Shown piece after piece: positions 1-64,000 of a stretch of DNA of 64,000 bases. Source of the stretch: Fimbriimonadales bacterium (GTDB lineage: Bacteria > Armatimonadota > Fimbriimonadia > Fimbriimonadales > GBS-DC); the NCBI GenBank assembly GCA_025998675.1, contig AP024673.1, forward strand, positions 1,391,221-1,455,220, written 5' to 3'. Within the stretch, counting starts at the first letter, position 1. Each line of letters starts with the position of its first letter. The notes below the pieces were generated by a model. It saw only the letters and a list, made by a program, of their open reading frames with translations, was not told where the DNA came from and did no database searches. Both the position numbers and the translations under genes were made by a program.

Positions 1-946
1 CCGACGAGCCGCGCGCCACACCGAAGGCAATCAGCCCGATGATGAGAATGGGTCCGAGCGCGCGGAGCAGTTTGTTGCCCTCGCCGCGCTGTCGGGGACG
101 CTCGGTGACCACGCGCCCCGCCTTGACCTCGACGGTGGGCACGCGGAACACCGCGCGGGCACGATCTTCGCTCTGGATACCCCGCCCGAAGTCGATGATT
201 TCGCCCACCGCGTCGCTATCGGAGACCTGGGTGACGCGGATTCGTCCGACTTCCTCGCCGCGCCGCACGACAATCATCTCCATGCCGGGCTGCAATCCGC
301 CGCGGATGCCGCGATTCAGCAAAACTTCCTGCCCCGCGCGCGTGGTCAGGATGGTCGCTTCGGGGATGGTGTAGTTGTTGATGATACGCACGGCTTCGAA
401 CGCGGCGTTGCGAATCGCTTCCTGGACAAGGGTGTCGTCGTCGCCTGTGTAGCCGGGGCGTCGGTTGCTGAAGCCTGTAGCGACCGCGCCGTTAATCGGC
501 TCGCCCGAGGCGATATCGATGACGCGCACGGTGATGACCACCTGCGCCTGCTTGGGGCTGCCCACGAAGTTCACCGCGTTCACTTCGCCCGTGATAAGCG
601 ATTCCGTTTGCAGCGTGCGTCCCAGTCGCAGGAACCCGGTTTTGTCCAGGGGCAGCGCCAGGTCAAGGTCGCGCAGCTGCTGTTCGATTTCGCCGCGCGC
701 CAGCACTTCGAACTTGCCTGATTTTTGATACTCTCCCGCCACCGCGTCGGTCGCCGCGCGGGCGATACTGGCGCCGCCGTAGCCGCTCTTGTTCTCGAAG
801 TTCAGCACTGCCACGCGCGGCAGTTGCACCAGCTGGGCGTAGGCGCGCGCAGCGCCCAGTGGGTAGAGCAGTCCCACCGCGAGCATGCTCAGCACGCCGA
901 GATACGCTGTGCGCGTTGTCCAAGTTCGTCTCATCCGTGTTTTCAC
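1..946 (-). CDS. CsgG-like secreted protein, 3' end outside window
   Basis: The open frame runs off the left edge, with about 315 residues visible. The start is placed at GTG 946 because AAGGAGGAG lies 8 nt upstream; an in-frame ATG at 934 is the alternative. The N-terminus has Arg/Thr-rich residues followed by a hydrophobic segment ending near AYAQ, consistent with a signal peptide. The next part (VAVLNFENKSG, then RGEIEQQL and SLITGEVN) resembles the CsgG/TolB-N type fold seen in proteins that scan for paralogous outer-membrane or penicillin-binding-activator-like lipoproteins. Near the visible end a hydrophobic segment (ILIIGLIAFGVA) suggests a membrane anchor. It lies 29 nt downstream of the giant propeller gene on the same strand, so the two are probably co-transcribed. 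The family call is by eye; the precise role is unknown. Confidence 0.6.
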   Translation of the reverse strand, partial: MKTRMRRTWTTRTAYLGVLSMLAVGLLYPLGAARAYAQLVQLPRVAVLNFENKSGYGGASIARAATDAVAGEYQKSGKFEVLARGEIEQQLRDLDLALPLDKTGFLRLGRTLQTESLITGEVNAVNFVGSPKQAQVVITVRVIDIASGEPINGAVATGFSNRRPGYTGDDDTLVQEAIRNAAFEAVRIINNYTIPEATILTTRAGQEVLLNRGIRGGLQPGMEMIVVRRGEEVGRIRVTQVSDSDAVGEIIDFGRGIQSEDRARAVFRVPTVEVKAGRVVTERPRQRGEGNKLLRALGPILIIGLIAFGVARGSS

Positions 947-975
947 CCTGATTGCTCCTCCTTCATAGTCTGTTC

Positions 976-3900
976 TCAGCGCGTGAGCACCAGCGGCGCG
1001 GTTGCGCGAGCAACCTGACCGTCTTCGCTCACGGCTCGAATCTCGATGGTGTAGGCGCCGGGCGGCAGCGCGACGCCGCTCTGGTCGCGTCCGTCCCAGG
1101 TGGCTTGCTGCACGCCGCTGCGAGTCGCCTGGTTGAGCAGTTGGCGCACGAGCTTACCACCCGACAGAACATTCACCTGCACGGTCGCATCGCCTGTCAG
1201 CTGGAAGGCGACGGTGTGCTGGGCGCCGCGCCCTGTCTGTACCTGCACCTGCTGGATGCGCAGCAGCCCGCCGCTGGACGCCATTTCGAGGCGGAATCGG
1301 CTCACGCCGCTGGCGTTGGTGCGGAAGGTGTACGCGCCCGTTGTGCGCAGGTAGCGTCGCTCGCCCGTTTCGAGGTTCACCAGCACGAGGTTCGCGGCGC
1401 GCGGCAGCTGCTGCGCGTCGGGCCAGTGCAGGCTCACTTCGCGGTTCGGTTGGCTGGTCTCCACCGTGAACTCCCAGCTTGCGCTGCGAGTGGCGGGCTG
1501 GATGTCCACGCCGTACACGCCGCTCTGTGCGCCCCAGCTCAGGCGCGGCAGGCTGATATGCACATAGTCTGCACCGACAGGCGGCGGCTTGAGCAGGTCG
1601 TGCGCGTGGTCATAGCCCGGGGTCGCGCTGCGCGACACACCGATGTACGCGCGATCCTTCAGGTCACCCGACTGAACCTCCAGCGTCAATCGCCAGCCGC
1701 CCGCGTCGGTGTTCGCGCTTCGGCTGGACGCGCTGGCAGCCGCGGCAGTCGGCGGGATAATCAGCGTCGTCGCGCGGTAGGCGTACACCCAGTAGCCTTC
1801 CCAGACCTTCATGCGGGTGGTCGCGGCGTAGCTGCCGAACGAGTAGCCCCACAGCGCGTTCGCCACGATACCCTTGCCCACTGCTGTCGGCAGAGAGACG
1901 GCAGTGCTGGTGTCCGGATCGATGAACTGCACCTGGCTCCAGTTCACATCGAAGGTGAACGGGTTGCCAATCAGGTTCCAGCCGACCTGCAGCGGAATCT
2001 CGAAGGGCTGGCTGGTATTGGCGGGCGCGCCCTCTGTGGCGAGCGGCAGGTCTTCCGAAGTCTCGAGGAAGTAGCCGCGTCCGAGCTGGAAGCGGTTCGC
2101 AGGCGCGTTCGGATAGAACACATAGCGCGACTGGCTTGTATCCCAAGCAAAGAAGCGGAAGGTCGCCGCCGTCGGTACATCGAGCAGGTCGCGTACATCC
2201 TGCGTGTAGTCATACGGCGCGGAGACCAGGAAGCGTCCCTTGAAGAAGGTGCGCAGCGGCTCCGACTTGAACTCGCCAATCACAGTGTTCTGGCCCGAGT
2301 TCACCGTAATCGTGCGCTGGTTCGGCGTGAAAGTGAACCCTGACTTCACAGGAATGACCACATACTCGCCGGGCGGCACATTCGTAAAGCTGTAGTTGCC
2401 GTTCGCGTCGGTGGTTTCGGTGTCTATTTCCACGCTGCCGAAGAGCAGGCGTACTGTGACCCCTGGTTCAGGCGCGCCGCCGAAGCGTCGAACGATGCGT
2501 CCGGACGCCGAGCCGGGCGGCAGCAGCGCCAGCTGGAAGTTGAGCGTCGAGGTCGTGTTGGCGGGCACGGTCAGCGTCTGGCTCTCAGGCGCGTAGCCGG
2601 GCGCGACTGCGGTAATCACATATTCGCCCGCGGGCACAGTGAAGGTGTAAACGCCGTTCGTGTCCGTGGTCACATCGGCGCGCGTGTTCGTGCCCGCGAC
2701 GGCGGTCACCCGCGCGTTCGGAATCGGGTTCCCCGTGTCCGCATCGGTTACCGTGCCTGTGACGGTGCCCGGCTCAGGCTCCAGCACGAAGTCGCCGACA
2801 TTGGTGGTCTGTCCCGATTGCACCTGCACATTGCGGTAGACGCCGTCGGGCGTGGGCTGCACGGGCGGCAGGGTATAGCCGCCGAACGCCAGCGCGGCGA
2901 CGGTCACATCCCATGTGCCCACAGGCACACGCGGGATGAGAAAAGTGCCGTCGGGGTCGGTGACAATCTCCACCACGAGTTCGGGGTCGGTGGTGTTGGT
3001 CGCCCGTATCAGCGCGCCGCGCACGGGCTGATTATTGATGTCGATCACGCGCCCGCTAATCTGTCCCGGCGGCGTCGCCAGCATAATCAGGTTGATGGTC
3101 GCGGTCTGAGCGACCAGCGTAACGGTCTCTGGGTGCTGGGTCTTGAAGCCGGGGCGCTCGGCGTCCACGATGTAGACGCCTGCTTCCAGACCGACGATTC
3201 GGTAGAAGCCGTTCGAGTCGGTAATCGCGTAGCCCGCGTCCACTCCCGCGACGCTTACGGGCGCGACGCCAATCACACGCACCAGCGCACGCGGCAGCGG
3301 CGTGAAGGTGCGCGAGTCGGGATCGTACTGGCGCACAACGCCCTCCAGCACACTGTGAGTCATCCAGCCGAAGGCGTTGTGGATAATCTTGTTGCGGTAC
3401 GAGCGGCACCACAGGGCGCCTGTGGGACCTTCGTTGTAGGCGGAGTTGACGCCCTCAATACCGAACGCCATGAAGCCGACTTTGGAGCGGTTCGCCGTAT
3501 TCGCGTAGTACGAGCCTGCCTGGTTGGAGTCGCCCAGCAGTGTGCCCGCGTTCACGCGCGGCTGCGTGTAAGTGTAGGGCGCGCGCGCGTTCGCCGAAAC
3601 ATCCACCGTGTCAATCCAGACCTGGTTCCACGCGGCGTCCGTGTAGAGCGGACCTGTACCCGCGCCTACCGGCGGAATCACATCGAAAGTATCGAAGGCG
3701 GGCAGCACCACATACTGCGCTGGATGCGAGAGACGGAGCGCGTCGGGTTGATCAGGAACTATCGAAGTCCCCTCAAAGCGAATCCAGATAGGAATCCCGC
3801 CCGGGTTATTGGCGAACGGGTTGGGGTCTTCACCAGCAGGCGCGGCGACCCCTGCCAGTATGTGTCGCAAGCCCTGGTAGGGAATGAAGAACACATCGTC

Positions 3901-6462
3901 GGCGGTGTCGCTGTCAAAAGACACCTGCAGGATGTCGTTCATAAACTGGTTCGCGACTGCGCCGCGCAGGCTGAGCGCCCATGCGATGTCCTGACCACTG
4001 AAGAGCATACGCCCGCTGCCCTGCAGAAAGTTGCGAATCAGGGTCTGCACTTCAGGGTCAAGGATGTGTCCGGGACCTGCCCACACATTACCCGCGTAAG
4101 GACTGCCCCAGATAACAATTCGCGTCGCGTGCAGTTTCTGTCGGAATCCACCGGTCAGGTCGGTCGGCTCCCGCTCGAAGCGCGGTTGATACCCTGCCAG
4201 CACGGCGGGCGTAATCGGGTTGCGGCACTGCACACGCCAGATGCTGTACAGGTTGCCGTAGGTGGTGTTCTGTCCCAGCGTGTCGGAGCGCAGGAAGAAC
4301 CCCGGCGGCAGGTTCGGGTGCGGGATAGTACCGTCGCCATGAATGACCAGCGGCGTGCCACTGGGGGGTTGAGTCAAATCGAACGGCGGCTTGCCGGTCG
4401 GGTTGTCCGTCCAGTAGCTCTCCACGGGCTGCCAGGTCGGGCGTGTAATCGAGTTGCCGATGGCGTCGACGCGGTTCTGCACGAAAATCTGACCGCCCAT
4501 GTAGTCCGACACGAGCAGGATATTGTGCGCGCCTGTGAATTGCTGGGTCGTGAAGCCCGAAATGTTGTCATAGATGAACTCGTTGCCGGCATTATCGCGC
4601 ACAATCACATCCAGATAGAAGTCGCTCGGCACATCAGGGGTGCGCCATGTGGCGACATACCAGTCGGTCGGGTTGCCGTCGTCGTCCAGCTCTGGCTGCA
4701 AGAGAAGCGTGTCATCCAGATTGCCGCCGAAGCCCAATCGGACGAGGCTGTAAGGCTCTTTGTACTCGTAGGTTTCGGGATGGATGGCTTGCTGACCCAC
4801 CTCTACGAACAGCGGTACATACGCCTGCCCCTGATCGACCAGAATTCGGTTCGGGAAGAAGATATCGAACTGGAACAGCTGGTAGAGGCGATGCTCCAGC
4901 CCTTCGGCGTCCTGCTCCGCGCTGTCGGGGTCTTTGAACTGTACGCGCACGAAGTCGATGCCGCTCTGCAGGTCTACCGCACGCACTTTAATAGTCACCG
5001 TGTCGCCCGGGAACGATTCTTTGGGGCTGACGATGGGCAGAATATCCACGATGGGCGGCGTGAGGTCGAACACCAGCGTCTCCCAGAGGTCGTGGACGCC
5101 CGGACCGGGCGATTCGGCGCCCTGCGTGCGTGTGGAGTGGTACGCCACCCGGTTGCGTGTATCGATGGCGGCGGTGGGGTATTTCGCGCCTGCGGCAGGC
5201 GCGAAGAACGCCACGCCGGGCACATCGGGACGCGCCAGCGCGGAGACGCTGGGGTCCGTGGTGAGCGAAAGCGTATTCGCCGCAGAGGGCGGCTCGGGCA
5301 ACAGCGCAGGTGTGTAGTAGATATCGTAGATATTGTCCGCCACATCCACACGGTCAGACGGTTCGCCCAGCTGGTGAGGCGTACCCGACTTGCGCGTGGA
5401 CGAAAATACCAGATACGGCGTGTCGCCAATCTGCGCCCATGCAGGCTGACGGTCGCGTGGGCGGTTCCCCGAACCGTCCACGAAAGTGGTCCACTGCACA
5501 ACGGTCAGTGTGTTGAAGTCCAGCATGTAGAGGTAGCTGGTTCCATCAGAGGCGATTCGCGCAAACGCCACGCGGTTGCCGTCGGGCGACCATGCAGGTT
5601 CGACATCGTTTTCGCCTGCATTGGGGAAAGTGATGCGTCGGAAGAAGGTTCCATCTTCGAACGGGCGTCCGTCGGTGCGCGCCACATAGAGGCGATAGCG
5701 ACGGTCGGCTTCCGTCTCACCCGTGAGCAGGCGGTTCGAGGCGAAAATCACCAGGTTGCCGCCGGGGCTGAGCGTGGGGCGGAGGTTCTGCGTCACGCCA
5801 TTGTTGTCGGAGGTAATGACCACGCGCTGGTTGGTGGTCAGGTTGCGCACGACGATGTTGTAGCTGCCCGCCGCGCTGCGGTTCGCATAGGCGATGATGT
5901 TCGCGGCGTTGTTAATAGCTGGCTGAATCTGGCTCCCGAACTGCTCGTCGGGGGTATCTCCCGTGACGGCTGTGAGGTTCGTCAGGTTGCTCAGATACAG
6001 CTGCGACCCTTCGTCCAGGTCGCCCCGCCAGATGCGATAGCGCGGCGTGGGGTTAATCAGTCGCCCATCTGGTCCGACTCCGCCCGCGTTGCTGGAGAAA
6101 TACATTTTCGCCGCGCCGGGGTTGTAGACGGGGTGGATTTCGTCGGGCGCGGCGTTGGTGATGTCGCGATCCCAGCGCGGCGCGCGCGTGCGCTGTCGCC
6201 GCTGTTGCAGTTGCTGATGGAACTGCTGCGGGTCGAACAGCCCGTTCTTACGCCACTGCACGCTTCCGCTCTGCGGCGCACGCTGTGGCGCGATTTTGTA
6301 GTTCTGGGGTGGGATGGGTTTGTAGGTCGCGCTGGGCTGCGTCTGTCGCGCCGTCCGATCGCGGTAAGCGTCCGCGGTCGTCGACGCGCCGTCCTGCGCG
6401 TAGCCTGCCCAGGTCAGTAAAAGCCCCACCAGTGCCAGCTGCCATCGCCATCGTCGTATCAC
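976..6462 (-). CDS. giant secreted propeller / CarboxypepD-repeat / FlgD-like protein
   Basis: A protein of 1,828 residues. The start is GTG 6462, with AGAGGAGG 10 nt upstream and a signal peptide (IRRWRWQLALVGLLLTWAGYAQ region) right behind it; the frame stays open further upstream only by chance, through coaE. Residues about 107-400 hold TolB/WD40-like (PD40) strands such as PAWSPDGNRVAFA. A central region has no family I can name. Residues about 1040-1400 hold four carboxypeptidase regulatory-like beta domains (GxVTDADTGNPIPNARV-type). The C-terminus is a FlgD-like Ig domain (WDGRDQSGVALPPGAYTIEI). This arrangement is typical of exported surface or outer-membrane-associated proteins of environmental diderms. 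No catalytic residues were recognised, so no enzymatic function is assigned. A long antisense open frame covers most of it and is a coding shadow. Confidence 0.85.
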   Translation of the reverse strand: MIRRWRWQLALVGLLLTWAGYAQDGASTTADAYRDRTARQTQPSATYKPIPPQNYKIAPQRAPQSGSVQWRKNGLFDPQQFHQQLQQRRQRTRAPRWDRDITNAAPDEIHPVYNPGAAKMYFSSNAGGVGPDGRLINPTPRYRIWRGDLDEGSQLYLSNLTNLTAVTGDTPDEQFGSQIQPAINNAANIIAYANRSAAGSYNIVVRNLTTNQRVVITSDNNGVTQNLRPTLSPGGNLVIFASNRLLTGETEADRRYRLYVARTDGRPFEDGTFFRRITFPNAGENDVEPAWSPDGNRVAFARIASDGTSYLYMLDFNTLTVVQWTTFVDGSGNRPRDRQPAWAQIGDTPYLVFSSTRKSGTPHQLGEPSDRVDVADNIYDIYYTPALLPEPPSAANTLSLTTDPSVSALARPDVPGVAFFAPAAGAKYPTAAIDTRNRVAYHSTRTQGAESPGPGVHDLWETLVFDLTPPIVDILPIVSPKESFPGDTVTIKVRAVDLQSGIDFVRVQFKDPDSAEQDAEGLEHRLYQLFQFDIFFPNRILVDQGQAYVPLFVEVGQQAIHPETYEYKEPYSLVRLGFGGNLDDTLLLQPELDDDGNPTDWYVATWRTPDVPSDFYLDVIVRDNAGNEFIYDNISGFTTQQFTGAHNILLVSDYMGGQIFVQNRVDAIGNSITRPTWQPVESYWTDNPTGKPPFDLTQPPSGTPLVIHGDGTIPHPNLPPGFFLRSDTLGQNTTYGNLYSIWRVQCRNPITPAVLAGYQPRFEREPTDLTGGFRQKLHATRIVIWGSPYAGNVWAGPGHILDPEVQTLIRNFLQGSGRMLFSGQDIAWALSLRGAVANQFMNDILQVSFDSDTADDVFFIPYQGLRHILAGVAAPAGEDPNPFANNPGGIPIWIRFEGTSIVPDQPDALRLSHPAQYVVLPAFDTFDVIPPVGAGTGPLYTDAAWNQVWIDTVDVSANARAPYTYTQPRVNAGTLLGDSNQAGSYYANTANRSKVGFMAFGIEGVNSAYNEGPTGALWCRSYRNKIIHNAFGWMTHSVLEGVVRQYDPDSRTFTPLPRALVRVIGVAPVSVAGVDAGYAITDSNGFYRIVGLEAGVYIVDAERPGFKTQHPETVTLVAQTATINLIMLATPPGQISGRVIDINNQPVRGALIRATNTTDPELVVEIVTDPDGTFLIPRVPVGTWDVTVAALAFGGYTLPPVQPTPDGVYRNVQVQSGQTTNVGDFVLEPEPGTVTGTVTDADTGNPIPNARVTAVAGTNTRADVTTDTNGVYTFTVPAGEYVITAVAPGYAPESQTLTVPANTTSTLNFQLALLPPGSASGRIVRRFGGAPEPGVTVRLLFGSVEIDTETTDANGNYSFTNVPPGEYVVIPVKSGFTFTPNQRTITVNSGQNTVIGEFKSEPLRTFFKGRFLVSAPYDYTQDVRDLLDVPTAATFRFFAWDTSQSRYVFYPNAPANRFQLGRGYFLETSEDLPLATEGAPANTSQPFEIPLQVGWNLIGNPFTFDVNWSQVQFIDPDTSTAVSLPTAVGKGIVANALWGYSFGSYAATTRMKVWEGYWVYAYRATTLIIPPTAAAASASSRSANTDAGGWRLTLEVQSGDLKDRAYIGVSRSATPGYDHAHDLLKPPPVGADYVHISLPRLSWGAQSGVYGVDIQPATRSASWEFTVETSQPNREVSLHWPDAQQLPRAANLVLVNLETGERRYLRTTGAYTFRTNASGVSRFRLEMASSGGLLRIQQVQVQTGRGAQHTVAFQLTGDATVQVNVLSGGKLVRQLLNQATRSGVQQATWDGRDQSGVALPPGAYTIEIRAVSEDGQVARATAPLVLTR

Positions 6463-6532
6463 TGCGTTCGAACCTCCTCTTCTGTAGTCAGATTCCGTAT
6501 CACTGGCGATACTCCTGCCCGATTTTGACGCC

Positions 6533-7159
6533 TCAAGCCGAATTCCGTTGCGCTTCTGAGTATACCTGCTTGTTTTGCGTGAGGGCGCGCCAGATTCGAT
6601 GCACCTGCGCTTCGACCTGCTCGAGGGAGCGATGGGTACGGATGACCCAATCGGCGAACGCGGTTTTGCATCGGGTGTGCAGTTGCGCGCGCAGGATTTG
6701 CCGCGCGCGCTGCGGCGAGACGCCGCGTTCGAGAAGCCGTTTCCGCTGAAGCGCAGGCGTCGCCTGCACCACCACAATCGCGTCGAAGAAGCCCTGAAGC
6801 GCGACCTCGATGAGGAGCGGTACCTCGATAAAAGTGGGCACGGGCGACGACTCGTGCGCCTCCAGCTGCGCCTGCAGGGCGCGCACCACCGCGGGATGCA
6901 TCACGCGATTCAGGCGTCGCCGCGCGGTAGCGTCGGCAAATGCGAGCGACGCGAGCCGCTCCCGCGCCAGCGCGCCGTCTGCCGTTGTAATCGCCTGCCC
7001 AAACTCCCTGACTAACTGCTGCCATAGTTCCGTCCCTGGAAGGAGGAGCGTCGCCGCGAGCGTGTCGCTACTGACGCCGCGTGCGCCCAGCGACTCGAAG
7101 AGACGCAAGACGGTGGTCTTGCCTTCGGCGACGCCGCCCGTGATGGCAATCCGTTGCAT
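6533..7159 (-). CDS. coaE: dephospho-CoA kinase
   Basis: 208 residues, a normal length for CoaE, which phosphorylates the 3'-hydroxyl of dephospho-CoA in the last step of CoA synthesis. The Walker A motif is GGVAEGKTT at residues 8-16. The substrate region SSDTLAATLL follows, and the lid region has FIEVPLLIEV and the usual RLLERG segment. Its ATG overlaps the rpsA stop by one base (TAATG), so it is translationally coupled to rpsA. Confidence 0.93.
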   Translation of the reverse strand: MQRIAITGGVAEGKTTVLRLFESLGARGVSSDTLAATLLLPGTELWQQLVREFGQAITTADGALARERLASLAFADATARRRLNRVMHPAVVRALQAQLEAHESSPVPTFIEVPLLIEVALQGFFDAIVVVQATPALQRKRLLERGVSPQRARQILRAQLHTRCKTAFADWVIRTHRSLEQVEAQVHRIWRALTQNKQVYSEAQRNSA

Positions 7160-8661
7160 TAATCATTCGCGGCTTCGGCTTCGGTTCCTGCCGTCGAATC
7201 GGTGTTTTCAGGCGGATTCGGCGCTTCCTGCGATTCGGAGCGCAGCTGCTGGAGTTGCGACGAGAGCCGATCGCCGATGGTGAACCCGCCGCTCTTGCTG
7301 CCGCCCGTGCGCTGGCGATGTTCCTGAACGGCGCGCTGCTCTTCGGGCGCGCGCAGGCTCAGCACCATGCGTCGTCGGCGCGGGTCCAGTTCAATAATGC
7401 GCCCTTTGACCACATCGCCGACCGCGACGACCTCTTCAGGGCTTTTGACGCGCTTGCTGGTGAGTTCCGACAGCGGCAGGAACGCCTCGACGCCCTCGTC
7501 CACGCGAGCGAACGCGCCCGTGCGCGCCAGGCGCGTAATGGGCACTTCCAGCTCCTCGCCCTCGCGGTACTTCTGCGCCGCGACATGCCACGGGTCGGGC
7601 ATCACCTGGCGGCGGCTCAGGGCAACCTTGCCGTTCTCAGGCTCCAGACGGATGACCACCACCTCGATCTGGTCGCCCTCTTTGATGACCTCCCGCGGAT
7701 TATCGACGCGCGCCCACGACAGTTCGCTGACATGCAGGAGACCCTCGTACTCGCCGATGTCCACAAACGCGCCGTAGCCTGTGATTCGTTTGACCACGCC
7801 TGTGAACCGATCGCCGACTTTCAGTGTGGCGAACACGCGCTCGCGTCGCTGGCGCTCCTCCTCTTCGCGTTGACGGCGCAGCTCCTCATCTGCCAGCTTG
7901 TTGGAGCCGACCGCCTTGCGCCGCTCGTGGTCGAGGTCAATCAGTTTAATCGGCAGCACCTCGCCGACCAGCCGATCCAGCTGGTTGGGCGGCAGGCGTC
8001 GGGCAATCTGGCTGGCGGGCACAAAGCAGCGCACGCCGATATTCACCACCACGCCGCCTTTGACCGCGTCTTCGACCATCGCCTCCAGCGTCTCTTTGTT
8101 GTTGTACGCCTCGACGATCGATTCCCAGAGCTTGTCGAAATCGGCTTCCCGCTTCGAGAGGACGGGCGCGCCCCCCTCCCCGCGCGTGCGCATGACCTTC
8201 ACATCGATCGTATCGCCGACCTGTACCACATCCTCCGCCGAATCGACCTTGCCCGTCGCCAGCTCCTCTTTGGGGATTTTGACTTCGGTCTTCGTGCCGA
8301 CATCGACCAGCACGGCGTCTCGGTCGACCTGCACCACCGTCGCCTGGATTACCTCGCCGGGTTCGAATGAGGGAAAGCTCTGCTCGATGGCTTCGTCCAT
8401 CGAGAGGGTTTCCCCTGTTGCGGGGGTTGATTCCGCCACCGCGGCGACAGGCGCAGGCTCTGGCGCAGGGGCGGTTGGCGTCGTTGTCTCTTCGGGCGCC
8501 TGCTCTGGCGCCTCAGCGGTCGACGCAGTCGCTTCGATGCTGTCCGCAGGCTGTTCAGTGGTTTCCGCGCTCGGCTCGGTCGCGATGGTCTCCACTACAC
8601 TCTCGGTCGCCTCCGTCGACTCGGTCGTCAGGTTCTCACGGGTCTGTTCGTCGCTCCACAT
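7159..8661 (-). CDS. rpsA: S1 RNA-binding protein, ribosomal protein S1 type
   Basis: 500 residues. About 90 acidic, Ala/Thr/Glu-rich N-terminal residues of low complexity are followed by four S1 domains, at roughly 105-170, 190-255, 282-350 and 370-440. The third is the most canonical (GVVKRITGYGAFVDIGEYEGLLHVSEL split over two strands). The C-tail is polar. AAGGAGGT lies a few bases before ATG 8661. Four S1 units is fewer than the six of proteobacterial S1 but usual in many other phyla. It heads the rpsA-coaE pair, 31 nt after nagA. A role in translation initiation on structured mRNAs is known for the family. Confidence 0.9.
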   Translation of the reverse strand: MWSDEQTRENLTTESTEATESVVETIATEPSAETTEQPADSIEATASTAEAPEQAPEETTTPTAPAPEPAPVAAVAESTPATGETLSMDEAIEQSFPSFEPGEVIQATVVQVDRDAVLVDVGTKTEVKIPKEELATGKVDSAEDVVQVGDTIDVKVMRTRGEGGAPVLSKREADFDKLWESIVEAYNNKETLEAMVEDAVKGGVVVNIGVRCFVPASQIARRLPPNQLDRLVGEVLPIKLIDLDHERRKAVGSNKLADEELRRQREEEERQRRERVFATLKVGDRFTGVVKRITGYGAFVDIGEYEGLLHVSELSWARVDNPREVIKEGDQIEVVVIRLEPENGKVALSRRQVMPDPWHVAAQKYREGEELEVPITRLARTGAFARVDEGVEAFLPLSELTSKRVKSPEEVVAVGDVVKGRIIELDPRRRRMVLSLRAPEEQRAVQEHRQRTGGSKSGGFTIGDRLSSQLQQLRSESQEAPNPPENTDSTAGTEAEAAND

Positions 8662-8692
8662 GGTTTCACGGACCTCCTTCAGGGCTGTTTAC

Positions 8693-9895
8693 TCAGTTCG
8701 ATGCAGGGTCAGGGACTCCTGCCAGTGATGCGTGCGGATCGTGCAAAACGCCGTCGATATAAGTATACTCCACTTTTTGCGTGTGTGGGTTCCAGAGCAG
8801 CACATCGGCGCACGCGCCTGCGCGGAGCGTGCCCAGATCCATCTCATAGCCGAGCGCACGGGCAGGGTTGGCGGCGCACACCAGTGAGGCGACTTCCAGC
8901 CCCAGCGTCTGGGCGCAGTGGCGCAGGCATGCGTCCATCGCGACGGTGCTGCCCGCCAGTCCGCCTGTTTCCGCCATCCGCGCCGCGCCCTCCTGCACCA
9001 CGGCGCGATGCCCCCACAATTCGAAGGTGTAGCCGTCGGGCATGCCCACGCCCGTCGCACCGTCGGAGACGCAAATCACGCGCGTAGCGCCTTTGGCTTT
9101 AATCAGCAGTTGCGCCGTCGCCGCGTGGGTATGCACATTATCCCAGATAATCTCGGCGGTCAGTTCATCGTGGAGCATCACCGCGCCCGCCAGTCCGGGG
9201 TCGCGATGCTGGAACGGGCGCATCGCGTTGAAGGTGTGGGTGGCATGGCGTGCGCCCCACTCGATTGCCTGCACCGTCTGCTCGTAGGTCGCGTCGCTGT
9301 GCCCGATGGAGACAATCACGCCCTCCTGCGTGAGGTACTGGATGACTTCCCGCGCGCCCTCCAGTTCGGGCGCAAGCGTCGCCACGCGCAACTCATTAAT
9401 TAAATTGCCCAGTTCGGTTTCCAGTTCACGCACGCTGGGCGGGCGGATGTATTCGGGCGGTTGCGCGCCAGCGCGTTTGGGGTTGATGAAGGGACCTTCC
9501 ATATGACAGCCCAGCACGCGCGCGCCGTCTGTGCCGTTCCAGCGTACCTCGCGCGCCGCTTCGATGCATCGGCGAATGGCATGCCATGGCGCGGTCAGCG
9601 GGGTCACGAGAAACGCCGTGACGCCGTGCAGGGCGAGCCGCTGGGCAATCGCGCGAATGGCTTCGGGCGTGCCTTCCATCATGTCGCGTCCGAAGCCGCC
9701 ATGCACATGCAGGTCAATCATGCCCGGCAGCGCAATCAGGTCGCGGGCGTCCACATCGGGCGGTTGGATGCCTGCTGTGTGCGCAGGATCGTAAGGCTCC
9801 CACGCAACGATTCTGCCTTTGTCGATGACCAGCGCCTGATGCGGATAGCGTCGCCCATCCGTTGCCAGCGCGCCGCAGTAAATCCGAAACGCCAT
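8693..9895 (-). CDS. nagA: N-acetylglucosamine-6-phosphate deacetylase
   Basis: 400 residues in the amidohydrolase fold. The enzyme converts GlcNAc-6-P to GlcN-6-P and acetate in amino-sugar or cell-wall recycling. Visible residues are DLHVHGGFG (metal-site HxH), GCHMEGPF (metal Glu), SIGHSDA and ATHTFNAM (metal His) and ICVSDG (catalytic Asp). The frame is open to 9949, but ATG 9895 begins the typical N-terminal strand. No Shine-Dalgarno is seen; instead a TACACT hexamer sits 8 nt before the ATG, which suggests a leaderless message. It is not next to other amino-sugar genes. Confidence 0.92.
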   Translation of the reverse strand: MAFRIYCGALATDGRRYPHQALVIDKGRIVAWEPYDPAHTAGIQPPDVDARDLIALPGMIDLHVHGGFGRDMMEGTPEAIRAIAQRLALHGVTAFLVTPLTAPWHAIRRCIEAAREVRWNGTDGARVLGCHMEGPFINPKRAGAQPPEYIRPPSVRELETELGNLINELRVATLAPELEGAREVIQYLTQEGVIVSIGHSDATYEQTVQAIEWGARHATHTFNAMRPFQHRDPGLAGAVMLHDELTAEIIWDNVHTHAATAQLLIKAKGATRVICVSDGATGVGMPDGYTFELWGHRAVVQEGAARMAETGGLAGSTVAMDACLRHCAQTLGLEVASLVCAANPARALGYEMDLGTLRAGACADVLLWNPHTQKVEYTYIDGVLHDPHASLAGVPDPASN

Positions 9896-9903
9896 GCGGG
9901 TTA

Positions 9904-9909
9904 AGTGTA
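9904..9909 (-). promoter_or_regulatory. probable -10 element of leaderless nagA
   Basis: On the minus strand this reads TACACT and ends 8 nt before the nagA ATG at 9895, with no ribosome-binding sequence in between. The same arrangement precedes rimO and several other genes in this window. Transcription would start at or next to the ATG. Confidence 0.5.
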
Positions 9910-9911
9910 CC

Positions 9912-11297
9912 CTACTCGACTCGGAATCGCGCCCCGCCGAATCGCACAAGGTCGCCTGCGCGGAGCGGCTGCTTGCTCACGCGCTGTTCGTTGACGAACA
10001 CGCCGTTGGTGCTGCCCAGGTCGTACACCACGAGCGCGCCGTTTTCGAGCGCGATTCGGGCGTGATGGCGGCTCACCGAGGGATCGGGGATGATGAGCGC
10101 GTTGTCCGTCTCGCGTCCGATGGTGAGTCCTGCAGGGGGGATGGCGATTCGCTGCCCTGCGAGCGCGCCGTCCAGCCCCACCAGCGCAGTGGCTTGCATC
10201 ACGGCGACGCCTGTCGGCGCGGCGGGATAGCTCTGCGGCGGCTGGGTCGGCATTGGTGCGGGCGTCGCGACGGGCGTGCAGGCGCACGCGCCCGTGAGCG
10301 GGTCCTGACGCTGCCCGCAGTAGGGACACACGCCCGGCGGCGTCGGCAGGGGCGGCGGGAGCGGCGAGCGCACAACATCGCGGGGCGCGTGCGCCGCCTG
10401 ACCCTCGCGCAGCTGAAACTGCGCCTGAAAACTGCCAATCTGCAGCAGGTCGCCGTCGTTCAGCTCGATCGGCGCGCTAATCGGCTGCCCGTTGACCGCC
10501 ATCGGCGCGAGCGGGATCAGCACATAGCCCCCACCCTGCTGTCGAATCTCGGCGTGTCGGGGCGCGACCTGCGGGTCGCCGCGCAGGGGTACATCCGCCA
10601 GCTCGTCGCGTCCCAGGTACGCCCCGTCGCGGTCAATCGGGTAGTCTTTGCCTTCGTTGCGCCCATACAGCACGCGCACCCACGCCGCGCGCGTCATCCA
10701 TTCCAGCAGCCCGATGAATAGTCCAATCCCTGCGCCGACCAGCGTCAGCGCGACGGCGCGCGAGGGCGCGCCTGACTCGCCCTCCGCACGCAGCGCGAAG
10801 CCGAACACCGAGCCAAGCGTGAGCGCCAGAAAGTCGAACAGTGCGCCGCCCAGTGCGCCGCCAATCGCGCCGCCGATTAACCCGTTGCGCATGCGCTTGG
10901 GCGAACGCGCCACAATCCCCTCCGACAGCCCCATCATCGCCCCGAACGCGCTCCAGCCCAGAATGCGCCCCACAATCAGCCCCAGGAACGGAACCGTCGC
11001 GCTCAGCACGCTGAAGAGTATCTGCCCGATGGTCAGCCCCACCCAGCCGCCGAGAACACCCACCCCCGCGCCCAGCGCGACCCCGCGCAGGATATGCTTG
11101 CCTGTGCCCAGCGACAGCCCCGTCGCCAGACCAATCATCGCGCCGACAAATAACCCTGAAATCGAGCCGAACAACGCGATGGATCCCCAGTCGACGGTAC
11201 GCCTGATGTCGTCGCTGATGAACGGCTCGTTCACGAACCACGCGAGCACGCCGCCCACCGCGCCGAACAGCATCAGGTAAATCAGCTTCGAGACCAT
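9912..11297 (-). CDS. membrane protein with two FHA domains and a zinc ribbon
   Basis: 461 residues. The first half (about 1-195) is a run of Gly-rich hydrophobic segments, probably several membrane helices (LFGAVGGVLAWF, VGVLGGWVGLTIGQ). Next comes an FHA-like domain (DRDGAYLGRDELADVPLRGD). A short Cys pair region (CPYCGQ...CAC) looks like a zinc ribbon, followed by a proline-rich linker and a second, canonical FHA domain (GRETDN, DPSVSRHHARI, LGSTNGVFVN). FHA domains bind phosphothreonine peptides, so a partner Ser/Thr kinase is expected but none is in the window. It starts 2 nt after the stop of the upstream FHA gene and is surely in one operon with it. Confidence 0.82.
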   Translation of the reverse strand: MVSKLIYLMLFGAVGGVLAWFVNEPFISDDIRRTVDWGSIALFGSISGLFVGAMIGLATGLSLGTGKHILRGVALGAGVGVLGGWVGLTIGQILFSVLSATVPFLGLIVGRILGWSAFGAMMGLSEGIVARSPKRMRNGLIGGAIGGALGGALFDFLALTLGSVFGFALRAEGESGAPSRAVALTLVGAGIGLFIGLLEWMTRAAWVRVLYGRNEGKDYPIDRDGAYLGRDELADVPLRGDPQVAPRHAEIRQQGGGYVLIPLAPMAVNGQPISAPIELNDGDLLQIGSFQAQFQLREGQAAHAPRDVVRSPLPPPLPTPPGVCPYCGQRQDPLTGACACTPVATPAPMPTQPPQSYPAAPTGVAVMQATALVGLDGALAGQRIAIPPAGLTIGRETDNALIIPDPSVSRHHARIALENGALVVYDLGSTNGVFVNEQRVSKQPLRAGDLVRFGGARFRVE

Positions 11298-11299
11298 CG

Positions 11300-12538
11300 C
11301 TACTCTACTCGGAACAGGCTCGCGCCGAGCTGGAGCGTGTCGCCCGCTTTGAGAGGCGTCGGCGCGCTGACCCGTACGCCGTTCACATAAGTGCCGTTCG
11401 TGCTGCCGAGGTCTTCAATCAGCGTCTGGTCGCCCTGACGCACAATCTGCGCGTGCGTGCGGCTGACGCCCATATCGTTCACCAGCGCAATCGCGTGGCT
11501 CGCTTCGCGCCCGATGGTCATCAGGTCGCCTGTGAGTTCGAATGCCTGCCCCGCGTAGGGTCCCTGCGTGGCGACGAGGCGCGCAGCAGGTCCCGCCGCG
11601 ACGGTGCTGGCGGCGGCGACGCCTGCGCCTGCGGTGGGATCTACGCCCGCGCTTTCCAGCGGCGGCAGGTCAGGCTGCGGCGGCGCGCTCGGTGTGGTAG
11701 ACGCGGCGCTCCCCTGCCCCGTCGGCGTGGCTTGCGGCAGCTCCACCCCCAGCTTGCTCATCGCCTCGCCGAGCTGTTGCGGTTTCTGCGTCGCCAGGCG
11801 TATCAAAAACAGAATCACCCCCACCGCCAGCGCCAGCGCGATTATGAACATCACAATCGCGCCAATCCGACTGGCTGCAGGCGTTTCGGCGTCGCCCTGC
11901 GCTTCTGCGGTTTTCGGGGCGATCTCCAGCGTGGCGACTGCGCCGCTCAGCGCCAGCTCAATGATGGGGACGCGCGCTTCACGCTCGGCTTTGAGGGTGG
12001 TCTCCTGCGTGGCTTTCTGGTCGTCGCCGTAGCGCGCCGTAATAGACACTTTGCCCAGCGGCACGCGCTCGAACACAAGAATCCCCTCCGCCGACGGCTC
12101 CAGCACACGCGTGTGGGTCTTGCCTTTGGCGTCAGTGATCTGCACCACGGCGCTGGCGACCGGCTTGCCCTGCGCCAGCAGGTTCACCTGCACCCGCGCA
12201 ACATGGCTCCAGCGCTCGCCCGTGATTTCGGTCTCCTCTTTGAGGTCTGCCGCCGTTAGCTGCACGAGGTTGCCCGTTTTCGCGTCGTACACCCAGAGCG
12301 CGGCGGCGCCTTCAGGCAGCTTCACGACGGTTGAGGCGTCGCTGGTTTTTTGCGGGGGGCTGAGCGGTTCGCCCTTCGCGTTCTCTGTCCACCACCAGCG
12401 CTCCCCTTCCCCTGTGAAACTGAGCGTCGTCTCGCGGGGCGCGGCAGGCTTCTGGTCAGCGGGCGGTTTTGTTTCCCCCTGCGCCAGTCCGCGCCCAAGC
12501 AGCAGCCCCAACAGCGCAATTGTGCATACGGCTCGCAT
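11300..12538 (-). CDS. secreted/anchored protein with C-terminal FHA domain
   Basis: 412 residues. A signal peptide (RAVCTIALLGLLLGRGLAQG) is followed by a beta-rich region, probably outside the membrane, with an Ig-like stretch (VNLLAQGKPVASAVVQI). One transmembrane helix follows at about 227-252 (IGAIVMFIIALALAVGVILF), then a Pro/Ala-rich linker and a C-terminal FHA domain (GREASH, GVSRTHAQI, LGSTNGTYVNG). The topology would place the FHA domain in the cytoplasm. It directly precedes the two-FHA membrane protein. The pair may act together in phospho-Thr-dependent envelope signalling, which is an inference. Confidence 0.82.
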   Translation of the reverse strand: MRAVCTIALLGLLLGRGLAQGETKPPADQKPAAPRETTLSFTGEGERWWWTENAKGEPLSPPQKTSDASTVVKLPEGAAALWVYDAKTGNLVQLTAADLKEETEITGERWSHVARVQVNLLAQGKPVASAVVQITDAKGKTHTRVLEPSAEGILVFERVPLGKVSITARYGDDQKATQETTLKAEREARVPIIELALSGAVATLEIAPKTAEAQGDAETPAASRIGAIVMFIIALALAVGVILFLIRLATQKPQQLGEAMSKLGVELPQATPTGQGSAASTTPSAPPQPDLPPLESAGVDPTAGAGVAAASTVAAGPAARLVATQGPYAGQAFELTGDLMTIGREASHAIALVNDMGVSRTHAQIVRQGDQTLIEDLGSTNGTYVNGVRVSAPTPLKAGDTLQLGASLFRVE

Positions 12539-12575
12539 GGAATCTTTGGATTCCCGTGCGCGCCGAAAGTTCCTG

Positions 12576-14696
12576 CTACGGCGCAGTATCCAGCAGAAAC
12601 GCTTCGCGTCGGCGCGTCTGTGCGTTGTAGCCGAAGCCGACGATATAGCGTCCGTTGGGCGAGACCGCGTAGGCGTCCATCAGCGTGCTGCCCGCGCTCA
12701 ACAGAGGCGCATACTCCTGACCCAGTGCGCGTAGCCCGCTGAGGCTATCCCAGAATGCTGCCGCGCCGTTTCCCGCGCCGACGACGATCGAGCCGTCCGC
12801 CGAGACCGACCGCGCGGTCATCAGTCCCAGCGCGCGCATGCCCTCCGACGCGCTCCAGCGAAAACCCTGCCAGCGTCCGGAAGCGTTTCGGCTCACGCCC
12901 ACGATGAATCTGCCGTCTGCCGAGACGCCGTAGGCGATGCTCTCGTACCCGCCCAGCGTGCCCAGCGCCTGCATCCCGCCCGCTTGTGTCCAGCGAAAGG
13001 CGCGCAGGTCGCCTTTGGTGTCCGCGCCGTAGCCGACCGCTGTGCTACCGTCTGCCGAGAGCGCGGTCGCGTAGCAATCGCGCCCGCCCAGCGTGCCCAG
13101 CGGGGCAGCCATGTTCAGCGCGTTCCAGACGACGGCTTGCCAGCGTCCGCTGCTGTTGCGGGTCGTGCCCACGATGGCGTTCCCGCTAACGGCGGTCGCC
13201 ATGCTGTTGCCGCCGCCGATGAGCGTCGGGAGCGTCTGCATCTGCCCGTTCTGCCACAGGAACGCGAAGGCGCGTCCCGTGCTGTCCGTACAGTACCCGC
13301 TGACGCGGTTGCCGTCGTTCGAGACGCCTGTGGCGTAGCTGCCCGTGAGCGTACCCAGCACGCCCAGCGCCTGCATGCCGCCTGCCTGCGTCCAGCGGAA
13401 GGCGCGCCAGCGTCCCGCCGCGTCCTGGCTGGAACCGACCACCACGCCGTTGTCCGAGACGCCCGTCGCCATGCTCGCGCGCCCACCCAGCGTGCCCAGC
13501 CAGCGGAGCGTACCCAACCATTCCCCGCCCATGTCCAGCACGAACGGCTCGTAGCGACCGCGCGCCGCGTTGTAGCCGCGCCCCACCACGAATCGCCGCG
13601 TCTCCGACACAAACTGCGCATCTTCCAGGAAGGAGCCTGAACTCAGCAACGCGCTGTAGCGCTGGCTCAAATCAACCATCCCGCGCTGTTCCGTCCACAG
13701 CACCGCGCGCAGCTGCCCCTGAGTGTTTTCGGAGCTGCCCACGAGCATGCGGCCGCCGCGGATGCCCCAGTGGAGGATGCTCCACCCGCCGCCCAGCGAG
13801 CCGAGGCTTTGTGTCCCGCCGCTGACCCAGCGCACCGCCAGCATATTGCCGCTGGCGTCGGCGGCGTTGCCGTAGATGACGCTCCCGTCCATCGAGACGC
13901 CCGCCGCGCTACTGTAGCCGCCGCCCAGCGCGCCCAGGTCCTGCATTCCGCTGGAAGCCGTCCAGCGGAACGCCCGCAGGTTGCCCTCCGCATCTTCCGA
14001 CACCCCCACAATCACCTGCCCATCGGCGGAGATGCCCGTGACGCTGCTCCAGTTGCCCCCCAGCGTGCCGAGATTTTGTATCCCGCCCGAAGCCGTCCAG
14101 CGGAACGCCCGCAGGCTCCCGTCGCTGAGATCCGCGTCGCCCACGACCACACTGCCATCGTGAGAAACATACTTCGCTTCGCTGTAGGTTCCCCCACTCA
14201 GTATCCCCAGATTCTGCATGCCCGCCTGCGTCCAGCGGAACGCCCGCAGGTTGCCCTCGGCGTCTTCCGACACCCCAACAATCACCTGCCCATCGGCGGA
14301 GATGGCGTTCACTTCGCTCCACACGCCGCCCAGCGAACCGATGGAGCGCATCCCTCCTGACGCCGTCCAGCGGAACGCCATATACGCCCCATTTGCGTTT
14401 TCCGAAGAGCCAGCAATCACGCTTCCATCCGCCGACACAGCGGTCGCCGCGCTCCAGCGTCCGCCGAGTGTGCCCAGATTTTGCATGCCTCCCGTCGGCG
14501 TCCAGCGAAAGGCGCGGCTCTCGCCGTTGCTCAGCGTCGTCTCGCCCACAACCGTCATACCGTTGGCAGAGACGGCGTTCACCTCGCTCCACTCGCCGCC
14601 GAGCGCGCCCAGCCAGTGGAGCTGTTGCGCCCAAACGACGCTGGTGACGCCCACAAGGCACACAATCCCTATCCCCAGACGCTTGCAGCGACGCAT
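12576..14696 (-). CDS. secreted HAF-repeat protein
   Basis: 706 residues. The start is ATG 14696, which begins a signal peptide (RLGIGIVCLVGVTSVVWAQ). The remainder is more than a dozen copies of a repeat of roughly 45-50 residues with the pattern LGxLGG...A.AVSADGxxVVGxSxNxxGxxRAFRW, the probable extracellular HAF repeat family. Two copies of a longer closing unit (YSALLSSGS/YAPLLSAGS then FVVGRGYN or YIVGFGYN) split the protein into two halves, which suggests an old internal duplication. Function is unknown for the family. It runs divergently from fliM with 91 bp between the two starts. Confidence 0.85.
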   Translation of the reverse strand: MRRCKRLGIGIVCLVGVTSVVWAQQLHWLGALGGEWSEVNAVSANGMTVVGETTLSNGESRAFRWTPTGGMQNLGTLGGRWSAATAVSADGSVIAGSSENANGAYMAFRWTASGGMRSIGSLGGVWSEVNAISADGQVIVGVSEDAEGNLRAFRWTQAGMQNLGILSGGTYSEAKYVSHDGSVVVGDADLSDGSLRAFRWTASGGIQNLGTLGGNWSSVTGISADGQVIVGVSEDAEGNLRAFRWTASSGMQDLGALGGGYSSAAGVSMDGSVIYGNAADASGNMLAVRWVSGGTQSLGSLGGGWSILHWGIRGGRMLVGSSENTQGQLRAVLWTEQRGMVDLSQRYSALLSSGSFLEDAQFVSETRRFVVGRGYNAARGRYEPFVLDMGGEWLGTLRWLGTLGGRASMATGVSDNGVVVGSSQDAAGRWRAFRWTQAGGMQALGVLGTLTGSYATGVSNDGNRVSGYCTDSTGRAFAFLWQNGQMQTLPTLIGGGNSMATAVSGNAIVGTTRNSSGRWQAVVWNALNMAAPLGTLGGRDCYATALSADGSTAVGYGADTKGDLRAFRWTQAGGMQALGTLGGYESIAYGVSADGRFIVGVSRNASGRWQGFRWSASEGMRALGLMTARSVSADGSIVVGAGNGAAAFWDSLSGLRALGQEYAPLLSAGSTLMDAYAVSPNGRYIVGFGYNAQTRRREAFLLDTAP

Positions 14697-14787
14697 ACCG
14701 CAGAGGTTATTCCATAACAGGCGCACCTGCAAAAAAGGCTGGCGAATGCCGATAATTCGCGCGAGTGTCCCACGGGAGGCAACCAGT

Positions 14788-15798
14788 GTGAGCGAGATTC
14801 TATCACAGGCGGAGATTGAGGCGTTGCTGGCGTCGCTCTCGGCAGAGGAGGGTTCCGTTGGCGACTTCGCTGCGCCTGTCGCCGCGCCCGTCGGCGGCGG
14901 TACATCCGTCAGTCGCAAACCTATCTCCTACGAGGTCTACGATTTTCGCCGCCCCGACAAGTTCTCGCGCGACCAGCTGCGCACCCTGCAGATGGTGTTC
15001 GAAACCTTCGCGCGGCTCTGCTCGACGAACCTCGCCACCTATCTGCGCACGCCCATCCACATCGAACTCATCTCGCTGGAGCAGATTCCTTACGAGGACT
15101 ACCTGCGCTCGCTCAAGCAGTCCGCCTTCATCGTGTTCAGCGCGCCGCCCCTCTCAGGCGAGGCGGTGCTGGAGATGGAGTTCGCGCTCGTGTTCACCAT
15201 GCTCGATCGCCTGTTGGGCGGGGTCGGCAAGCCTGTTGAGCGCACTGCGTTTACGGAGATTGAAAAGCCGCTGGTGCTGGCGCTCGCCGAGCGTATGCTG
15301 ATGGCGTACCGCAGCGCGTGGGAGAGCATTCTGCAGGTAGACCCGAAGATCGAGACGCTGGAAACCAGCGCACAGTTCGTGCAGATTGCCCCGCCCAGCG
15401 ACATTGTGATTACCGTGCTGATGGAGGCGCGCTTCGGCGATCGGCGCGACGCGATGAGCCTGTGCGTGCCGCACATGGTCATCAAGCCCATCACGCCGCG
15501 CCTCAGCTCACAGAACTGGGTCTCCAGCGCTGGCAAACGCACCACCCCCATGCTGCGCCGCATGCTGACTCAGCACCTCCACCGCACCGCAGTCACCTGC
15601 CACGCGCGGCTGGGCAAGACGCGCATGCGCCTCAGCGAGCTGCTCCAGCTCAAAGTCGGCGATACCCTGATGCTGGACACGCCTGTGAACGGCAAGATTG
15701 ACCTGCTGGCAGAAAATCGCGTGAAGTTTCGCGGCAAGCCCGCCGTGCGCAACCGACGGCTGGTGGTCGCAATTACGGATGTCGTTTCGGAGGATTGA
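14788..15798 (+). CDS. fliM: flagellar motor switch protein FliM
   Basis: 336 residues. The start is GTG 14788 with GGGAGG upstream; the longer open frame to 14218 is antisense to the HAF gene and is rejected. The N-terminal LSQAEIEALLASL is the CheY-P binding motif. The middle CheC-like domain (YDFRRPDKFSRDQLRTLQ, then FARLCSTNLATYLR) and the C-terminal SpoA domain (VGDTLMLDTPVNGKIDLL) follow in the usual order. It forms the C-ring that switches rotation and is the first gene of fliM-fliN-fliO-fliP. Confidence 0.95.
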   Translation: MSEILSQAEIEALLASLSAEEGSVGDFAAPVAAPVGGGTSVSRKPISYEVYDFRRPDKFSRDQLRTLQMVFETFARLCSTNLATYLRTPIHIELISLEQIPYEDYLRSLKQSAFIVFSAPPLSGEAVLEMEFALVFTMLDRLLGGVGKPVERTAFTEIEKPLVLALAERMLMAYRSAWESILQVDPKIETLETSAQFVQIAPPSDIVITVLMEARFGDRRDAMSLCVPHMVIKPITPRLSSQNWVSSAGKRTTPMLRRMLTQHLHRTAVTCHARLGKTRMRLSELLQLKVGDTLMLDTPVNGKIDLLAENRVKFRGKPAVRNRRLVVAITDVVSED

Positions 15799-15801
15799 AC
15801 C

Positions 15802-16764
15802 GTGAGCGAAGTTTCGGCGGAACTGTTGACGCAATTCGTGGTGAAGCAGGCGCAGGTGTGGCAAAGCGTCGCCATGTACCTGTCCGAGCAGAACAACACG
15901 CTGGTCGAAATCCCGACGCCCCAGTCGAGCGCGGTACCGATTAGCGACCTGACGGGGCTGACCACAGATACGGTACTGCATCTTCAGGCGCAGTTTGCCG
16001 AGCAGAGCGACGCGCCCTGCCTGTTTATCGTGGGCGAGCAGCCCAGCGAGCGCGCTGCAAACGAACGCGCGCTGCTGGAAGCGACGCTGGGTAGTGCGCC
16101 CGACGCTATCGACGACGCCGCCCTTAGCGCCGTACAAGCCTTCGGACAGCACCTGATGCAGGGGCTGGCGATTGCGTTCGGCAACCTCACCAGCAAGACC
16201 TTCACACCCGATCAGATCATCGCCAGCTACGAGCCAATTGTGTTCCCCTCCAACTTCCTGACGGTCGACGAGGTCATCGCCACACGCTTCACAATACAGA
16301 TTCCTGAACGCGCGCCCTTCACGCTTACCTGGCTGCTGACGGAAAATCTGGCGCGCGCCCTGCTGGGAATGCCGCCCGCCGAGTCGGACCCGTTCCAGTC
16401 GTTGCTCCTCAATTCAGAGGCAGCGCCTTCCGCACCCGCACCCACTGCCGCGCCTGCAACTGTTGGGTTCAACCCCTTTGCGGACGCCGACGATACGCCC
16501 GAACGCAACCTTGACCTGCTGATGGACATTCCGCTGGAGGTGTCGGTCGAGCTGGGGCGCGTGACCATGCTGATTCGGGAACTGCTGGAGGTCGGCACGG
16601 GTTCGATTGTGGAACTGCAGAAAGCGGCGGGTGAGCCTGTGGAGGTGCTGGTGAACGGCAGGCTCATCGCACGGGGCGAGGTGGTCGTGGTGGAGGACAA
16701 CTTCGCCGTGCGCATCACCGAAATCCTTTCGCCTGTCGAACGCATCCAGCGATTGGGAGCATAG
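15802..16764 (+). CDS. fliN: flagellar motor switch protein FliN/FliY type
   Basis: 320 residues, longer than classical FliN (about 100-140). The last 80 residues are the SpoA/FliN domain (LMDIPLEVSVELGRV, then GSIVELQKAAGEPVEVLVNG). The first 200 residues resemble a degenerate CheC-like region, as in FliY of Firmicutes, joined by an Ala/Pro linker. I do not see clear CheC phosphatase signature residues. The start is GTG 15802, 3 nt after the fliM stop. It binds FliM in the C-ring. Confidence 0.9.
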   Translation: MSEVSAELLTQFVVKQAQVWQSVAMYLSEQNNTLVEIPTPQSSAVPISDLTGLTTDTVLHLQAQFAEQSDAPCLFIVGEQPSERAANERALLEATLGSAPDAIDDAALSAVQAFGQHLMQGLAIAFGNLTSKTFTPDQIIASYEPIVFPSNFLTVDEVIATRFTIQIPERAPFTLTWLLTENLARALLGMPPAESDPFQSLLLNSEAAPSAPAPTAAPATVGFNPFADADDTPERNLDLLMDIPLEVSVELGRVTMLIRELLEVGTGSIVELQKAAGEPVEVLVNGRLIARGEVVVVEDNFAVRITEILSPVERIQRLGA

Positions 16765-16766
16765 CC

Positions 16767-17333
16767 ATGAGACGCCTGATGGCAACATACCTTTTAAGCG
16801 CCGTAATTTTCGGGGCGTGGGCGCAGGAGTCGCCCGACGGGCTGGCGCCTGGGGCGTTCGGCACACGCTCTGGCGCGCCCATCCAGCGCATCGCCGCGCC
16901 TGACAATTCATCCAGTGGGTGGGCGCAACTGGGCGTCGCGCTGCTGATTGTGGCGGTCGGCTTGCGCTGGGGGCTGCCGCGCCTGCTGCGCTGGGCGGGC
17001 AAAACGGGCGACGGCTCGCCTGTGGACGGGCAGATACGCATTCTCGAGACGCGCAGCGCAGTCGGCGGGAGCCTCATGCTCGTCAAGGCGCGCGACAAGC
17101 TGTTGCTGGTGGGCGCAACGCCGCAGGGGATGCATCTGCTTGCCGACCTGACCGACACGCTCCCGAAAGCGGAGGCGACCGCGCCCTTAGAAAGCGCGTT
17201 CGAGCAGGTGTTGCGTCAGGCGCGCCCCGTCGCTCCGCCGCCCGACCTGCAGCAGGAAGCCGCCGCGCATGTCCAATCGCGCCTGCGGCAGACCCGCGCC
17301 CACCTGCAGAGCCTGCTCGGAGGGAGGGGATGA
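16767..17333 (+). CDS. fliO: flagellar biosynthesis protein FliO
   Basis: 188 residues. A short signal-like segment (YLLSAVIFGAWAQ) is followed by one transmembrane helix at about 50-70 (LGVALLIVAVGLRWGLPRLL) and a small cytoplasmic beta domain (IRILETRSAVGGSLMLVKAR, then KLLLVGATPQG) typical of FliO. FliO helps assemble FliP into the export gate. The stop overlaps an ATG in the fliP frame (ATGA). Confidence 0.88.
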   Translation: MRRLMATYLLSAVIFGAWAQESPDGLAPGAFGTRSGAPIQRIAAPDNSSSGWAQLGVALLIVAVGLRWGLPRLLRWAGKTGDGSPVDGQIRILETRSAVGGSLMLVKARDKLLLVGATPQGMHLLADLTDTLPKAEATAPLESAFEQVLRQARPVAPPPDLQQEAAAHVQSRLRQTRAHLQSLLGGRG

Positions 17334-18238
17334 ATCGCTCTGAGTATTGTTGCCGTGCGTTTTCGGCAGTCGCTTTGTCCGCGTGCGCGCTCAGGCGTGT
17401 GATTTGGAGTGCGGAAGCTCCGCTTCCGCACTCCATAAAAACGGCGATTTGCACACATGCTACCACTCTAACGCAAAGACACTTAACGCCCATCCGCTTT
17501 TTGCTAACGCTTCTCCTCTTCACTTTCACCCTGCTCCTGCCAGCTGTTGCGCAGGAGACGATTCCCCTGCCCCGCGTGAGCGTGGAGGTGGGCACGGCGC
17601 GCAACCCGCAGGAGGTCTCTACCTCGCTGCAGATTCTGGCGATTTTGACCCTGCTGTCGGTCGCGCCCTCCATTTTGCTGATGATGACCGCCTTCACGCG
17701 CATCGTGATTGTGCTGTCATTCCTCAAGAGCGCGCTCGGCACGCCGAACATCCCCCCGACGCCCGTGATTATCGGGCTGAGCCTGTTTCTGACCTTCTAT
17801 GTGATGGCGCCCACGCTCGACGAGATTAACCGCACCGCGCTGCAGCCCTATATGCAGCAGCAAATCACCTTCCCGCAAGCCCTCGAACGCGCCGAGAAAC
17901 CCATCCGCGCCTTCATGTTACGCCAGACCTACACCGAAGACCTGAACCTGTTCATTCGCCTGAGCAAGCAGCCGCCGCCCCGCACCGCCGACGAACTGCC
18001 GATGACCGTTCTCATCCCCGCCTTCATGCTCAGCGAACTCAAAACGGCGTTCATCATCGGCTTTTACATCTACATCCCGTTTCTGGTGATTGACCTCATC
18101 GTGGCGAGCATCCTGCTCTCGATGGGGATGATGATGCTCCCGCCCGTGGTGGTCTCGATGCCTGCGAAGTTGCTGGTGTTCACGCTGGCGAACGGCTGGA
18201 ATGTGCTGGCGCAGGCGCTGGTGCAGGGCTTTCGGTAG
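17330..18238 (+). CDS. fliP: flagellar export gate protein FliP, start region invaded by a repeat
   Basis: From ATG 17330, which overlaps the fliO stop, the protein would have 302 residues, but the first 50 or so are encoded by an inserted repeat (17341-17485). The real FliP sequence begins around FLLTLLLFTFTLLLPAVAQ, a signal peptide. Starting at TTG 17501 would give 245 residues, close to the usual FliP length. The conserved core is intact: LTLLSVAPSILLMMTAFTRI, then FLTFYVMAP, ELKTAFIIGFYIYIPFLVID and the C-terminal VVVSMPAKLLVF. FliP forms the FliPQR export pore. No fliQ or fliR follows, since rimO comes next. The core call is sure; the start is not. Confidence 0.9.
   Translation: MNRSEYCCRAFSAVALSACALRRVIWSAEAPLPHSIKTAICTHATTLTQRHLTPIRFLLTLLLFTFTLLLPAVAQETIPLPRVSVEVGTARNPQEVSTSLQILAILTLLSVAPSILLMMTAFTRIVIVLSFLKSALGTPNIPPTPVIIGLSLFLTFYVMAPTLDEINRTALQPYMQQQITFPQALERAEKPIRAFMLRQTYTEDLNLFIRLSKQPPPRTADELPMTVLIPAFMLSELKTAFIIGFYIYIPFLVIDLIVASILLSMGMMMLPPVVVSMPAKLLVFTLANGWNVLAQALVQGFR
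17341..17485 (+). mobile_element. degenerate copy A1 of the 160-bp TA inverted-repeat element
   Basis: The left end (TGAGTATTGTTGC) and right end (GCAAAGACACTTA) match the ends of the three full copies further right. Inside, the TTTTC.GC...GTCCGCG stretch and the hairpin GGAGTGCGGAAGC...GCACTCC align with them. The copy is 145 bp, shortened in the central palindrome. It lies 7 bp after the fliO stop and supplies most of the apparent N-terminus of FliP. Confidence 0.75.
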
Positions 18239-18257
18239 GGCGGCGCCGCGCGTCGGG

Positions 18258-18263
18258 TACACT
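18258..18263 (+). promoter_or_regulatory. probable -10 element of leaderless rimO
   Basis: TACACT ends 8 nt before ATG 18272, and no Shine-Dalgarno sequence is present. Same spacing as for nagA. Confidence 0.5.
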
Positions 18264-18271
18264 TGAGCGCG

Positions 18272-19633
18272 ATGTCGAACATGCCGTCAGTGCGCCTGAT
18301 TACGCTGGGCTGCGCCAAAAACGAGGTGGACTCCGAAGAGATTGCGGGCGTGCTGCAACGCGCGGGCTATCGGCTCGACGCGCAGACCGACGCGCCCGAT
18401 GTGGTGGTGATTAACACCTGCGGGTTCCTCGAATCGGCGCAGCGCGAGGGCATGGCAACAATCCGCGACGCGCTGCGCCTCAAACGGCAGGGCAAAACCC
18501 AGCGCGTGATTGTCGCGGGCTGTATGGTGCAGCGGCTGGGCGAGTCGCTGCAGGAGCAGTTCCCCGAAGTGGACGCATGGGTGGGCGTCGGGCAGATGGC
18601 GCGCTTTGCGGAGATTGTCGATTCCGCCCGCGCTACACGCCAGCCGATTGCCGACATTCAGCCTCCGCACCACCGCTGGGCGGATGTGCCCACGCGCCTG
18701 CGCAGCCGCGCCCCATGGACCGCCTACCTGAAGGTCTCCGAGGGGTGCGACCATAAATGCACTTTCTGCACCATCCCCTCCTTTCGCGGCGCGCATGTGA
18801 GCAAGCCGCTGGAGCGGGTTCTGGAGGAGGCGCGCTGGCTGGCGCACAACGGCGCGAAGGAGATTAACCTCATCGCGCAGGACACCACCCAGTACGGCTA
18901 CGACCTCTACAAGCGGTTCATGCTGCCCACCCTCCTGCGCGAGCTGAACGCGGTGGAGGGCATCGAGTGGATACGCATTCACTACGCCTACCCGTCGCGA
19001 ATCACGGACGCGCTGATTGAGGCGATGGCGTCGCTGCCGAAGGTGGTTCCCTACCTCGATGTGCCGTTGCAGCATGCGGACGGCAGGGTGCTGAAGGCGA
19101 TGCGCCGTCCGGGCGACGATGCGCGCTACCTGCAGATGGTGCGCCGCCTGCGCGAGGCGATGCCCGACATCGCTATCCGCACGACCTTTATCGTGGGCTT
19201 CCCCGGCGAGGACGAGGCGGCGTTCCAGCGGCTGCTGGACTTCCTGCAGGCGGCGCAGCTGGATCGGGTGGGCGCGTTTATGTATTCGCGCGAGAAGGGC
19301 ACGCCCGCCGCCGAGATGCCCGACCAGGTGCCCTTCCGACTCAAGCGCGAGCGATTCGACCGCCTGATGCGCTTTCAGCAACCGATTTCGCTGGCGCGCA
19401 ACCGCCTGTGGGTGGGCAGGACGATGCGCGTGCTGATTGAGGGCTACAGCGCGGACGGCAGGTACGCGATTGGGCGCTCGCATCGCGACGCGCCCGATGT
19501 GGATGGGCTGGTCTATGTGCGCGGCTGCACGGCGTCGCCCGGCGCGTTCGTCGAAGCGCGAATCACCAACGCCGATGTGTATGATGTGTGGGGCGAGGCA
19601 ATCCCATATCAACCGGCGGGTCAGACTGCGTAA
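18272..19633 (+). CDS. rimO: ribosomal protein S12 methylthiotransferase RimO
   Basis: 453 residues from ATG 18272; a TTG at 18263 in frame is the alternative. The N-terminal UPF0004 domain has the first cluster cysteines (TLGCAKN, NTCGF, VAGCM). The radical SAM domain has CDHKCTFCTIP, and the C-terminal TRAM domain covers about the last 65 residues. SEGCDHKCTFC and the YPSRITD and YLDVPLQHAD segments favour RimO over MiaB. The enzyme thiomethylates Asp88 of ribosomal protein S12. It is the last full gene before the capsid cassette. Confidence 0.94.
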   Translation: MSNMPSVRLITLGCAKNEVDSEEIAGVLQRAGYRLDAQTDAPDVVVINTCGFLESAQREGMATIRDALRLKRQGKTQRVIVAGCMVQRLGESLQEQFPEVDAWVGVGQMARFAEIVDSARATRQPIADIQPPHHRWADVPTRLRSRAPWTAYLKVSEGCDHKCTFCTIPSFRGAHVSKPLERVLEEARWLAHNGAKEINLIAQDTTQYGYDLYKRFMLPTLLRELNAVEGIEWIRIHYAYPSRITDALIEAMASLPKVVPYLDVPLQHADGRVLKAMRRPGDDARYLQMVRRLREAMPDIAIRTTFIVGFPGEDEAAFQRLLDFLQAAQLDRVGAFMYSREKGTPAAEMPDQVPFRLKRERFDRLMRFQQPISLARNRLWVGRTMRVLIEGYSADGRYAIGRSHRDAPDVDGLVYVRGCTASPGAFVEARITNADVYDVWGEAIPYQPAGQTA

Positions 19634-19664
19634 ATGACTCGCGCACACTGGTAGAGGCATGTTG

Positions 19665-19726
19665 GTTTGGAGTGCGGAAGCGGAGCTTCCGCGCGGCTGA
19701 AGCTGCGCTTCAGCACTCCATAAATT
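19665..19726 (+). repeat. partial copy A2: central palindrome only
   Basis: A TTTGGAGTGCGGAAGCGGAGC half-site followed by GCTGAAGC...GCTTCAGCACTCCATAAA matches the double-palindrome core of the 160-bp element. The terminal TAAGTGTCTTTGC repeats are missing. It lies between rimO and the capsid cassette. Confidence 0.7.
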
Positions 19727-19834
19727 GCCGCTTCACGAAATAGGACCCGCCGCAAAGAAGGGGGTTATCGATTGTTCGCAAACACCCCGCTATCAGGTTG
19801 ACCCCATGCCGCAATACTGCCCTTTGTATGCGGA

Positions 19835-20617
19835 ATGTCGCGCACGGAGTGGATTTACCGCGATGCGAAACTGCTGGAGACGGGGGTCTATCCCGACAAG
19901 GGCGTCGCCGTCACGGAGGCGCATCTGGAGGCGATTGTACGCGCCTTTCGCGCCCCGGCGCCGATACTGGTGGAGCATCGCCCCTCGCCGTTGCTGCTGG
20001 GGTGGGTGGCGCGTGTGTGGCGGCGTGGGCGCGAGCTGTTCGGCAGGCTGGCGCTGTTCCCCGAAGCGGACGCGCTGCTGCGCCGCCTGCGCCTGCGCGG
20101 GCTGAGCGTCGGGCTGAGCCGCGACCTGCGCCGCCTGCTCGAAGTGTCGCTGACCGCCAGCCCCCGAATTCCCGACGCGCAACTGTTCCACCGTGCGCCA
20201 ACCCAACAGGAGGTGATTCGATTGGACACGACGCAACTGGATACGCCTGAGCCCGAGTCGTATCTGCAGGCGCGTGTGCGCGAGCTGGAAGCCGAGCTGA
20301 AGCGCCGCGACGCCCGCGAACAGATTCAGCAGTGGAGCCTGCGCGGGCAACTGCCCCCTGCCCTTGCGCCGCTGGCGGAGGCGATTCTGATGCAGGGCGA
20401 CGCGCCCGTGCAGTTCAGCGGCGAGACAACCTCCGTCGCCGAGCTGTTCCGCCGATTTGTCGATAGCCTGCCGCCGCAGAACCTGCTGACCGAGCTTGCC
20501 CCGACGCCTGAGAGCGAGCCGCCCGCGTTCAGCGCAGACGCGCTCTCGTTCCTGCAGCAGGCGTTCCCCGACCTGAACCCCGCCGAGATTCTGCACACTA
20601 TGAAGGAGGCGCGTTGA
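19835..20617 (+). CDS. Mu gpI-like head maturation protease/scaffold
   Basis: 260 residues. The first 130 resemble the Mu I-type prohead protease: an EHRPSPLLLGWVARVWRRG strand, then FGRLALFPEADALL, a LRGLSVGLSRDLR stretch and the typical LEVSLTASPRIPDAQLF. The second half is acidic and helical (VRELEAELKRRDAREQIQQW), as expected of a fused scaffold. This protease type cleaves the scaffold during prohead assembly. The ATG at 19835 has no clear Shine-Dalgarno. It begins a tight three-gene operon with the decoration and major capsid genes. No portal, terminase or tail gene is nearby. Confidence 0.72.
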   Translation: MSRTEWIYRDAKLLETGVYPDKGVAVTEAHLEAIVRAFRAPAPILVEHRPSPLLLGWVARVWRRGRELFGRLALFPEADALLRRLRLRGLSVGLSRDLRRLLEVSLTASPRIPDAQLFHRAPTQQEVIRLDTTQLDTPEPESYLQARVRELEAELKRRDAREQIQQWSLRGQLPPALAPLAEAILMQGDAPVQFSGETTSVAELFRRFVDSLPPQNLLTELAPTPESEPPAFSADALSFLQQAFPDLNPAEILHTMKEAR

Positions 20618-20618
20618 G

Positions 20619-21032
20619 ATGCCCGCACTGAGCCAACCCTATGAAACGCATGAGCGCGAAGGGCTGATTGTCGCCTACCCCGTGAAGGCGAACGCGAAAA
20701 TCTGGAAAGGCGCGCTGGTGTGCGTCGACAGCACGGGCTACCTCATCCCCGCGAGCGATACGGCGAACCTGCGCTTTGTGGGCGTCGCCTTCGAAAGCGT
20801 GGACAACACCGGCGGCGCGAACGGCGCGAAACGCTGCCGCGTGGTCAAGCGAGGCGCCTTCGTCTACAACCGCGCAGGCAGCTACACCCAGGCGGACATC
20901 GGGACGACCGTGCGCGCCATCAGCGACAACGAGGTCGCCAAAACCAGTACCAACAACATCCTCGTGGGCACGGTGGTCGAGCTGCTGGACGGCAACCGCG
21001 TGCGAATCCGAATCGACAACCATACCGTTTAG
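20619..21032 (+). CDS. phage head decoration / DUF2190-like protein
   Basis: 137 residues, beta-rich, with the pattern of capsid-decorating proteins: VKANAKIWKGALVCVDSTGY, then FVGVAFESVDNTGGANG, RCRVVKRGAFVYN, and NILVGTVVEL near the C-terminus. It starts one base after the protease stop, with AAGGAGG 10 nt upstream. It lies between protease and major capsid protein, the order seen in Mu-like head modules. Confidence 0.72.
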   Translation: MPALSQPYETHEREGLIVAYPVKANAKIWKGALVCVDSTGYLIPASDTANLRFVGVAFESVDNTGGANGAKRCRVVKRGAFVYNRAGSYTQADIGTTVRAISDNEVAKTSTNNILVGTVVELLDGNRVRIRIDNHTV

Positions 21033-21045
21033 GAGGTGAGCCGAG

Positions 21046-21975
21046 ATGCCGCTGGTACGCAGTGATTTGCTGTCGCTGGTGGAGGCGGGACTGCGAACCG
21101 AGTTCTTCCGCGCCTACCGCCAGCTGGACGAGGCGAGCATCACGCCGCAGATAGCCACGATTGTGCGCACGAACCTGCCCGTGCAGAAGTACGGCTGGCT
21201 GGGGAGCGCGCCCCAGATGCGCGAATTCGTCGACGAGCGACAACCTGCCGGGCTGGGCGTGTACGAATACGCCATCAGCGATCAGGTGTGGGAAGCATCC
21301 ATCGCCGTCGAGCGACGCGCCCTCGAAGACGAACAGTACGAGATGATCCGCATGCGCGTGCGCGACCTCGCGCGGGAAGCCGTGCGCCATAAGGAGCAGC
21401 TGGTGATCGACGCCCTGCTGCGCGGCGCGGTGGACGGGCGCTGCTACGACGGGCAGCTGCTGTTCGATACCGACCATCAGGAGGGCGACAGCGGGCTGCA
21501 GAGCAACCTGTATAGCGGCGCGCTTTCTACCGCCAACCTGCAGGCGGCGATGGCGCAGATGATGCAGTTCAAAGACGACCGCGGGCGACCAATGGGCATT
21601 ATGCCCGATACGCTGCTGGTCGGACCGAAACTGCAGTGGCTGGCGATGGAGCTGCTCGAATCGCCGATTGTGGTGCAGGCGAACACAACGGGCAACTACA
21701 CGCCCTATCGGAATGTGATGCAGGGCAAGTTGCGCCTCATTGTGTCGCACTACATCACGGGCGCGCACGAGAACAAATGGTTCCTGCTGGACACCTCGCG
21801 GGCGATGCGCGCGGTCGTGCTGCAGGAGCGGCGCGATGTGTCGCTGGAGTTCGCCGCGCTCGATAAGCCCGACAGCGAGCAGGTGTTCATGCGCGATCGG
21901 GTGCTGTACGGCGCGCGCGCCCGCTACGGCGTCGGCTACGGACTGTGGCAGACCGCCCTGATGGGCACGGGCTAA
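21046..21975 (+). CDS. Mu gpT-like major capsid protein
   Basis: 309 residues, about the length of Mu gpT (305). Family features are ATIVRTNLPVQKYGWLGSAP, REFVDERQPAGL, the EASIAVERRALEDEQYEMI helix, CYDGQLLFDTDHQEGDSG and the late PDTLLVGPKLQWLAMELL. AGGAGGTGA lies upstream of the ATG. The fold expected is HK97. It is complete and without frameshift, so the cassette is not obviously decaying. What follows is a degenerate repeat and then an unrelated Uma2 gene. Confidence 0.85.
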   Translation: MPLVRSDLLSLVEAGLRTEFFRAYRQLDEASITPQIATIVRTNLPVQKYGWLGSAPQMREFVDERQPAGLGVYEYAISDQVWEASIAVERRALEDEQYEMIRMRVRDLAREAVRHKEQLVIDALLRGAVDGRCYDGQLLFDTDHQEGDSGLQSNLYSGALSTANLQAAMAQMMQFKDDRGRPMGIMPDTLLVGPKLQWLAMELLESPIVVQANTTGNYTPYRNVMQGKLRLIVSHYITGAHENKWFLLDTSRAMRAVVLQERRDVSLEFAALDKPDSEQVFMRDRVLYGARARYGVGYGLWQTALMGTG

Positions 21976-21989
21976 GTGCCTTTGCGCTA

Positions 21990-22113
21990 AGAGTACAATA
22001 GAAGCGCCGCTCCCCTCTCCCGCCGCGCGGGAGAGGGGCTGGGGGTGAGGGCTACAGGGCGCTTGGCTCTTACCGCAGGCGCACGCGGATTACGAAATTA
22101 CGCTGAGCGGTAT
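21990..22113. repeat. degraded family-B palindromic repeat B1
   Basis: A hairpin CTCCCCTCTCCC...GGGAGAGGGG is followed by GGCTGGGGGTGAGGGCTACA, then GCGCACGCGGATTACGAAAT and GCTGAGCGGTAT. The same hairpin half, the GGGCTACAGGGCGC stretch and the ending recur at 52,233-52,455. The left terminus could not be found. It fills most of the gap after the capsid genes. Confidence 0.6.
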
Positions 22114-22163
22114 CCCCCCACGCGCCGTGCAAACCATCAGGTATCCTCTACGCGGGTGATGGC

Positions 22164-22790
22164 ATGAAGACCCCTTCGCAAACCCTGACGCCAATAACGA
22201 TGAGCGTGGACGAGTTCCTCCGCTGGGAGGATGAAGATGTCCACGCGGAGCTGGTCGGCAACCAGGTGAGGTTCCAAATGCCCGTCTCACGCATACACCA
22301 GGACTGCAATAGCTTTTTGATGACGGTGGTCAAGCTCTGGGTCGAACGCCACGCGCCGGGCAGCGTCGTGTACCACCCGCCGTTTGCGGTGAAGCTGACC
22401 CTGCCCAGCGGCGAGCAGCAGGTACGCGAGCCAGACCTGCTGGTAATTCTGCCCGAACATATCGAGCGGCTCCAGCGCACTTACTGCGACGGCGCGCCCG
22501 ATCTGGTGGTGGAGATTGTGAGCAAGGAGAGTCGACGCATCGATCGGGGCGAGAAGTTTCAGGTGTACGCGGCGGCGGGCGTGCCCGAATACTGGGTGAT
22601 AGACCCGGAGCGCACCCATGCGGAGTTCGCGCAACTGGGCGCAGACGGCGCGTATCAGATTGCCTTCGCAGGCGATTCAGGCGTCTACACCAGCCGCGTG
22701 CTGGACGGGTTCTGGCTGCGCGTGGAATGGCTCTGGCGGCAGCCGCCCGTGTGGGAAGTTCTGAAGGCGTGGGGCTGGGTGAACCCCTGA
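22164..22790 (+). CDS. Uma2 family endonuclease-fold protein
   Basis: 208 residues of the Uma2 (DUF820) PD-(D/E)XK family. Visible are MSVDEFLRWEDED, VRFQMPVSRIHQ, the putative active-site strands EPDLLVIL and APDLVVEIVSKES, then KFQVYAAAGVPEYWVIDPE. These are small restriction-endonuclease-fold proteins that multiply in cyanobacteria, Chloroflexi and similar genomes; their biological role is unclear. It stands alone between a repeat and a propeller gene. Confidence 0.9.
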   Translation: MKTPSQTLTPITMSVDEFLRWEDEDVHAELVGNQVRFQMPVSRIHQDCNSFLMTVVKLWVERHAPGSVVYHPPFAVKLTLPSGEQQVREPDLLVILPEHIERLQRTYCDGAPDLVVEIVSKESRRIDRGEKFQVYAAAGVPEYWVIDPERTHAEFAQLGADGAYQIAFAGDSGVYTSRVLDGFWLRVEWLWRQPPVWEVLKAWGWVNP

Positions 22791-22859
22791 CAATCGCCCC
22801 TGTCGCTCACAGGCAAATCGATGTCGCGTGCGAGGCAATCTCCGCGCACGCGCGTCGGC

Positions 22860-22865
22860 TATACT
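22860..22865 (+). promoter_or_regulatory. probable -10 element of leaderless propeller gene
   Basis: TATACT lies 9 nt before ATG 22875, and no Shine-Dalgarno sequence is seen. Confidence 0.5.
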
Positions 22866-22874
22866 TAACCCGCT

Positions 22875-23888
22875 ATGTGTGGCATTCATCTATCGCTGGG
22901 GCAACCGACTCAGGAGCCTGTGTTGCACGACCCGCGTGAGACCCACCTGCGCAATGTGCGCCAGCTCACCTTCGGCGGCGAGAACGCGGAGGCGTACTTC
23001 TCCTTCGATGGCAAAAAGCTCATTTTTCAAAGCACGCGCCCGCCCTTCACGGCAGACCAGATGTTCACCATGAACATCGACGGCTCCGATGTGCGCCTCG
23101 TCTCGACGGGCAAGGGGCGTTGCACCTGCGGGTTCTGGTCGCCCGACGGCAAAAAGATTCTCTACAGCTCGACGGACTGGTACAGCGCGGAGCCGCCGCC
23201 CCCGCCCGACCGCTCGCAGGGGTATGTGTGGGGGCTGTTCCCCTATCGCCTGTTTCTGGCGAACGCCGACGGTAGCGAGCGCGTCGCCCTCACCGACGGC
23301 GACGACTATAACGCCGAAGCCTCGTTCCACCCCAGCGGCAATCGCGTGCTGTTTACCACCACGCGCTGGGGCAACATCGACCTTGCAGAGCTTGACCTGC
23401 GCACCAAACGAATCAAACGCCTGACCACCGAAATCGGCTATAACGGCGGACCGTTCTACTCGTGGGACGGCAGGTTCATCGTCTACCGAGCGTATCATCC
23501 CAAAACCGACGAAGAGATCAAAGAGTTCCAGGACCTGCTGCGCAAGCGGCTGGTGCGCCCCAGCAAGTTAGAACTGTGGGTGATGACCGCCGACGGCAGG
23601 CGCAAACAGAAAATCAGCAACCTTGGGCAGGCAAACTTCGCACCGTTTATGCACCCCAGCAACCGTAAAATCATCTTCTCCAGCAATCACCACGACCCGC
23701 GCGGACGCGAGTTTGACCTGTTCCTCATCAATCGCGACGGCACGGGCGTGGAGCAAATCACCTACACAGGCGATTTCGACGGCTTCCCGATGTTCTCGCG
23801 CGACGGCAAAAAACTCGTGTGGGCGTCCAACCGCACCGCCAAAGCCCGCGGCGAAACGAATATCTACATCGCGGACTGGGTGGAATAA
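22875..23888 (+). CDS. TolB-like beta-propeller (PD40 repeat) protein
   Basis: 337 residues. At least five PD40 strands are visible: AYFSFDGKKLIFQSTR, FWSPDGKKILYSSTD, ASFHPSGNRVLFTTTRW, FYSWDGRFIVYRAY and PMFSRDGKKLVWASNR. No signal peptide is present, so the protein seems cytoplasmic, unlike TolB itself. Similar proteins occur as stand-alone propellers in many bacteria. Function is not known. Confidence 0.85.
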   Translation: MCGIHLSLGQPTQEPVLHDPRETHLRNVRQLTFGGENAEAYFSFDGKKLIFQSTRPPFTADQMFTMNIDGSDVRLVSTGKGRCTCGFWSPDGKKILYSSTDWYSAEPPPPPDRSQGYVWGLFPYRLFLANADGSERVALTDGDDYNAEASFHPSGNRVLFTTTRWGNIDLAELDLRTKRIKRLTTEIGYNGGPFYSWDGRFIVYRAYHPKTDEEIKEFQDLLRKRLVRPSKLELWVMTADGRRKQKISNLGQANFAPFMHPSNRKIIFSSNHHDPRGREFDLFLINRDGTGVEQITYTGDFDGFPMFSRDGKKLVWASNRTAKARGETNIYIADWVE

Positions 23889-23957
23889 CAGACGCACTGC
23901 GCTCGAAGTAGCAGGAATCGGCGAACCTCCGAAGTACCATGAAAACGGAGGTTCGCG

Positions 23958-24584
23958 ATGCCCTCAGAACATAACTGGCGTCAGTGGCTTTTGAGCTACG
24001 CGCGCCGACGGTGTCGCTGCGATGACGACGCCCACGATCTGGTGCAGGAAACGTTGATTGCGTTCTTTGTCAAGCATCAAAGGCAAATGCCGTGGGAGTG
24101 GCCGGACTGCGCCGAGGCGCAACGCCACGCCCTACGCCTACTGCGAGACAAACACGCCGAAAGTTGTCGCCGTCAACACGCCGCATGCAGCTACGAGGAA
24201 CTTGCCGTCGACCTGCCTGATACTCGTGAAACGGAGCAGACCCTGTACGAACGGCTACACTGCACACTTTTGCTGACGCGCCTTGCGACGCGCCTGTCTC
24301 CACGCCAGCAAGCCGTGCTGAAGCTTCTTTGTGAAGGCTACGAACTACACGAAATCGCCGCGCAGTTGGGCGTCTCGCTCGGCGCAGTCAAGCGCTATGT
24401 TCACCTGATTCGTCAAAAAGCCGCCGAATTGCGCGACTCCGATGCAACCTTTTGCCCTGCCTCTGTCGGATGTATTAACGGCACAACGCCAACTGGAGGG
24501 ATGAACCATGAAACGATGGATGAGTGGAACAGGGCGATGGCTGATGATGGTTCGAAGGGCTCTGAATACGCGGGGGGGGGGTAA
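23958..24584 (+). CDS. ECF-type RNA polymerase sigma factor
   Basis: 208 residues. The region-2 helix has DDDAHDLVQETLIAFF (the DLVQE pattern of sigma-70 region 2.2). Region 4 carries LSPRQQAVLKLLCEGYELHE, then IAAQLGVSLGAVKRYV, a clear HTH. GGAGG lies upstream of ATG 23958. The last 26 codons overlap the next gene in another frame and end inside a run of ten G. No anti-sigma gene is recognisable. It probably controls the adjoining secreted-protein genes, which is an inference from position. Confidence 0.85.
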   Translation: MPSEHNWRQWLLSYARRRCRCDDDAHDLVQETLIAFFVKHQRQMPWEWPDCAEAQRHALRLLRDKHAESCRRQHAACSYEELAVDLPDTRETEQTLYERLHCTLLLTRLATRLSPRQQAVLKLLCEGYELHEIAAQLGVSLGAVKRYVHLIRQKAAELRDSDATFCPASVGCINGTTPTGGMNHETMDEWNRAMADDGSKGSEYAGGG

Positions 24585-27408
24585 ACTCTCAACCGCCCTG
24601 CGTCTGAGTGCGTGCGCAACCACGATGAGCGTTTTGGCGGCTTTTGCACAAGCGCCAAACTGTACACTGATAACGGTTCCTGATACTGACGAGTGGCGCG
24701 ACTGGAAAGTGGAGAGTATTGCGGGCGTGACAGACGAAGGAGTGGCAGCGGGCACATTGGTCTATACGGGCAACGACACGAATGTCCGAGTTCGAAAGCG
24801 CATTTTCCGCTGGAACCGCGCCGACGAACGAATAACTATTTTTGACCCTCCTGTGAACGACAACGAGGCAAACTTGGTGACAGGCGTGGAAGCGTTGGAT
24901 TTCAGTGTAGACGGCACAGCAATCGCAGGGCGTATCACTTATCAAGGGCGTCCCTCAGCGGCGTTTGTGTTTCGAGGAGGCTTGGGCTACCGCATCCTGA
25001 AACAGCGGCGTGCGCTAGGACAAACCACGACTGGTCTTGCGCTATCAGGGCGTGCGGTAGGGTACAAGGGATACCATCTTGCAGTGCAGCCTTCAAACGA
25101 CTCAGCGTTTGTAGTTCCTGATCCGTTCGGCGGTTCGTCATCGCTGAATCTCCGATGTGGGATGTCTCTACCTGAACGGATTCCTGTTCGTGTGCAACGC
25201 TGCACTTGGAGTCCACTACAAGGGCAAAATGAAATTGCTGAGCCTGACCCCACTGATGATATCGACGACACGCTGGAGTTTATGTGGATTGACGAACAGG
25301 GGACAGTCTCTGCTTTCATCTTGCGTGGGCGCGACCTATTCGGTCCTGGTTGGATACCGCCGTGGTCGGGTGGAGGAGACCAGAATGTTCGTGGGAATGA
25401 ACGTTTCCACGTAATGGACATTAGCCCTGACGGAAGTATGGTAGTCGGCTCGATGGAGGTATTGCGAGGAGGGTGCTATATCACTTCCTCTGGGTATGTC
25501 TTCCAGCTGGATCGGGGAGAATACGTGATGAAGGCGGAGCGTCTGGTTGTAGGGTTTCCTGACTACGGCGGCTACGCCTACTTGGCGGAGTTCAAACCGT
25601 TCTTTGAGGAACAGCCCATACGCGGGCGAGCCACCTGCATGGCGGGTTACTACTGGGGTAATTACGACTGGACGGACGATGACATGTGTAACGCTAACAA
25701 CTGCCGCGTAGTTGCAGGTGTTTTGCACCCATATGGCGGTCGATCGGGACGCGCTTTTACTTGGTATAGCTGGGGAACAGGCGATAACAATGCCGACTAT
25801 TGGCATTTCTTTGCTAACGGTCACCATTCGGAAGTCGACCCGGTGCAAGTGAGTAAAGTCTCAGGTGTATCAGCTGATGAGTCGTTGCTGCTACTGGGGC
25901 ATCGGCGGTATCAGCCTTCCACACAGGGTTACACGGGATATTGGTACTACTTAGACTGGCACGATTTATGGAATCCTTTGCCTGCGCCCTCGAAATGCGT
26001 GGATACCTTCGCTATGTCGCCTTCAGGCAGATTTGCTGCTGTGAAATATGAAGACGGGCAATGTCTTTCGGGGGCGGCAGTTATTGATATCAGCTTAGGG
26101 CTGCTCAACGGCGATGAAGAACCCGATGAGGTCAAAGTCGTTTATCGCAATCTTGATCGCCCAGAAGAGTTAGGCGCGTCCTATCCATACGTAGGGGAAC
26201 GAGTGGAATTACGACTCTTCTTGCGATATGGCAGTCTCTGGTACACAAAGGACTGTTCAATTAGCGAAGTGTTGCGTAGTCGCTGGTTTGAAAATGGAAG
26301 CATACCTGCTTCCGGAGGGGCAGGAGAGTACTATGAGTTGAGTCCATCAATCAGCGAATACGAGAAAATTTGGTACCCCAGATACATCGCCCTCCTCGAC
26401 AATCGCAGATCGAGACCTCTTTCTATTACATGGTACTCTGGGCATCATTCAGTTGATATCGAGACAGAACTAACACTATTCTGTAGCACTCCTTGTAGAG
26501 CGAATGTTGGTGGACGTCCTAAGGTCGTCGGTTGGAAGCGATATTTCTGGTATCCGTGGTTTCGTGTTGAGGCTCTTAATCAATATGCATTCACGCTGCG
26601 CGCGGGACATTTCGACACTTTTTCCAACCCCGATAACGATTACGAATTCGACGAAATACTTTTTTGCCCTGAATTGTGTGTCCCAGGAACGGTTCGCATC
26701 CATGCACGAGTAGACAATTCGTATAATCCAGGAGATCCACTCAGGCGTGTATATTTCAGCAGTGCTCCTACTCCCGGCGGCTATCGTCCTCCCAGTCAGG
26801 ACGATGATTCCACAGACGAGTCGCGCTGGAGTCAGAACTGCGATGAACCTGATGAGTTAGCTGTCCGTATTTCTGTGCGTGCAAGAACGGGTAATGCTTT
26901 TGTTGACTGGGCATCTGCCTTCCTAAACATACCTTACGAGTACGGAGGGCAAGGCTTTGGCGCAAGAGCGGACAACAAGTTTGATAGCTCTGTCGAGGCG
27001 AGATATTCTCTTAACTCTTGTGGGGCTACCCATCGGGGGTTAGAGAACTACGGAATTGATTGTAGTGGGTTAGTAGTTTCTGCGTACAACTTGGCAGGCT
27101 ATTACACGCCAGATATGCGAGCCTCGTCGTTTATCACTAGTCCTCTTTTTGATGCTGTTGCTCTGAGAGACATCCGCTTAGGAGACATACTTGCTTCTGC
27201 GAACCACGTTATGATCGTTTACAAAGTGCATCAAATAGAAGGTAGCACAGTAAGGGCGACCGTTCTCGATGCTGCGGGTGCGCCCGCGCATCGTGTAAGG
27301 TTGCTTCGATGCACTCTAAGTGGCAATCCCGATGCTGATGCAGTAAGAATATTATTAGATGGTGACGAGCATATCCAATCCACCTTCTACATTCGCAGGA
27401 GGAGATAA
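24508..27408 (+). CDS. large secreted protein with C-terminal NlpC/P60-like domain
   Basis: 966 residues. ATG 24508 has GGAGGG 7 nt upstream; 21 codons later the frame crosses the G10 tract, and the signal peptide (LRLSACATTMSVLAAFAQA) follows. The first 500 residues have HAF-like spacing (VAAGTLVY, SVDGTAIAGRI, SPDGSMVVGSM). The last 170 residues look like an NlpC/P60 or CHAP-like cysteine peptidase: a YGIDCSGLVVSAYN segment with the candidate catalytic Cys, and GDILASANHVMIVY with the candidate His. This would cleave peptidoglycan or peptide amides outside the cell. Base composition is visibly more AT-rich than the neighbours from about 25,800 on, a sign of transfer. Confidence 0.75.
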   Translation: MKRWMSGTGRWLMMVRRALNTRGGGKLSTALRLSACATTMSVLAAFAQAPNCTLITVPDTDEWRDWKVESIAGVTDEGVAAGTLVYTGNDTNVRVRKRIFRWNRADERITIFDPPVNDNEANLVTGVEALDFSVDGTAIAGRITYQGRPSAAFVFRGGLGYRILKQRRALGQTTTGLALSGRAVGYKGYHLAVQPSNDSAFVVPDPFGGSSSLNLRCGMSLPERIPVRVQRCTWSPLQGQNEIAEPDPTDDIDDTLEFMWIDEQGTVSAFILRGRDLFGPGWIPPWSGGGDQNVRGNERFHVMDISPDGSMVVGSMEVLRGGCYITSSGYVFQLDRGEYVMKAERLVVGFPDYGGYAYLAEFKPFFEEQPIRGRATCMAGYYWGNYDWTDDDMCNANNCRVVAGVLHPYGGRSGRAFTWYSWGTGDNNADYWHFFANGHHSEVDPVQVSKVSGVSADESLLLLGHRRYQPSTQGYTGYWYYLDWHDLWNPLPAPSKCVDTFAMSPSGRFAAVKYEDGQCLSGAAVIDISLGLLNGDEEPDEVKVVYRNLDRPEELGASYPYVGERVELRLFLRYGSLWYTKDCSISEVLRSRWFENGSIPASGGAGEYYELSPSISEYEKIWYPRYIALLDNRRSRPLSITWYSGHHSVDIETELTLFCSTPCRANVGGRPKVVGWKRYFWYPWFRVEALNQYAFTLRAGHFDTFSNPDNDYEFDEILFCPELCVPGTVRIHARVDNSYNPGDPLRRVYFSSAPTPGGYRPPSQDDDSTDESRWSQNCDEPDELAVRISVRARTGNAFVDWASAFLNIPYEYGGQGFGARADNKFDSSVEARYSLNSCGATHRGLENYGIDCSGLVVSAYNLAGYYTPDMRASSFITSPLFDAVALRDIRLGDILASANHVMIVYKVHQIEGSTVRATVLDAAGAPAHRVRLLRCTLSGNPDADAVRILLDGDEHIQSTFYIRRRR
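24572..24581 (+). repeat. G10 homopolymer in sigma / secreted-protein overlap
   Basis: Ten consecutive G. The sigma frame reads GGG codons and stops at TAA immediately after. The secreted-protein frame passes through before its signal peptide. Loss or gain of one or two G would change which frame is open past the tract. Confidence 0.8.
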
Positions 27409-28649
27409 TGAAACTGCTTCTGATTACTGCCTGGCTCTTATTGGCTGCTTTGCAAGAGAAGCCGCCCGTTTCGCAGGAGCAGTTGCAGAAGGCGACGGTC
27501 TTCCCGCCTGCTCAAAAAGTCCTGACGCTGTCTGACGAAACATTGAGCCCCGACTCGGAGATAAGCTCTCCCCACAGCTCGATTGGCGTTAGCCCGAATG
27601 GACGCTGGGTTTTCTTTATGGATGAGGGAGGCTACAGCTTTGGCGTGCGGCAGCGCAGTGGGAGCGCAGGCGCCGCAGACGCTATAGGCGACGGAGCAAC
27701 CGACCAGGAGACGCGCAGTCGGGACACGGGCGTAGTTGTGAGTAAAATCCACAGTCGCTTCGGGATTTACGCGCTCAACGACAGTCAGTGCTGTGTGTTG
27801 CTGAAGACCTCAACCTCGATGTACGACTCGGAAGCGCGGAAACCTGAAAGGCGCGCCTACTATGCGATGCGCGTGTACAGTTTGGATGGCAAACTGCTTC
27901 ACGAAGAGACAGAGCAGCGTACCAAGCAAGTTCACGAACTGTTCTCTTCGCCCTCCAAGCATGCGCCGCCCAGAGCGATGAGTCTGGATTCCGACGACAC
28001 TTTGTACGTGGCAACCGACGAGGGCGTCTGGGTCATTACAAAGGACTCCTCCAAGCTCTTTCCCCTCGACCTACGCAACCAGTCAGTGTTTCTATCGGGC
28101 GAAACGCTGTTGGTAGTTGATGGACTGCAGCCACAGCCGCCGCTTCGTGTTCGCATCTACCGCCTGAGGCTCGCCGCCAAGTCCATCGAGGAGTGCTTGA
28201 CGCGCACTGTGCGCCTGGATTTGCCCGAAGAAATGAAGAACCTTTCTTCATCGGCGACAAGTGTTTTCCTGAGCAATACTGGCGATATTCTCGTCGTGTA
28301 CGCAATCCGCTCGCAGTTTGCGTCCAGGTTTGTGCTGGAGAAACGTCGTTTTGGAGACGAGGAGCTAAGCGTGTGCCACTCTCATTTTTTGTGGCGGTAC
28401 CAATCGAACGGCGCCTCAGTCGGATTGTACACCCTGATTGAGACCGTTTTCCCTTATGAACTTGTGGCGACTTCCGACGCGGCGGGTAATTTCTACTACT
28501 TACGCTACTTTTCGGATCGGGCGGAGCTATGGATGGTTCCTGCGCCTTCGCCGACGAATGCCACCCTGCCGAATGACCACGCGAGTCAGGCTCAAAAACT
28601 GCCAGTCGACGAGTCTTCAACGGGGTTCAACGCTCTACCGCACCCATAA
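27408..28649 (+). CDS. secreted protein of unknown function, propeller-like
   Basis: 413 residues. The ATG overlaps the upstream stop by one base (TAATG), so it is coupled to the NlpC/P60-type gene. A signal peptide (KLLLITAWLLLAALQ) is followed by repeated strands such as IGVSPNGRWVFFMDEGG and SLDSDDTLYVATDEGVWVI, which suggest a beta-propeller. No catalytic motif is recognised. Its end overlaps the convergent downstream gene by 15 nt. Confidence 0.75.
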   Translation: MKLLLITAWLLLAALQEKPPVSQEQLQKATVFPPAQKVLTLSDETLSPDSEISSPHSSIGVSPNGRWVFFMDEGGYSFGVRQRSGSAGAADAIGDGATDQETRSRDTGVVVSKIHSRFGIYALNDSQCCVLLKTSTSMYDSEARKPERRAYYAMRVYSLDGKLLHEETEQRTKQVHELFSSPSKHAPPRAMSLDSDDTLYVATDEGVWVITKDSSKLFPLDLRNQSVFLSGETLLVVDGLQPQPPLRVRIYRLRLAAKSIEECLTRTVRLDLPEEMKNLSSSATSVFLSNTGDILVVYAIRSQFASRFVLEKRRFGDEELSVCHSHFLWRYQSNGASVGLYTLIETVFPYELVATSDAAGNFYYLRYFSDRAELWMVPAPSPTNATLPNDHASQAQKLPVDESSTGFNALPHP

Positions 28650-30485
28650 CGCCCCCACCTGCAGCGGTAGGGCGTCTACCTTCAGGCGCACGGCGCTGGC
28701 TCCTGCAGGCTCCAGCGGCAGGGGCTGCGCCTTGCCGTCGGGCGTGAGCAGCGTCGCGGTTTTGGGGCGCAGCCAACGGGGCAGCTGCGCCTCCAGTTCA
28801 ATCCCACGTTGCTCACGGAAGCGGTAGCCTTGTGGATGAATCTCGTAATCGTAGTTCGTGAGCCAGATTGCCGCCATGCGCTCGCCGACGGTGAGCGAAG
28901 CATCCAGCTTGCGCGGGTTTGTTGCGCTGAGTACCCGCACGCCATTCGGACGCCAATCCATGCGCAGCAGGTCATCGCGCAGGGGCTGCAGGAAACGGTT
29001 CAGCCGTGCCTGCTCCTCGAACGCCTCGCGCCCGTGCCCCACGAGTTGCTCTACCAGCGGGGCACGCTCGGCTTCGGGCAGGTTGCGCAGCGCAGGGATG
29101 TCCTTCGCCTCCATATAGTAGCGGCGGAACTCATCCTCGTTGAAGCCGATGAACCACAGCACACCTTTCGCCCCGCGACTGAGCTGCAGCCAGAGTTGCA
29201 CGCGAATCTCTTCGGGCGTGGGGCAGGAACGCCCCAACGCGCCGTCCACCCACACGCGCTCGTCCCACATATGCGTGCCCTGCGCCCACACCCAGAAGGG
29301 CAACGGCTCGCAGTTGGCGCGCAGGTCTTCTGTGTAGCTTGCCGCCAGCTCCAGCAGGTTGCCCCACTCGGCGGGCGCGAGGTCGGGCATCGGCGCGCCC
29401 ACCCGATAGGCGTCGTAGCAGGCGATGTCGGGAATCTCCGCGAACTCGCCGAACCGCCGCGAACGCGCCAGATTCAGATACACAGGCGGCGCGCCCTCGC
29501 GGTCGCGGAACACCTTCGCCACGCGCTCGCACAGCGCGGGAATATGCCAGCCTTCGTGCTGCGCGGGGTCAGCCCAGTCGGGTTCGTCCTTGATCATGTA
29601 GGCGATGATGTGCGGGTTCTGGCGGTTGCGCTCGATGAAGGGCACAGCAGGGCGCGGGAAGCCGCAAAACGGCAGCGCGTAGACCCCCTCGCGCGGGCAG
29701 ATTTCGGTGAACGCGCGCCGCTCGGTCTCCGTGAGCCGCTCGCCCCCGCTGAACACGAAGGTATCGAACCCACGCGCGCGCCACGCCTGACGCTCGGCGT
29801 CGTTCTCCCAGACGCCTGTGCGCCATGTGCCCAGCGGGAAGACGCGCGCCAGCGGGCGCACCGCGCCGCCCAGCATCCACGCCTCCTCGCCCACACGCAC
29901 ATCCACCTGCAGCGGCAGGCTCTGATGGGGCGCGGGCGCCTGCGGCAGAGTCGCAGTGAGGAAATTCACCCCCCCGTTCGGCTCCGCTTCGGGCGCGAGG
30001 GCGCGAAAGCGCAGCGACCTGCCCCCCACGCGCACGCGCGCTGCCCGCAGCGGATGCGCAGGGTCCTCGTTGCGCACGACAACCGTCAGCCGACGCCCCT
30101 CCAGCCACGCGCTCGCCAGTGCGGCGGGGGCGGCTTTCGGCTGCAGAGTCGCCGTCGCCTGAGTCCCATCGCCAAAGCGGATGACGAGTTCGATGGGCGC
30201 GGCGTCCAGCATCGCGCGCTGCAGGTTCAGAATCAGCAGCGCGGTCGTGCGCGGCGGAACCATCTCATGGCTCAGCCGGTACCAGTTCAGCCCCTTGCCC
30301 TTCGGAATCGACTCCACATCGCGCCCGTCCAGCAGAATCGAGCTGACGGGGCGCGGCGGGCGCGAGTCGTTGGGCACAAACACCCAGAAAGTGCCCCCCA
30401 GCTGCGCGAGGCTCGGCTCCGGCTCGCGAATGCGCGGATTCGAGCGATGGGGGCGATAAAAGTATTCAATCCGTTGATTCCTCAT
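28635..30485 (-). CDS. glycoside-hydrolase-like (TIM-barrel) protein
   Basis: 616 residues. ATG 30485 has GGAGA 5 nt upstream and overlaps the end of the preceding gene by 20 nt. The N-terminal 220 residues look like beta-sandwich domains. The middle has barrel-like features with acidic candidates: FDTFVFSGGERL, then AYMIKDEPDWADP (possible acid/base), YLNLARSRRFGEF, DIACYDAYRV, and SRGAKGVLWFIGFNEDEF. A C-terminal beta domain closes the protein. No signal peptide is present. A GH42-like or uncharacterised GH family is likely; substrate is unknown. Confidence 0.6.
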   Translation of the reverse strand: MRNQRIEYFYRPHRSNPRIREPEPSLAQLGGTFWVFVPNDSRPPRPVSSILLDGRDVESIPKGKGLNWYRLSHEMVPPRTTALLILNLQRAMLDAAPIELVIRFGDGTQATATLQPKAAPAALASAWLEGRRLTVVVRNEDPAHPLRAARVRVGGRSLRFRALAPEAEPNGGVNFLTATLPQAPAPHQSLPLQVDVRVGEEAWMLGGAVRPLARVFPLGTWRTGVWENDAERQAWRARGFDTFVFSGGERLTETERRAFTEICPREGVYALPFCGFPRPAVPFIERNRQNPHIIAYMIKDEPDWADPAQHEGWHIPALCERVAKVFRDREGAPPVYLNLARSRRFGEFAEIPDIACYDAYRVGAPMPDLAPAEWGNLLELAASYTEDLRANCEPLPFWVWAQGTHMWDERVWVDGALGRSCPTPEEIRVQLWLQLSRGAKGVLWFIGFNEDEFRRYYMEAKDIPALRNLPEAERAPLVEQLVGHGREAFEEQARLNRFLQPLRDDLLRMDWRPNGVRVLSATNPRKLDASLTVGERMAAIWLTNYDYEIHPQGYRFREQRGIELEAQLPRWLRPKTATLLTPDGKAQPLPLEPAGASAVRLKVDALPLQVGALWVR

Positions 30486-30993
30486 GCCAGTCTCCAAAGA
30501 TTTCCTCCAGCATAAAGCGCGTTTTGGGCTGTATCTGCCGTTCCGGGTAGACGCGCAGGAGAATCTCCAGCGCCTCGTCTACGGATTGGATGCGCAATAG
30601 CTTCAACAGCGTGCGAATATCCTGCTCGTCTTCACGGCGCGAGGCGAGCAGTTTCAGCGCGAGCAGATAGCGCGGCGAGGCGACCAGCACGCGCAGTCCG
30701 GGCAAATCCAGCGGTTGGAGCGGTTCGGGGTCTTCGCCGCGCAGGTAGAGTTTCACCGCGTCGTTCAGCCAGTTGTCGGGCAAGTTTAGCTCTTCGGCGA
30801 CGACCTGCGCCGCTTCGTGGACCGCCTGCTTCGGGGCGAACACGGCGGCGACATCGCGGGTGGCGCGTCGAGCGTCGTAGGCAAGCGCCATCGCCGCGCC
30901 GCCTACCAGATATACCTCGCCCTGCACGCCGCGCGCCTCCAGTATCGCCGCCAGGCGCGTCAGCGCCTGCAGAATCTGCTCACGGTTCAGCAT
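30466..30993 (-). CDS. nucleotidyltransferase of the DUF6036 / AbiEii-like type
   Basis: 175 residues from ATG 30993. EVYLVGGAAMALAYDARRATRDVAAVF is the nucleotidyltransferase core, with GG and a following acidic position; the second metal Asp in the usual TxDID pattern reads TRDVA here, so activity may be reduced. SPRYLLALKLLASRREDEQDIRTLL is the typical helical part of the family. Its ATG overlaps the preceding gene by 7 nt. Pairs of this kind are often toxin-antitoxin-like modules. The toxin role is inferred, not shown. Confidence 0.72.
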   Translation of the reverse strand: MLNREQILQALTRLAAILEARGVQGEVYLVGGAAMALAYDARRATRDVAAVFAPKQAVHEAAQVVAEELNLPDNWLNDAVKLYLRGEDPEPLQPLDLPGLRVLVASPRYLLALKLLASRREDEQDIRTLLKLLRIQSVDEALEILLRVYPERQIQPKTRFMLEEIFGDWHEESTD

Positions 30994-31379
30994 CGCTGGA
31001 ACTCGGTCTTGTCCACGAAAATCCCGCGCCGACGGAAGGCGGCAGGGCTTTCCACCAGCGCCCTCGCATGCAGGCTCTTGAACTGCGTCGGGAACCACCA
31101 CTGCTCCAGGAACCGCTCTGGCTCGTTGACCCACGCGGGAATGCGCAACTGGTAATGGATGGCGAAATGCTCCGCGAGCGCGGCGAGGTAGGCGTCGAAG
31201 CGCGGGTCGCCCGTGAGGTCGGGGCGCTCGGCGATGAGCTGGGCGCGTACCTCAGGCGTCGCCGCGTAGAAATCGTCCATAAACTGCCGCACCCACAGCC
31301 ACGGGTCGCCGTCGGGCGCCGCCTGCTCCGCCCGAATCGCCGCCGCGACCTGCTGCAGCGTCAACGGCTGATACGCCAT
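30987..31379 (-). CDS. partner gene of the nucleotidyltransferase, unknown family
   Basis: 130 residues, mostly helical (VAAAIRAEQAA, WLWVRQFMDDFYAA), ending in FRRRGIFVDKTEFQRC. I recall this ending in proteins coded next to DUF6036 nucleotidyltransferases but cannot name the family. It overlaps the next gene by 7 nt. TACAAT lies 9 nt before its ATG with no Shine-Dalgarno, so the pair may have its own leaderless promoter. Confidence 0.65.
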   Translation of the reverse strand: MAYQPLTLQQVAAAIRAEQAAPDGDPWLWVRQFMDDFYAATPEVRAQLIAERPDLTGDPRFDAYLAALAEHFAIHYQLRIPAWVNEPERFLEQWWFPTQFKSLHARALVESPAAFRRRGIFVDKTEFQRC

Positions 31380-31388
31380 ACGCTACGG

Positions 31389-31394
31389 ATTGTA
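31389..31394 (-). promoter_or_regulatory. probable -10 element of the leaderless nucleotidyltransferase pair
   Basis: On the minus strand TACAAT ends 9 nt before ATG 31379. No ribosome-binding sequence is present. Confidence 0.45.
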
Positions 31395-31396
31395 CC

Positions 31397-31549
31397 TCAG
31401 AAGTAATGTGCATTTGTCTCCCACTCCGCAAAAGTCATCCTCTCAGGCGGGCACTCCAGCAAAGCCGCCAGTTCCTGACGGATTTGCGGCTCCCACCGCC
31501 GAAAATGAAACGCGCGTAGGGCTTTCTGCAGTCGCTCACTTGAATCCGC
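31397..31549 (-). pseudogene. remnant of the 195-residue immunity gene
   Basis: About 50 codons match the N-terminus of the intact gene at 39,289-39,876 almost perfectly (ALRAFHFRRWEPQIRQELAA), then diverge after ECPP and stop. The codon corresponding to the ATG of the intact copy reads GCG here, so the start is lost. The order relative to the SUKH and Imm26-RraB genes is the same as in the second cassette copy. Confidence 0.75.
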
Positions 31550-31568
31550 GTTTGCTCCCCGCCCCAAA

Positions 31569-32212
31569 CTAATCCTCTATCACGAGGCGAACTGGAGTAC
31601 CTGGAGGCAGCCCACGCAATTGTCGCGCCAGATCCGCCCGCCATCGCAGGGCATCAATCGGGTCTCCAATATACAGGTTGGAAAGGTCTACTGTCCCCCC
31701 AACACAAACGGGATTTTACTAAAGAGCCGCTTTCCAGGCGGAATGTCTCCGTACGCCTGCTGCCAAGCCAACGCTGTGGCAAAACCCACTGTCTCAGGGT
31801 CCTGCAAAATGCGGGACGCCCACCCCGCCAAAGTGTCCGCGAAGAGTTCCGCAACGCCCGTTTCGGGATCAAAGAGCCAGACCCGATTATCGCGCAGAGC
31901 AAACTGATCCCCAAACAGGTTTTCGGCGAAGAAAAGGAACCCTTCAGCAGCCGCACCATAGTCGCCTCGCCACAGAGATGTTTCGTTCCATGCAATCAAG
32001 TCGAAGCCTTCCTGTTGGGCGCAGGTTGGAAAGACATGCAGCGCACGCGCGAAAGCGTAGAAGCCGTTTTTCATCCGAAGCAGCCGAAGCAGCGCCTCTG
32101 CACCCGTCTCCCCCGCCAGCGCAAGCAGGTGTGGCGGCGCCTCTGGCGGCTCCGAACACAGGGCAGGCTCCGCGATTGCCATCAGCTGCTGCAGACAATC
32201 GCACGAGCTCAT
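31569..32212 (-). pseudogene. SUKH (SMI1/KNR4) immunity gene, frameshifted near 3' end
   Basis: The first frame gives 174 residues with strong SMI1/KNR4 character: LLRMKNGFYAFARALHVFP, then EGFLFFAENLFGDQFALRDN, WLFDPETGVAELFADT and FSKIPFVLGG. It then stops. After a G6 run (31,695-31,700 on the other strand) the neighbouring frame continues the same family: LSNLYIGDPIDALRWRADLA, then RLVIED and a stop at 31,569. One extra G would join both parts into about 214 residues. SUKH proteins neutralise nuclease-type toxins of polymorphic toxin systems. The frameshift may be real or a sequencing error in the homopolymer. Confidence 0.82.
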
Positions 32213-32234
32213 CGTTTCACCTCACCCCACAAGG

Positions 32235-33155
32235 CTACTGTCGCGTCGGCATGCCCCAACCATCATACACAGCCCCCCAGCGTTCCGCAAAACGCTCCAT
32301 CGCCTCAATCGCCTCGTCCAGAGCGTCCTCCGTCGGCAATAGCTGGTGCGTTGCCAGTAGCAACCACTCCCGTCCCGAAGGGCTTATCTCCACCGTGTAG
32401 CCCTGCGCCTGCAACTCCTCCGCGGCTTGCTTCGCCAGACGCCGCTTCGGAAAATACAGAAAATGCTCCACCCACGCGGGCTTGTCGGGGTCCACCCCTG
32501 CCTGATACGCCAGCTCCAGCGCGTGCCGATCGTCCTCACTGAGCGACTGCGCTGCCGCACGCTCTTGCTCGATTTTTTTCAATATACTCTCTATAACCCT
32601 CTCCGCCTCACGGCGCCGCTTGTACCACTCTTCCACCCACTCGGCATCGCCAGGCGGCGCGTCTATCATTCGATCCAGCTCCGACACGAAGTAGTTGACA
32701 CCTATCGCACCTTCTGTCGTGAGCCGTCGTCCCAGCAGTTCCTCTACCGTGTATTCCTCCTGGGCGATTATGGTCTCCAGATCCGCTTCGCTGTAGTGTT
32801 GCAAAAACAAGTAGGGATGCGCGGACACCATAAAGATAAATGGGGGTACGGGCCAGTGGTCGCGGTTCCAGTGGGGATGGCGTCCGATTTTGCGCCAGTT
32901 CGCTAAGTTTTGTTGGTCTATGGGGCGGAAAATACACACGATTTTTGTGTAGAAGGCGTCTTGAGCGGTCAGGTGCGCGAGTTCGTGGAGCGTGGGGATG
33001 TGCGGGTAGCGGGGTGTGAAGCAGTACGCCAGAAAGCGCGGGGGGCGCAGTTTCTGGGGCGCGCGTGCAATCAGGATCGCGGCGTAGCCCCCTGAGGGCA
33101 ACGGCGCTGCCATCCAGTCGCCCTCCTCGAAAGGTAAAACTGGCTTGCGCGGCAT
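32235..33155 (-). CDS. Imm26 - RraB domain fusion, immunity protein, copy 1
   Basis: 306 residues from ATG 33155, with GGAGG upstream; the frame is open further but only that start has a ribosome site. The N-terminal half resembles Imm26 (LPSGGYAAILIARAPQKLRP, then RFLAYCF). A helical linker (EWYKRRREAE region) leads to a C-terminal RraB-like domain (VEHFLYFPKRRLAKQAAEEL, then WLLLATHQLLPTEDALDEAI). RraB-type proteins bind and inhibit RNase E in enterobacteria; here the domain may bind an RNase toxin. It is highly similar to the gene at 40,014-40,934, diverging mainly in the middle. Confidence 0.75.
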   Translation of the reverse strand: MPRKPVLPFEEGDWMAAPLPSGGYAAILIARAPQKLRPPRFLAYCFTPRYPHIPTLHELAHLTAQDAFYTKIVCIFRPIDQQNLANWRKIGRHPHWNRDHWPVPPFIFMVSAHPYLFLQHYSEADLETIIAQEEYTVEELLGRRLTTEGAIGVNYFVSELDRMIDAPPGDAEWVEEWYKRRREAERVIESILKKIEQERAAAQSLSEDDRHALELAYQAGVDPDKPAWVEHFLYFPKRRLAKQAAEELQAQGYTVEISPSGREWLLLATHQLLPTEDALDEAIEAMERFAERWGAVYDGWGMPTRQ

Positions 33156-33250
33156 GTCTGAAGACCTCCGTATTCGTATTGTACCCATCTTCTCTTGAGA
33201 GGGCACAGCCATAACCCAAACCACTGCGCCTTGAGGCAACTGAGGGCGCG

Positions 33251-34081
33251 CTACGCATAGCCGTGCAGTTTGGGATACCCCTCTACTCTGGTCATCATTT
33301 TCCCGCGCAGGTAGCCATAAATCCGCTCCAGCCTGCGCGTGAAATCGGCTCCAGCTGCTTCTATACACCATATCCCAGACTCATCGTGGTGCGTGATACG
33401 CACGAACTGACCTGTGCGTGCATCTGTCAATCTCAGTCCCTGCTCCATCTCGTTGCGTTCAAGAGAGAAGCCAGACAAGCAAAGCCTGACCTTCTCAAAG
33501 AGCTGGGCTATCTGAAAAGCGTTCTGTTCCCGAAAAAACAGTCCCACAAAAGCGTGCCTGGAGGGCAAGCGTTCACGGAACGGCTCCCACCCATAATCCC
33601 TTTTAGCGATTTGTGTGTAGGCGTCGTAGAGAACAGACGCCCAACGCTTCCCTCTGACCGAAGCATAGAAGTCATTTTCACTTGCATCCAGATACAGCGT
33701 GCTATGCGCTCCCGGTTTGCGAATTGCCTGTCCCTCAAACGCCTCCACCAGCTGCCAGAGGTACCGCTTCAGGAGACTGTCTGGAAGCACAAACTCCGGG
33801 TAATCCGCCCCTACCCAAACAACCCAGCGGTCAGAGGGTACCGCCTGCCAGAAGGAATCGACCAGTTCGCGGAGTTGTGCGAAGGTTTCGAGGTACACAT
33901 TCAACGAAGGCGAAGTCTGACTGGAACCCTTGCTTATGCGGGAGCGAGCCGAGGGAGCGCGTATCCTTACCGCCGCTGCCTCTGAACCGAGGCAGTGCCA
34001 TAACCGCTCCCGCAGCGATGCGCGGTTTTGTCGTATACGATACTGTCGCAATTTCACTCCCAGTAGCTCGCTGCTCATCAT
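33251..34081 (-). CDS. unknown protein in immunity block
   Basis: 276 residues. I do not recognise the family. The middle contains FVLPDSLLKRYLWQLVEAFE and STLYLDASENDFYASVRGKR, and the C-terminal part is beta-rich (RLTDARTGQFVRITHHDESG). It overlaps the stop of the 244-residue gene by 4 nt, so the two are co-translated. Position within a run of immunity genes suggests it is one too. Confidence 0.5.
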   Translation of the reverse strand: MMSSELLGVKLRQYRIRQNRASLRERLWHCLGSEAAAVRIRAPSARSRISKGSSQTSPSLNVYLETFAQLRELVDSFWQAVPSDRWVVWVGADYPEFVLPDSLLKRYLWQLVEAFEGQAIRKPGAHSTLYLDASENDFYASVRGKRWASVLYDAYTQIAKRDYGWEPFRERLPSRHAFVGLFFREQNAFQIAQLFEKVRLCLSGFSLERNEMEQGLRLTDARTGQFVRITHHDESGIWCIEAAGADFTRRLERIYGYLRGKMMTRVEGYPKLHGYA

Positions 34082-34812
34082 GGCAGTGTCCGTATTTCAA
34101 CGCCGTAGGCAAGACGCGGTATCCTGAGATAGTGCCCCCAAAAGGGTTCCCTTCCTTCCAGGTACGCCATAATCTCCCGCAGGCGCGCAGGCTCTTCCCA
34201 CAACTGACCGCTTGTAAACAAGCCAAAGATGTAATCCACCAGAGCAAACTTTGTCTGCTCCTCCCGGGTCATCTTGTCGTATGGCTCTGGGGGCAAATAG
34301 AGGTTGAACAAGCGGGCAAGACACTCTTTTTGCTCCGTACTCTCAGCCTTGCTGAGGCACTCTCGAATCCACGAAAGCCACTCATCTGCCTCGGAGATGT
34401 CAAAAAGGCGCTTTTCGTGCGGTAAAATCCCATACTCGTTCATCAGCTCCCACAGGACTGTGTGGCACAGCTGAATATTGCGTGCATACTCTTCACTCCA
34501 GAAGTCCGTATTGTATAAATCCCATAGCAAACCTGTTTGGGCGAAGACAGGATGTGAGAGAATAATCATGTCCAGCTCGGTTTGTTCCCAAACCCAGTGG
34601 CGGGAGAGGCGTGGGTCGCTCACCTCAAACAGCGAAGCCGGGTACCAGAGCGGCAGGTCGCGGGAGTCGTCCACCAGGATAAAACTGATAGGGATAGGCT
34701 CCCACGCCTCTCCAGAAGTTGACCGCCTCAGATTCAGCTGCACACCCAATATCGTGTACACACGCTCTGGGGTGAGGTCATGGCATGGCTTACCTTTATA
34801 CTTGACCCGCAT
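34078..34812 (-). CDS. unknown protein in immunity block
   Basis: 244 residues. The N-terminal 70 (VKYKGKPCHDLTPERVYTIL, then SFILVDDSRDLPLWYPASLF) resemble a small beta-barrel domain common in short immunity-like proteins. The rest is helical (DEWLSWIRECLSKAESTEQK). No name can be given with confidence. It precedes and overlaps the 276-residue gene. Confidence 0.5.
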   Translation of the reverse strand: MRVKYKGKPCHDLTPERVYTILGVQLNLRRSTSGEAWEPIPISFILVDDSRDLPLWYPASLFEVSDPRLSRHWVWEQTELDMIILSHPVFAQTGLLWDLYNTDFWSEEYARNIQLCHTVLWELMNEYGILPHEKRLFDISEADEWLSWIRECLSKAESTEQKECLARLFNLYLPPEPYDKMTREEQTKFALVDYIFGLFTSGQLWEEPARLREIMAYLEGREPFWGHYLRIPRLAYGVEIRTLP

Positions 34813-34880
34813 CCCGCCCCTCCTGTTTATTTCCCTGCTGGAACTTCCTGGAGCTTATGCTTCGAACAATTCTACCGTTC

Positions 34881-34951
34881 TCTCTGTATCAGTACGCCGA
34901 AAACCTGTGAGCCTCCTGCGTCAGCCCAGAAGTTTGCTGTCGTTTCCAATC
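34881..34951 (-). pseudogene. fossil of an Rhs pre-toxin segment
   Basis: Read on the minus strand, this gives LETTANFWADAGGSQVFGVL, which aligns with LDTMANFWAGVGDSLTFGAT of the intact HNH toxin at 42,068-42,787; the DNA also matches at most positions. The Rhs tip before it and the toxin after it are absent. It shows that a further toxin cassette once stood between the 349-residue SUKH gene and the 244-residue gene. Confidence 0.5.
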
Positions 34952-35002
34952 GCTTCAGATAGCCCATTCTTCAATGGTGCGTGATTCTTTCAATCTTTCA
35001 AT

Positions 35003-36052
35003 CTATAAGTCATTCAGTATGCTCTCCAGAAGCTGGGCGCGCGAGGCGACCATCTCCGCGTAAAGCAAGGTAGGCGGCACAGGAATAAGCGAGTGGCGGT
35101 AATAGATGGGCATAAGCTCATCTGTAGGCTCCCCTTTGCGAACTGCCTCTGCCCACTCTTCCAACAAGCATATGTACGCCTCCACTGCTTCGCGAACCGT
35201 TGGTATCGATGGTGTGTCCAGATAGGTAGGGGGTAAATCACCAACAATCACCCACACTGTTTCATCGGCGCCGCTTTCAGGCGTCGGCTCTATTTCCGCG
35301 TAAAAAAGAGCAAATATCCCTTCTACCCACTTCCGCAGAGAAAGCGAACGCACTGACCGACACCACGCATGCGCCTGCAAAAACAATCGCGCCTCGATTT
35401 CCAAGCCTTTTCGATTGCAAGCCCACGGACGACCTGTCGCTGCATGCCAGTGAGCAAGCTTCTGCTCGCTGAGGTGATGGGTCTCAAACAAACGCTGGGC
35501 TTCCTGGTAATATCTCTGGCGATGTTCGCGCCATGTAATGGGTGTCAGCGTTTCGATTGCCGACTCCCCTGAGCTCACGAAGGCATTTTCTGTAAGAGGT
35601 TCAATTCCGTAAAGTAGAAACGATTTGATAAACCCCAGGAAAGAGGCTGATAGTATCTCCATGTCCGCCACTGGGCTGAAACGCACAAAAACTACAGGGC
35701 ATTCACCTGCTACGGTCTCCGCCGTATTCAAACAGACCAGATTACCCATATATGTTTGGCTAATAACCAAAAAACATTTGGGAAGATGGATAGCATTCCT
35801 CTCATCAGTGGTTTTTGAGACAACATTCATATACGGCTCTGGCAGATCGTCGTCGAGCCCGAAAATCTCGTCCCCATCAAAATCTAACCACCCAACAGTC
35901 AGCAGGAATTGCTTGTAAGATTCAGGAAAGTTGAGTTCCAAGGCTTGTTCGGCTGCGTCAACAGTCGGCTCGTCGCAGCCCCTCCCGTGTTTGACCTTCG
36001 TATTCTGGCGTATCAGGGATAGCATCTCACTCCAGGTGAGAGGTGTGTTCAT
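35003..36052 (-). CDS. SUKH (SMI1/KNR4) immunity protein with C-terminal extension
   Basis: 349 residues. The N-terminal 150 are a SUKH domain: VDAAEQALELNFPESYKQFL, then GWLDFDGDEIFGLDDDLP, FLVISQTYMGNLVCLNT and CPVVFVRF. The remaining 190 residues are helical and not recognised (EHRQRYYQEAQRLFETHHLS region). SUKH domains are the commonest immunity fold in bacterial polymorphic toxin loci. Confidence 0.8.
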   Translation of the reverse strand: MNTPLTWSEMLSLIRQNTKVKHGRGCDEPTVDAAEQALELNFPESYKQFLLTVGWLDFDGDEIFGLDDDLPEPYMNVVSKTTDERNAIHLPKCFLVISQTYMGNLVCLNTAETVAGECPVVFVRFSPVADMEILSASFLGFIKSFLLYGIEPLTENAFVSSGESAIETLTPITWREHRQRYYQEAQRLFETHHLSEQKLAHWHAATGRPWACNRKGLEIEARLFLQAHAWCRSVRSLSLRKWVEGIFALFYAEIEPTPESGADETVWVIVGDLPPTYLDTPSIPTVREAVEAYICLLEEWAEAVRKGEPTDELMPIYYRHSLIPVPPTLLYAEMVASRAQLLESILNDL

Positions 36053-36119
36053 AGTCGCTTTCGCAGTATTATACTCTTTTCCATGGGCTTTTCTCGTCAG
36101 ACCAATATATCAGGTGGGT

Positions 36120-37298
36120 TTACCCAGCACTCGTGAAATCACCCACCAACTCATGCAGATCCCATCCATCTCCTTTCGCAGGACATATTTTGACAGACCA
36201 GGATGGTGATTGCGAACCTTGGTCATACAGCTCAAGGTACACTGCAAACTCGACTTCGCCTTCGTGCTGGTAGGGAATATAAATCCCTCCATCTAAGAAA
36301 TAGCATAATGTATGAAAACCTATTTCTACTGTGTATTGCACAAGAGCCAGCACACTTCGCTTATCCTGTTCGGATAGATGAGTATACCAGTGGTGTAATG
36401 CAAGTGCACGACGGGCAATAGGGTCTGTGGTATCAGCAGGGGGGTTCCATGAGGGACCGCGCGTCAGGCTTCTCTCAATCTCGTGAACGGTTTGGACGAA
36501 GACCTCGCTCCACAGCTCGTTCAGAAACAGTAGCGCCGCGCCTTCACAGTCTAAAACCAGTGTCCCTCCGTCGGAGTTTGGCGACTCAACAGTAGGAAGT
36601 GGATTGGACTTGTGGATACCATAGTGAACCTCCGCTGGCAACAGAACAGCGGGCGCTGTTTCATATCGGAAGCTGGCGATAAGCTGCCTTGCCATGTAAC
36701 CATGAGGTACCATGTGAGCCTCCATACAGGTTCCTCTCGCCTCACGACGCAGCTGATAATACTCCCCCACCTTGAATGGCTGTCCCTCGAAGGGCGCCTC
36801 TGCAAGTGCCTCTGGATCAGGCTCAATACCCAAGTAGAGTTCCCAGCGATTACGCCGTACCACCTCAACCACGCATTCCCATTCAGCGTCCTGCAAAAGC
36901 CAGCCCTGCTCCACAGGGCTGACACGCACCTTCCAGGTAGGCAGACGACGCTCCAGCCAATCGTCCTCAGTTTCATATGCCTCCATTTGGATTGGAAATA
37001 GGATCTCCCTTCCGTCTTGAAGCGTCAGAGATCCGCTACCATCAAAAAAGTAGCACAGGCTGTGAAAAAATGCCCACGCCGTATCCACTACGACAGCACG
37101 AACATTGTGTGCGTCCTCCTCGGACAGGTTTTCAAACCACTGACGAAGCACCAGAGCATCTTGAGGCTGTGAACTAAAACCTTCATTCCTCATAGGACCT
37201 TGCTCAAGTAAGCGGAAAATAATCCGTATAGATTTTTCAAGAAACCATCGTGCAATTTCTTGAACAAATAACTGAGCGCACTGGTCGCGATTCCACAT
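36120..37298 (-). CDS. immunity-like protein with an internally duplicated domain
   Basis: 392 residues from ATG 37298 (AGGAG 10 nt upstream; a GTG 9 nt earlier is too close to it). The protein contains the same domain twice. One copy has LRQWFENLSEEDAHNVRAVV, FFHSLCYFFDGSGSL and WKVRVSPVEQGWLL. The other has LHHWYTHLSEQDKRSVLALV, GFHTLCYFLDGGIYI and WSVKICPAKGDGWDL. Each starts with FVQE or FVQT. The family is not recognised. It follows the truncated Rhs tip at 37,331, so it is probably the cognate immunity of a lost toxin. Confidence 0.65.
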   Translation of the reverse strand: MWNRDQCAQLFVQEIARWFLEKSIRIIFRLLEQGPMRNEGFSSQPQDALVLRQWFENLSEEDAHNVRAVVVDTAWAFFHSLCYFFDGSGSLTLQDGREILFPIQMEAYETEDDWLERRLPTWKVRVSPVEQGWLLQDAEWECVVEVVRRNRWELYLGIEPDPEALAEAPFEGQPFKVGEYYQLRREARGTCMEAHMVPHGYMARQLIASFRYETAPAVLLPAEVHYGIHKSNPLPTVESPNSDGGTLVLDCEGAALLFLNELWSEVFVQTVHEIERSLTRGPSWNPPADTTDPIARRALALHHWYTHLSEQDKRSVLALVQYTVEIGFHTLCYFLDGGIYIPYQHEGEVEFAVYLELYDQGSQSPSWSVKICPAKGDGWDLHELVGDFTSAG

Positions 37299-37330
37299 AA
37301 TCCCCACACTCCTGATAATACCTCATCTGC

Positions 37331-37456
37331 CTAGATACCGTATTGTCGCCTGAAGTGATTGAGGGGGTCGTTCCCGCAATACCGATACAGGTTCGGGTCG
37401 CCCGAGACGGCGTCAATCGGATCTCTCTGCAGCCAGCGGGCGGTGCGGGGGATTTT
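37331..37456 (-). pseudogene. truncated Rhs tip F1
   Basis: The minus strand encodes RTARWLQRDPIDAVSGDPNL, YRYCGNDPLN, then a short tail HFRRQYGI and a stop. This is the conserved Rhs core end, where the variable toxin normally begins. The fragment has no toxin, and on its other side it ends exactly where repeat B3 begins. Confidence 0.8.
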
Positions 37457-37636
37457 TTATACCAATCGGCGCGTCAGCATTCGTTAATTGAGGTTGAATC
37501 GCACATATGCCCCGAACCCCCTCCTTAAGGTTCCCCCTGCGCGCAGGGGGAACCGAGTCCTGGTTCCCCTCGCTTGCGGGGGGAACCTTAAGGAGGGGAG
37601 TAATTAACGAACTCTGACCGCGCAGTTGGTATTATG
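37455..37636. mobile_element. palindromic element B3 with imperfect terminal inverted repeats
   Basis: The left end ATACCAATCGGCGCGTCAGC then TTCGTTAATTG is mirrored at the right end (TAATTAACGAACTCTGACCG then CGCAGTTGGTAT), an imperfect repeat of about 30 bp. Between them are nested hairpins (CTCCTTAAGGTTCCCC with its partner GGGGAACCTTAAGGAG, and CCCCCTGCGCGCAGGGGG). No coding capacity. Most of the gene-free stretch 37,299-37,674 is this element plus tip F1. Confidence 0.7.
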
Positions 37637-37674
37637 GATGACTGCGCCATGTCATCTCTCGGCATCCTATCCTT

Positions 37675-38304
37675 TTACTCATAGAATACTGCGTTGACAA
37701 GCAACTTCGCTACCAATCGCCAATCCAGATTGCGCTGGCTATATTCAGTCTGACTGACCAGCAACCCCCAGAGCGACGCGAGATAGGCATCCAGCGTATC
37801 GTTGTAGTAGTCTGCCCAGTAATCTTGGCGCTCCTGCCAGTCTTTCACTAATGCCTGCAGGACACGAGCTACATCCTCCGCAGCCCCACAGGCTTCTACC
37901 AAACTCCATATGTCGACCTCTGTAAAATCAGTTCCAACAATGGGCTGGGGAACTATTACAAAACCCGCCTGCCACAGCCAATCGACAAACACCTGCCACG
38001 ACAAGACTTGAGAGGGGATTTCACCCAGCCGACGCGATCGCTTGGATATGATTACTTCAGTAAGCGCCAGCAAAAAGTCCACTAACTGCGGGTTGCGCCA
38101 CTGAGCGGGATAATACCTCAGGTGCTGCTCCATCAAAAATACGAAGGCGGCAGCGTGGTGGGCAGTATCCACTTGAGCAATCAGCGGCTGCAGGTTCACG
38201 GGAGGGCGCAGCGACAGTTCGCTGATTTGTTGTTCGATAGGCAGAGCCACCTGAATGCGCCCATACCTGGCAATGAAGTTTGCTATGTCATTTAACCTTA
38301 CCAT
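37675..38304 (-). CDS. putative immunity protein of the ParB-like toxin
   Basis: 209 residues, mostly helical (NIANFIARYGRIQVALPI region, AAFVFLMEQHLRYYPAQWRN, YNDTLDAYLASLWGLLVSQT). I do not recognise the family. It starts 22 nt after the stop of the interrupted ParB-like toxin on the same strand, the normal place for a cognate immunity gene. Confidence 0.6.
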   Translation of the reverse strand: MVRLNDIANFIARYGRIQVALPIEQQISELSLRPPVNLQPLIAQVDTAHHAAAFVFLMEQHLRYYPAQWRNPQLVDFLLALTEVIISKRSRRLGEIPSQVLSWQVFVDWLWQAGFVIVPQPIVGTDFTEVDIWSLVEACGAAEDVARVLQALVKDWQERQDYWADYYNDTLDAYLASLWGLLVSQTEYSQRNLDWRLVAKLLVNAVFYE

Positions 38305-38326
38305 ATGCCCATTACTGGATCGTCAG

Positions 38327-39276
38327 TTACGGACACTCGCAGGGGTTATCAAAGTAGCCTCCCACGCGTCCGCCGATCTCGCCACCAACCGTGGAACCGA
38401 TTATACCTCCGATAATCGCCCCTGCAGCACCGCCCACGACTGTACCCACTGGTCCAAAGGCAGATCCAAGAGCCATGCCTACCTTAGCTCCTGCCCATGC
38501 GCCAGCAAGACCTCCTGCATAACTTCCTAAAACGTTTCCTATAGCTTCACCGCGTTGCCCACAAGGAGCGCCCGCTGCGTGAGCTAAATCCGCACCTAAC
38601 AGAAGCAAGCCAAAAGCACCCAACGCTCGTCCCAATCCGCGCACACGAGTTGAACTACCACGATAGCGCTTATCTCCATTAACTGCCTGCCTCTGAACTT
38701 CCTCAGGTGTCGCCCAAACTGTAGGAATTTCTTTCCCTGCTTTCTGAAACGCAAAGAGACGACGATTATCCAGAGTGTAAAGCTGCCCCTGCTCTTCAAA
38801 GATGCGAATGGGTGGCACATCTTGTGGCTGGATGCGACCGCTTTTTAAGTGCCTTTGCGCGAGAATTGCGACATGCGCCTGCAGCACCGTCTTTATGGAG
38901 TGCGGAAGCGGAGCTTCCGCGAGGCTGAAGCTCCCGCTTCAGCACTCCAAAAGATGCGCAGGCGCGGATAGAGGCGCTGTTGAAAATTTACTGCAACAGC
39001 ACTTAGTCCTTCCATCAAATCCCATATTGAGCGACCATCTCTGAACGTCTGCCTTATGCTCTCTTGGGTAAAATGGATTAGGTGGGGAGGTCGTAGAACC
39101 ACTAAACCTGTTGGATCCGCACAGTTAATCGGCTCATTCCCGCAATACCGATACAGGTTCGGGTCGCCGGAGGCGGCGTCTATCGGGTCTCGCTGCAGCC
39201 ACCGTGCCGTGCGGGGGTCATACGCAGGGGCGACAGTATGATATAACTGGACCACCTGCAAGTGGCAGGGTCTCTG
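38327..39276 (-). pseudogene. Rhs tip F2 + ParB-like toxin, interrupted by element A3
   Basis: The open part begins after a TGA at 39,277-39,279: AYDPRTARWLQRDPIDAASG and YRYCGNEPINCADPTG (Rhs tip), then LIHFTQESIRQTFRDGRSIW and DLMEGL. There the 160-bp element A3 (38,846-39,005) interrupts it. After the element the toxin resumes in another frame: KSGRIQPQDVPPIRIFEEQG, then YTLDNRRLFAFQKAG, which looks like a ParB/sulfiredoxin-fold toxin. A Gly-rich hydrophobic C-terminus follows (GNVLGSYAGGLAGAWAGAKV, GAIIGGIIGSTVGGEIGG). With one TA removed together with the element, EGL joins directly to KSG in frame. As it stands the gene is broken; a GTG inside the element could start the downstream part only. 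Confidence 0.82.
38846..39005 (-). mobile_element. full copy A3 of the 160-bp TA inverted-repeat element
   Basis: 160 bp counted with both flanking TA. On the minus strand it begins TAAGTGCTGTTGCAGTAAAT and ends GCAAAGGCACTTA, so the ends are inverted repeats. Inside are two adjacent palindromes: one containing GTGCTGAAGC...GCTTCAGC and the other GGAAGCTCCGCTTCC. It has no open reading frame of note. It lies inside the ParB-like toxin gene. Confidence 0.88.
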
Positions 39277-39288
39277 TCATGGCGCAAC

Positions 39289-39876
39289 TCATAGACAAGA
39301 TATCCAGCTTGCTGCGAGGGAACCTGTGCCCACAACCGTGTATAACTCTAACCGAACAGGGGTTGGCTTGGCTTCATAGTCAACGACTTCGCCAAAATCA
39401 AAGCTGATAATGTTGGCTAAATCAGAAAGAATACATTCAAAGTATCCGAAATATTGCGGCTGGTCCAGTAAGCGTGTGACCCTCAACAGTATATTGCCTA
39501 ATCGGTCAATTCGCACCAGAGGTACTTCGCACTCTTCATAACCCTGATAGGGCACAAAACTGGCAAGATATTTTGGAAAATACAAATAGGTGCTGTAGCC
39601 ACCAACTTTGTTTGCCAGTGATGCCAGTGCACTCTCAAGTACACCCCAATCCGTTTTCTGCCATTCTCGCGCGACTCGAGGACAGCGCCCTGCTTCTGCC
39701 AGTGCGTAAAGCTGGCTTCGCTGCGAAAGGAGCGGGTCGTGCTCTTCCCAATCCACAAAAGCAATCATGTCAGGCGGGCACTCCAGCAAAGCCGCCAGTT
39801 CCTGACGGATTTGCGGCTCCCACCGCCGAAAATGAAACGCGCGTAGGGCTTCCTGCAGTCGCTTACCTGAATCCAT
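39289..39876 (-). CDS. putative immunity protein, unknown family (195 residues)
   Basis: 195 residues from ATG 39876. Segments: LRAFHFRRWEPQIRQELAAL, WEEHDPLLSQRSQLYALAEA, YSTYLYFPKYLASFVPYQGY, RIDRLGNILLRVTRLLDQPQ. No family recognised. It is the intact relative of the remnant at 31,397-31,549 and closes the second Imm26-RraB cassette. The next Rhs tip begins only 12 nt after its stop. Confidence 0.65.
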   Translation of the reverse strand: MDSGKRLQEALRAFHFRRWEPQIRQELAALLECPPDMIAFVDWEEHDPLLSQRSQLYALAEAGRCPRVAREWQKTDWGVLESALASLANKVGGYSTYLYFPKYLASFVPYQGYEECEVPLVRIDRLGNILLRVTRLLDQPQYFGYFECILSDLANIISFDFGEVVDYEAKPTPVRLELYTVVGTGSLAASWISCL

Positions 39877-39894
39877 GCTTGCCCCTGTCCGAAC

Positions 39895-40013
39895 CTAATC
39901 CTCTATCACGAGGCGAACTGGGGTACCTGGGAGCAGTCCGCGCAATTGTCGCGCCAAATCCGCCCGCCATCGCAGGGCATCCACTGGATCCCCCACATAC
40001 AGGTCAGACAAGG
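39895..40013 (-). pseudogene. 3' fragment of a deleted SUKH gene
   Basis: The minus strand encodes LSDLYVGDPVDALRWRADLA, RQLRGLLPG, TPVRLVIED and a stop, the C-terminal 40 residues of the SUKH gene at 31,569-32,212. It is fused directly behind the stop codon of Imm26-RraB copy 2. The junction lies in a short repeat, ACAGTAGCCTT here against ACAGTAGACCTT in the SUKH gene. Confidence 0.78.
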
Positions 40014-40934
40014 CTACTGTCGCGTCGGCATGCCCCAGCCATCATACACTGCCTCCCAGCGTTCCGCAAAACGCTCCATCGCCTCAATCGCCTCATCCAG
40101 AGCGTCCTCCGTCGGCAATAGCTGGTGCGTTGCCAGTAGCAACCACTCCCGTCCCGAAGGGCTTATCTCCACCGTGTAGCCCTGCGCCTGCAACTCCTCC
40201 GCAGCTTGCTTCGCCAGACGCCGCTTCGGAAAATACAGAAAATGCTCCACCCACGCGGGCTTGTCGGGGTCCACCCCTGCCTGATACGCCAGCTCCAGCG
40301 CGTGCCGATCGTCCTCACTGAGCGACTGCGCTGCCGCACGCTCTTGCTCAGCCCGTTGCAACACCCACTCTCGAAACTCCTCCGCCTCACGGCGCCGCTT
40401 GTACCACTCTTCCACCCACTCGGCATCGCCAGGCGGCGCGTCTATCGTGCGATCCAGCTCCGACACAAAGAAGTTGACATCCGTTACATCTCGTGTCGTG
40501 AGCCGTCGTCCCAGCAGTTCCTCTACCGTGCATTCCTCCTGGGCGATTATGGTCTCCAGATCCGCTTCGCTGTAGTGTTGCAAAAACAAGTAGGGATGCG
40601 CGGACACCATAAAGATAAATGGGGGTACGGGCCAGTGGTCGCGGTTCCAGTGGGGATGGCGTCCGATTTTGTGCCAGCTCGCTAAGTGTTGGCGGTCTAT
40701 GGGGCGGAACACATGCACGATTTCTGTGTAGAAAGCGTCTTGAGCGGTCAGGTGCGCGAGTTCGTGGAGCGTGGGGATGTGCGGGTAGCGGGGTGTGAAG
40801 CAGTACGCCAGAAAGCGCGGGGGGCGCAGTTTCTGGGGCGCGCGTGCAATCAGAATCGCGGCGTAGCCCCCTGAGGGTAACGGCGCTGCCATCCAGTCCC
40901 CTTCCTCAAAAGGCAAAACTTGCTTGCGCGGCAT
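40014..40934 (-). CDS. Imm26 - RraB domain fusion, immunity protein, copy 2
   Basis: 306 residues; domains as in copy 1 at 32,235-33,155 (LPSGGYAAILIARAPQKLRP for Imm26; VEHFLYFPKRRLAKQAAEEL for RraB). Differences cluster in two places: around residues 80-90 (HVFRPIDRQHLASWHK here, CIFRPIDQQNLANWRK there) and between 150 and 205. ATG 40934 has GGAGGCGGAGG upstream. It starts 29 nt after the GIY-YIG toxin and is probably its immunity gene. Clustered differences in otherwise near-identical sequence suggest gene conversion or selection on the toxin contact face. Confidence 0.75.
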   Translation of the reverse strand: MPRKQVLPFEEGDWMAAPLPSGGYAAILIARAPQKLRPPRFLAYCFTPRYPHIPTLHELAHLTAQDAFYTEIVHVFRPIDRQHLASWHKIGRHPHWNRDHWPVPPFIFMVSAHPYLFLQHYSEADLETIIAQEECTVEELLGRRLTTRDVTDVNFFVSELDRTIDAPPGDAEWVEEWYKRRREAEEFREWVLQRAEQERAAAQSLSEDDRHALELAYQAGVDPDKPAWVEHFLYFPKRRLAKQAAEELQAQGYTVEISPSGREWLLLATHQLLPTEDALDEAIEAMERFAERWEAVYDGWGMPTRQ

Positions 40935-40963
40935 GTCTGAAGCCTCCGCCTCCGTATTGTACC

Positions 40964-41467
40964 CTATCTTTGCCGAATTGGCTGTTGCGCGCGGGATAAA
41001 AATTCTTCCGCAGCTCTCATGTAATCGTCGCGTCTTGGGTTTCGTGGAGAGATGGGGTGAATGCGATTGTCACGCGGATTATATTTGTCGTACAAGCGTT
41101 GCTCGAGACCTCGTTGGGTTGCGTAATCATCGGTGTAGTGCTCCACTGTGAAATCATACTGATCTTTTGGGTATCGTCCATTTCTGTGTTGACTCGCTCG
41201 TTTTGCAACATCCGAGCTGCGTCCCACATACACAACCTCCCCCGAACTCTTCTCAGTGATCTTGTATACGCCACCCTTCGGTTGCTGTTGATTGTGCGTT
41301 GCAAGCTTTGTCCTACCCCTACCGCGTGTGAGCAACCAATCGTGAATCGCCCCACCTACATGCCCTGCCAGATACCATTCATCACACGGATCGCGCGGCT
41401 CCCAGCGCGGCAGGTCTAACAGGTCGCAAAGCCAGTCGCGAATGCTTTTCGTCAGCCCGCCTGGGGG
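40964..41467 (-). pseudogene. GIY-YIG nuclease toxin, Rhs tip missing
   Basis: 167 codons are open after a TGA at 41,468-41,470. The N-terminal part (GLTKSIRDWLCDLLDLPRWE, then DEWYLAGHVGGAIHDWLL) is a pre-toxin region. The C-terminal part is a GIY-YIG nuclease: GGVYKITEKSSGEVVYVGRS with the GVY...YVG core and the following Arg, then ASQHRNGR and RGLEQRLYDKYNP with the conserved Glu. The active-site residues look intact, but no Rhs tip or good start codon is joined to it. It could serve as a donor for recombination with an Rhs gene elsewhere, or it is dead. Confidence 0.75.
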
Positions 41468-41531
41468 TCAATCGCCCACGCCAGCTCAACCACAGAATGC
41501 TTTACGCTACAACGCCAAAACCCCCAGCAAC

Positions 41532-42062
41532 TCACCCCTCCCCAAACTCCTCCTCCACCTCACGCAGAACACGGTCAACCCAATATTCACTCAATATCCA
41601 GTGGTACACACTCGCATACTCGCGAACTTCTGCTGCGTCTAAGTACAACTCATATACCCCTTTTTCTCCAGGGCGGATGCACACCTCTGTATACACATCC
41701 ATGTCCGGCGCCAGCCGCCCGATTCGTAAAAACCCCTCCCGCAACTCCGCAGGGGTAATCTGGGAAAAATCCAACCCATCCGCTCCACGCCACTCGTCCT
41801 CTGTCCCCACCAGTTCAATTCGGTCGTACTGAACCGCCAGCTCCTGCACATCTGCAGGGAGTTGCGCTAAAATCTGCGCATCCCGTACCCCTGAAGCCGG
41901 CACCAGCCGAAACACGCGCTCATCCTGCAACACCTGCAGTGCTTCTTCCCGCGCCTGCTCTGCACTCAAACGCGCAATCCGTTGATCCTGCGCTTCCCAC
42001 CGCTGCAACTTCACTTTCTCCATCTGGAACTGTTTCCCTAGCCACTTGATCCAGCCGAACAT
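41532..42062 (-). CDS. putative immunity protein of the HNH toxin
   Basis: 176 residues from ATG 42062, which has GAGGAG 8 nt upstream; a GTG at 42071 in frame is too near that site. The N-terminal segment (FGWIKWLGKQFQMEKVKLQR) is basic, and the rest is acidic (LAVQYDRIELVGTEDEWRGA, GEKGVYELYLDAAEVREYAS). The family is not recognised. Acidic composition suits a protein that masks a nuclease. It is read immediately after the toxin stop codon. Confidence 0.65.
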   Translation of the reverse strand: MFGWIKWLGKQFQMEKVKLQRWEAQDQRIARLSAEQAREEALQVLQDERVFRLVPASGVRDAQILAQLPADVQELAVQYDRIELVGTEDEWRGADGLDFSQITPAELREGFLRIGRLAPDMDVYTEVCIRPGEKGVYELYLDAAEVREYASVYHWILSEYWVDRVLREVEEEFGEG

Positions 42063-42067
42063 CTCGC

Positions 42068-42787
42068 TCACTCCTCACACGGCTGTTCCAGGTCTCTGCG
42101 CAGGTTGTTCAAAAAGCGCGCAGTGATAGTATACCGATTGGTGTTGGTTCGGAGCGCGTTTTCCATACGCCTCAGGCGACGATGGGCACGCTTGTGGGCT
42201 TCGTTGTCCAGCACCTGCAGGTTCCAGCGGCCGCTGTGAAGCCACTCGGGCAAGCCTCCTGTGGGGAAAAGGGTCCGACTACCTCCAGGATGCCCCAGCA
42301 GAGGATTGACATGATGCACAGCGTAGCCCTTAGGGGCTTTCACACCCAGAGATCTCACAAAACGCTTAGCCTCTTTTCTAAACGCCTCCGCTCCTTTGCG
42401 CACAGCCATCCGTGTCAGCACTTTGGACCCGCCTGTCAAGGCAATCTCCGCAGCCACTTCGGTATATTCTCCTGCCCGATATGCCAGACTTTGTTTATCT
42501 ACGACATCATTTACCCCTAACTGTTCTCGAATCCAGTCCGTAGCGCCGAAGGTCAGCGAGTCTCCTACACCTGCCCAGAAGTTTGCCATTGTGTCCAACC
42601 AGTCCAGCCCCGACGGGTCGGCGTGATTAATCGGGTCATTTCCGCAATACCGATAGAGGTTCGGGTCGCCCGAAGCGGCGTCGATTGGGTCTCGCTGCAG
42701 CCAGCGGGCGGTGCGGGGGTCGTAGGCGCGGGCGCCCACATGATACAAGCCGACCTCAGGAACCCACTCATAGCCGTACGCCCTGTT
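42068..42787 (-). CDS. Rhs tip F3 + HNH-type nuclease toxin, intact cassette
   Basis: The frame is open from 42,787 after a TGA, giving 239 residues. YGYEWVPEVGLYHVGARAYD, then TARWLQRDPIDAASGDPNLY and GNDPINHADPSG, is the Rhs tip. WLDTMANFWAGVGDSLTFGA with TDWIREQLG is a pre-toxin domain. The C-terminus (YAVHHVNPLLGHPGGSRTLF, then SGRWNLQVLDNEAHKRAHRR) is an HNH/EndoVII-like nuclease of the kind found on Rhs proteins, with conserved His pairs. No ATG start exists; a TTG at 42,748 is possible. This is the only toxin of the array with no visible break in its toxin domain. Confidence 0.8.
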   Translation of the reverse strand, partial: NRAYGYEWVPEVGLYHVGARAYDPRTARWLQRDPIDAASGDPNLYRYCGNDPINHADPSGLDWLDTMANFWAGVGDSLTFGATDWIREQLGVNDVVDKQSLAYRAGEYTEVAAEIALTGGSKVLTRMAVRKGAEAFRKEAKRFVRSLGVKAPKGYAVHHVNPLLGHPGGSRTLFPTGGLPEWLHSGRWNLQVLDNEAHKRAHRRLRRMENALRTNTNRYTITARFLNNLRRDLEQPCEE

Positions 42788-42812
42788 TCAGAGGCAGAGC
42801 CAAGAGAAAGGA

Positions 42813-43655
42813 CTACGGCAGCTCAGGACGAGTCAGAAGATGTTCCAGTGCCTCGGCGAAGGTTCCAAATGTGGCACATGGCTCAGGATACTCATGATGC
42901 AGATAGTAAACGCGACCCTCCTGCTCTCCTTCGCGGACACCCAAAAAGCCACCCCCGCGCTCCGTCAGAATGTAATACGCGCCTGAAGACAGCCACACCT
43001 CCCGAACCTCCGAAAGCCCCAGAACAACCGCATCGCCAATCTGGAAGCCTTCACATACACGAACCAGGTTCAGGTAGTCCGCCGGTAGAGAAGCCTCTAT
43101 CGCCTGCAGGCGATGCTGTTGCTCCTCGGGAGAAAGCGGAGGCAGAACTTGTTCGATCGCCCATCGGCGTCCCAGCGCGATACACCACGCAGGCAACGAC
43201 CCCAGCAAGTCTGCACCGCCCCCCTCAAAGGAAGGAAATGGCTCGGAGACAGGCTCCATCACATCAGTGTGGAACACCACACGCTCGATGTGGACTTCGT
43301 TCTCACGCGCAATCTGCCTGTAAACCTTCCCAAAGGCAAGTGTAAATATCTCGCCTCTCACTAAATAAATGCGCATTTTCAACCGTTCAGGCAGATGAGG
43401 CACGCGATAGTGAACCGTACACCACAGTGCTTCTAACCGTTGATTGGGGAAGCACGGGGGTGGCTTGTGCCTGGGCGTGTAGAGGTTCACCTCGCCGCTT
43501 TCTTTATCGCGGTAGATGTGGTTGACTGCTTCTATCTGTTGTGCGAGAATAACGCGGGGTTCCTCAGGCAGGTGCTCCTGCAACGCCTGAAGCAGGGCAC
43601 GCTCTACAGGCGCAAACGGCGAACGACGGCGTAGGATACTGAACAGACGCCACAT
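42813..43655 (-). CDS. SUKH-like immunity protein
   Basis: 280 residues. The C-terminal half resembles SMI1/KNR4: IEASLPADYLNLVRVCEGFQ, then IGDAVVLGLSEVREVWLSSG, YYILTERGGGFLGVREGE and YPEPCATFGTFAEALEHLL. The N-terminal half (RIYLVRGEIFTLAFGKVYRQ) is unrecognised. It lies between the Tlde1-like cassette and the HNH toxin tip, so it belongs to the upstream cassette or is an orphan. Confidence 0.68.
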   Translation of the reverse strand: MWRLFSILRRRSPFAPVERALLQALQEHLPEEPRVILAQQIEAVNHIYRDKESGEVNLYTPRHKPPPCFPNQRLEALWCTVHYRVPHLPERLKMRIYLVRGEIFTLAFGKVYRQIARENEVHIERVVFHTDVMEPVSEPFPSFEGGGADLLGSLPAWCIALGRRWAIEQVLPPLSPEEQQHRLQAIEASLPADYLNLVRVCEGFQIGDAVVLGLSEVREVWLSSGAYYILTERGGGFLGVREGEQEGRVYYLHHEYPEPCATFGTFAEALEHLLTRPELP

Positions 43656-43694
43656 CTTCTTGAACTGGATAGAAAGAATGGAACCATCCCCCTT

Positions 43695-44054
43695 CTAATC
43701 GCGCACGGGAATGTTCACATAGCGTGTCTCTTCGTAGAAGTTGTTCGGAAATCCACTATGCTCCACACGACGACGCACGAGCATCCCCTTCGCAAACACG
43801 AGATACGCCCGATAGGAGTCGGCGGCGTCGCCCCCATCGATTTTCAGCACCATCTCCCCGCGTTGATTTTTGTAGAACCTGATTTCGTTGACCTCAGCGA
43901 GATCGCTGTATGCGCCGCGCATCAAAGGCACAACCTTCCCACGATAGCGTATCTCGCAGTGGTGAACCACCTCCTTCGGGGTTGATTCACTGCCACCGTG
44001 CCAGAGCCCCTTGTCAAGACGCAGGTCATAGGGACGCAGAAGTACCTTAGCCAT
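43695..44054 (-). CDS. putative immunity protein of the Tlde1-like toxin
   Basis: 119 residues from ATG 44054 (GGGGA just upstream); ATG 44090 in frame is the alternative. Beta-rich: VHHCEIRYRGKVVPLMRGAY, NEIRFYKNQRGEMVLKIDGG, SYRAYLVFAKGMLVRRRVEH. No signal peptide is seen, although a peptidoglycan-targeting toxin would normally need periplasmic immunity. The family is not recognised. Assignment rests on position only. Confidence 0.55.
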   Translation of the reverse strand: MAKVLLRPYDLRLDKGLWHGGSESTPKEVVHHCEIRYRGKVVPLMRGAYSDLAEVNEIRFYKNQRGEMVLKIDGGDAADSYRAYLVFAKGMLVRRRVEHSGFPNNFYEETRYVNIPVRD

Positions 44055-44659
44055 GTAATCCCCTAACTTTGCTTGCAGCGTCCGTTGCATCGCAATCCAC
44101 CCTATCTGGATTTTACCTGACCTACAGCATCCGAAGCAAAACAATCGAGCCTATCCATCCTAAGTTTATCTCTTTGGGTAGCAAGGCGTCTTGTCCCAGC
44201 AGCTCTAACACAAGAATGTTTGGGGGAGACACTTGAAAATAGCAATTGATCATTTCAGGTGTCCAGGTAGATGGGTTTTGTGAGTCGTAGACGACCAAGT
44301 CTCTATCTCCTGATTGTTCTATCGCATCTCTTGTTGCTTTGGTCATGATGATACAGCCTTGCGACGGATCTCCTTGAGGGCTACCGCCGTGGATAAGAAA
44401 GCCACTTCGACCAAACATTTGGTTGGCAGGATCCGGGATGAGTGGGAAGTTATCCAGAGGCTTTCCTGAGGATGTGCAAGGTCTGCGCTTGCCTATGCGG
44501 TATCTCCCCGCAGGGATCGGACCCTTACCTTTCTCGTGTTGAAGGCTAGGATTATTTCGCCAGATGCCTTTCTTTCCCGAGAATCCCTGTTCCACGAAGA
44601 CAAAGTCGCATGGAGGTGTAGCAGGATTATCCTAGTAGAGTGATCCCGTGCGCTGGTCG

Positions 44660-44820
44660 TAAGTGTCGTTGCAGTGAATTTTCAGCGACTCCCCTGTCTG
44701 GGCATGCGCGTAATTTTGGAGTGCTGAAGCGGGAGCTTCAGCCTCGCGAAAGCTCCGCTTCCGCACTCCATAAAGACGGTGCTGCACGCGCATGTCGCAA
44801 TTCTCGTGCAAAGACACTTA
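44660..44820 (+). mobile_element. full copy A4 of the 160-bp TA inverted-repeat element
   Basis: 161 bp from TA to TA. It starts TAAGTGTCGTTGCAGTGAAT and ends GCAAAGACACTTA. The centre has the two palindromes GTGCTGAAGCGGGAGCTTCA and GAAAGCTCCGCTTCCGCACT. It shares its last TA with the first TA of A5. Confidence 0.88.
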
Positions 44821-44978
44821 AGTGTCTTTGCAGTGAATTTTCAGCGACTCCCCTGTCCGCGCATGCGCGTAATTTGGAGTGCTGAAGCAGGAGCTTCAGC
44901 CTCGCGGAAGCTCCGCTTCCGCACTCCATAAAGACGGCGCAGCACGCGCATGTCGCAATTCTCGCGCAAAGACACTTA
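44819..44978 (+). mobile_element. full copy A5 of the 160-bp TA inverted-repeat element
   Basis: 160 bp with a perfect 13-bp terminal inverted repeat: TAAGTGTCTTTGC at the left and GCAAAGACACTTA at the right. It is close to A4 over its whole length. It joins the end of Rhs tip F4 at its right side. Confidence 0.9.
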
Positions 44979-45171
44979 GTACCAGGTGAGTCCGTCTGGG
45001 TCTGCCTTAGTCAAGGGGTCGTTCCCGCAATACCGATAGAGGTTCGGGTCGCCCAAGTCGGCGTCTATCGGGTCTCGCTGCAGCCAGCGGGCGGTGTGGG
45101 GGTCGTAGGCACGGGCGTCCCGATGGGACAAGTCAGCAAACGGGTATCCTTCTTACAGGAGGTTCGCAACG

Positions 45172-47112
<1,941 letters not shown>

Positions 47113-47114
47113 GC

Positions 47115-47148
47115 GTGCGGGCTTCCCCAAGCACGAGGAAGCCCGCAC
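47115..47148. terminator. perfect 12-bp stem between convergent genes
   Basis: GTGCGGGCTTCC, a 10-nt loop, then GGAAGCCCGCAC. It sits between the acyl-CoA synthetase stop and the end of the opposing dockerin-type gene. No T-run follows on either strand, so it may end transcription weakly in both directions. Confidence 0.6.
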
Positions 47149-47157
47149 AGATGCCGC

Positions 47158-49575
47158 TTACGAACCGCAGCCGAAGTTGAACAGCACAACCAGCAGGTCG
47201 GCGTCGTCGACCGTGCCGTCGTTGTTCACATCGCCCTGCAGTCCGAAGCCGAACTCACCGAACTGGAACAGCACAATCAGCAGGTCGGCGTCGTCCACAG
47301 TACCGTCGTTATTGGCGTCGCCGTCGCACGGACCGGGACCGCCTTCACAGCCGCCCTGCGCCACGAAATACGCGCCCGTGAGCGCGATTCCGTAGTTGCC
47401 CGAACCGCCCGAACCGCTCCAACCCGCGAAGGCGTTGGTTGCGCCCGGACCGTCCGGACAGCGCACTGTGCCAAACGGCGTGTTGTTCCAGAGCGGGTTG
47501 CCGCTCGCATCCACAGGGTCCTGATTGTAGCCCGTAATCGCCAGCAGGTAGGTTCCTGCCTGCAGACTGTTCAGACAGCCCGTGGAGTTGTCGATGCGCG
47601 ATTGCAGCCCGCTCGAGTCGTCGTTATGCACGACGCCCGTGCCGTCGCAGCGGAACAGCCAGAGCTGGGTGTCGAAGCCCGCCAGCCCGACGGTAGAGGC
47701 GGAGAAGGCGTTCGGGTCGGTGATGCAGATGACATACACATCGGCGTCGGAGCTATCCGCTCGCACGCCCGAGATGCGCGTCACCGGCGACTGACAGGGG
47801 GTCATGTCAGGACGGTAGACGGGCTGCGCGCTGGTGGGCGAATCGCCCGCGTCGCCGCCGCCGTTCGCCTGCTCATCCCAGCGGTCGTCGCCCGGGGGCG
47901 GACAGTCTGCAGGGTTGCCTGCGGTCGCGCCGCGCACGCCCGTCAGGAAGATTCGGTACTCGCCCGCCGCGCTGGTGCTGTTGAACCAGCTCGCCACGCG
48001 CGAGGTCGCCTCTGCGCCGTTGGGGCAGTTGTTCGAACGGTCGCTCCAGATGCCGCCGCCTTCACAGCCTGCCGCGTTGCGTGCAAAGCGCGAAATCGCC
48101 AGGTAGTAGACCCCAGGCGCGGTGATGCACCCCGCCGTGTTGTCGATTCGGGACTGCAGCCCGCCTGAGTCGTCGTTCGCTACAACGCCCTTACCGTTCG
48201 CGTCGAACAGCCACAGCTGGGTATCCCAGGTTGCGCCGCCGATGGTCGTCGCCACAAAGGCGGAGGGGTCTTCGATGTAGATGGCGTACATATCCACATC
48301 GTCGGTGTCCAGCTGCCCGCGAATGACGGGTATGGCGTCGCTGCCCGTGCTCTGGGCGGTTTCGGGCAGGTCGCCCGCGTCGCCGCCGCCGTTGGCGAAC
48401 TCATCCCAGCCCTGGAAGGGCGGGCAGTCGTCCGGGTCGCCGGGCGACGCGCCTTCCGCGCCTGTGAGGTTCACGATGTAGGTTCCGCTTGCACTGTGCG
48501 AGCCTGTCCAGCCGCCAATGCGCCCCGAACCCGCGCCGTCCGCGCAGCGGATCGAGCTAAAGGGCGTGTCCGCCCACAGCTCCGCGCCGTTGCAGTCGGC
48601 GGCGTCGCGGTCATACGCCGAGACCGCCAGATAGTAAAGCCCGGCGCCGGGTATACAGCTGCCGTCCAGACGCGATTGCAAGCCGCCTTCAGGCGCGTCG
48701 TCGTTGAAGCTCACGGGGTTGCCGCTCGCGTCGAACAGGAAGAGCGCTGTGTCGATGAAGGTCGTACACTGCGTGCTGGCAGAGAAACTGGACGGGTCGG
48801 TGATGTAGATAGCGTACAGGTCCACATCGCCCGCGCTGAGCGTGCCGCGAATGCCCGTGAGCGCGCCGCTGGGGGTCGCCTGTGCGCTTTCGGGCAGGTC
48901 GCCCGCGTCGCCCACCTCGTCGTAGCCCGTGAACGGCGGCGCGGTGTCAAAGGCGAACGTCAGCGTGCCGCTGTCCCAGTTGCCGTCCTGACCGCAGTCG
49001 CCAAAGTCGTCGTAGGTCTCGTAGAACTCCAGGTAAAGGTTGCCGTCGGGCAGCTCCAGCGGGGGCAGCCCGTAGTCGCCGCAGAGTTCATTCACCCCAC
49101 CGCTGGAGTACGAGCCCGTTCCAGGAGAAGCATCTGCAGCTCCTGGGCGCAGCACATAGCCCACGCCGTCCACATTCGTAATCAGCACCGCCGCCTCCGA
49201 GAGGTAGCTGGGATCGTATGCCGTAATCTGTACATCCCAGCCGATGCCTGCGAGGCGGTTCTTCCCGCCGGGAGCAGCACGCGTCAATCGCACATTGCAC
49301 GACGCGCCTGCCGAATCATAACTGGGTGTGCCCGCCACATCCACGGTGAGCGAGCCAGACGCGGGGAAAAAGTCGCCGCGCGGATTATAGGGAACATAGT
49401 CCGCCGGGTTGCGCGGCGCGACCTTAATCGGGGTGATGCGCCAGTTCAGCGTCTTAACCGTCGGGTCGGGTTTTGCCAGGGGGTCGGGCTTCTCATGAGT
49501 CAGCCCTTTCTGCGCAAAACCAGCCACACAAAGTGAGAATGCAAGCGCAAGAGCGCCACACCACTGGTACCGCAT
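47158..49575 (-). CDS. secreted multidomain protein with C-terminal dockerin-like repeats
   Basis: 805 residues. The start is ATG 49575 with AAAGGAGG upstream; a signal peptide (WCGALALAFSLCVAGFAQ) follows. After an N-terminal beta domain come three similar units of about 150 residues, resembling pre-peptidase C-terminal (PPC) domains (DVDLYAIYITDPSSFSASTQ, FLFDASGNPVSFNDD, GLYYLAVSAYDRD). Several Cys in each suggest disulfides. The C-terminus has two EF-hand/dockerin-like calcium loops (DANNDGTVDDADLLIVLFQF and DVNNDGTVDDADLLVVLFNF). No peptidase domain is present, so it is probably a structural or binding protein at the surface. Confidence 0.8.
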   Translation of the reverse strand: MRYQWCGALALAFSLCVAGFAQKGLTHEKPDPLAKPDPTVKTLNWRITPIKVAPRNPADYVPYNPRGDFFPASGSLTVDVAGTPSYDSAGASCNVRLTRAAPGGKNRLAGIGWDVQITAYDPSYLSEAAVLITNVDGVGYVLRPGAADASPGTGSYSSGGVNELCGDYGLPPLELPDGNLYLEFYETYDDFGDCGQDGNWDSGTLTFAFDTAPPFTGYDEVGDAGDLPESAQATPSGALTGIRGTLSAGDVDLYAIYITDPSSFSASTQCTTFIDTALFLFDASGNPVSFNDDAPEGGLQSRLDGSCIPGAGLYYLAVSAYDRDAADCNGAELWADTPFSSIRCADGAGSGRIGGWTGSHSASGTYIVNLTGAEGASPGDPDDCPPFQGWDEFANGGGDAGDLPETAQSTGSDAIPVIRGQLDTDDVDMYAIYIEDPSAFVATTIGGATWDTQLWLFDANGKGVVANDDSGGLQSRIDNTAGCITAPGVYYLAISRFARNAAGCEGGGIWSDRSNNCPNGAEATSRVASWFNSTSAAGEYRIFLTGVRGATAGNPADCPPPGDDRWDEQANGGGDAGDSPTSAQPVYRPDMTPCQSPVTRISGVRADSSDADVYVICITDPNAFSASTVGLAGFDTQLWLFRCDGTGVVHNDDSSGLQSRIDNSTGCLNSLQAGTYLLAITGYNQDPVDASGNPLWNNTPFGTVRCPDGPGATNAFAGWSGSGGSGNYGIALTGAYFVAQGGCEGGPGPCDGDANNDGTVDDADLLIVLFQFGEFGFGLQGDVNNDGTVDDADLLVVLFNFGCGS

Positions 49576-49652
49576 GTTTAGCCTCCTTTGCCTGCTTGCG
49601 AGTATGCAACTGCAGACGGTTCTATTATACACCACAATTAGGGAAATTCCTT

Positions 49653-50516
49653 TTACGCCTGCACGGTCTGTGCGGTTTCCTGAGCCAGAGTGAGCCACTG
49701 GGCAAGCGACAGCTCTTCAGCGCGGGCGGAAATGGGGATGTTCGCCCGTCGCAGAATCGCGCTGGCGCGGTCGGCGTCGTCAAACAGCGCGGTCAGCGCG
49801 TTGCGCAGCGTCTTGCGCCGCTTGCCGAACCCCGCGCGCGTGAGCCTGAAAAACCACCTCTGCTCAGCGGGCGGCAGGCGGTCGGGCAGCGGCGTCAGGC
49901 GCACAATCGCCGAATCGACCTCGGGTTGCGGGTAGAACGCCGTGTTGGGCACGCGCCCCAGATACTCCGCCGCGCAGTGATACTGCACGAACAGGCTCAG
50001 CGCGCCATAGGCAGGCGTGCTGGGTTTCGCCGTCAACCGCTCGGCGACCTCCTTCTGCACGGTCAGCACGATGCGAGAAATATATGCCTTATCCTTCAGC
50101 AGATGCTCCAGCAGCGGCGAGGTGATGCTGTAGGGGATGTTGGCGACCACCTTCGCCTGCGGCTCGCCCCGCAACAGTTCGGGCACAGGCTGGCTCAGCG
50201 CGTTCGCCTGGATCAGCACGATGTTGTCGATCCCCTGCGCCTCCACGACGCTCTGCAGGATGGCGACCAGTCGCGCGTCCACCTCCACCGCAATCACGCG
50301 GCGCACGCGCTCGGCAAGCAGCAGCGTCAGCGCGCCCAGCCCCGGACCAATCTCCAGCGCCACATCGTCGGGCTGCAACTCCGCCGCCTCCAGCACGCGC
50401 ATCGCCACGCGCCGATCGGTCAGAAAATTCTGACCCCAGCCCTTGGACGGACGCACATGGGACTCTTGCAGCCACGCGCGAATCTGGCGCAACGAGAAGG
50501 GATTGACGGATTCCAC
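49653..50516 (-). CDS. rsmA: 16S rRNA dimethyladenosine transferase
   Basis: 287 residues from GTG 50516 with GGGAGG upstream; ATG 50543 in frame is an alternative but would overlap the argB start. SAM-binding motif VALEIGPGLGALTLLLAERV, acidic EVDARLVAIL, the catalytic NIPYSITSPLL, and the C-terminal helical domain FGKRRKTLRNAL. It dimethylates two adjacent adenines near the 3' end of 16S rRNA. Divergent from argB with only 19 bp between the chosen starts. Confidence 0.93.
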   Translation of the reverse strand: MESVNPFSLRQIRAWLQESHVRPSKGWGQNFLTDRRVAMRVLEAAELQPDDVALEIGPGLGALTLLLAERVRRVIAVEVDARLVAILQSVVEAQGIDNIVLIQANALSQPVPELLRGEPQAKVVANIPYSITSPLLEHLLKDKAYISRIVLTVQKEVAERLTAKPSTPAYGALSLFVQYHCAAEYLGRVPNTAFYPQPEVDSAIVRLTPLPDRLPPAEQRWFFRLTRAGFGKRRKTLRNALTALFDDADRASAILRRANIPISARAEELSLAQWLTLAQETAQTVQA

Positions 50517-50519
50517 AGG

Positions 50520-50525
50520 TATAAT
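50520..50525 (+). promoter_or_regulatory. probable -10 element of argB
   Basis: TATAAT lies 10 nt before ATG 50536. No Shine-Dalgarno sequence is visible. A TTGACG lies 11 nt upstream, too close to serve as a standard -35. Confidence 0.5.
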
Positions 50526-50535
50526 TGCCTCCCGT

Positions 50536-51426
50536 ATGAGCATACCCGATTCGGCAAAGATTCAGGCAGAGGTGCTAATTCAGGCGTTGCCGTATATCCA
50601 AAGGTGGAGCGGAGCAATCTTCGTCGTGAAGTACGGCGGCGCGGCGATGGGCGGGAACGGCTTCGCCGCGCAGGTGATGCAGGACCTGGTGCTGATGCAC
50701 TGCGTGGGCATTCGCCCTGTGCTGGTGCATGGCGGCGGTCCCGAAATCTCTGAGCTGATGAAGCGCGTGGGCAAGCAGCCGCAGTTCGTGAACGGCTTGC
50801 GCGTGACGGACGCCGAGACGATGGAGCTGGTGGAGATGGCGCTCACGGGCAAGACGAACCCGCGTCTGGTGGCGCTGATTCAGCAGCAGGGCGGGCGCGC
50901 CGTCGGGCTGTCGGGCAAGGACGGCAACCTCATCCGCGCGCGCAAGCTGGAGGCGGAGGTAGACCTCGGCTTCGTGGGCGAGGTGGAGCAAATCCATCCC
51001 GAAGTCGTGCTGAACGCGCTCGCAGGCGGCTATATTCCGGTCGTCAGTCCTGTGGGGCTGGGCGCGGATGGCGAGACCTACAACCTGAACGCTGACTTCG
51101 CCGCGGGCGCGCTGGCGGGCGCACTCAAAGCGGAAAAGTTTATCCTGATGACCGATGTGCCCGGCGTGCTGAGCGACCCCGACGACCCGCGATCGCTGAT
51201 TTCGGAGCTGAGCCGCGAGCAGGCGCAGCGCATGCTGGAGACGGGGCGCGTGTCGGGCGGGATGATCCCCAAACTGCAGGCGTGCCTGCACGCGCTGGAA
51301 CAGGGCTGTCCCCGCGCCCACATCATCGATGGGCGCATCCCGCACGCGCTGCTGATTGAGGTCTTTACCGACGCGGGGATTGGTACGATGATACGCGCCC
51401 TGAGCCCCTCCCAACCAGCGCCATGA
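50536..51426 (+). CDS. argB: acetylglutamate kinase
   Basis: 296 residues. ATP/NAG-binding motifs: FVVKYGGAAMGGN, PVLVHGGGPEISELMKRVGK, FVNGLRVTDAETME, and the later AGALAGALKAEKFILMTDVP and GGMIPKLQACLHAL. The enzyme phosphorylates N-acetylglutamate in arginine synthesis. The segment around GLRVTD resembles arginine-sensitive enzymes, but this is not decisive. ATG 50536 probably starts a leaderless message. The stop overlaps the next start (ATGA). Confidence 0.95.
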   Translation: MSIPDSAKIQAEVLIQALPYIQRWSGAIFVVKYGGAAMGGNGFAAQVMQDLVLMHCVGIRPVLVHGGGPEISELMKRVGKQPQFVNGLRVTDAETMELVEMALTGKTNPRLVALIQQQGGRAVGLSGKDGNLIRARKLEAEVDLGFVGEVEQIHPEVVLNALAGGYIPVVSPVGLGADGETYNLNADFAAGALAGALKAEKFILMTDVPGVLSDPDDPRSLISELSREQAQRMLETGRVSGGMIPKLQACLHALEQGCPRAHIIDGRIPHALLIEVFTDAGIGTMIRALSPSQPAP

Positions 51427-52166
51427 CCCCAGAACTCCTCTGGATGACGGCAGGCATTTTTGTGTTATCTGTGTTGTCAGGCATGCTGGGCTTCGGCGTC
51501 GCGCTTGCCGCCATCCCCTTCTTGAGCCTGTTTTTGACCGACCTGGTGCATCAGGTGCAGCCGCTGGGGATTGCGCTGGGGGGTGCGACGGCGTTGTTTG
51601 CCGCGATTGGGTTCGCGCGCAGTGGGCTAATCGATGGACGCACGGCGGTGTGGCTCGCGTTGCTGGCGGGGGCTGCGTCGCCGCTGGGCGTGCTGGCGGC
51701 GCAGCGCACGGCGCCCACGGTTATCTGGATCGCCTACTTCCTCTCAGCGACTTATATGCTGTGGCGGCTGATACGCGCGCGCCCGTTGCAAAGCGCGCCT
51801 CCACGCCAACTCGCATGGCTCGCGTTGCTTGTCGTGCCCATCGCCGTGTTTACGACCTTTGTGGGCGCGGGAGTCGGCTTCCTGCTGGTGCCTACGCTGA
51901 TAGCGTTCGGCTTCGAACCGAAGCGGGCGGCGGGCACCAACGCAGTGGTTGTTGTGGCGCAATCTGCCAGCGCACTGGCGTTCCATCTGCCCCGCGCCCA
52001 GCTGGACGGCGGCACGACCATAACACTGCTGGTCGCAGGCGCGCTCGGCGCGTATCTGGGCGCACGATTCACAAGCCTGCGACTCTCCAATCAACAGTTC
52101 AAAAATGTCTTCGTGGGGATGATGGTCGTGCTGTTGCTCTATCGATTATATACACTGCTGGCGTAG
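51423..52166 (+). CDS. TauE/SafE family permease
   Basis: 247 residues with seven to eight hydrophobic segments. Family marks are SGMLGFGVALAAIPFLSLFL in the first repeat and TTFVGAGVGFLLVPTLIAFG, followed by AAGTNAVVVVAQSASALAFH, in the second. The family exports sulfite, sulfoacetate and related anions. Its start overlaps the argB stop by 4 nt, so it is co-translated with argB without an obvious functional link. Confidence 0.88.
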   Translation: MTPELLWMTAGIFVLSVLSGMLGFGVALAAIPFLSLFLTDLVHQVQPLGIALGGATALFAAIGFARSGLIDGRTAVWLALLAGAASPLGVLAAQRTAPTVIWIAYFLSATYMLWRLIRARPLQSAPPRQLAWLALLVVPIAVFTTFVGAGVGFLLVPTLIAFGFEPKRAAGTNAVVVVAQSASALAFHLPRAQLDGGTTITLLVAGALGAYLGARFTSLRLSNQQFKNVFVGMMVVLLLYRLYTLLA

Positions 52167-52232
52167 CAGCCATGCAAGCGGTATGATTGCCTCTCTATGG
52201 CACGACTTCCAACCCTGCCCGGTGGAGAGTGC

Positions 52233-52455
52233 GTATTATTCCAATCGTGTGTTCATCGTTCGTAAATTGGATTGCCCTCACCCCCTTTGTCCCCCTCCCG
52301 ACGGGTTGGGAGGGAGGCGAGGGGAGTCGTGCGAGCGTCGCACGACTCCCCTCGCCCGCCTGCGGGAGAGGGGCTGGGGGTGGGGGCTACAGGGCGCGCG
52401 GCTCAGGTTGTAAACGCACGGCAATTACGAAGTCTGACGCGCGGATGGTGTTATC
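52233..52455. mobile_element. palindromic element B2
   Basis: The ends are imperfect inverted repeats (TATTATTCCAATCG then TTCGTAAATTG, and CAATTACGAAGTCTGACGCG then GGTGTTATCC), like B3. The interior has a long hairpin GAGGGGAGTCGTGCG with its partner CGCACGACTCCCCTC, and GGGAGAGGGGCTGGGGGTG shared with B1. It fills the 306-bp gap between the permease and topA; no gene is seen there. Confidence 0.68.
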
Positions 52456-52473
52456 CAGCGTTCGCGTGGGGGT

Positions 52474-54699
52474 CTACGCGCTCTGCGTCGATTCTTCCGA
52501 CATGGCGTCGGCAAGGTCTTCAGAGGCTTCGCGGGTCTCCCGATAGTCGCATTCGGCGTTGCTGCAGGCGACGATGCGCTGGCGGGCGCGTTTGAGGGTC
52601 TTCTCTACCAGCGGCGCGTTGCATTTGGGGCATAGCGCGCCCGTCGGCTTGTCCCATGTCAGCAGCGAACAGCCTTTTGTCGTGCAGCTGTAGAACACGC
52701 GCCCCTTTTTAGACTTGCGCTGCACAATCTCGCCTGTGTTGCACACGGGACAGCGCGCGCCCGTCGCGCCTGCGGGCAGCGTCGTCTTGCAGTCGGGGTA
52801 GCGCGAACACGCCAGAAACTCGCCGTAGCGCCCTGTGCGCAGCACCATCGTCGCCCCACACGCTGGGCACGCGCGGTCGGTTTCCACCACGGGCACTTCC
52901 ACGCGCTCGTCGCTGTTGCTGGCGACCTGCACCTGCTGCTGCATCGGCTCGTAGAACGCCCGCACCACCTGCACCCAGTCCGCCTTGCCCTCCTCGATTT
53001 CGTCCAGCTCCTGCTCCATGCGCGCCGTGAAGGGCACATCGAACAGTTCGGGAAAGTGCTTGACCAGGTAGTCGTTGACCGCCTCGCCCAGCGGGGTCGG
53101 CTTGAAGGCGCGGTTCTCCAGCGCCACATACCCCCGCTCCTGAATCGTCGAGAGGATGGTTGCGTAGGTGCTGGGGCGTCCGATGCCGTTTTGCTCCAGC
53201 GTTTTGACCAGCGTCGCTTCGGTGTAGCGCGGGGGCGGTTGCGTGAAGTGCTGGCTGGGCGTCAGCTTCAGCAAGTCCAGCAGCTCGCCCTGTTGCAGCG
53301 GCGGCAGGGGCGGGAGTTCCTCCTCGTCGCGCTCGGCGGTGTCCTTACCCTCCTGATACAGGCACAGGAAGCCGTCGAACAGCACCACCGTGCCCGACGC
53401 GCGGAACAGGTAGTCGCGCGCGCGGATGTTGACACTGGTGACCTCCAGCTGCGCCTCCGCCATCTGGCACGCCACAAACCGCTTCCAGATGAGTTCGTAC
53501 AGGCGGAACTGTTCAGGCGTCAGATAGGGTTTCACGGCGTCGGGCGTGCGGTTCACATCGGTCGGGCGGATGGCTTCGTGGGCGTCCTGCGCGCTAGAGC
53601 GGGTCTTATACTGGCGCGGTTTGTCGGGCAGGTATTCGGGCGCGTAGTGATTGCTGATGAACGCGCGCGCCATCTGCAACGCCTCGTTGGAAAGGCGTAC
53701 CGAATCGGTGCGCATGTAGGTAATCAGCCCGACCGCGCCCTCCTCGCCCAGCTCGACGCCTTCATAGAGTTGCTGCGCGATTTGCATCGTGCGCTTGGCA
53801 GAGTAGCCCAGCTTACGCGACGCCTCCTGCTGCAGCGTGCTGGTGATGAACGGCGGCGGGGGCGTGCGCTTGCGCTGGCGCTTCTCCACCGATTCCACGA
53901 TGTAGGTCGCGCCCTGCAGGTCGTTCAGCACAGCGTTGGCGTCCGCCTCGGATTTGAGGTCGATCTTCGCGTTTCCTTTCTGGCGCAGCTCGGCGTCGAA
54001 GGGGAAGTGTTCCTTTTTTGGGGTGAGGGTGGCGGTGATTTTCCAGTACTCTTCGGGCACGAAGGCGCGGATTTCGCGTTCGCGCTCGACAATCAGGCGC
54101 ACGGCGACGCTCTGCACGCGCCCTGCGCTGAGGGCGTTGCGTCCGCCGCGCAGCTTGCGCCACAGCAGCGGGCTAATCTGATACCCCACCAGCCGATCCA
54201 GCACGCGCCGCGCCTGCTGCGCGTTCACGCGATCCAGGTCAATCGCGCGGGGGCTTTGCAGGGCGCGTTGCACCGCGCTGGCGGTAATCTCGTTGAATTC
54301 GATGCGTTGCGCGTTCTGCAGGTTCAACGCCTGCTGGATGTGCCACGCGATGGCTTCGCCCTCGCGGTCGGGGTCGGTCGCCAGATACACGGCGGGCGCG
54401 CCCTGCGTCACCGTTTGCAGGCGTTTCAGCGTGTCCTTGCGGTCGGGCAGCGGGAGGTAGGTCGGCTGGAACCTGTTCTCGACATCCACGCCCAGCTTGG
54501 ATTTGGGCAGGTCGCGCACATGCCCCATCGACGCCTCAATCGTGTAGGCGTTGCCCAGAATCTTCGCCAGCGTGCGCGTCTTGGCGGGCGACTCCACGAT
54601 AATCACGGGCTTGCCCGACGGCGTGGGCGTCGCCCGTTTCGTGCGCGTGGACGCGCCCGTCTTGCGCGTGGTTCGTTTGGTGCGGGTGGTCTTCGCCAT
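52474..54699 (-). CDS. topA: DNA topoisomerase I
   Basis: 741 residues from ATG 54699 with GGGAGA 5 nt upstream; the longer frame to 54804 is not used. A basic N-terminal tail (TTRTKRTTRKTGASTRTKRA) precedes the Toprim domain (VIIVESPAKTRTLAKILG, then YLATDPDREGEAIAWH). The catalytic Tyr is in GLITYMRTDSVRLS. The C-terminus has several Cys4 zinc motifs (CPACGATMVLRTGRYGEFLA, then CPVCNTGE, CTTKGC, CPKCNAPL). It relaxes negative supercoils. The stop lies 18 bp from repeat B2. Confidence 0.95.
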   Translation of the reverse strand: MAKTTRTKRTTRKTGASTRTKRATPTPSGKPVIIVESPAKTRTLAKILGNAYTIEASMGHVRDLPKSKLGVDVENRFQPTYLPLPDRKDTLKRLQTVTQGAPAVYLATDPDREGEAIAWHIQQALNLQNAQRIEFNEITASAVQRALQSPRAIDLDRVNAQQARRVLDRLVGYQISPLLWRKLRGGRNALSAGRVQSVAVRLIVEREREIRAFVPEEYWKITATLTPKKEHFPFDAELRQKGNAKIDLKSEADANAVLNDLQGATYIVESVEKRQRKRTPPPPFITSTLQQEASRKLGYSAKRTMQIAQQLYEGVELGEEGAVGLITYMRTDSVRLSNEALQMARAFISNHYAPEYLPDKPRQYKTRSSAQDAHEAIRPTDVNRTPDAVKPYLTPEQFRLYELIWKRFVACQMAEAQLEVTSVNIRARDYLFRASGTVVLFDGFLCLYQEGKDTAERDEEELPPLPPLQQGELLDLLKLTPSQHFTQPPPRYTEATLVKTLEQNGIGRPSTYATILSTIQERGYVALENRAFKPTPLGEAVNDYLVKHFPELFDVPFTARMEQELDEIEEGKADWVQVVRAFYEPMQQQVQVASNSDERVEVPVVETDRACPACGATMVLRTGRYGEFLACSRYPDCKTTLPAGATGARCPVCNTGEIVQRKSKKGRVFYSCTTKGCSLLTWDKPTGALCPKCNAPLVEKTLKRARQRIVACSNAECDYRETREASEDLADAMSEESTQSA

Positions 54700-54852
54700 C
54701 GCAGTCTCCCAGAGCAGTACGGGCAAGCAATTTACCTGATTGTGCGGGGGGCGTGTCAAGAGAGCAAACGGCGTCCCTCCTCGCGCAGTCCTTAACACAT
54801 CCATAAACGCACTGCAGGTAAAATCAGTTTTCTTGAGAAACAGGAGAGCGTT

Positions 54853-55629
54853 ATGAGCTTGCGAACGCAGTTTCTGGCACTATTGAGCGCACTGGCGCTC
54901 ACGAGCGCGGTTCATGCACAGCTGACAGACAAGGTGGAACGCGGCGGCGATTTCTCGATTCGCATCATCGATGGGAGTTATGTCCTGTCGGGCGCTCTGG
55001 GCGGCTCAGGCAGCTTCCGCTCCAGCGCGTACCGATTCCCCTTCCTGCCTAACGAGGGCTTGGACTGGCAACTGCGCGTGCGCGACCTGATTAACGCGAT
55101 TGGTTCGGACTATATGCTCCGTTTCCACACCACGATTCTGCCCAACGGCGACATCCAGTGGGATATGGACGCCACGCCCAACGAATGCACCACCATTCGG
55201 CTGAGTAATCAGGACTATCCATTTCTGCTCACGCGCATCTCGGCGCGGTTCACCATGCGCCCCACGCCGATTGCGTGCCAGCCCGACCCGCATGCGGCGC
55301 TCAGTCGCTCCGTGAGCGTGCAGCTGGACGCCGTGGGCGGCGATGAGGCGAACTACCTGCGTCTGGAAGGCTACTTCCTCGTCTGTCAGGAGAATGCGTC
55401 CTTCTTCACGCAGGGGGTGGTTTCTGGTCTGGTGGTGCGCGGCTACGGCGGCGGACTGCCCAAATCGCTGGGGAATGTGAACAGCGACTGCATCGTGGAC
55501 GACGCGGACCTGCTCGCCGTGCTGTTCAACTTCGGCGGGAGCGAGGCATCGACCGACACCAACGACGACGGCATCGTGGACGACGCCGATCTGCTCACGG
55601 TGCTGTTCAACTTCGGCGTGGAGGGCTGA
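54853..55629 (+). CDS. secreted protein with C-terminal dockerin-like repeats
   Basis: 258 residues. CAGGAGAG precedes the ATG. A signal peptide (TQFLALLSALALTSAVHAQ) leads into a beta-rich body of about 170 residues (IRIIDGSYVLSGALGGSGSF). Two calcium-loop repeats end it (NVNSDCIVDDADLLAVLFNF and DTNDDGIVDDADLLTVLFNF), as in the 805-residue protein at 47,158. The body is not recognised. The next gene, a prepilin, starts 6 nt later. Confidence 0.78.
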   Translation: MSLRTQFLALLSALALTSAVHAQLTDKVERGGDFSIRIIDGSYVLSGALGGSGSFRSSAYRFPFLPNEGLDWQLRVRDLINAIGSDYMLRFHTTILPNGDIQWDMDATPNECTTIRLSNQDYPFLLTRISARFTMRPTPIACQPDPHAALSRSVSVQLDAVGGDEANYLRLEGYFLVCQENASFFTQGVVSGLVVRGYGGGLPKSLGNVNSDCIVDDADLLAVLFNFGGSEASTDTNDDGIVDDADLLTVLFNFGVEG

Positions 55630-55635
55630 GGATAC

Positions 55636-56460
55636 ATGATGACTACGCGGAAGTGCTTACGCCAGGGATTCACCCTTATCGAGCTGCTGGTCGTGATTGC
55701 GATTATCGCCATTCTGGCGGCGATTCTGTTTCCCGTGTTCGCGCAGGCGCGTGAGAAGGCGCGCCAGACGCAGTGTATCAGCAACCTGCGCAACTCGGCG
55801 ACTGCTGCGCTGCTGTATGTGCAGGACTACGACGAGAAGTTCCCGATGCCGTTCTACTACACCATCGCGAACAACGCGCCCTGCGCGATGACAATGTTCA
55901 CCATGATTGCGCCCTACCTCAAGAATCAAGAGGTGCTGCGCTGTCCTTCGGAGCCAGACGCCTACGATCTGGAGGCAAGCTTCAGGGCGCTGGTGAGCGG
56001 CGGCGAGTGCGGCGACTTCACCAAAGCCAGCTACTCCTACAACTACTCCGTGTTCCGCACGGTGACCACCACACGCGATGTGCTGAATCTGGCGGAAGTG
56101 CCGTTCCCTGCCGAGACCTCGATGATTTTCGACGCCGACCTGATCCTGTTCGAGGGAACCTGTCGGAACGCGGTCGGCTTGCGGCAGGGAGATACGCCTG
56201 TGCGCCCGCGCCACAACGGGATGCTGAACGCCAACTATGTGGACGGACACACGAAGGTGGTCAAAGCGGACCCACGCGCGCCGCTCACGGACTGCACCTA
56301 CACCATCCGCCGCGCCGTGAATCAGGACACCCAGCGCAGCCCGTTCTGCATCGGGTCGGGTCCTTACACGCGCCGATGCGACCAGCAGACGCCGTTGCCG
56401 TGCGCGACGGAGCTGCGCGGAATCATCGATCAGGACAGTCAGGGCTTGTGTCGGCGGTAG
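55636..56460 (+). CDS. type IV prepilin-like / DUF1559-type protein
   Basis: 274 residues. N-methylation motif [20 protein letters not shown] is at about residues 11-30, after a basic leader, followed by [20 protein letters not shown]. The C-terminal half has the H-x9-DG motif ([19 protein letters not shown]). Proteins of this kind are abundant in Planctomycetota and Armatimonadota and are processed by a prepilin peptidase; their function is mostly unknown. It follows the dockerin-like gene by 6 nt and is probably co-expressed. Confidence 0.88.
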
Positions 56461-56512
56461 GGACGCGAACCCTTGTCTGAACCGAACAGCCGTCCGCAGG
56501 CGCGGTCGGGGG

Positions 56513-58687
56513 CTAAAACTCGCTCCCAACCGCGCCTGCAGGTTGACCCAGTTGCCCGAAGCCGAAGCGCGAGAAGCTCGGCAACGCCTTCAACCGCACG
56601 AACACCTGCAGCCCCGTGTCGCGACGGAAGCCGAATGGGTTGTCGATGTAGCGCACCTCCAGCTCGGCGCAGTGCAGGTCGTATACCCACAGCGCCTGCC
56701 GCGACTCGAAGCGGTTCAGGTAGCCGTTATATTGCGTGAGGAAGGAGATTCGCGAGCGTCCCCACTTGAGGGCGTCCACGCGCAGGAACACGCTGCCCCA
56801 GCGGGCGCGTTCGGGATCGTAGCGCGCCGCCAGCGCCAGCTGCGAGTCGCCGAACCGCCACAGCAGGTCAGTCTGCAGGCTGCGCCAGCGTTCCCGATTC
56901 GGGTCGTAGCGCAGTTGCAATCGCCCGCGCAGCCACTCAGCAGGCGCGTACTCCAGATTCAGGTTCAGCAGGCTCCACGGGTCGCGCCCGCCCTCCAACG
57001 CGAGCAGGTCGTAGCTGGTCTGTGCGCCGAGCGTCCAGCCGCCGCCGAAACTCAGGCGCAGCTCCCCGCTCAGCAGGTTATACACGCCCGTCCGATCCAG
57101 CCCCAGCGGGCTGTAGCCGTAGGGGCGCAGGTAGTTCCAGCGCAGGCTGATGCTGGAGCGCGCGCTTAGCGGCGTGCGCTGCTCCAGCGCGGACTGCAGC
57201 AGGTACTGCGCCGTGTCGTCGCTGTAGAAGGTCTGGCGGAAGCGATAGTTCCACGCAAGGCTGGGGCGGGTTTCCGTATCGCGCGGGGGGCGTCCTGCGC
57301 GTCCCTGCCACTCGAATGCGTACCGCTCGCGCGTGAGGCGCGTCTGGAAGCCCTCGGCGAAGCGTCCGACGCTCAGGCGCAGTTGCGAGTCGGGCGCGCC
57401 CAGCGCGCGCCCCGACGCCAGAAGGCTCAGTTCAGGCAGCCGCTCCAGCCCGCCGAACACGCTCGACTCGCCGACGGGCGCAAACCGCTCGAAGTCCAGT
57501 TGCAGGCTCGCCTCGCGCGCCAGCCCGTAGCGCAGGTTCGCCCGCAGGTTCCACTGACGGTTGCCCGTGCGCGTATCATTGAACAGGTTCTCGAACTCCA
57601 GATACTCGCCCGACAGGTTGCTCTGCAGGCGTCCGATGCGGCGCGTGTCCTGCAGGGCGAGCGTGCGGTTGATGTTCTCGAACGCGCCCGTGCGGTTGCG
57701 GCTCTCGGCGAGGCTCAGCCCCGTCTGTCCCGACGGCGCGGGCAGCGTCCAGTCGGTGCGCAGGCTCCACGCCGTGTTGTCGCCGAACAGCAGGTAGCTG
57801 TTGCGTCGGTACTCGGCGTTCCAGCGGGTCTGGAGCGCGCCCAGCGGCTGCGCTTGCTGCCAGCGCCCGGTGAGCGAGTCGGCGCGCTGGCGCAGGTCGC
57901 GCAGCAGGTACAGGTTCAGGTCGCCCCGCGCGTACTGCTGCTGGAGGTTAATCCCCAGCCCGCGTTTCTGCATGAGATCAAACCGCGCGCTGCCCACCGC
58001 GCCCTGCGCCAGCAGGTAGGCGAGCGCGTAGCGGAGGTAGAAGCCCTCCTCTTCCGTGTAGCCTGCGTCGGGCAGGGGCGAGCTGTCGCCCTCGCGCAGG
58101 GGCACGACCACATAGGGCAGGCGCAGCACCGTGCGTCCCAGAATGCTCAGGCGCACCTCACGCAGCACGGCGCGCGCGCCCGGCGTCGCCTCCAGCGTGC
58201 GCGCGCTCCAGTGAAAATGAGGATGTTCCAACCCGCAGGTGGTCGCCGTGCAGAGTTCGGCATGAATGCGGTTCTCCTCGCCCTCAATCTGCGCCCCCTG
58301 CAGGTGCAGGCTCTCCGAAAGGCGGTTCTCGGTGAAGGCGGGCGTGAGTTCCGCGCGCCCCTGCAAGAGCGTCCAGCGGCGTGTGCGCGTGTTTAGCGAC
58401 AGCGAGTCGCCCTGCGCCCGCAGCCGCTCGCTCGTCAGGCGCACCCCTTCAAAAAAGCGGTACTCGGCGTCGCGCGTGCGCCCCTCGAAGCGCGCGCTCT
58501 CCAGCAGGTACTCGCGCCAGCGGGCGGTAATCGATTCGCCCTGCGCCGTGTCCGACGCGCTATCGTAGCGGAACGCCTGCTGCGTCTCGAACTGGATGGG
58601 TTCTCCCTGCAGTTGCCCGAACGCGCAGGCAACGGCGACCTGCGCCGTCAGCAGCCCAATCCCGCGAATACCCCGATACGCCCGCAT
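56513..58687 (-). CDS. lptD: LptD/OstA-like outer-membrane protein
   Basis: 724 residues. A signal-like N-terminus (GIRGIGLLTAQVAVACAFGQ) is followed by an OstA-like region (FRYDSASDTAQGESITARWR, LESARFEGRTRDAEYRFFEG) and a conserved CTATTCGLEHPHFHWSARTL stretch close to the LptD pattern. The remaining 450 residues alternate hydrophobic strands typical of a large beta-barrel. LptD inserts LPS in the outer leaflet; the distant similarity supports a diderm envelope but does not prove LPS transport. No lptE or lptA is next to it. Confidence 0.75.
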   Translation of the reverse strand: MRAYRGIRGIGLLTAQVAVACAFGQLQGEPIQFETQQAFRYDSASDTAQGESITARWREYLLESARFEGRTRDAEYRFFEGVRLTSERLRAQGDSLSLNTRTRRWTLLQGRAELTPAFTENRLSESLHLQGAQIEGEENRIHAELCTATTCGLEHPHFHWSARTLEATPGARAVLREVRLSILGRTVLRLPYVVVPLREGDSSPLPDAGYTEEEGFYLRYALAYLLAQGAVGSARFDLMQKRGLGINLQQQYARGDLNLYLLRDLRQRADSLTGRWQQAQPLGALQTRWNAEYRRNSYLLFGDNTAWSLRTDWTLPAPSGQTGLSLAESRNRTGAFENINRTLALQDTRRIGRLQSNLSGEYLEFENLFNDTRTGNRQWNLRANLRYGLAREASLQLDFERFAPVGESSVFGGLERLPELSLLASGRALGAPDSQLRLSVGRFAEGFQTRLTRERYAFEWQGRAGRPPRDTETRPSLAWNYRFRQTFYSDDTAQYLLQSALEQRTPLSARSSISLRWNYLRPYGYSPLGLDRTGVYNLLSGELRLSFGGGWTLGAQTSYDLLALEGGRDPWSLLNLNLEYAPAEWLRGRLQLRYDPNRERWRSLQTDLLWRFGDSQLALAARYDPERARWGSVFLRVDALKWGRSRISFLTQYNGYLNRFESRQALWVYDLHCAELEVRYIDNPFGFRRDTGLQVFVRLKALPSFSRFGFGQLGQPAGAVGSEF

Positions 58688-58772
58688 CAGCCAATCGATA
58701 GACGCGCCGAATCGGGGAGAATATACCTGACGGCAGGCTGGCAGTGGCGTGTGAAGGATTTCAATTCAGACC

Positions 58773-58800
58773 TTGACGGAATGACTTTGCGAGGTAGAAT
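58773..58800 (+). promoter_or_regulatory. probable sigma-70-type promoter of the STAND gene
   Basis: TTGACG, 16 nt, then TAGAAT, which ends 9 nt before ATG 58810. It is the clearest full promoter in the window. There is no Shine-Dalgarno, so the message is probably leaderless. Confidence 0.65.
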
Positions 58801-58809
58801 CCTGTTGCG

Positions 58810-61800
58810 ATGTTTGCTGGCGCTGGAAACCTTGTAAAGGACGCATGCGCGACTGCAGGCATGTCTCTGGGGAGTGTGCTGGGCGGACCCATCGGCAGCC
58901 TGACGGGTGGGTTCATCGGTAGCGTGATGGGGGAGATTGTTGTGCAATCGGTAGCAGACCTCTCCCGGGAGAAGCTTCAGGACTCGTTGCGCCGCTTCCG
59001 TCCTTCTCGAAACGCCGATATAGAGCGCGCTATTCTCAAGGCGCTTCGCGGCGCGCTCCAGCACGCTCGCGACGAGCTGCGCCAGCAACTGAGCGATGCA
59101 ACCAGCCTCCCGCGAGGGCTTTCTACTGAAGAGGAAGCGCTCTTCAAAGCGTGGGACAGCAAACTTCAAGCCGCCCTCAAGGGCGTCGATGCCCAGGTAC
59201 ACGAAGCGGTGGGCGAACTCTCCCCCGACGCGCCTGCGCTCGCGGCGTCCCCCGACAAGACGCTTGCCGACTGGCTACTGCGCCTGCTCCAGCGGCTGGC
59301 AGAGCGCGCGACGCTCCCTGAACCGCTGCGCGAGTTCCTTCAAGCCCAACTGCCCCAGCGCTTTCGCCACGAGTTTGCCCAGCTGCTTAAAGACCCCCAG
59401 CATCAGCGGGCGTGGGTTGCCTTCCAGAAGCAGATGCTGGACGCAATTCTACAGACGCTCCACGAAACGCAAACGCTCACGCCCGAAATCGCGCAGGGGG
59501 TTCAGCTCCTGCAAGAGCGCCAGACTCAGCTCACACAGGCAGTCGCCGAATGGCTCGAATCGGAGCCTGACCGCTGGCAGGAACGCGCCCACGAGCTGGC
59601 GCAAACCATCACAGAACCCATCCTGCACGCCATCCGCGACACCCGTGAGCGCGTGGAGTTCATCGTCAACCTGCTGGGCGAGAAGCACCGCTACCGCCTG
59701 CTGCACGAGGGCACGCTCCGATTCCTGCAATCTTACGCGCAGGGAGTCTTCGTGGGGCGTCAGGAGATACTGGCGAATCTGGAGGCGTTTCTGACAACGC
59801 GCTCCAGCGGGCTGGCAGTGATACACGCGCCCGCAGGCTACGGCAAAACCCGCCTGATGATGAAACTGCTGAACCAACTGCAGGCGCGTGGCGACGCCGA
59901 TGTCGCGTTCCACTTCTTCTCCACACGCGAGGAGCTGGTCGGGCTGGGCGCGCGCACGGAATACGCCTACGCTCACCTGTTGCTGCAACTGGGGCATATC
60001 ATCGGCACAAAGGTTTATCTACCCGATGGCAACCCCGACGAACTCCGCGCCCAGCTGCTGTATGAGATTCGCGATTTGAAGCCCCCGCGCGGGCGCGTCG
60101 TGCTGCTGATAGATGCGCTGGACGAGGCGGACGCGCCCGTGATGCACTTGCCCCTACCCGAAACTTTGCCCGACGGCGTGTTTGTGGTGGTGAGCGCGCG
60201 CTGGGACAATCGCCCGGAACCGCCCCCCTACCTTGAGGCGTGGCTCGCACGCGCCGACGCCCACTACCCGCTGGACGCCCTGAGCGAGAGCGACCTGCGC
60301 GACTGGGTGCGCAACATCGAGCCGCTCCGCGCCTGTGCCGACGACCCCGACTTCATCCGCCAGCTCCACCAGCGCACCGAAGGGCTGACGCTCTACGCCC
60401 GCTACCTGCTGGACGAGCTGAGCCAGTCCCCAAACCCGAAGCAGGCGCTCCAGAACGCGCCGATGGGCATTCAGAAATACATCGAGCATCAGATTCGCCA
60501 GCTGGCGTCGCATGTGTCCAACACGCAGGGGGTACGGCGGATGTTCGCCCTGCTGACCGTCGTCAAGGCGCCCCTGCCTCAGAGCGACCTGGAAACCCTC
60601 TGTGAGGTCTCCGTCTGGGATTTGCAGAACCTGCCCCAGCCTGTGCGCCGCTGGTTCCTCTGCTCCGAGGCGGGCTGGCAGTTCGCGCATCCCCTGCTGG
60701 CAATAGAGTTTCGGAACGTGCTGGGTAGAGACCCCATGCTGATGGAACAGAAACTGATAGACTACTCTGCCCGCTGGAAGGAACACAAGAGCTACTACGC
60801 CCTGCGCCACTACGCCACGCACCTGATGGCGCGCGCCCAGCACGAGAGCGCAGCTGCCGAAGCGCTCTACGCGCTCGCACTGGATGACGCCTTCCTGCAG
60901 GCGCAGCGTGAAGCCTTCCCCACCGAGCCAGACCTGCCCCTGAAAGCGATTCAGCAGGCGATACAGGTCGCCAGCCAGCGCGACGAAGCAGCGACTCTGG
61001 CGCGCCTGATGCTACGCCACGCAACCATCGTCGACGAAGTGCGCGTTGCCCAATCGCCCTACGAAATCTGGCGTACTACGGGCAACCTGGAACACGCGCT
61101 GAAGGTTGCTGACTTGTACCGTCCGGACGGTCGTTTGGTATGGTATCTGATGTTGGCAGCAGTGTCTTTTGACGCAGAGCAGCGCAACGCGCTCATACGA
61201 CGGCTCACGGAATCACCTGTGGCACGGATTGAGTACGACTTGCCAGAAGTTGGTGAAAGCTGGCTGGTAGCACTCTCGCGAGAGTGTATCCTGACAATTA
61301 TGCGCGACATCGACAAAAATCTTTGGCAAAAGCTCCGCTCATCATTTCTCCCTGAGACATGGGGAAAAATTGCGCGTACTCTTGCTGATCGAGGCGATTT
61401 TGAACATGCATACACACTGGTACCTATTATTACAGATACCCGGACTCGAGAAGAAGTGCTGGGGGCAATTGCCGTAGTGCAAGCATTGATGCAGCTTTAC
61501 GCAGAGGCAATTGATACCGTGTTGCAAATCGAGAGCCTTGCAAAGCGAGCCGAGGTGTTGTGTACCATCGCAGGTATACAAGCTGCGCATGCGCAGGACG
61601 CCCAGCCGACTTTCGACCTCGCGCTCCAGACCGCCCTGCAGATTGAAAGCATAAGAGAACGATGCGAGCAACTATGCAAGCTGGCTACAGCACAGGCGGA
61701 AGTTGGACACAACGCTGAAGCCACTTTTGACCTTGCACTCCAGAGCGCCCTGCAGATTGAAAGCATAAGAGAACGATGCGAACAACTATGCAAGCTGGCT

Positions 61801-63171
61801 ACAGCACAGGCGGAAGTTGGACACAACGCTGAAGCCACTTTTGACCTTGCACTCCAGAGCGCCCTGCAGATTGAAAGCATAAGAGAACGATGCGAGCAAC
61901 TGTGCAAGCTGGCTACAGCACAGGCGGAAGTTGGACACAACGCCGAAGCCACTTTAGACCTCGCGCTTCAGACCACCTCGCAGATTGAAAACGCGAAAGA
62001 ACGATGCGAGGCGTTGTGCGAACTCGCCGTGGCGCAGATTGCGCATGCGCAAGACGCCCAGCCGACTCTTGACCTTGCGCTTCAGACCGCTTTGCAAATA
62101 AGGGGCAGCGAGAGTCAATCCGAGGCGTTGAAAAAGGTGGCTTCGGCATACGCGCAAGCTGGGTCTCATGAATACGCCTGTCAGATAGCCTCACAGATCG
62201 AAAATCTCATGAGTCGATACGATGCTATAAGGGGAATTGCTGTCGCGCAGGCGCAGGCGGGGCTACACAGGGACGCGCTTGCAAGCGCCCTGCAAATTGA
62301 GAACACCAATTCTCGACACTACACTCTGCAAAGGATTGCAGAGGCGCAGATACGGACAGGGCAATACGGCTCTGTACAAGAAATCGTTTCACATATGGAA
62401 GGCTCCCTGAGCAAAGACGAGGTTTTACAGGGCTTTACTGTCGCACTGGCGCAAGCAGGGATGTATGAGGGCGCGCTACAGACCGCACAGCAGATTGAGG
62501 ATGAATCGTATCGCTCTTGGGCTTTGCAGTGGATTGCGGAAATTCAGGTACACAACGGAAATAACGAGGAAGCGCGTGCTACACTTGACCTTCTACTCAA
62601 AACCGCACAGCAATTTATGAGTGAGACTTTCTGGAGAGCATCTAGGGTACAAAAAATGATGGGGTTGGAAGAGGATGCCAACATTACCCTGAACCTGGCT
62701 CTTCAGTGCGCCCTATCGGGGGATAGCGACTGGGGAGTAGCCCGTGCCCTGCAAGCTGTTGCTGAGGCGCAGATGAAAACAGATCGCGTTGGGGACGCTT
62801 ACAGGACTCTCGGAACCGCGTTCAGAACCGCACTGCAATTTGAAGGGGGCTGGCATCGAGATCAATCGCTGCGAGAAATTAGCAAAGCCCAGGTACAGAC
62901 AGGACACTACGAAGAGGCGATCCGAACAGCACTGCATATCAAAGAGAGTAAATACCGAGACGAAGCCCTGCAAGAGATTAGCAAAGCCCAGGCACAGGCA
63001 GGACACTACGAAAATGCGATTCAAACGGCACAAAGAATTGAGGACGCTGAAGGACGAAGTCAGGCACTGCAGGAAATTGCTCTTCTGCAGGCGCAATCGG
63101 GACGAATCGAAGACGCTCGCGCCACTTTCGAGTATGCACTACAGGCAGCGCTGGAGGTAGTTTCCAGATGA
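58810..63171 (+). CDS. STAND/NACHT-like NTPase with TPR-like repeats
   Basis: 1,453 residues. A Gly-zipper segment (MSLGSVLGGPIGSLTGGFIG) near the N-terminus may insert in a membrane. A helical region to about 310 follows, then the NTPase core: VFVGRQEILANLEAF, Walker A HAPAGYGKTRLMMKL at about 340, Walker B GRVVLLIDALDEAD at about 430, and LPDGVFVVVSARWDNRPE. A winged-helix-like part is likely at 570-620. From about 900 to the end are TPR-like repeats of 33-38 residues (ALQIESIRERCEQLCKLATA). STAND proteins are sensors that oligomerise on ligand binding; several bacterial ones are antiphage. No effector domain (nuclease, TIR, protease) is recognisable unless the Gly-zipper acts as one. Promoter at 58,773-58,800. 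Confidence 0.78.
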   Translation: MFAGAGNLVKDACATAGMSLGSVLGGPIGSLTGGFIGSVMGEIVVQSVADLSREKLQDSLRRFRPSRNADIERAILKALRGALQHARDELRQQLSDATSLPRGLSTEEEALFKAWDSKLQAALKGVDAQVHEAVGELSPDAPALAASPDKTLADWLLRLLQRLAERATLPEPLREFLQAQLPQRFRHEFAQLLKDPQHQRAWVAFQKQMLDAILQTLHETQTLTPEIAQGVQLLQERQTQLTQAVAEWLESEPDRWQERAHELAQTITEPILHAIRDTRERVEFIVNLLGEKHRYRLLHEGTLRFLQSYAQGVFVGRQEILANLEAFLTTRSSGLAVIHAPAGYGKTRLMMKLLNQLQARGDADVAFHFFSTREELVGLGARTEYAYAHLLLQLGHIIGTKVYLPDGNPDELRAQLLYEIRDLKPPRGRVVLLIDALDEADAPVMHLPLPETLPDGVFVVVSARWDNRPEPPPYLEAWLARADAHYPLDALSESDLRDWVRNIEPLRACADDPDFIRQLHQRTEGLTLYARYLLDELSQSPNPKQALQNAPMGIQKYIEHQIRQLASHVSNTQGVRRMFALLTVVKAPLPQSDLETLCEVSVWDLQNLPQPVRRWFLCSEAGWQFAHPLLAIEFRNVLGRDPMLMEQKLIDYSARWKEHKSYYALRHYATHLMARAQHESAAAEALYALALDDAFLQAQREAFPTEPDLPLKAIQQAIQVASQRDEAATLARLMLRHATIVDEVRVAQSPYEIWRTTGNLEHALKVADLYRPDGRLVWYLMLAAVSFDAEQRNALIRRLTESPVARIEYDLPEVGESWLVALSRECILTIMRDIDKNLWQKLRSSFLPETWGKIARTLADRGDFEHAYTLVPIITDTRTREEVLGAIAVVQALMQLYAEAIDTVLQIESLAKRAEVLCTIAGIQAAHAQDAQPTFDLALQTALQIESIRERCEQLCKLATAQAEVGHNAEATFDLALQSALQIESIRERCEQLCKLATAQAEVGHNAEATFDLALQSALQIESIRERCEQLCKLATAQAEVGHNAEATLDLALQTTSQIENAKERCEALCELAVAQIAHAQDAQPTLDLALQTALQIRGSESQSEALKKVASAYAQAGSHEYACQIASQIENLMSRYDAIRGIAVAQAQAGLHRDALASALQIENTNSRHYTLQRIAEAQIRTGQYGSVQEIVSHMEGSLSKDEVLQGFTVALAQAGMYEGALQTAQQIEDESYRSWALQWIAEIQVHNGNNEEARATLDLLLKTAQQFMSETFWRASRVQKMMGLEEDANITLNLALQCALSGDSDWGVARALQAVAEAQMKTDRVGDAYRTLGTAFRTALQFEGGWHRDQSLREISKAQVQTGHYEEAIRTALHIKESKYRDEALQEISKAQAQAGHYENAIQTAQRIEDAEGRSQALQEIALLQAQSGRIEDARATFEYALQAALEVVSR
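61642..61983 (+). repeat. three tandem 114-bp repeats
   Basis: Copies start at 61,642, 61,756 and 61,870, each 114 bp (38 codons). They are nearly identical in DNA, with changes at a handful of third positions, while neighbouring repeats of the same protein have diverged. This implies recent amplification or conversion. Confidence 0.88.
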
Positions 63172-64000
63172 GCAGCAAGCATCGGTCTGGTTGGCGACTG
63201 AGCAAGGTCTTTGCAGGGCTCACACGGCGATGTAGCGCGTTGGCTGATCTTGCTCGGTCACAAGCACAGGCGGGGCTGTACGATCTTGCCCTTCAGACCG
63301 CCCTGAGAATCGAGGACGCCGATTACCAGACCGAGGCGCTGCGCGATATTGCTGAAATGCAAGCGCAGGCGGGGCTGACCGAAGACGCCCTCGCCACTTT
63401 CCATCGCGCGCTTCAGAGCAATCAGCGAAATACGGAACCCGATGAATATTTCTGGGGCTTGGAGACGATTGCTCAGGCGATGATACAATCGGGAATGCAC
63501 GAGCAGGCGCTCGAGATTGCCCTGCAGATTGAAGAAGTTGTGGAACGCAACAAGATGTTGCAAACGATTGCGGAGGCGCACGCGCAGGCAGGACTGCATG
63601 ACCAGGCGCTCACAATCGCTCTCCAGATTGAAACCCCTGAGAACCGATGCGAGGCATTGCAAACAATTGCGGAGGCGCACGCGCAGGCAGGACTTTATGA
63701 CCAGGCGCTCACAATCGCTCTCCAGATTGAAACCCCTGAGAACCGATGCGAGGCGTTGCGAACGGTTGCCGAGGCGCACGCGCAGGCAGGGATGATGGAG
63801 CAAGCCCGTGTTGTCTTCGAGCATGCTCTTCAGACGGCTCTTAGCATCCCTCGTGGCTCCTTTTCGTGGGAACTTTCCGACTCACCCCGTGATGAGTCGC
63901 TGGAACAGCTCGTGAAGTCGCAAGCGCAGTTTGGAATGTATGAAATGGCGTTCCAGACTGCTTTGATGATAGAAGATTTGTATACACAGACATGGGCGCT
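63168..64000 (+). CDS. TPR-like repeat protein, 3' end outside window
   Basis: 277 codons are visible and still open at the edge. The ATG overlaps the stop of the STAND gene (ATGA). A basic start (SSKHRSGWRLSKVFAGLTRR) is followed directly by repeats of 33 residues (RCEALQTIAEAHAQAGLYDQ, ALTIALQIETPEN), two of which are nearly identical at DNA level. The repeats are close to those of the STAND protein, so this is either a partner sensor or a split-off C-terminal part of it. Confidence 0.75.
   Translation, partial: MSSKHRSGWRLSKVFAGLTRRCSALADLARSQAQAGLYDLALQTALRIEDADYQTEALRDIAEMQAQAGLTEDALATFHRALQSNQRNTEPDEYFWGLETIAQAMIQSGMHEQALEIALQIEEVVERNKMLQTIAEAHAQAGLHDQALTIALQIETPENRCEALQTIAEAHAQAGLYDQALTIALQIETPENRCEALRTVAEAHAQAGMMEQARVVFEHALQTALSIPRGSFSWELSDSPRDESLEQLVKSQAQFGMYEMAFQTALMIEDLYTQTWA

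Follow-up and report, generated by a model that had tools for sequence, protein, structure and literature searches.

The window, a stretch of 64,000 nucleotides (C1:1391221-1455220) from a Fimbriimonadales genome that consists of a single contig of 2,987,958 bases and is 98.85% complete, carries three consecutive phage-related genes on its plus strand. They encode a protease/scaffold protein of 260 aa (19835..20617), in which a head maturation protease resembling Mu gpI is fused to a scaffold-like half, a capsid decoration (cement) protein of 137 aa (20619..21032), and a major capsid protein of the Mu gpT family with a length of 309 aa (21046..21975). The three open reading frames are all intact, the gaps between them measure 1 and 13 bases, and AGGAGG-type ribosome sites precede the cement and gpT genes; upstream of the protease/scaffold gene no obvious ribosome site was found.

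Graded by Pfam and PHROGs, the identification of gpT is firm, that of the cement protein clear and that of the protease/scaffold weak. The identity of the third gene as gpT is certain (Pfam Mu-like_gpT, PF10124, 7.7e-62; phrog_371, 2.2e-66), and the named relatives of its product are encoded by MAGs of Fimbriimonadales and other Armatimonadota. The cement protein matches PF09956 at 2.3e-5, which is above the family cut-off, and phrog_1731 at 3.2e-31. For the protease/scaffold the Pfam match stays under the cut-off (E 0.048), and its assignment follows from a match to phrog_976 (2.5e-7) and from His48 and Ser105, which are invariant in an alignment of 22 orthologues. Ser105 is part of an EVS motif, which is typical of phage prohead serine proteases, and the scaffold-like half is located C-terminal to these residues. 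A sequence-only reading of this DNA had proposed three intact, tightly packed genes for protease/scaffold, decoration and major head proteins, with good ribosome sites at the second and third; the reading frames, Pfam, PHROGs and the ribosome sites found agree with that description.

The trio is preceded by rimO (window 18263-19633) and followed by a Uma2 gene and a PD40 propeller gene, and the adjoining genes in the window include no further phage gene. The palindromic intergenic repeat GGAGTGCGGAAGCGGAGCTTCCGC has seven matches in the window against zero expected (window 17406-17434, 19669-19719, 38897-38920, 44746-44769 and 44904-44927), and a second repeat element occurs twice. The flanking repeats that had been noticed earlier are real, but as boundaries of a cassette they were rejected, both being scattered intergenic repeats. 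Comparison of the rimO neighbourhoods of ten relatives (L226-L235) revealed no other gene in common with the window at more than 50% identity, and gene order within the genus is extremely scrambled. A mobile cassette, as could be envisaged from flanks that differ among congeners, is not favoured, since the neighbourhood of rimO is scrambled equally and the trees follow taxonomy.

Further parts of the system are encoded at three other sites on the chromosome. If the trio is called locus A (window 19835-21975, plus strand), locus B consists of a Mu-type portal gene that stands alone (C1:1233456-1234523, minus strand), placed between genes for an adenine phosphoribosyltransferase-like protein and an ABC transporter. 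Locus C is a gene for a large terminase, TerL, which also stands alone (C1:2272815-2274032, plus strand), and locus D is a four-gene operon (C1:2555936-2557146, plus strand) for a 68-aa protein, a 92-aa membrane/coiled-coil protein with one hydrophobic segment, a predicted neck adaptor and a predicted stopper. Together the loci comprise nine genes and about 5.6 kb, lie up to about 1.3 Mb apart on one complete chromosome and are flanked by host genes; no transposase, tail or lysis genes were found beside the trio, the portal gene, the TerL gene or locus D. The 68-aa protein has 53% identity to a small protein encoded after gpT in a resident Mu-like prophage, which supports a phage-head origin of locus D. 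The claim of the sequence-only reading that other phage genes are lacking thus holds for the direct vicinity of the trio and fails for the genome, where portal, terminase and neck genes are present at three other loci. Its idea of capsid genes only, sufficient for an empty shell, is not supported, as the portal, the terminase motor/nuclease, the adaptor and the stopper co-occur with the trio, which argues for DNA packaging rather than protein cargo. The condition it had named for its own refutation, portal, terminase or tail genes elsewhere that complete the phage, applies by half: portal and terminase genes do exist, but what they complete appears to be a packaging machine. For a phage, matching tail, integrase and replication genes would be needed, and none of these were detected.

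In TerL, the Walker A motif (G27-RRWGK-T33), the Walker B motif (D120-E121) and S149-T150-P151, as well as the nuclease residues D241, D296 and D375-D376, are kept in at least 20 of 21 sequences from across the phylum, and the protein has matches to chains of known structure, a terminase ATPase (4zni) and a terminase nuclease (5m1q). The AlphaFold model of the adaptor (pLDDT 86.6) resembles the necks of HK97 (gp6), Bxb1 and SPP1 (gp15), with a Foldseek E of 0.43 and a maximum VIA-align Z of 8.1, and that of the stopper (pLDDT 92.4) resembles the necks of lambda, T1 and SPP1 (gp16), with Foldseek E-values of 0.002-0.04; these E-values are modest, and the top rows of the searches belong nearly all to one functional class. 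An RcGTA virion chain is present lower in the list of stopper matches. The models thus predict that the adaptor and stopper of locus D are neck proteins, and the conserved sequences suggest that the system would be competent in DNA packaging.

Among 61 genomes, gpT was detected in 41, with a single main copy, the portal in 47 and TerL in 48. When only the 51 good genomes (completeness of 90% or more, contamination of 5% or less) are considered, and weak, distant matches of TerL and portal are scored as absent, all three genes are present in 32 and none in 15, with four mixed cases; the pairwise Fisher p values for this co-occurrence range from 4e-11 to 5e-9, by a statistic that ignores shared ancestry. 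The system is dispensable, being absent from those 15 genomes. The adaptor was found in 17 of 17 searched genomes of the window's family and in none of six genomes without gpT, and its search gave no match in f2 and f4, two diverged families of the order. Incomplete sets occur in G060, which has portal and TerL and no gpT match, and in G016 and G018, where TerL gave no match; most relatives are draft MAGs, in which single absences are unreliable. Genes in the other genomes were called with a simple codon-usage caller and have approximate start sites. The gpT gene of a congener, G001, is interrupted in the middle (L031:10001-10928), which reflects an error in the MAG or else decay of this copy.

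The arrangement of the genes varies. In G030, a member of the same order, the whole set forms one run of about 6 kb on one strand, in the order protease/scaffold, cement, gpT, two small membrane proteins, adaptor, stopper, TerL and portal, and this cluster sits among host genes, e.g. trpS and rpsD. Other genomes of the order possess a capsid-to-stopper operon and a TerL-portal pair, and in the window's family even these two genes lie apart from each other; in the congener G010, TerL and gpT are about 1.6 kb apart. Clusters of the genes for portal, protease, cement, gpT, adaptor and stopper occur in other families of the phylum (G134, G092, G128, G156, G103, G171, G175), several of them with TerL and a TerS-like gene in front; G077 and G133 have the portal gene apart from the rest. 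No tail, integrase, replication or regulatory genes were seen in the compact clusters, which occur in at least seven genera. With gene order as scrambled as it is in the genus, dispersal of the system is the expected outcome of rearrangement. The trio and the adaptor operon stay intact despite this scrambling, and the persistence of such small operons suggests that they have a function.

Sequence identity to the window's genes is correlated between gpT and rimO (rho 0.81 in 35 genomes) and between portal and rimO (rho 0.84 in 38 genomes). The gpT and portal trees recover the tested host families and the TerL tree recovers f1, f3 and f5, while the order is recovered in the portal tree (support 0.986) and the TerL tree (0.905). 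The 40 chromosomal gpTs are united in one clade that has zero viral members (support 0.90), the closest gpTs from phages or viral contigs are 34% identical, and TerL is nearest to Thermus/Meiothermus phages, at 33-37%. Family f8, from outside the order, joins f1 in the gpT tree and is placed outside the order in the portal tree; some transfer between lineages is therefore possible. Apart from this discordant placement, the trees indicate that the system is vertically inherited in Armatimonadota at the family and order level.

All genes are under purifying selection, with dN/dS values (Nei-Gojobori, window's genome against congeners) well below 1. For the capsid genes these amount to 0.055-0.085 (gpT), about 0.08-0.12 (cement) and 0.15-0.23 (protease), and for the other loci to 0.09-0.18 (portal), 0.14-0.24 (TerL), 0.08-0.19 (adaptor) and 0.2-0.4 (stopper). 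The check on conservation and dN/dS that had been proposed at the outset thus found the trio kept in relatives and under purifying selection, with scrambled synteny around it. The view that the trio is not a decaying prophage and belongs to a domesticated, probably particle-forming system is strengthened by the presence of gpT in 41 of 61 genomes, the strong co-occurrence, the family-congruent trees and the low dN/dS of the trio in the genus (about 0.06-0.23).

A separate Mu-like transposable prophage is present outside the window at about 660-688 kb of C1 (L002, L003), with genes for a MuA-like transposase, an AAA ATPase, a GpA-type terminase, a portal, a gpT, a TMP_3 tape measure, a tail tube and a CHAP endolysin. 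That the trio is part of this prophage was considered and rejected, since the gpTs are 32% identical, the portals differ and the prophage terminase is of the GpA type. Among the other carriers searched, nearly all lack the tape-measure family of the prophage. Beside the prophage (G000:C1:658583-660682) lies a gene for a protein of ~700 aa, of which the counterpart in G004 (L020:12521-14674) is located about 1.6 kb downstream of gpT. The two proteins are 98% identical, whereas the capsid, portal and rimO proteins share 82-92%; together with the differing locations this suggests a recent exchange. Elsewhere the ~700-aa protein is about 30% identical. Such a gene follows gpT in G004, G005 and G016, and its product, which has no family match, is a candidate receptor-binding part.

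Searches for tail genes with PF10145 and PF04865 in 20 carrier genomes each and with PF20155 in 30 gave sporadic matches and nothing consistent; in the window's genome the only match was that of PF20155 to the Mu-like prophage. Tape-measure models of Pfam miss many tape measures, including, in the case of PF10145, that of the resident prophage, and the evidence that no tail accompanies the set in the carriers examined is good but not complete. A lysis gene was looked for in the window's family and none was found. In other families the cluster is followed by an amidase gene (G092, L213:1964-3049), a VanY-like peptidase gene (G128, L218:11781-12463) or genes for XhlA-like and small membrane proteins (G171, L222:9079-9798), and these differing lysis-like genes after the stopper suggest a replaceable lysis slot.

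In view of these results, it is likely that the trio forms the capsid module of a DNA-packaging particle system that derives from a phage, was domesticated by the host, is GTA-like and is spread over four loci. Judged from its gene content, the system probably serves to pack host DNA into particles, in the manner of a GTA. The gpT and protease/scaffold proteins would build a prohead on the portal, the protease would mature it and the cement protein would stabilise the shell. TerL would pump in and cut DNA, presumably that of the host, as genes dispersed in this way cannot be excised or replicated together. The adaptor and stopper would close the portal, and particles may then be released by lysis and delivered. 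In none of the genomes examined is the set accompanied by a tail gene, and the particle therefore probably lacks a tail or has one that is not recognised. Points against this reading of the system are that no lysis gene was identified in the window's family, that some carriers are short of one part, that 15 of the 51 good genomes lack the system and that f8 groups with f1 in the gpT tree.

GTAs are defined as having particle proteins derived from caudoviricetes, endogenised often over several loci and inherited mostly vertically; they package mostly random host DNA, cannot package their own genome as a whole, and deliver DNA to other cells (PMC9662315). An ICTV proposal comprises three GTA families, from alphaproteobacteria and spirochaetes. 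The Armatimonadota system has caudoviricete-derived proteins, by homology of gpT, cement, portal, TerL and protease, is endogenised over four loci and is mostly vertically inherited, with f8 discordant in the gpT tree. Loci that lie up to about 1.3 Mb apart cannot enter a head as a single unit, and the bearing of this on the definition depends on head capacity. With known GTAs (RcGTA/Rhodogtaviriformidae, BaGTA, BhGTA; PMC9662315) it shares head, portal, terminase and neck genes of caudoviricete origin in the host genome, a distribution over several loci, vertical inheritance, purifying selection and the lack of an integrase, whereas it differs by its Mu-like gpT/portal lineage, by its hosts, which are Armatimonadota, and by having no recognisable tail genes. 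Its genes suggest that the system would work most like a GTA, and a name that implies membership is premature. No earlier description of GTAs, or of this system, in Armatimonadota was found in the literature searched.

We tentatively put forward that the system is phylum-wide and truly tailless, with a motor, a portal and a stopper, and that its DNA is protected and released, e.g. for natural competence, or delivered by another route. A GTA that does have a tail, either encoded by unlinked genes too diverged to recognise or lent by a resident phage, seems unlikely, even though the adaptor and stopper are retained and the latter joins the tail in tailed phages, the RcGTA genes lie over five loci (PMC9662315), and the tape-measure models are as insensitive as the missed prophage protein illustrates. 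The three tail models found nothing consistent in 20-30 carriers, compact clusters in at least seven genera are without tail genes, and the resident Mu-like prophage, a possible donor, is distantly related and has a tape-measure family that is nearly absent from other carriers.

It is very unlikely that the genes represent a capsid-forming satellite similar to cf-PICIs, which would bring its own head and packaging genes and obtain tails from a helper phage. The likeness is considerable, since cf-PICIs encode capsid, protease, portal, connectors and terminases and no tails (PMC10690885), as do the Mulch/Flayer satellites in having a head and packaging set without a tail module (PMC10690885), and some of the present clusters include a TerS-like gene. 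However, these satellites are mobile and use helper phages, whereas the Armatimonadota system is dispersed in the window's family, is vertically inherited at the family and order level and is no island with integration or replication genes; its compact clusters contain no integrase, replication or regulatory genes, and an element divided over four loci is unable to move in the way a satellite does.

A domesticated shell for protein cargo or storage is highly improbable. Encapsulins are likewise host-encoded shell proteins with a relationship to phage capsids (PMC8987985), the trio could by itself suffice for a shell, and it is kept together despite the scrambled gene order; but encapsulins are standalone HK97-fold shells for protein cargo without portal or terminase, whereas the Armatimonadota system has a portal, an adaptor, a stopper and a TerL whose ATPase and nuclease residues are intact, all of which co-occur with the trio under purifying selection and serve no purpose in a shell that stores protein. 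Mu-like transposable phages (gpI, gpT, portal gp29) have the same families of capsid protein, portal and protease, but the Armatimonadota set is without MuA/MuB, tail or lysis genes alongside and does not constitute a complete Mu-like prophage, in which transposase, tail and lysis genes accompany the head genes. That the loci are scattered remains of decaying prophages, as the Mu-like prophage in the genome and the partial losses in G001 and G060 might suggest, is hardly credible in view of the same genes across many genera, the gpT clade without viral members, the dN/dS values well below 1 and the distance (34% identity) to the nearest phage or viral-contig gpT.

If a tailless GTA-like system indeed exists in these bacteria, it would represent a new GTA architecture that arose independently of the three described families. 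A vertically inherited packaging machine from Armatimonadota whose capsid and portal are Mu-like and which has no recognisable tail would extend the taxonomic and structural range of GTAs, and it raises the question whether such particles need a tail to benefit the bacterium. Because it comprises about nine small genes, in some carriers in a single run of about 6 kb, the system is directly testable by expression. It also illustrates how a domesticated phage can be split into loci by genome rearrangement while its genes are still under selection.
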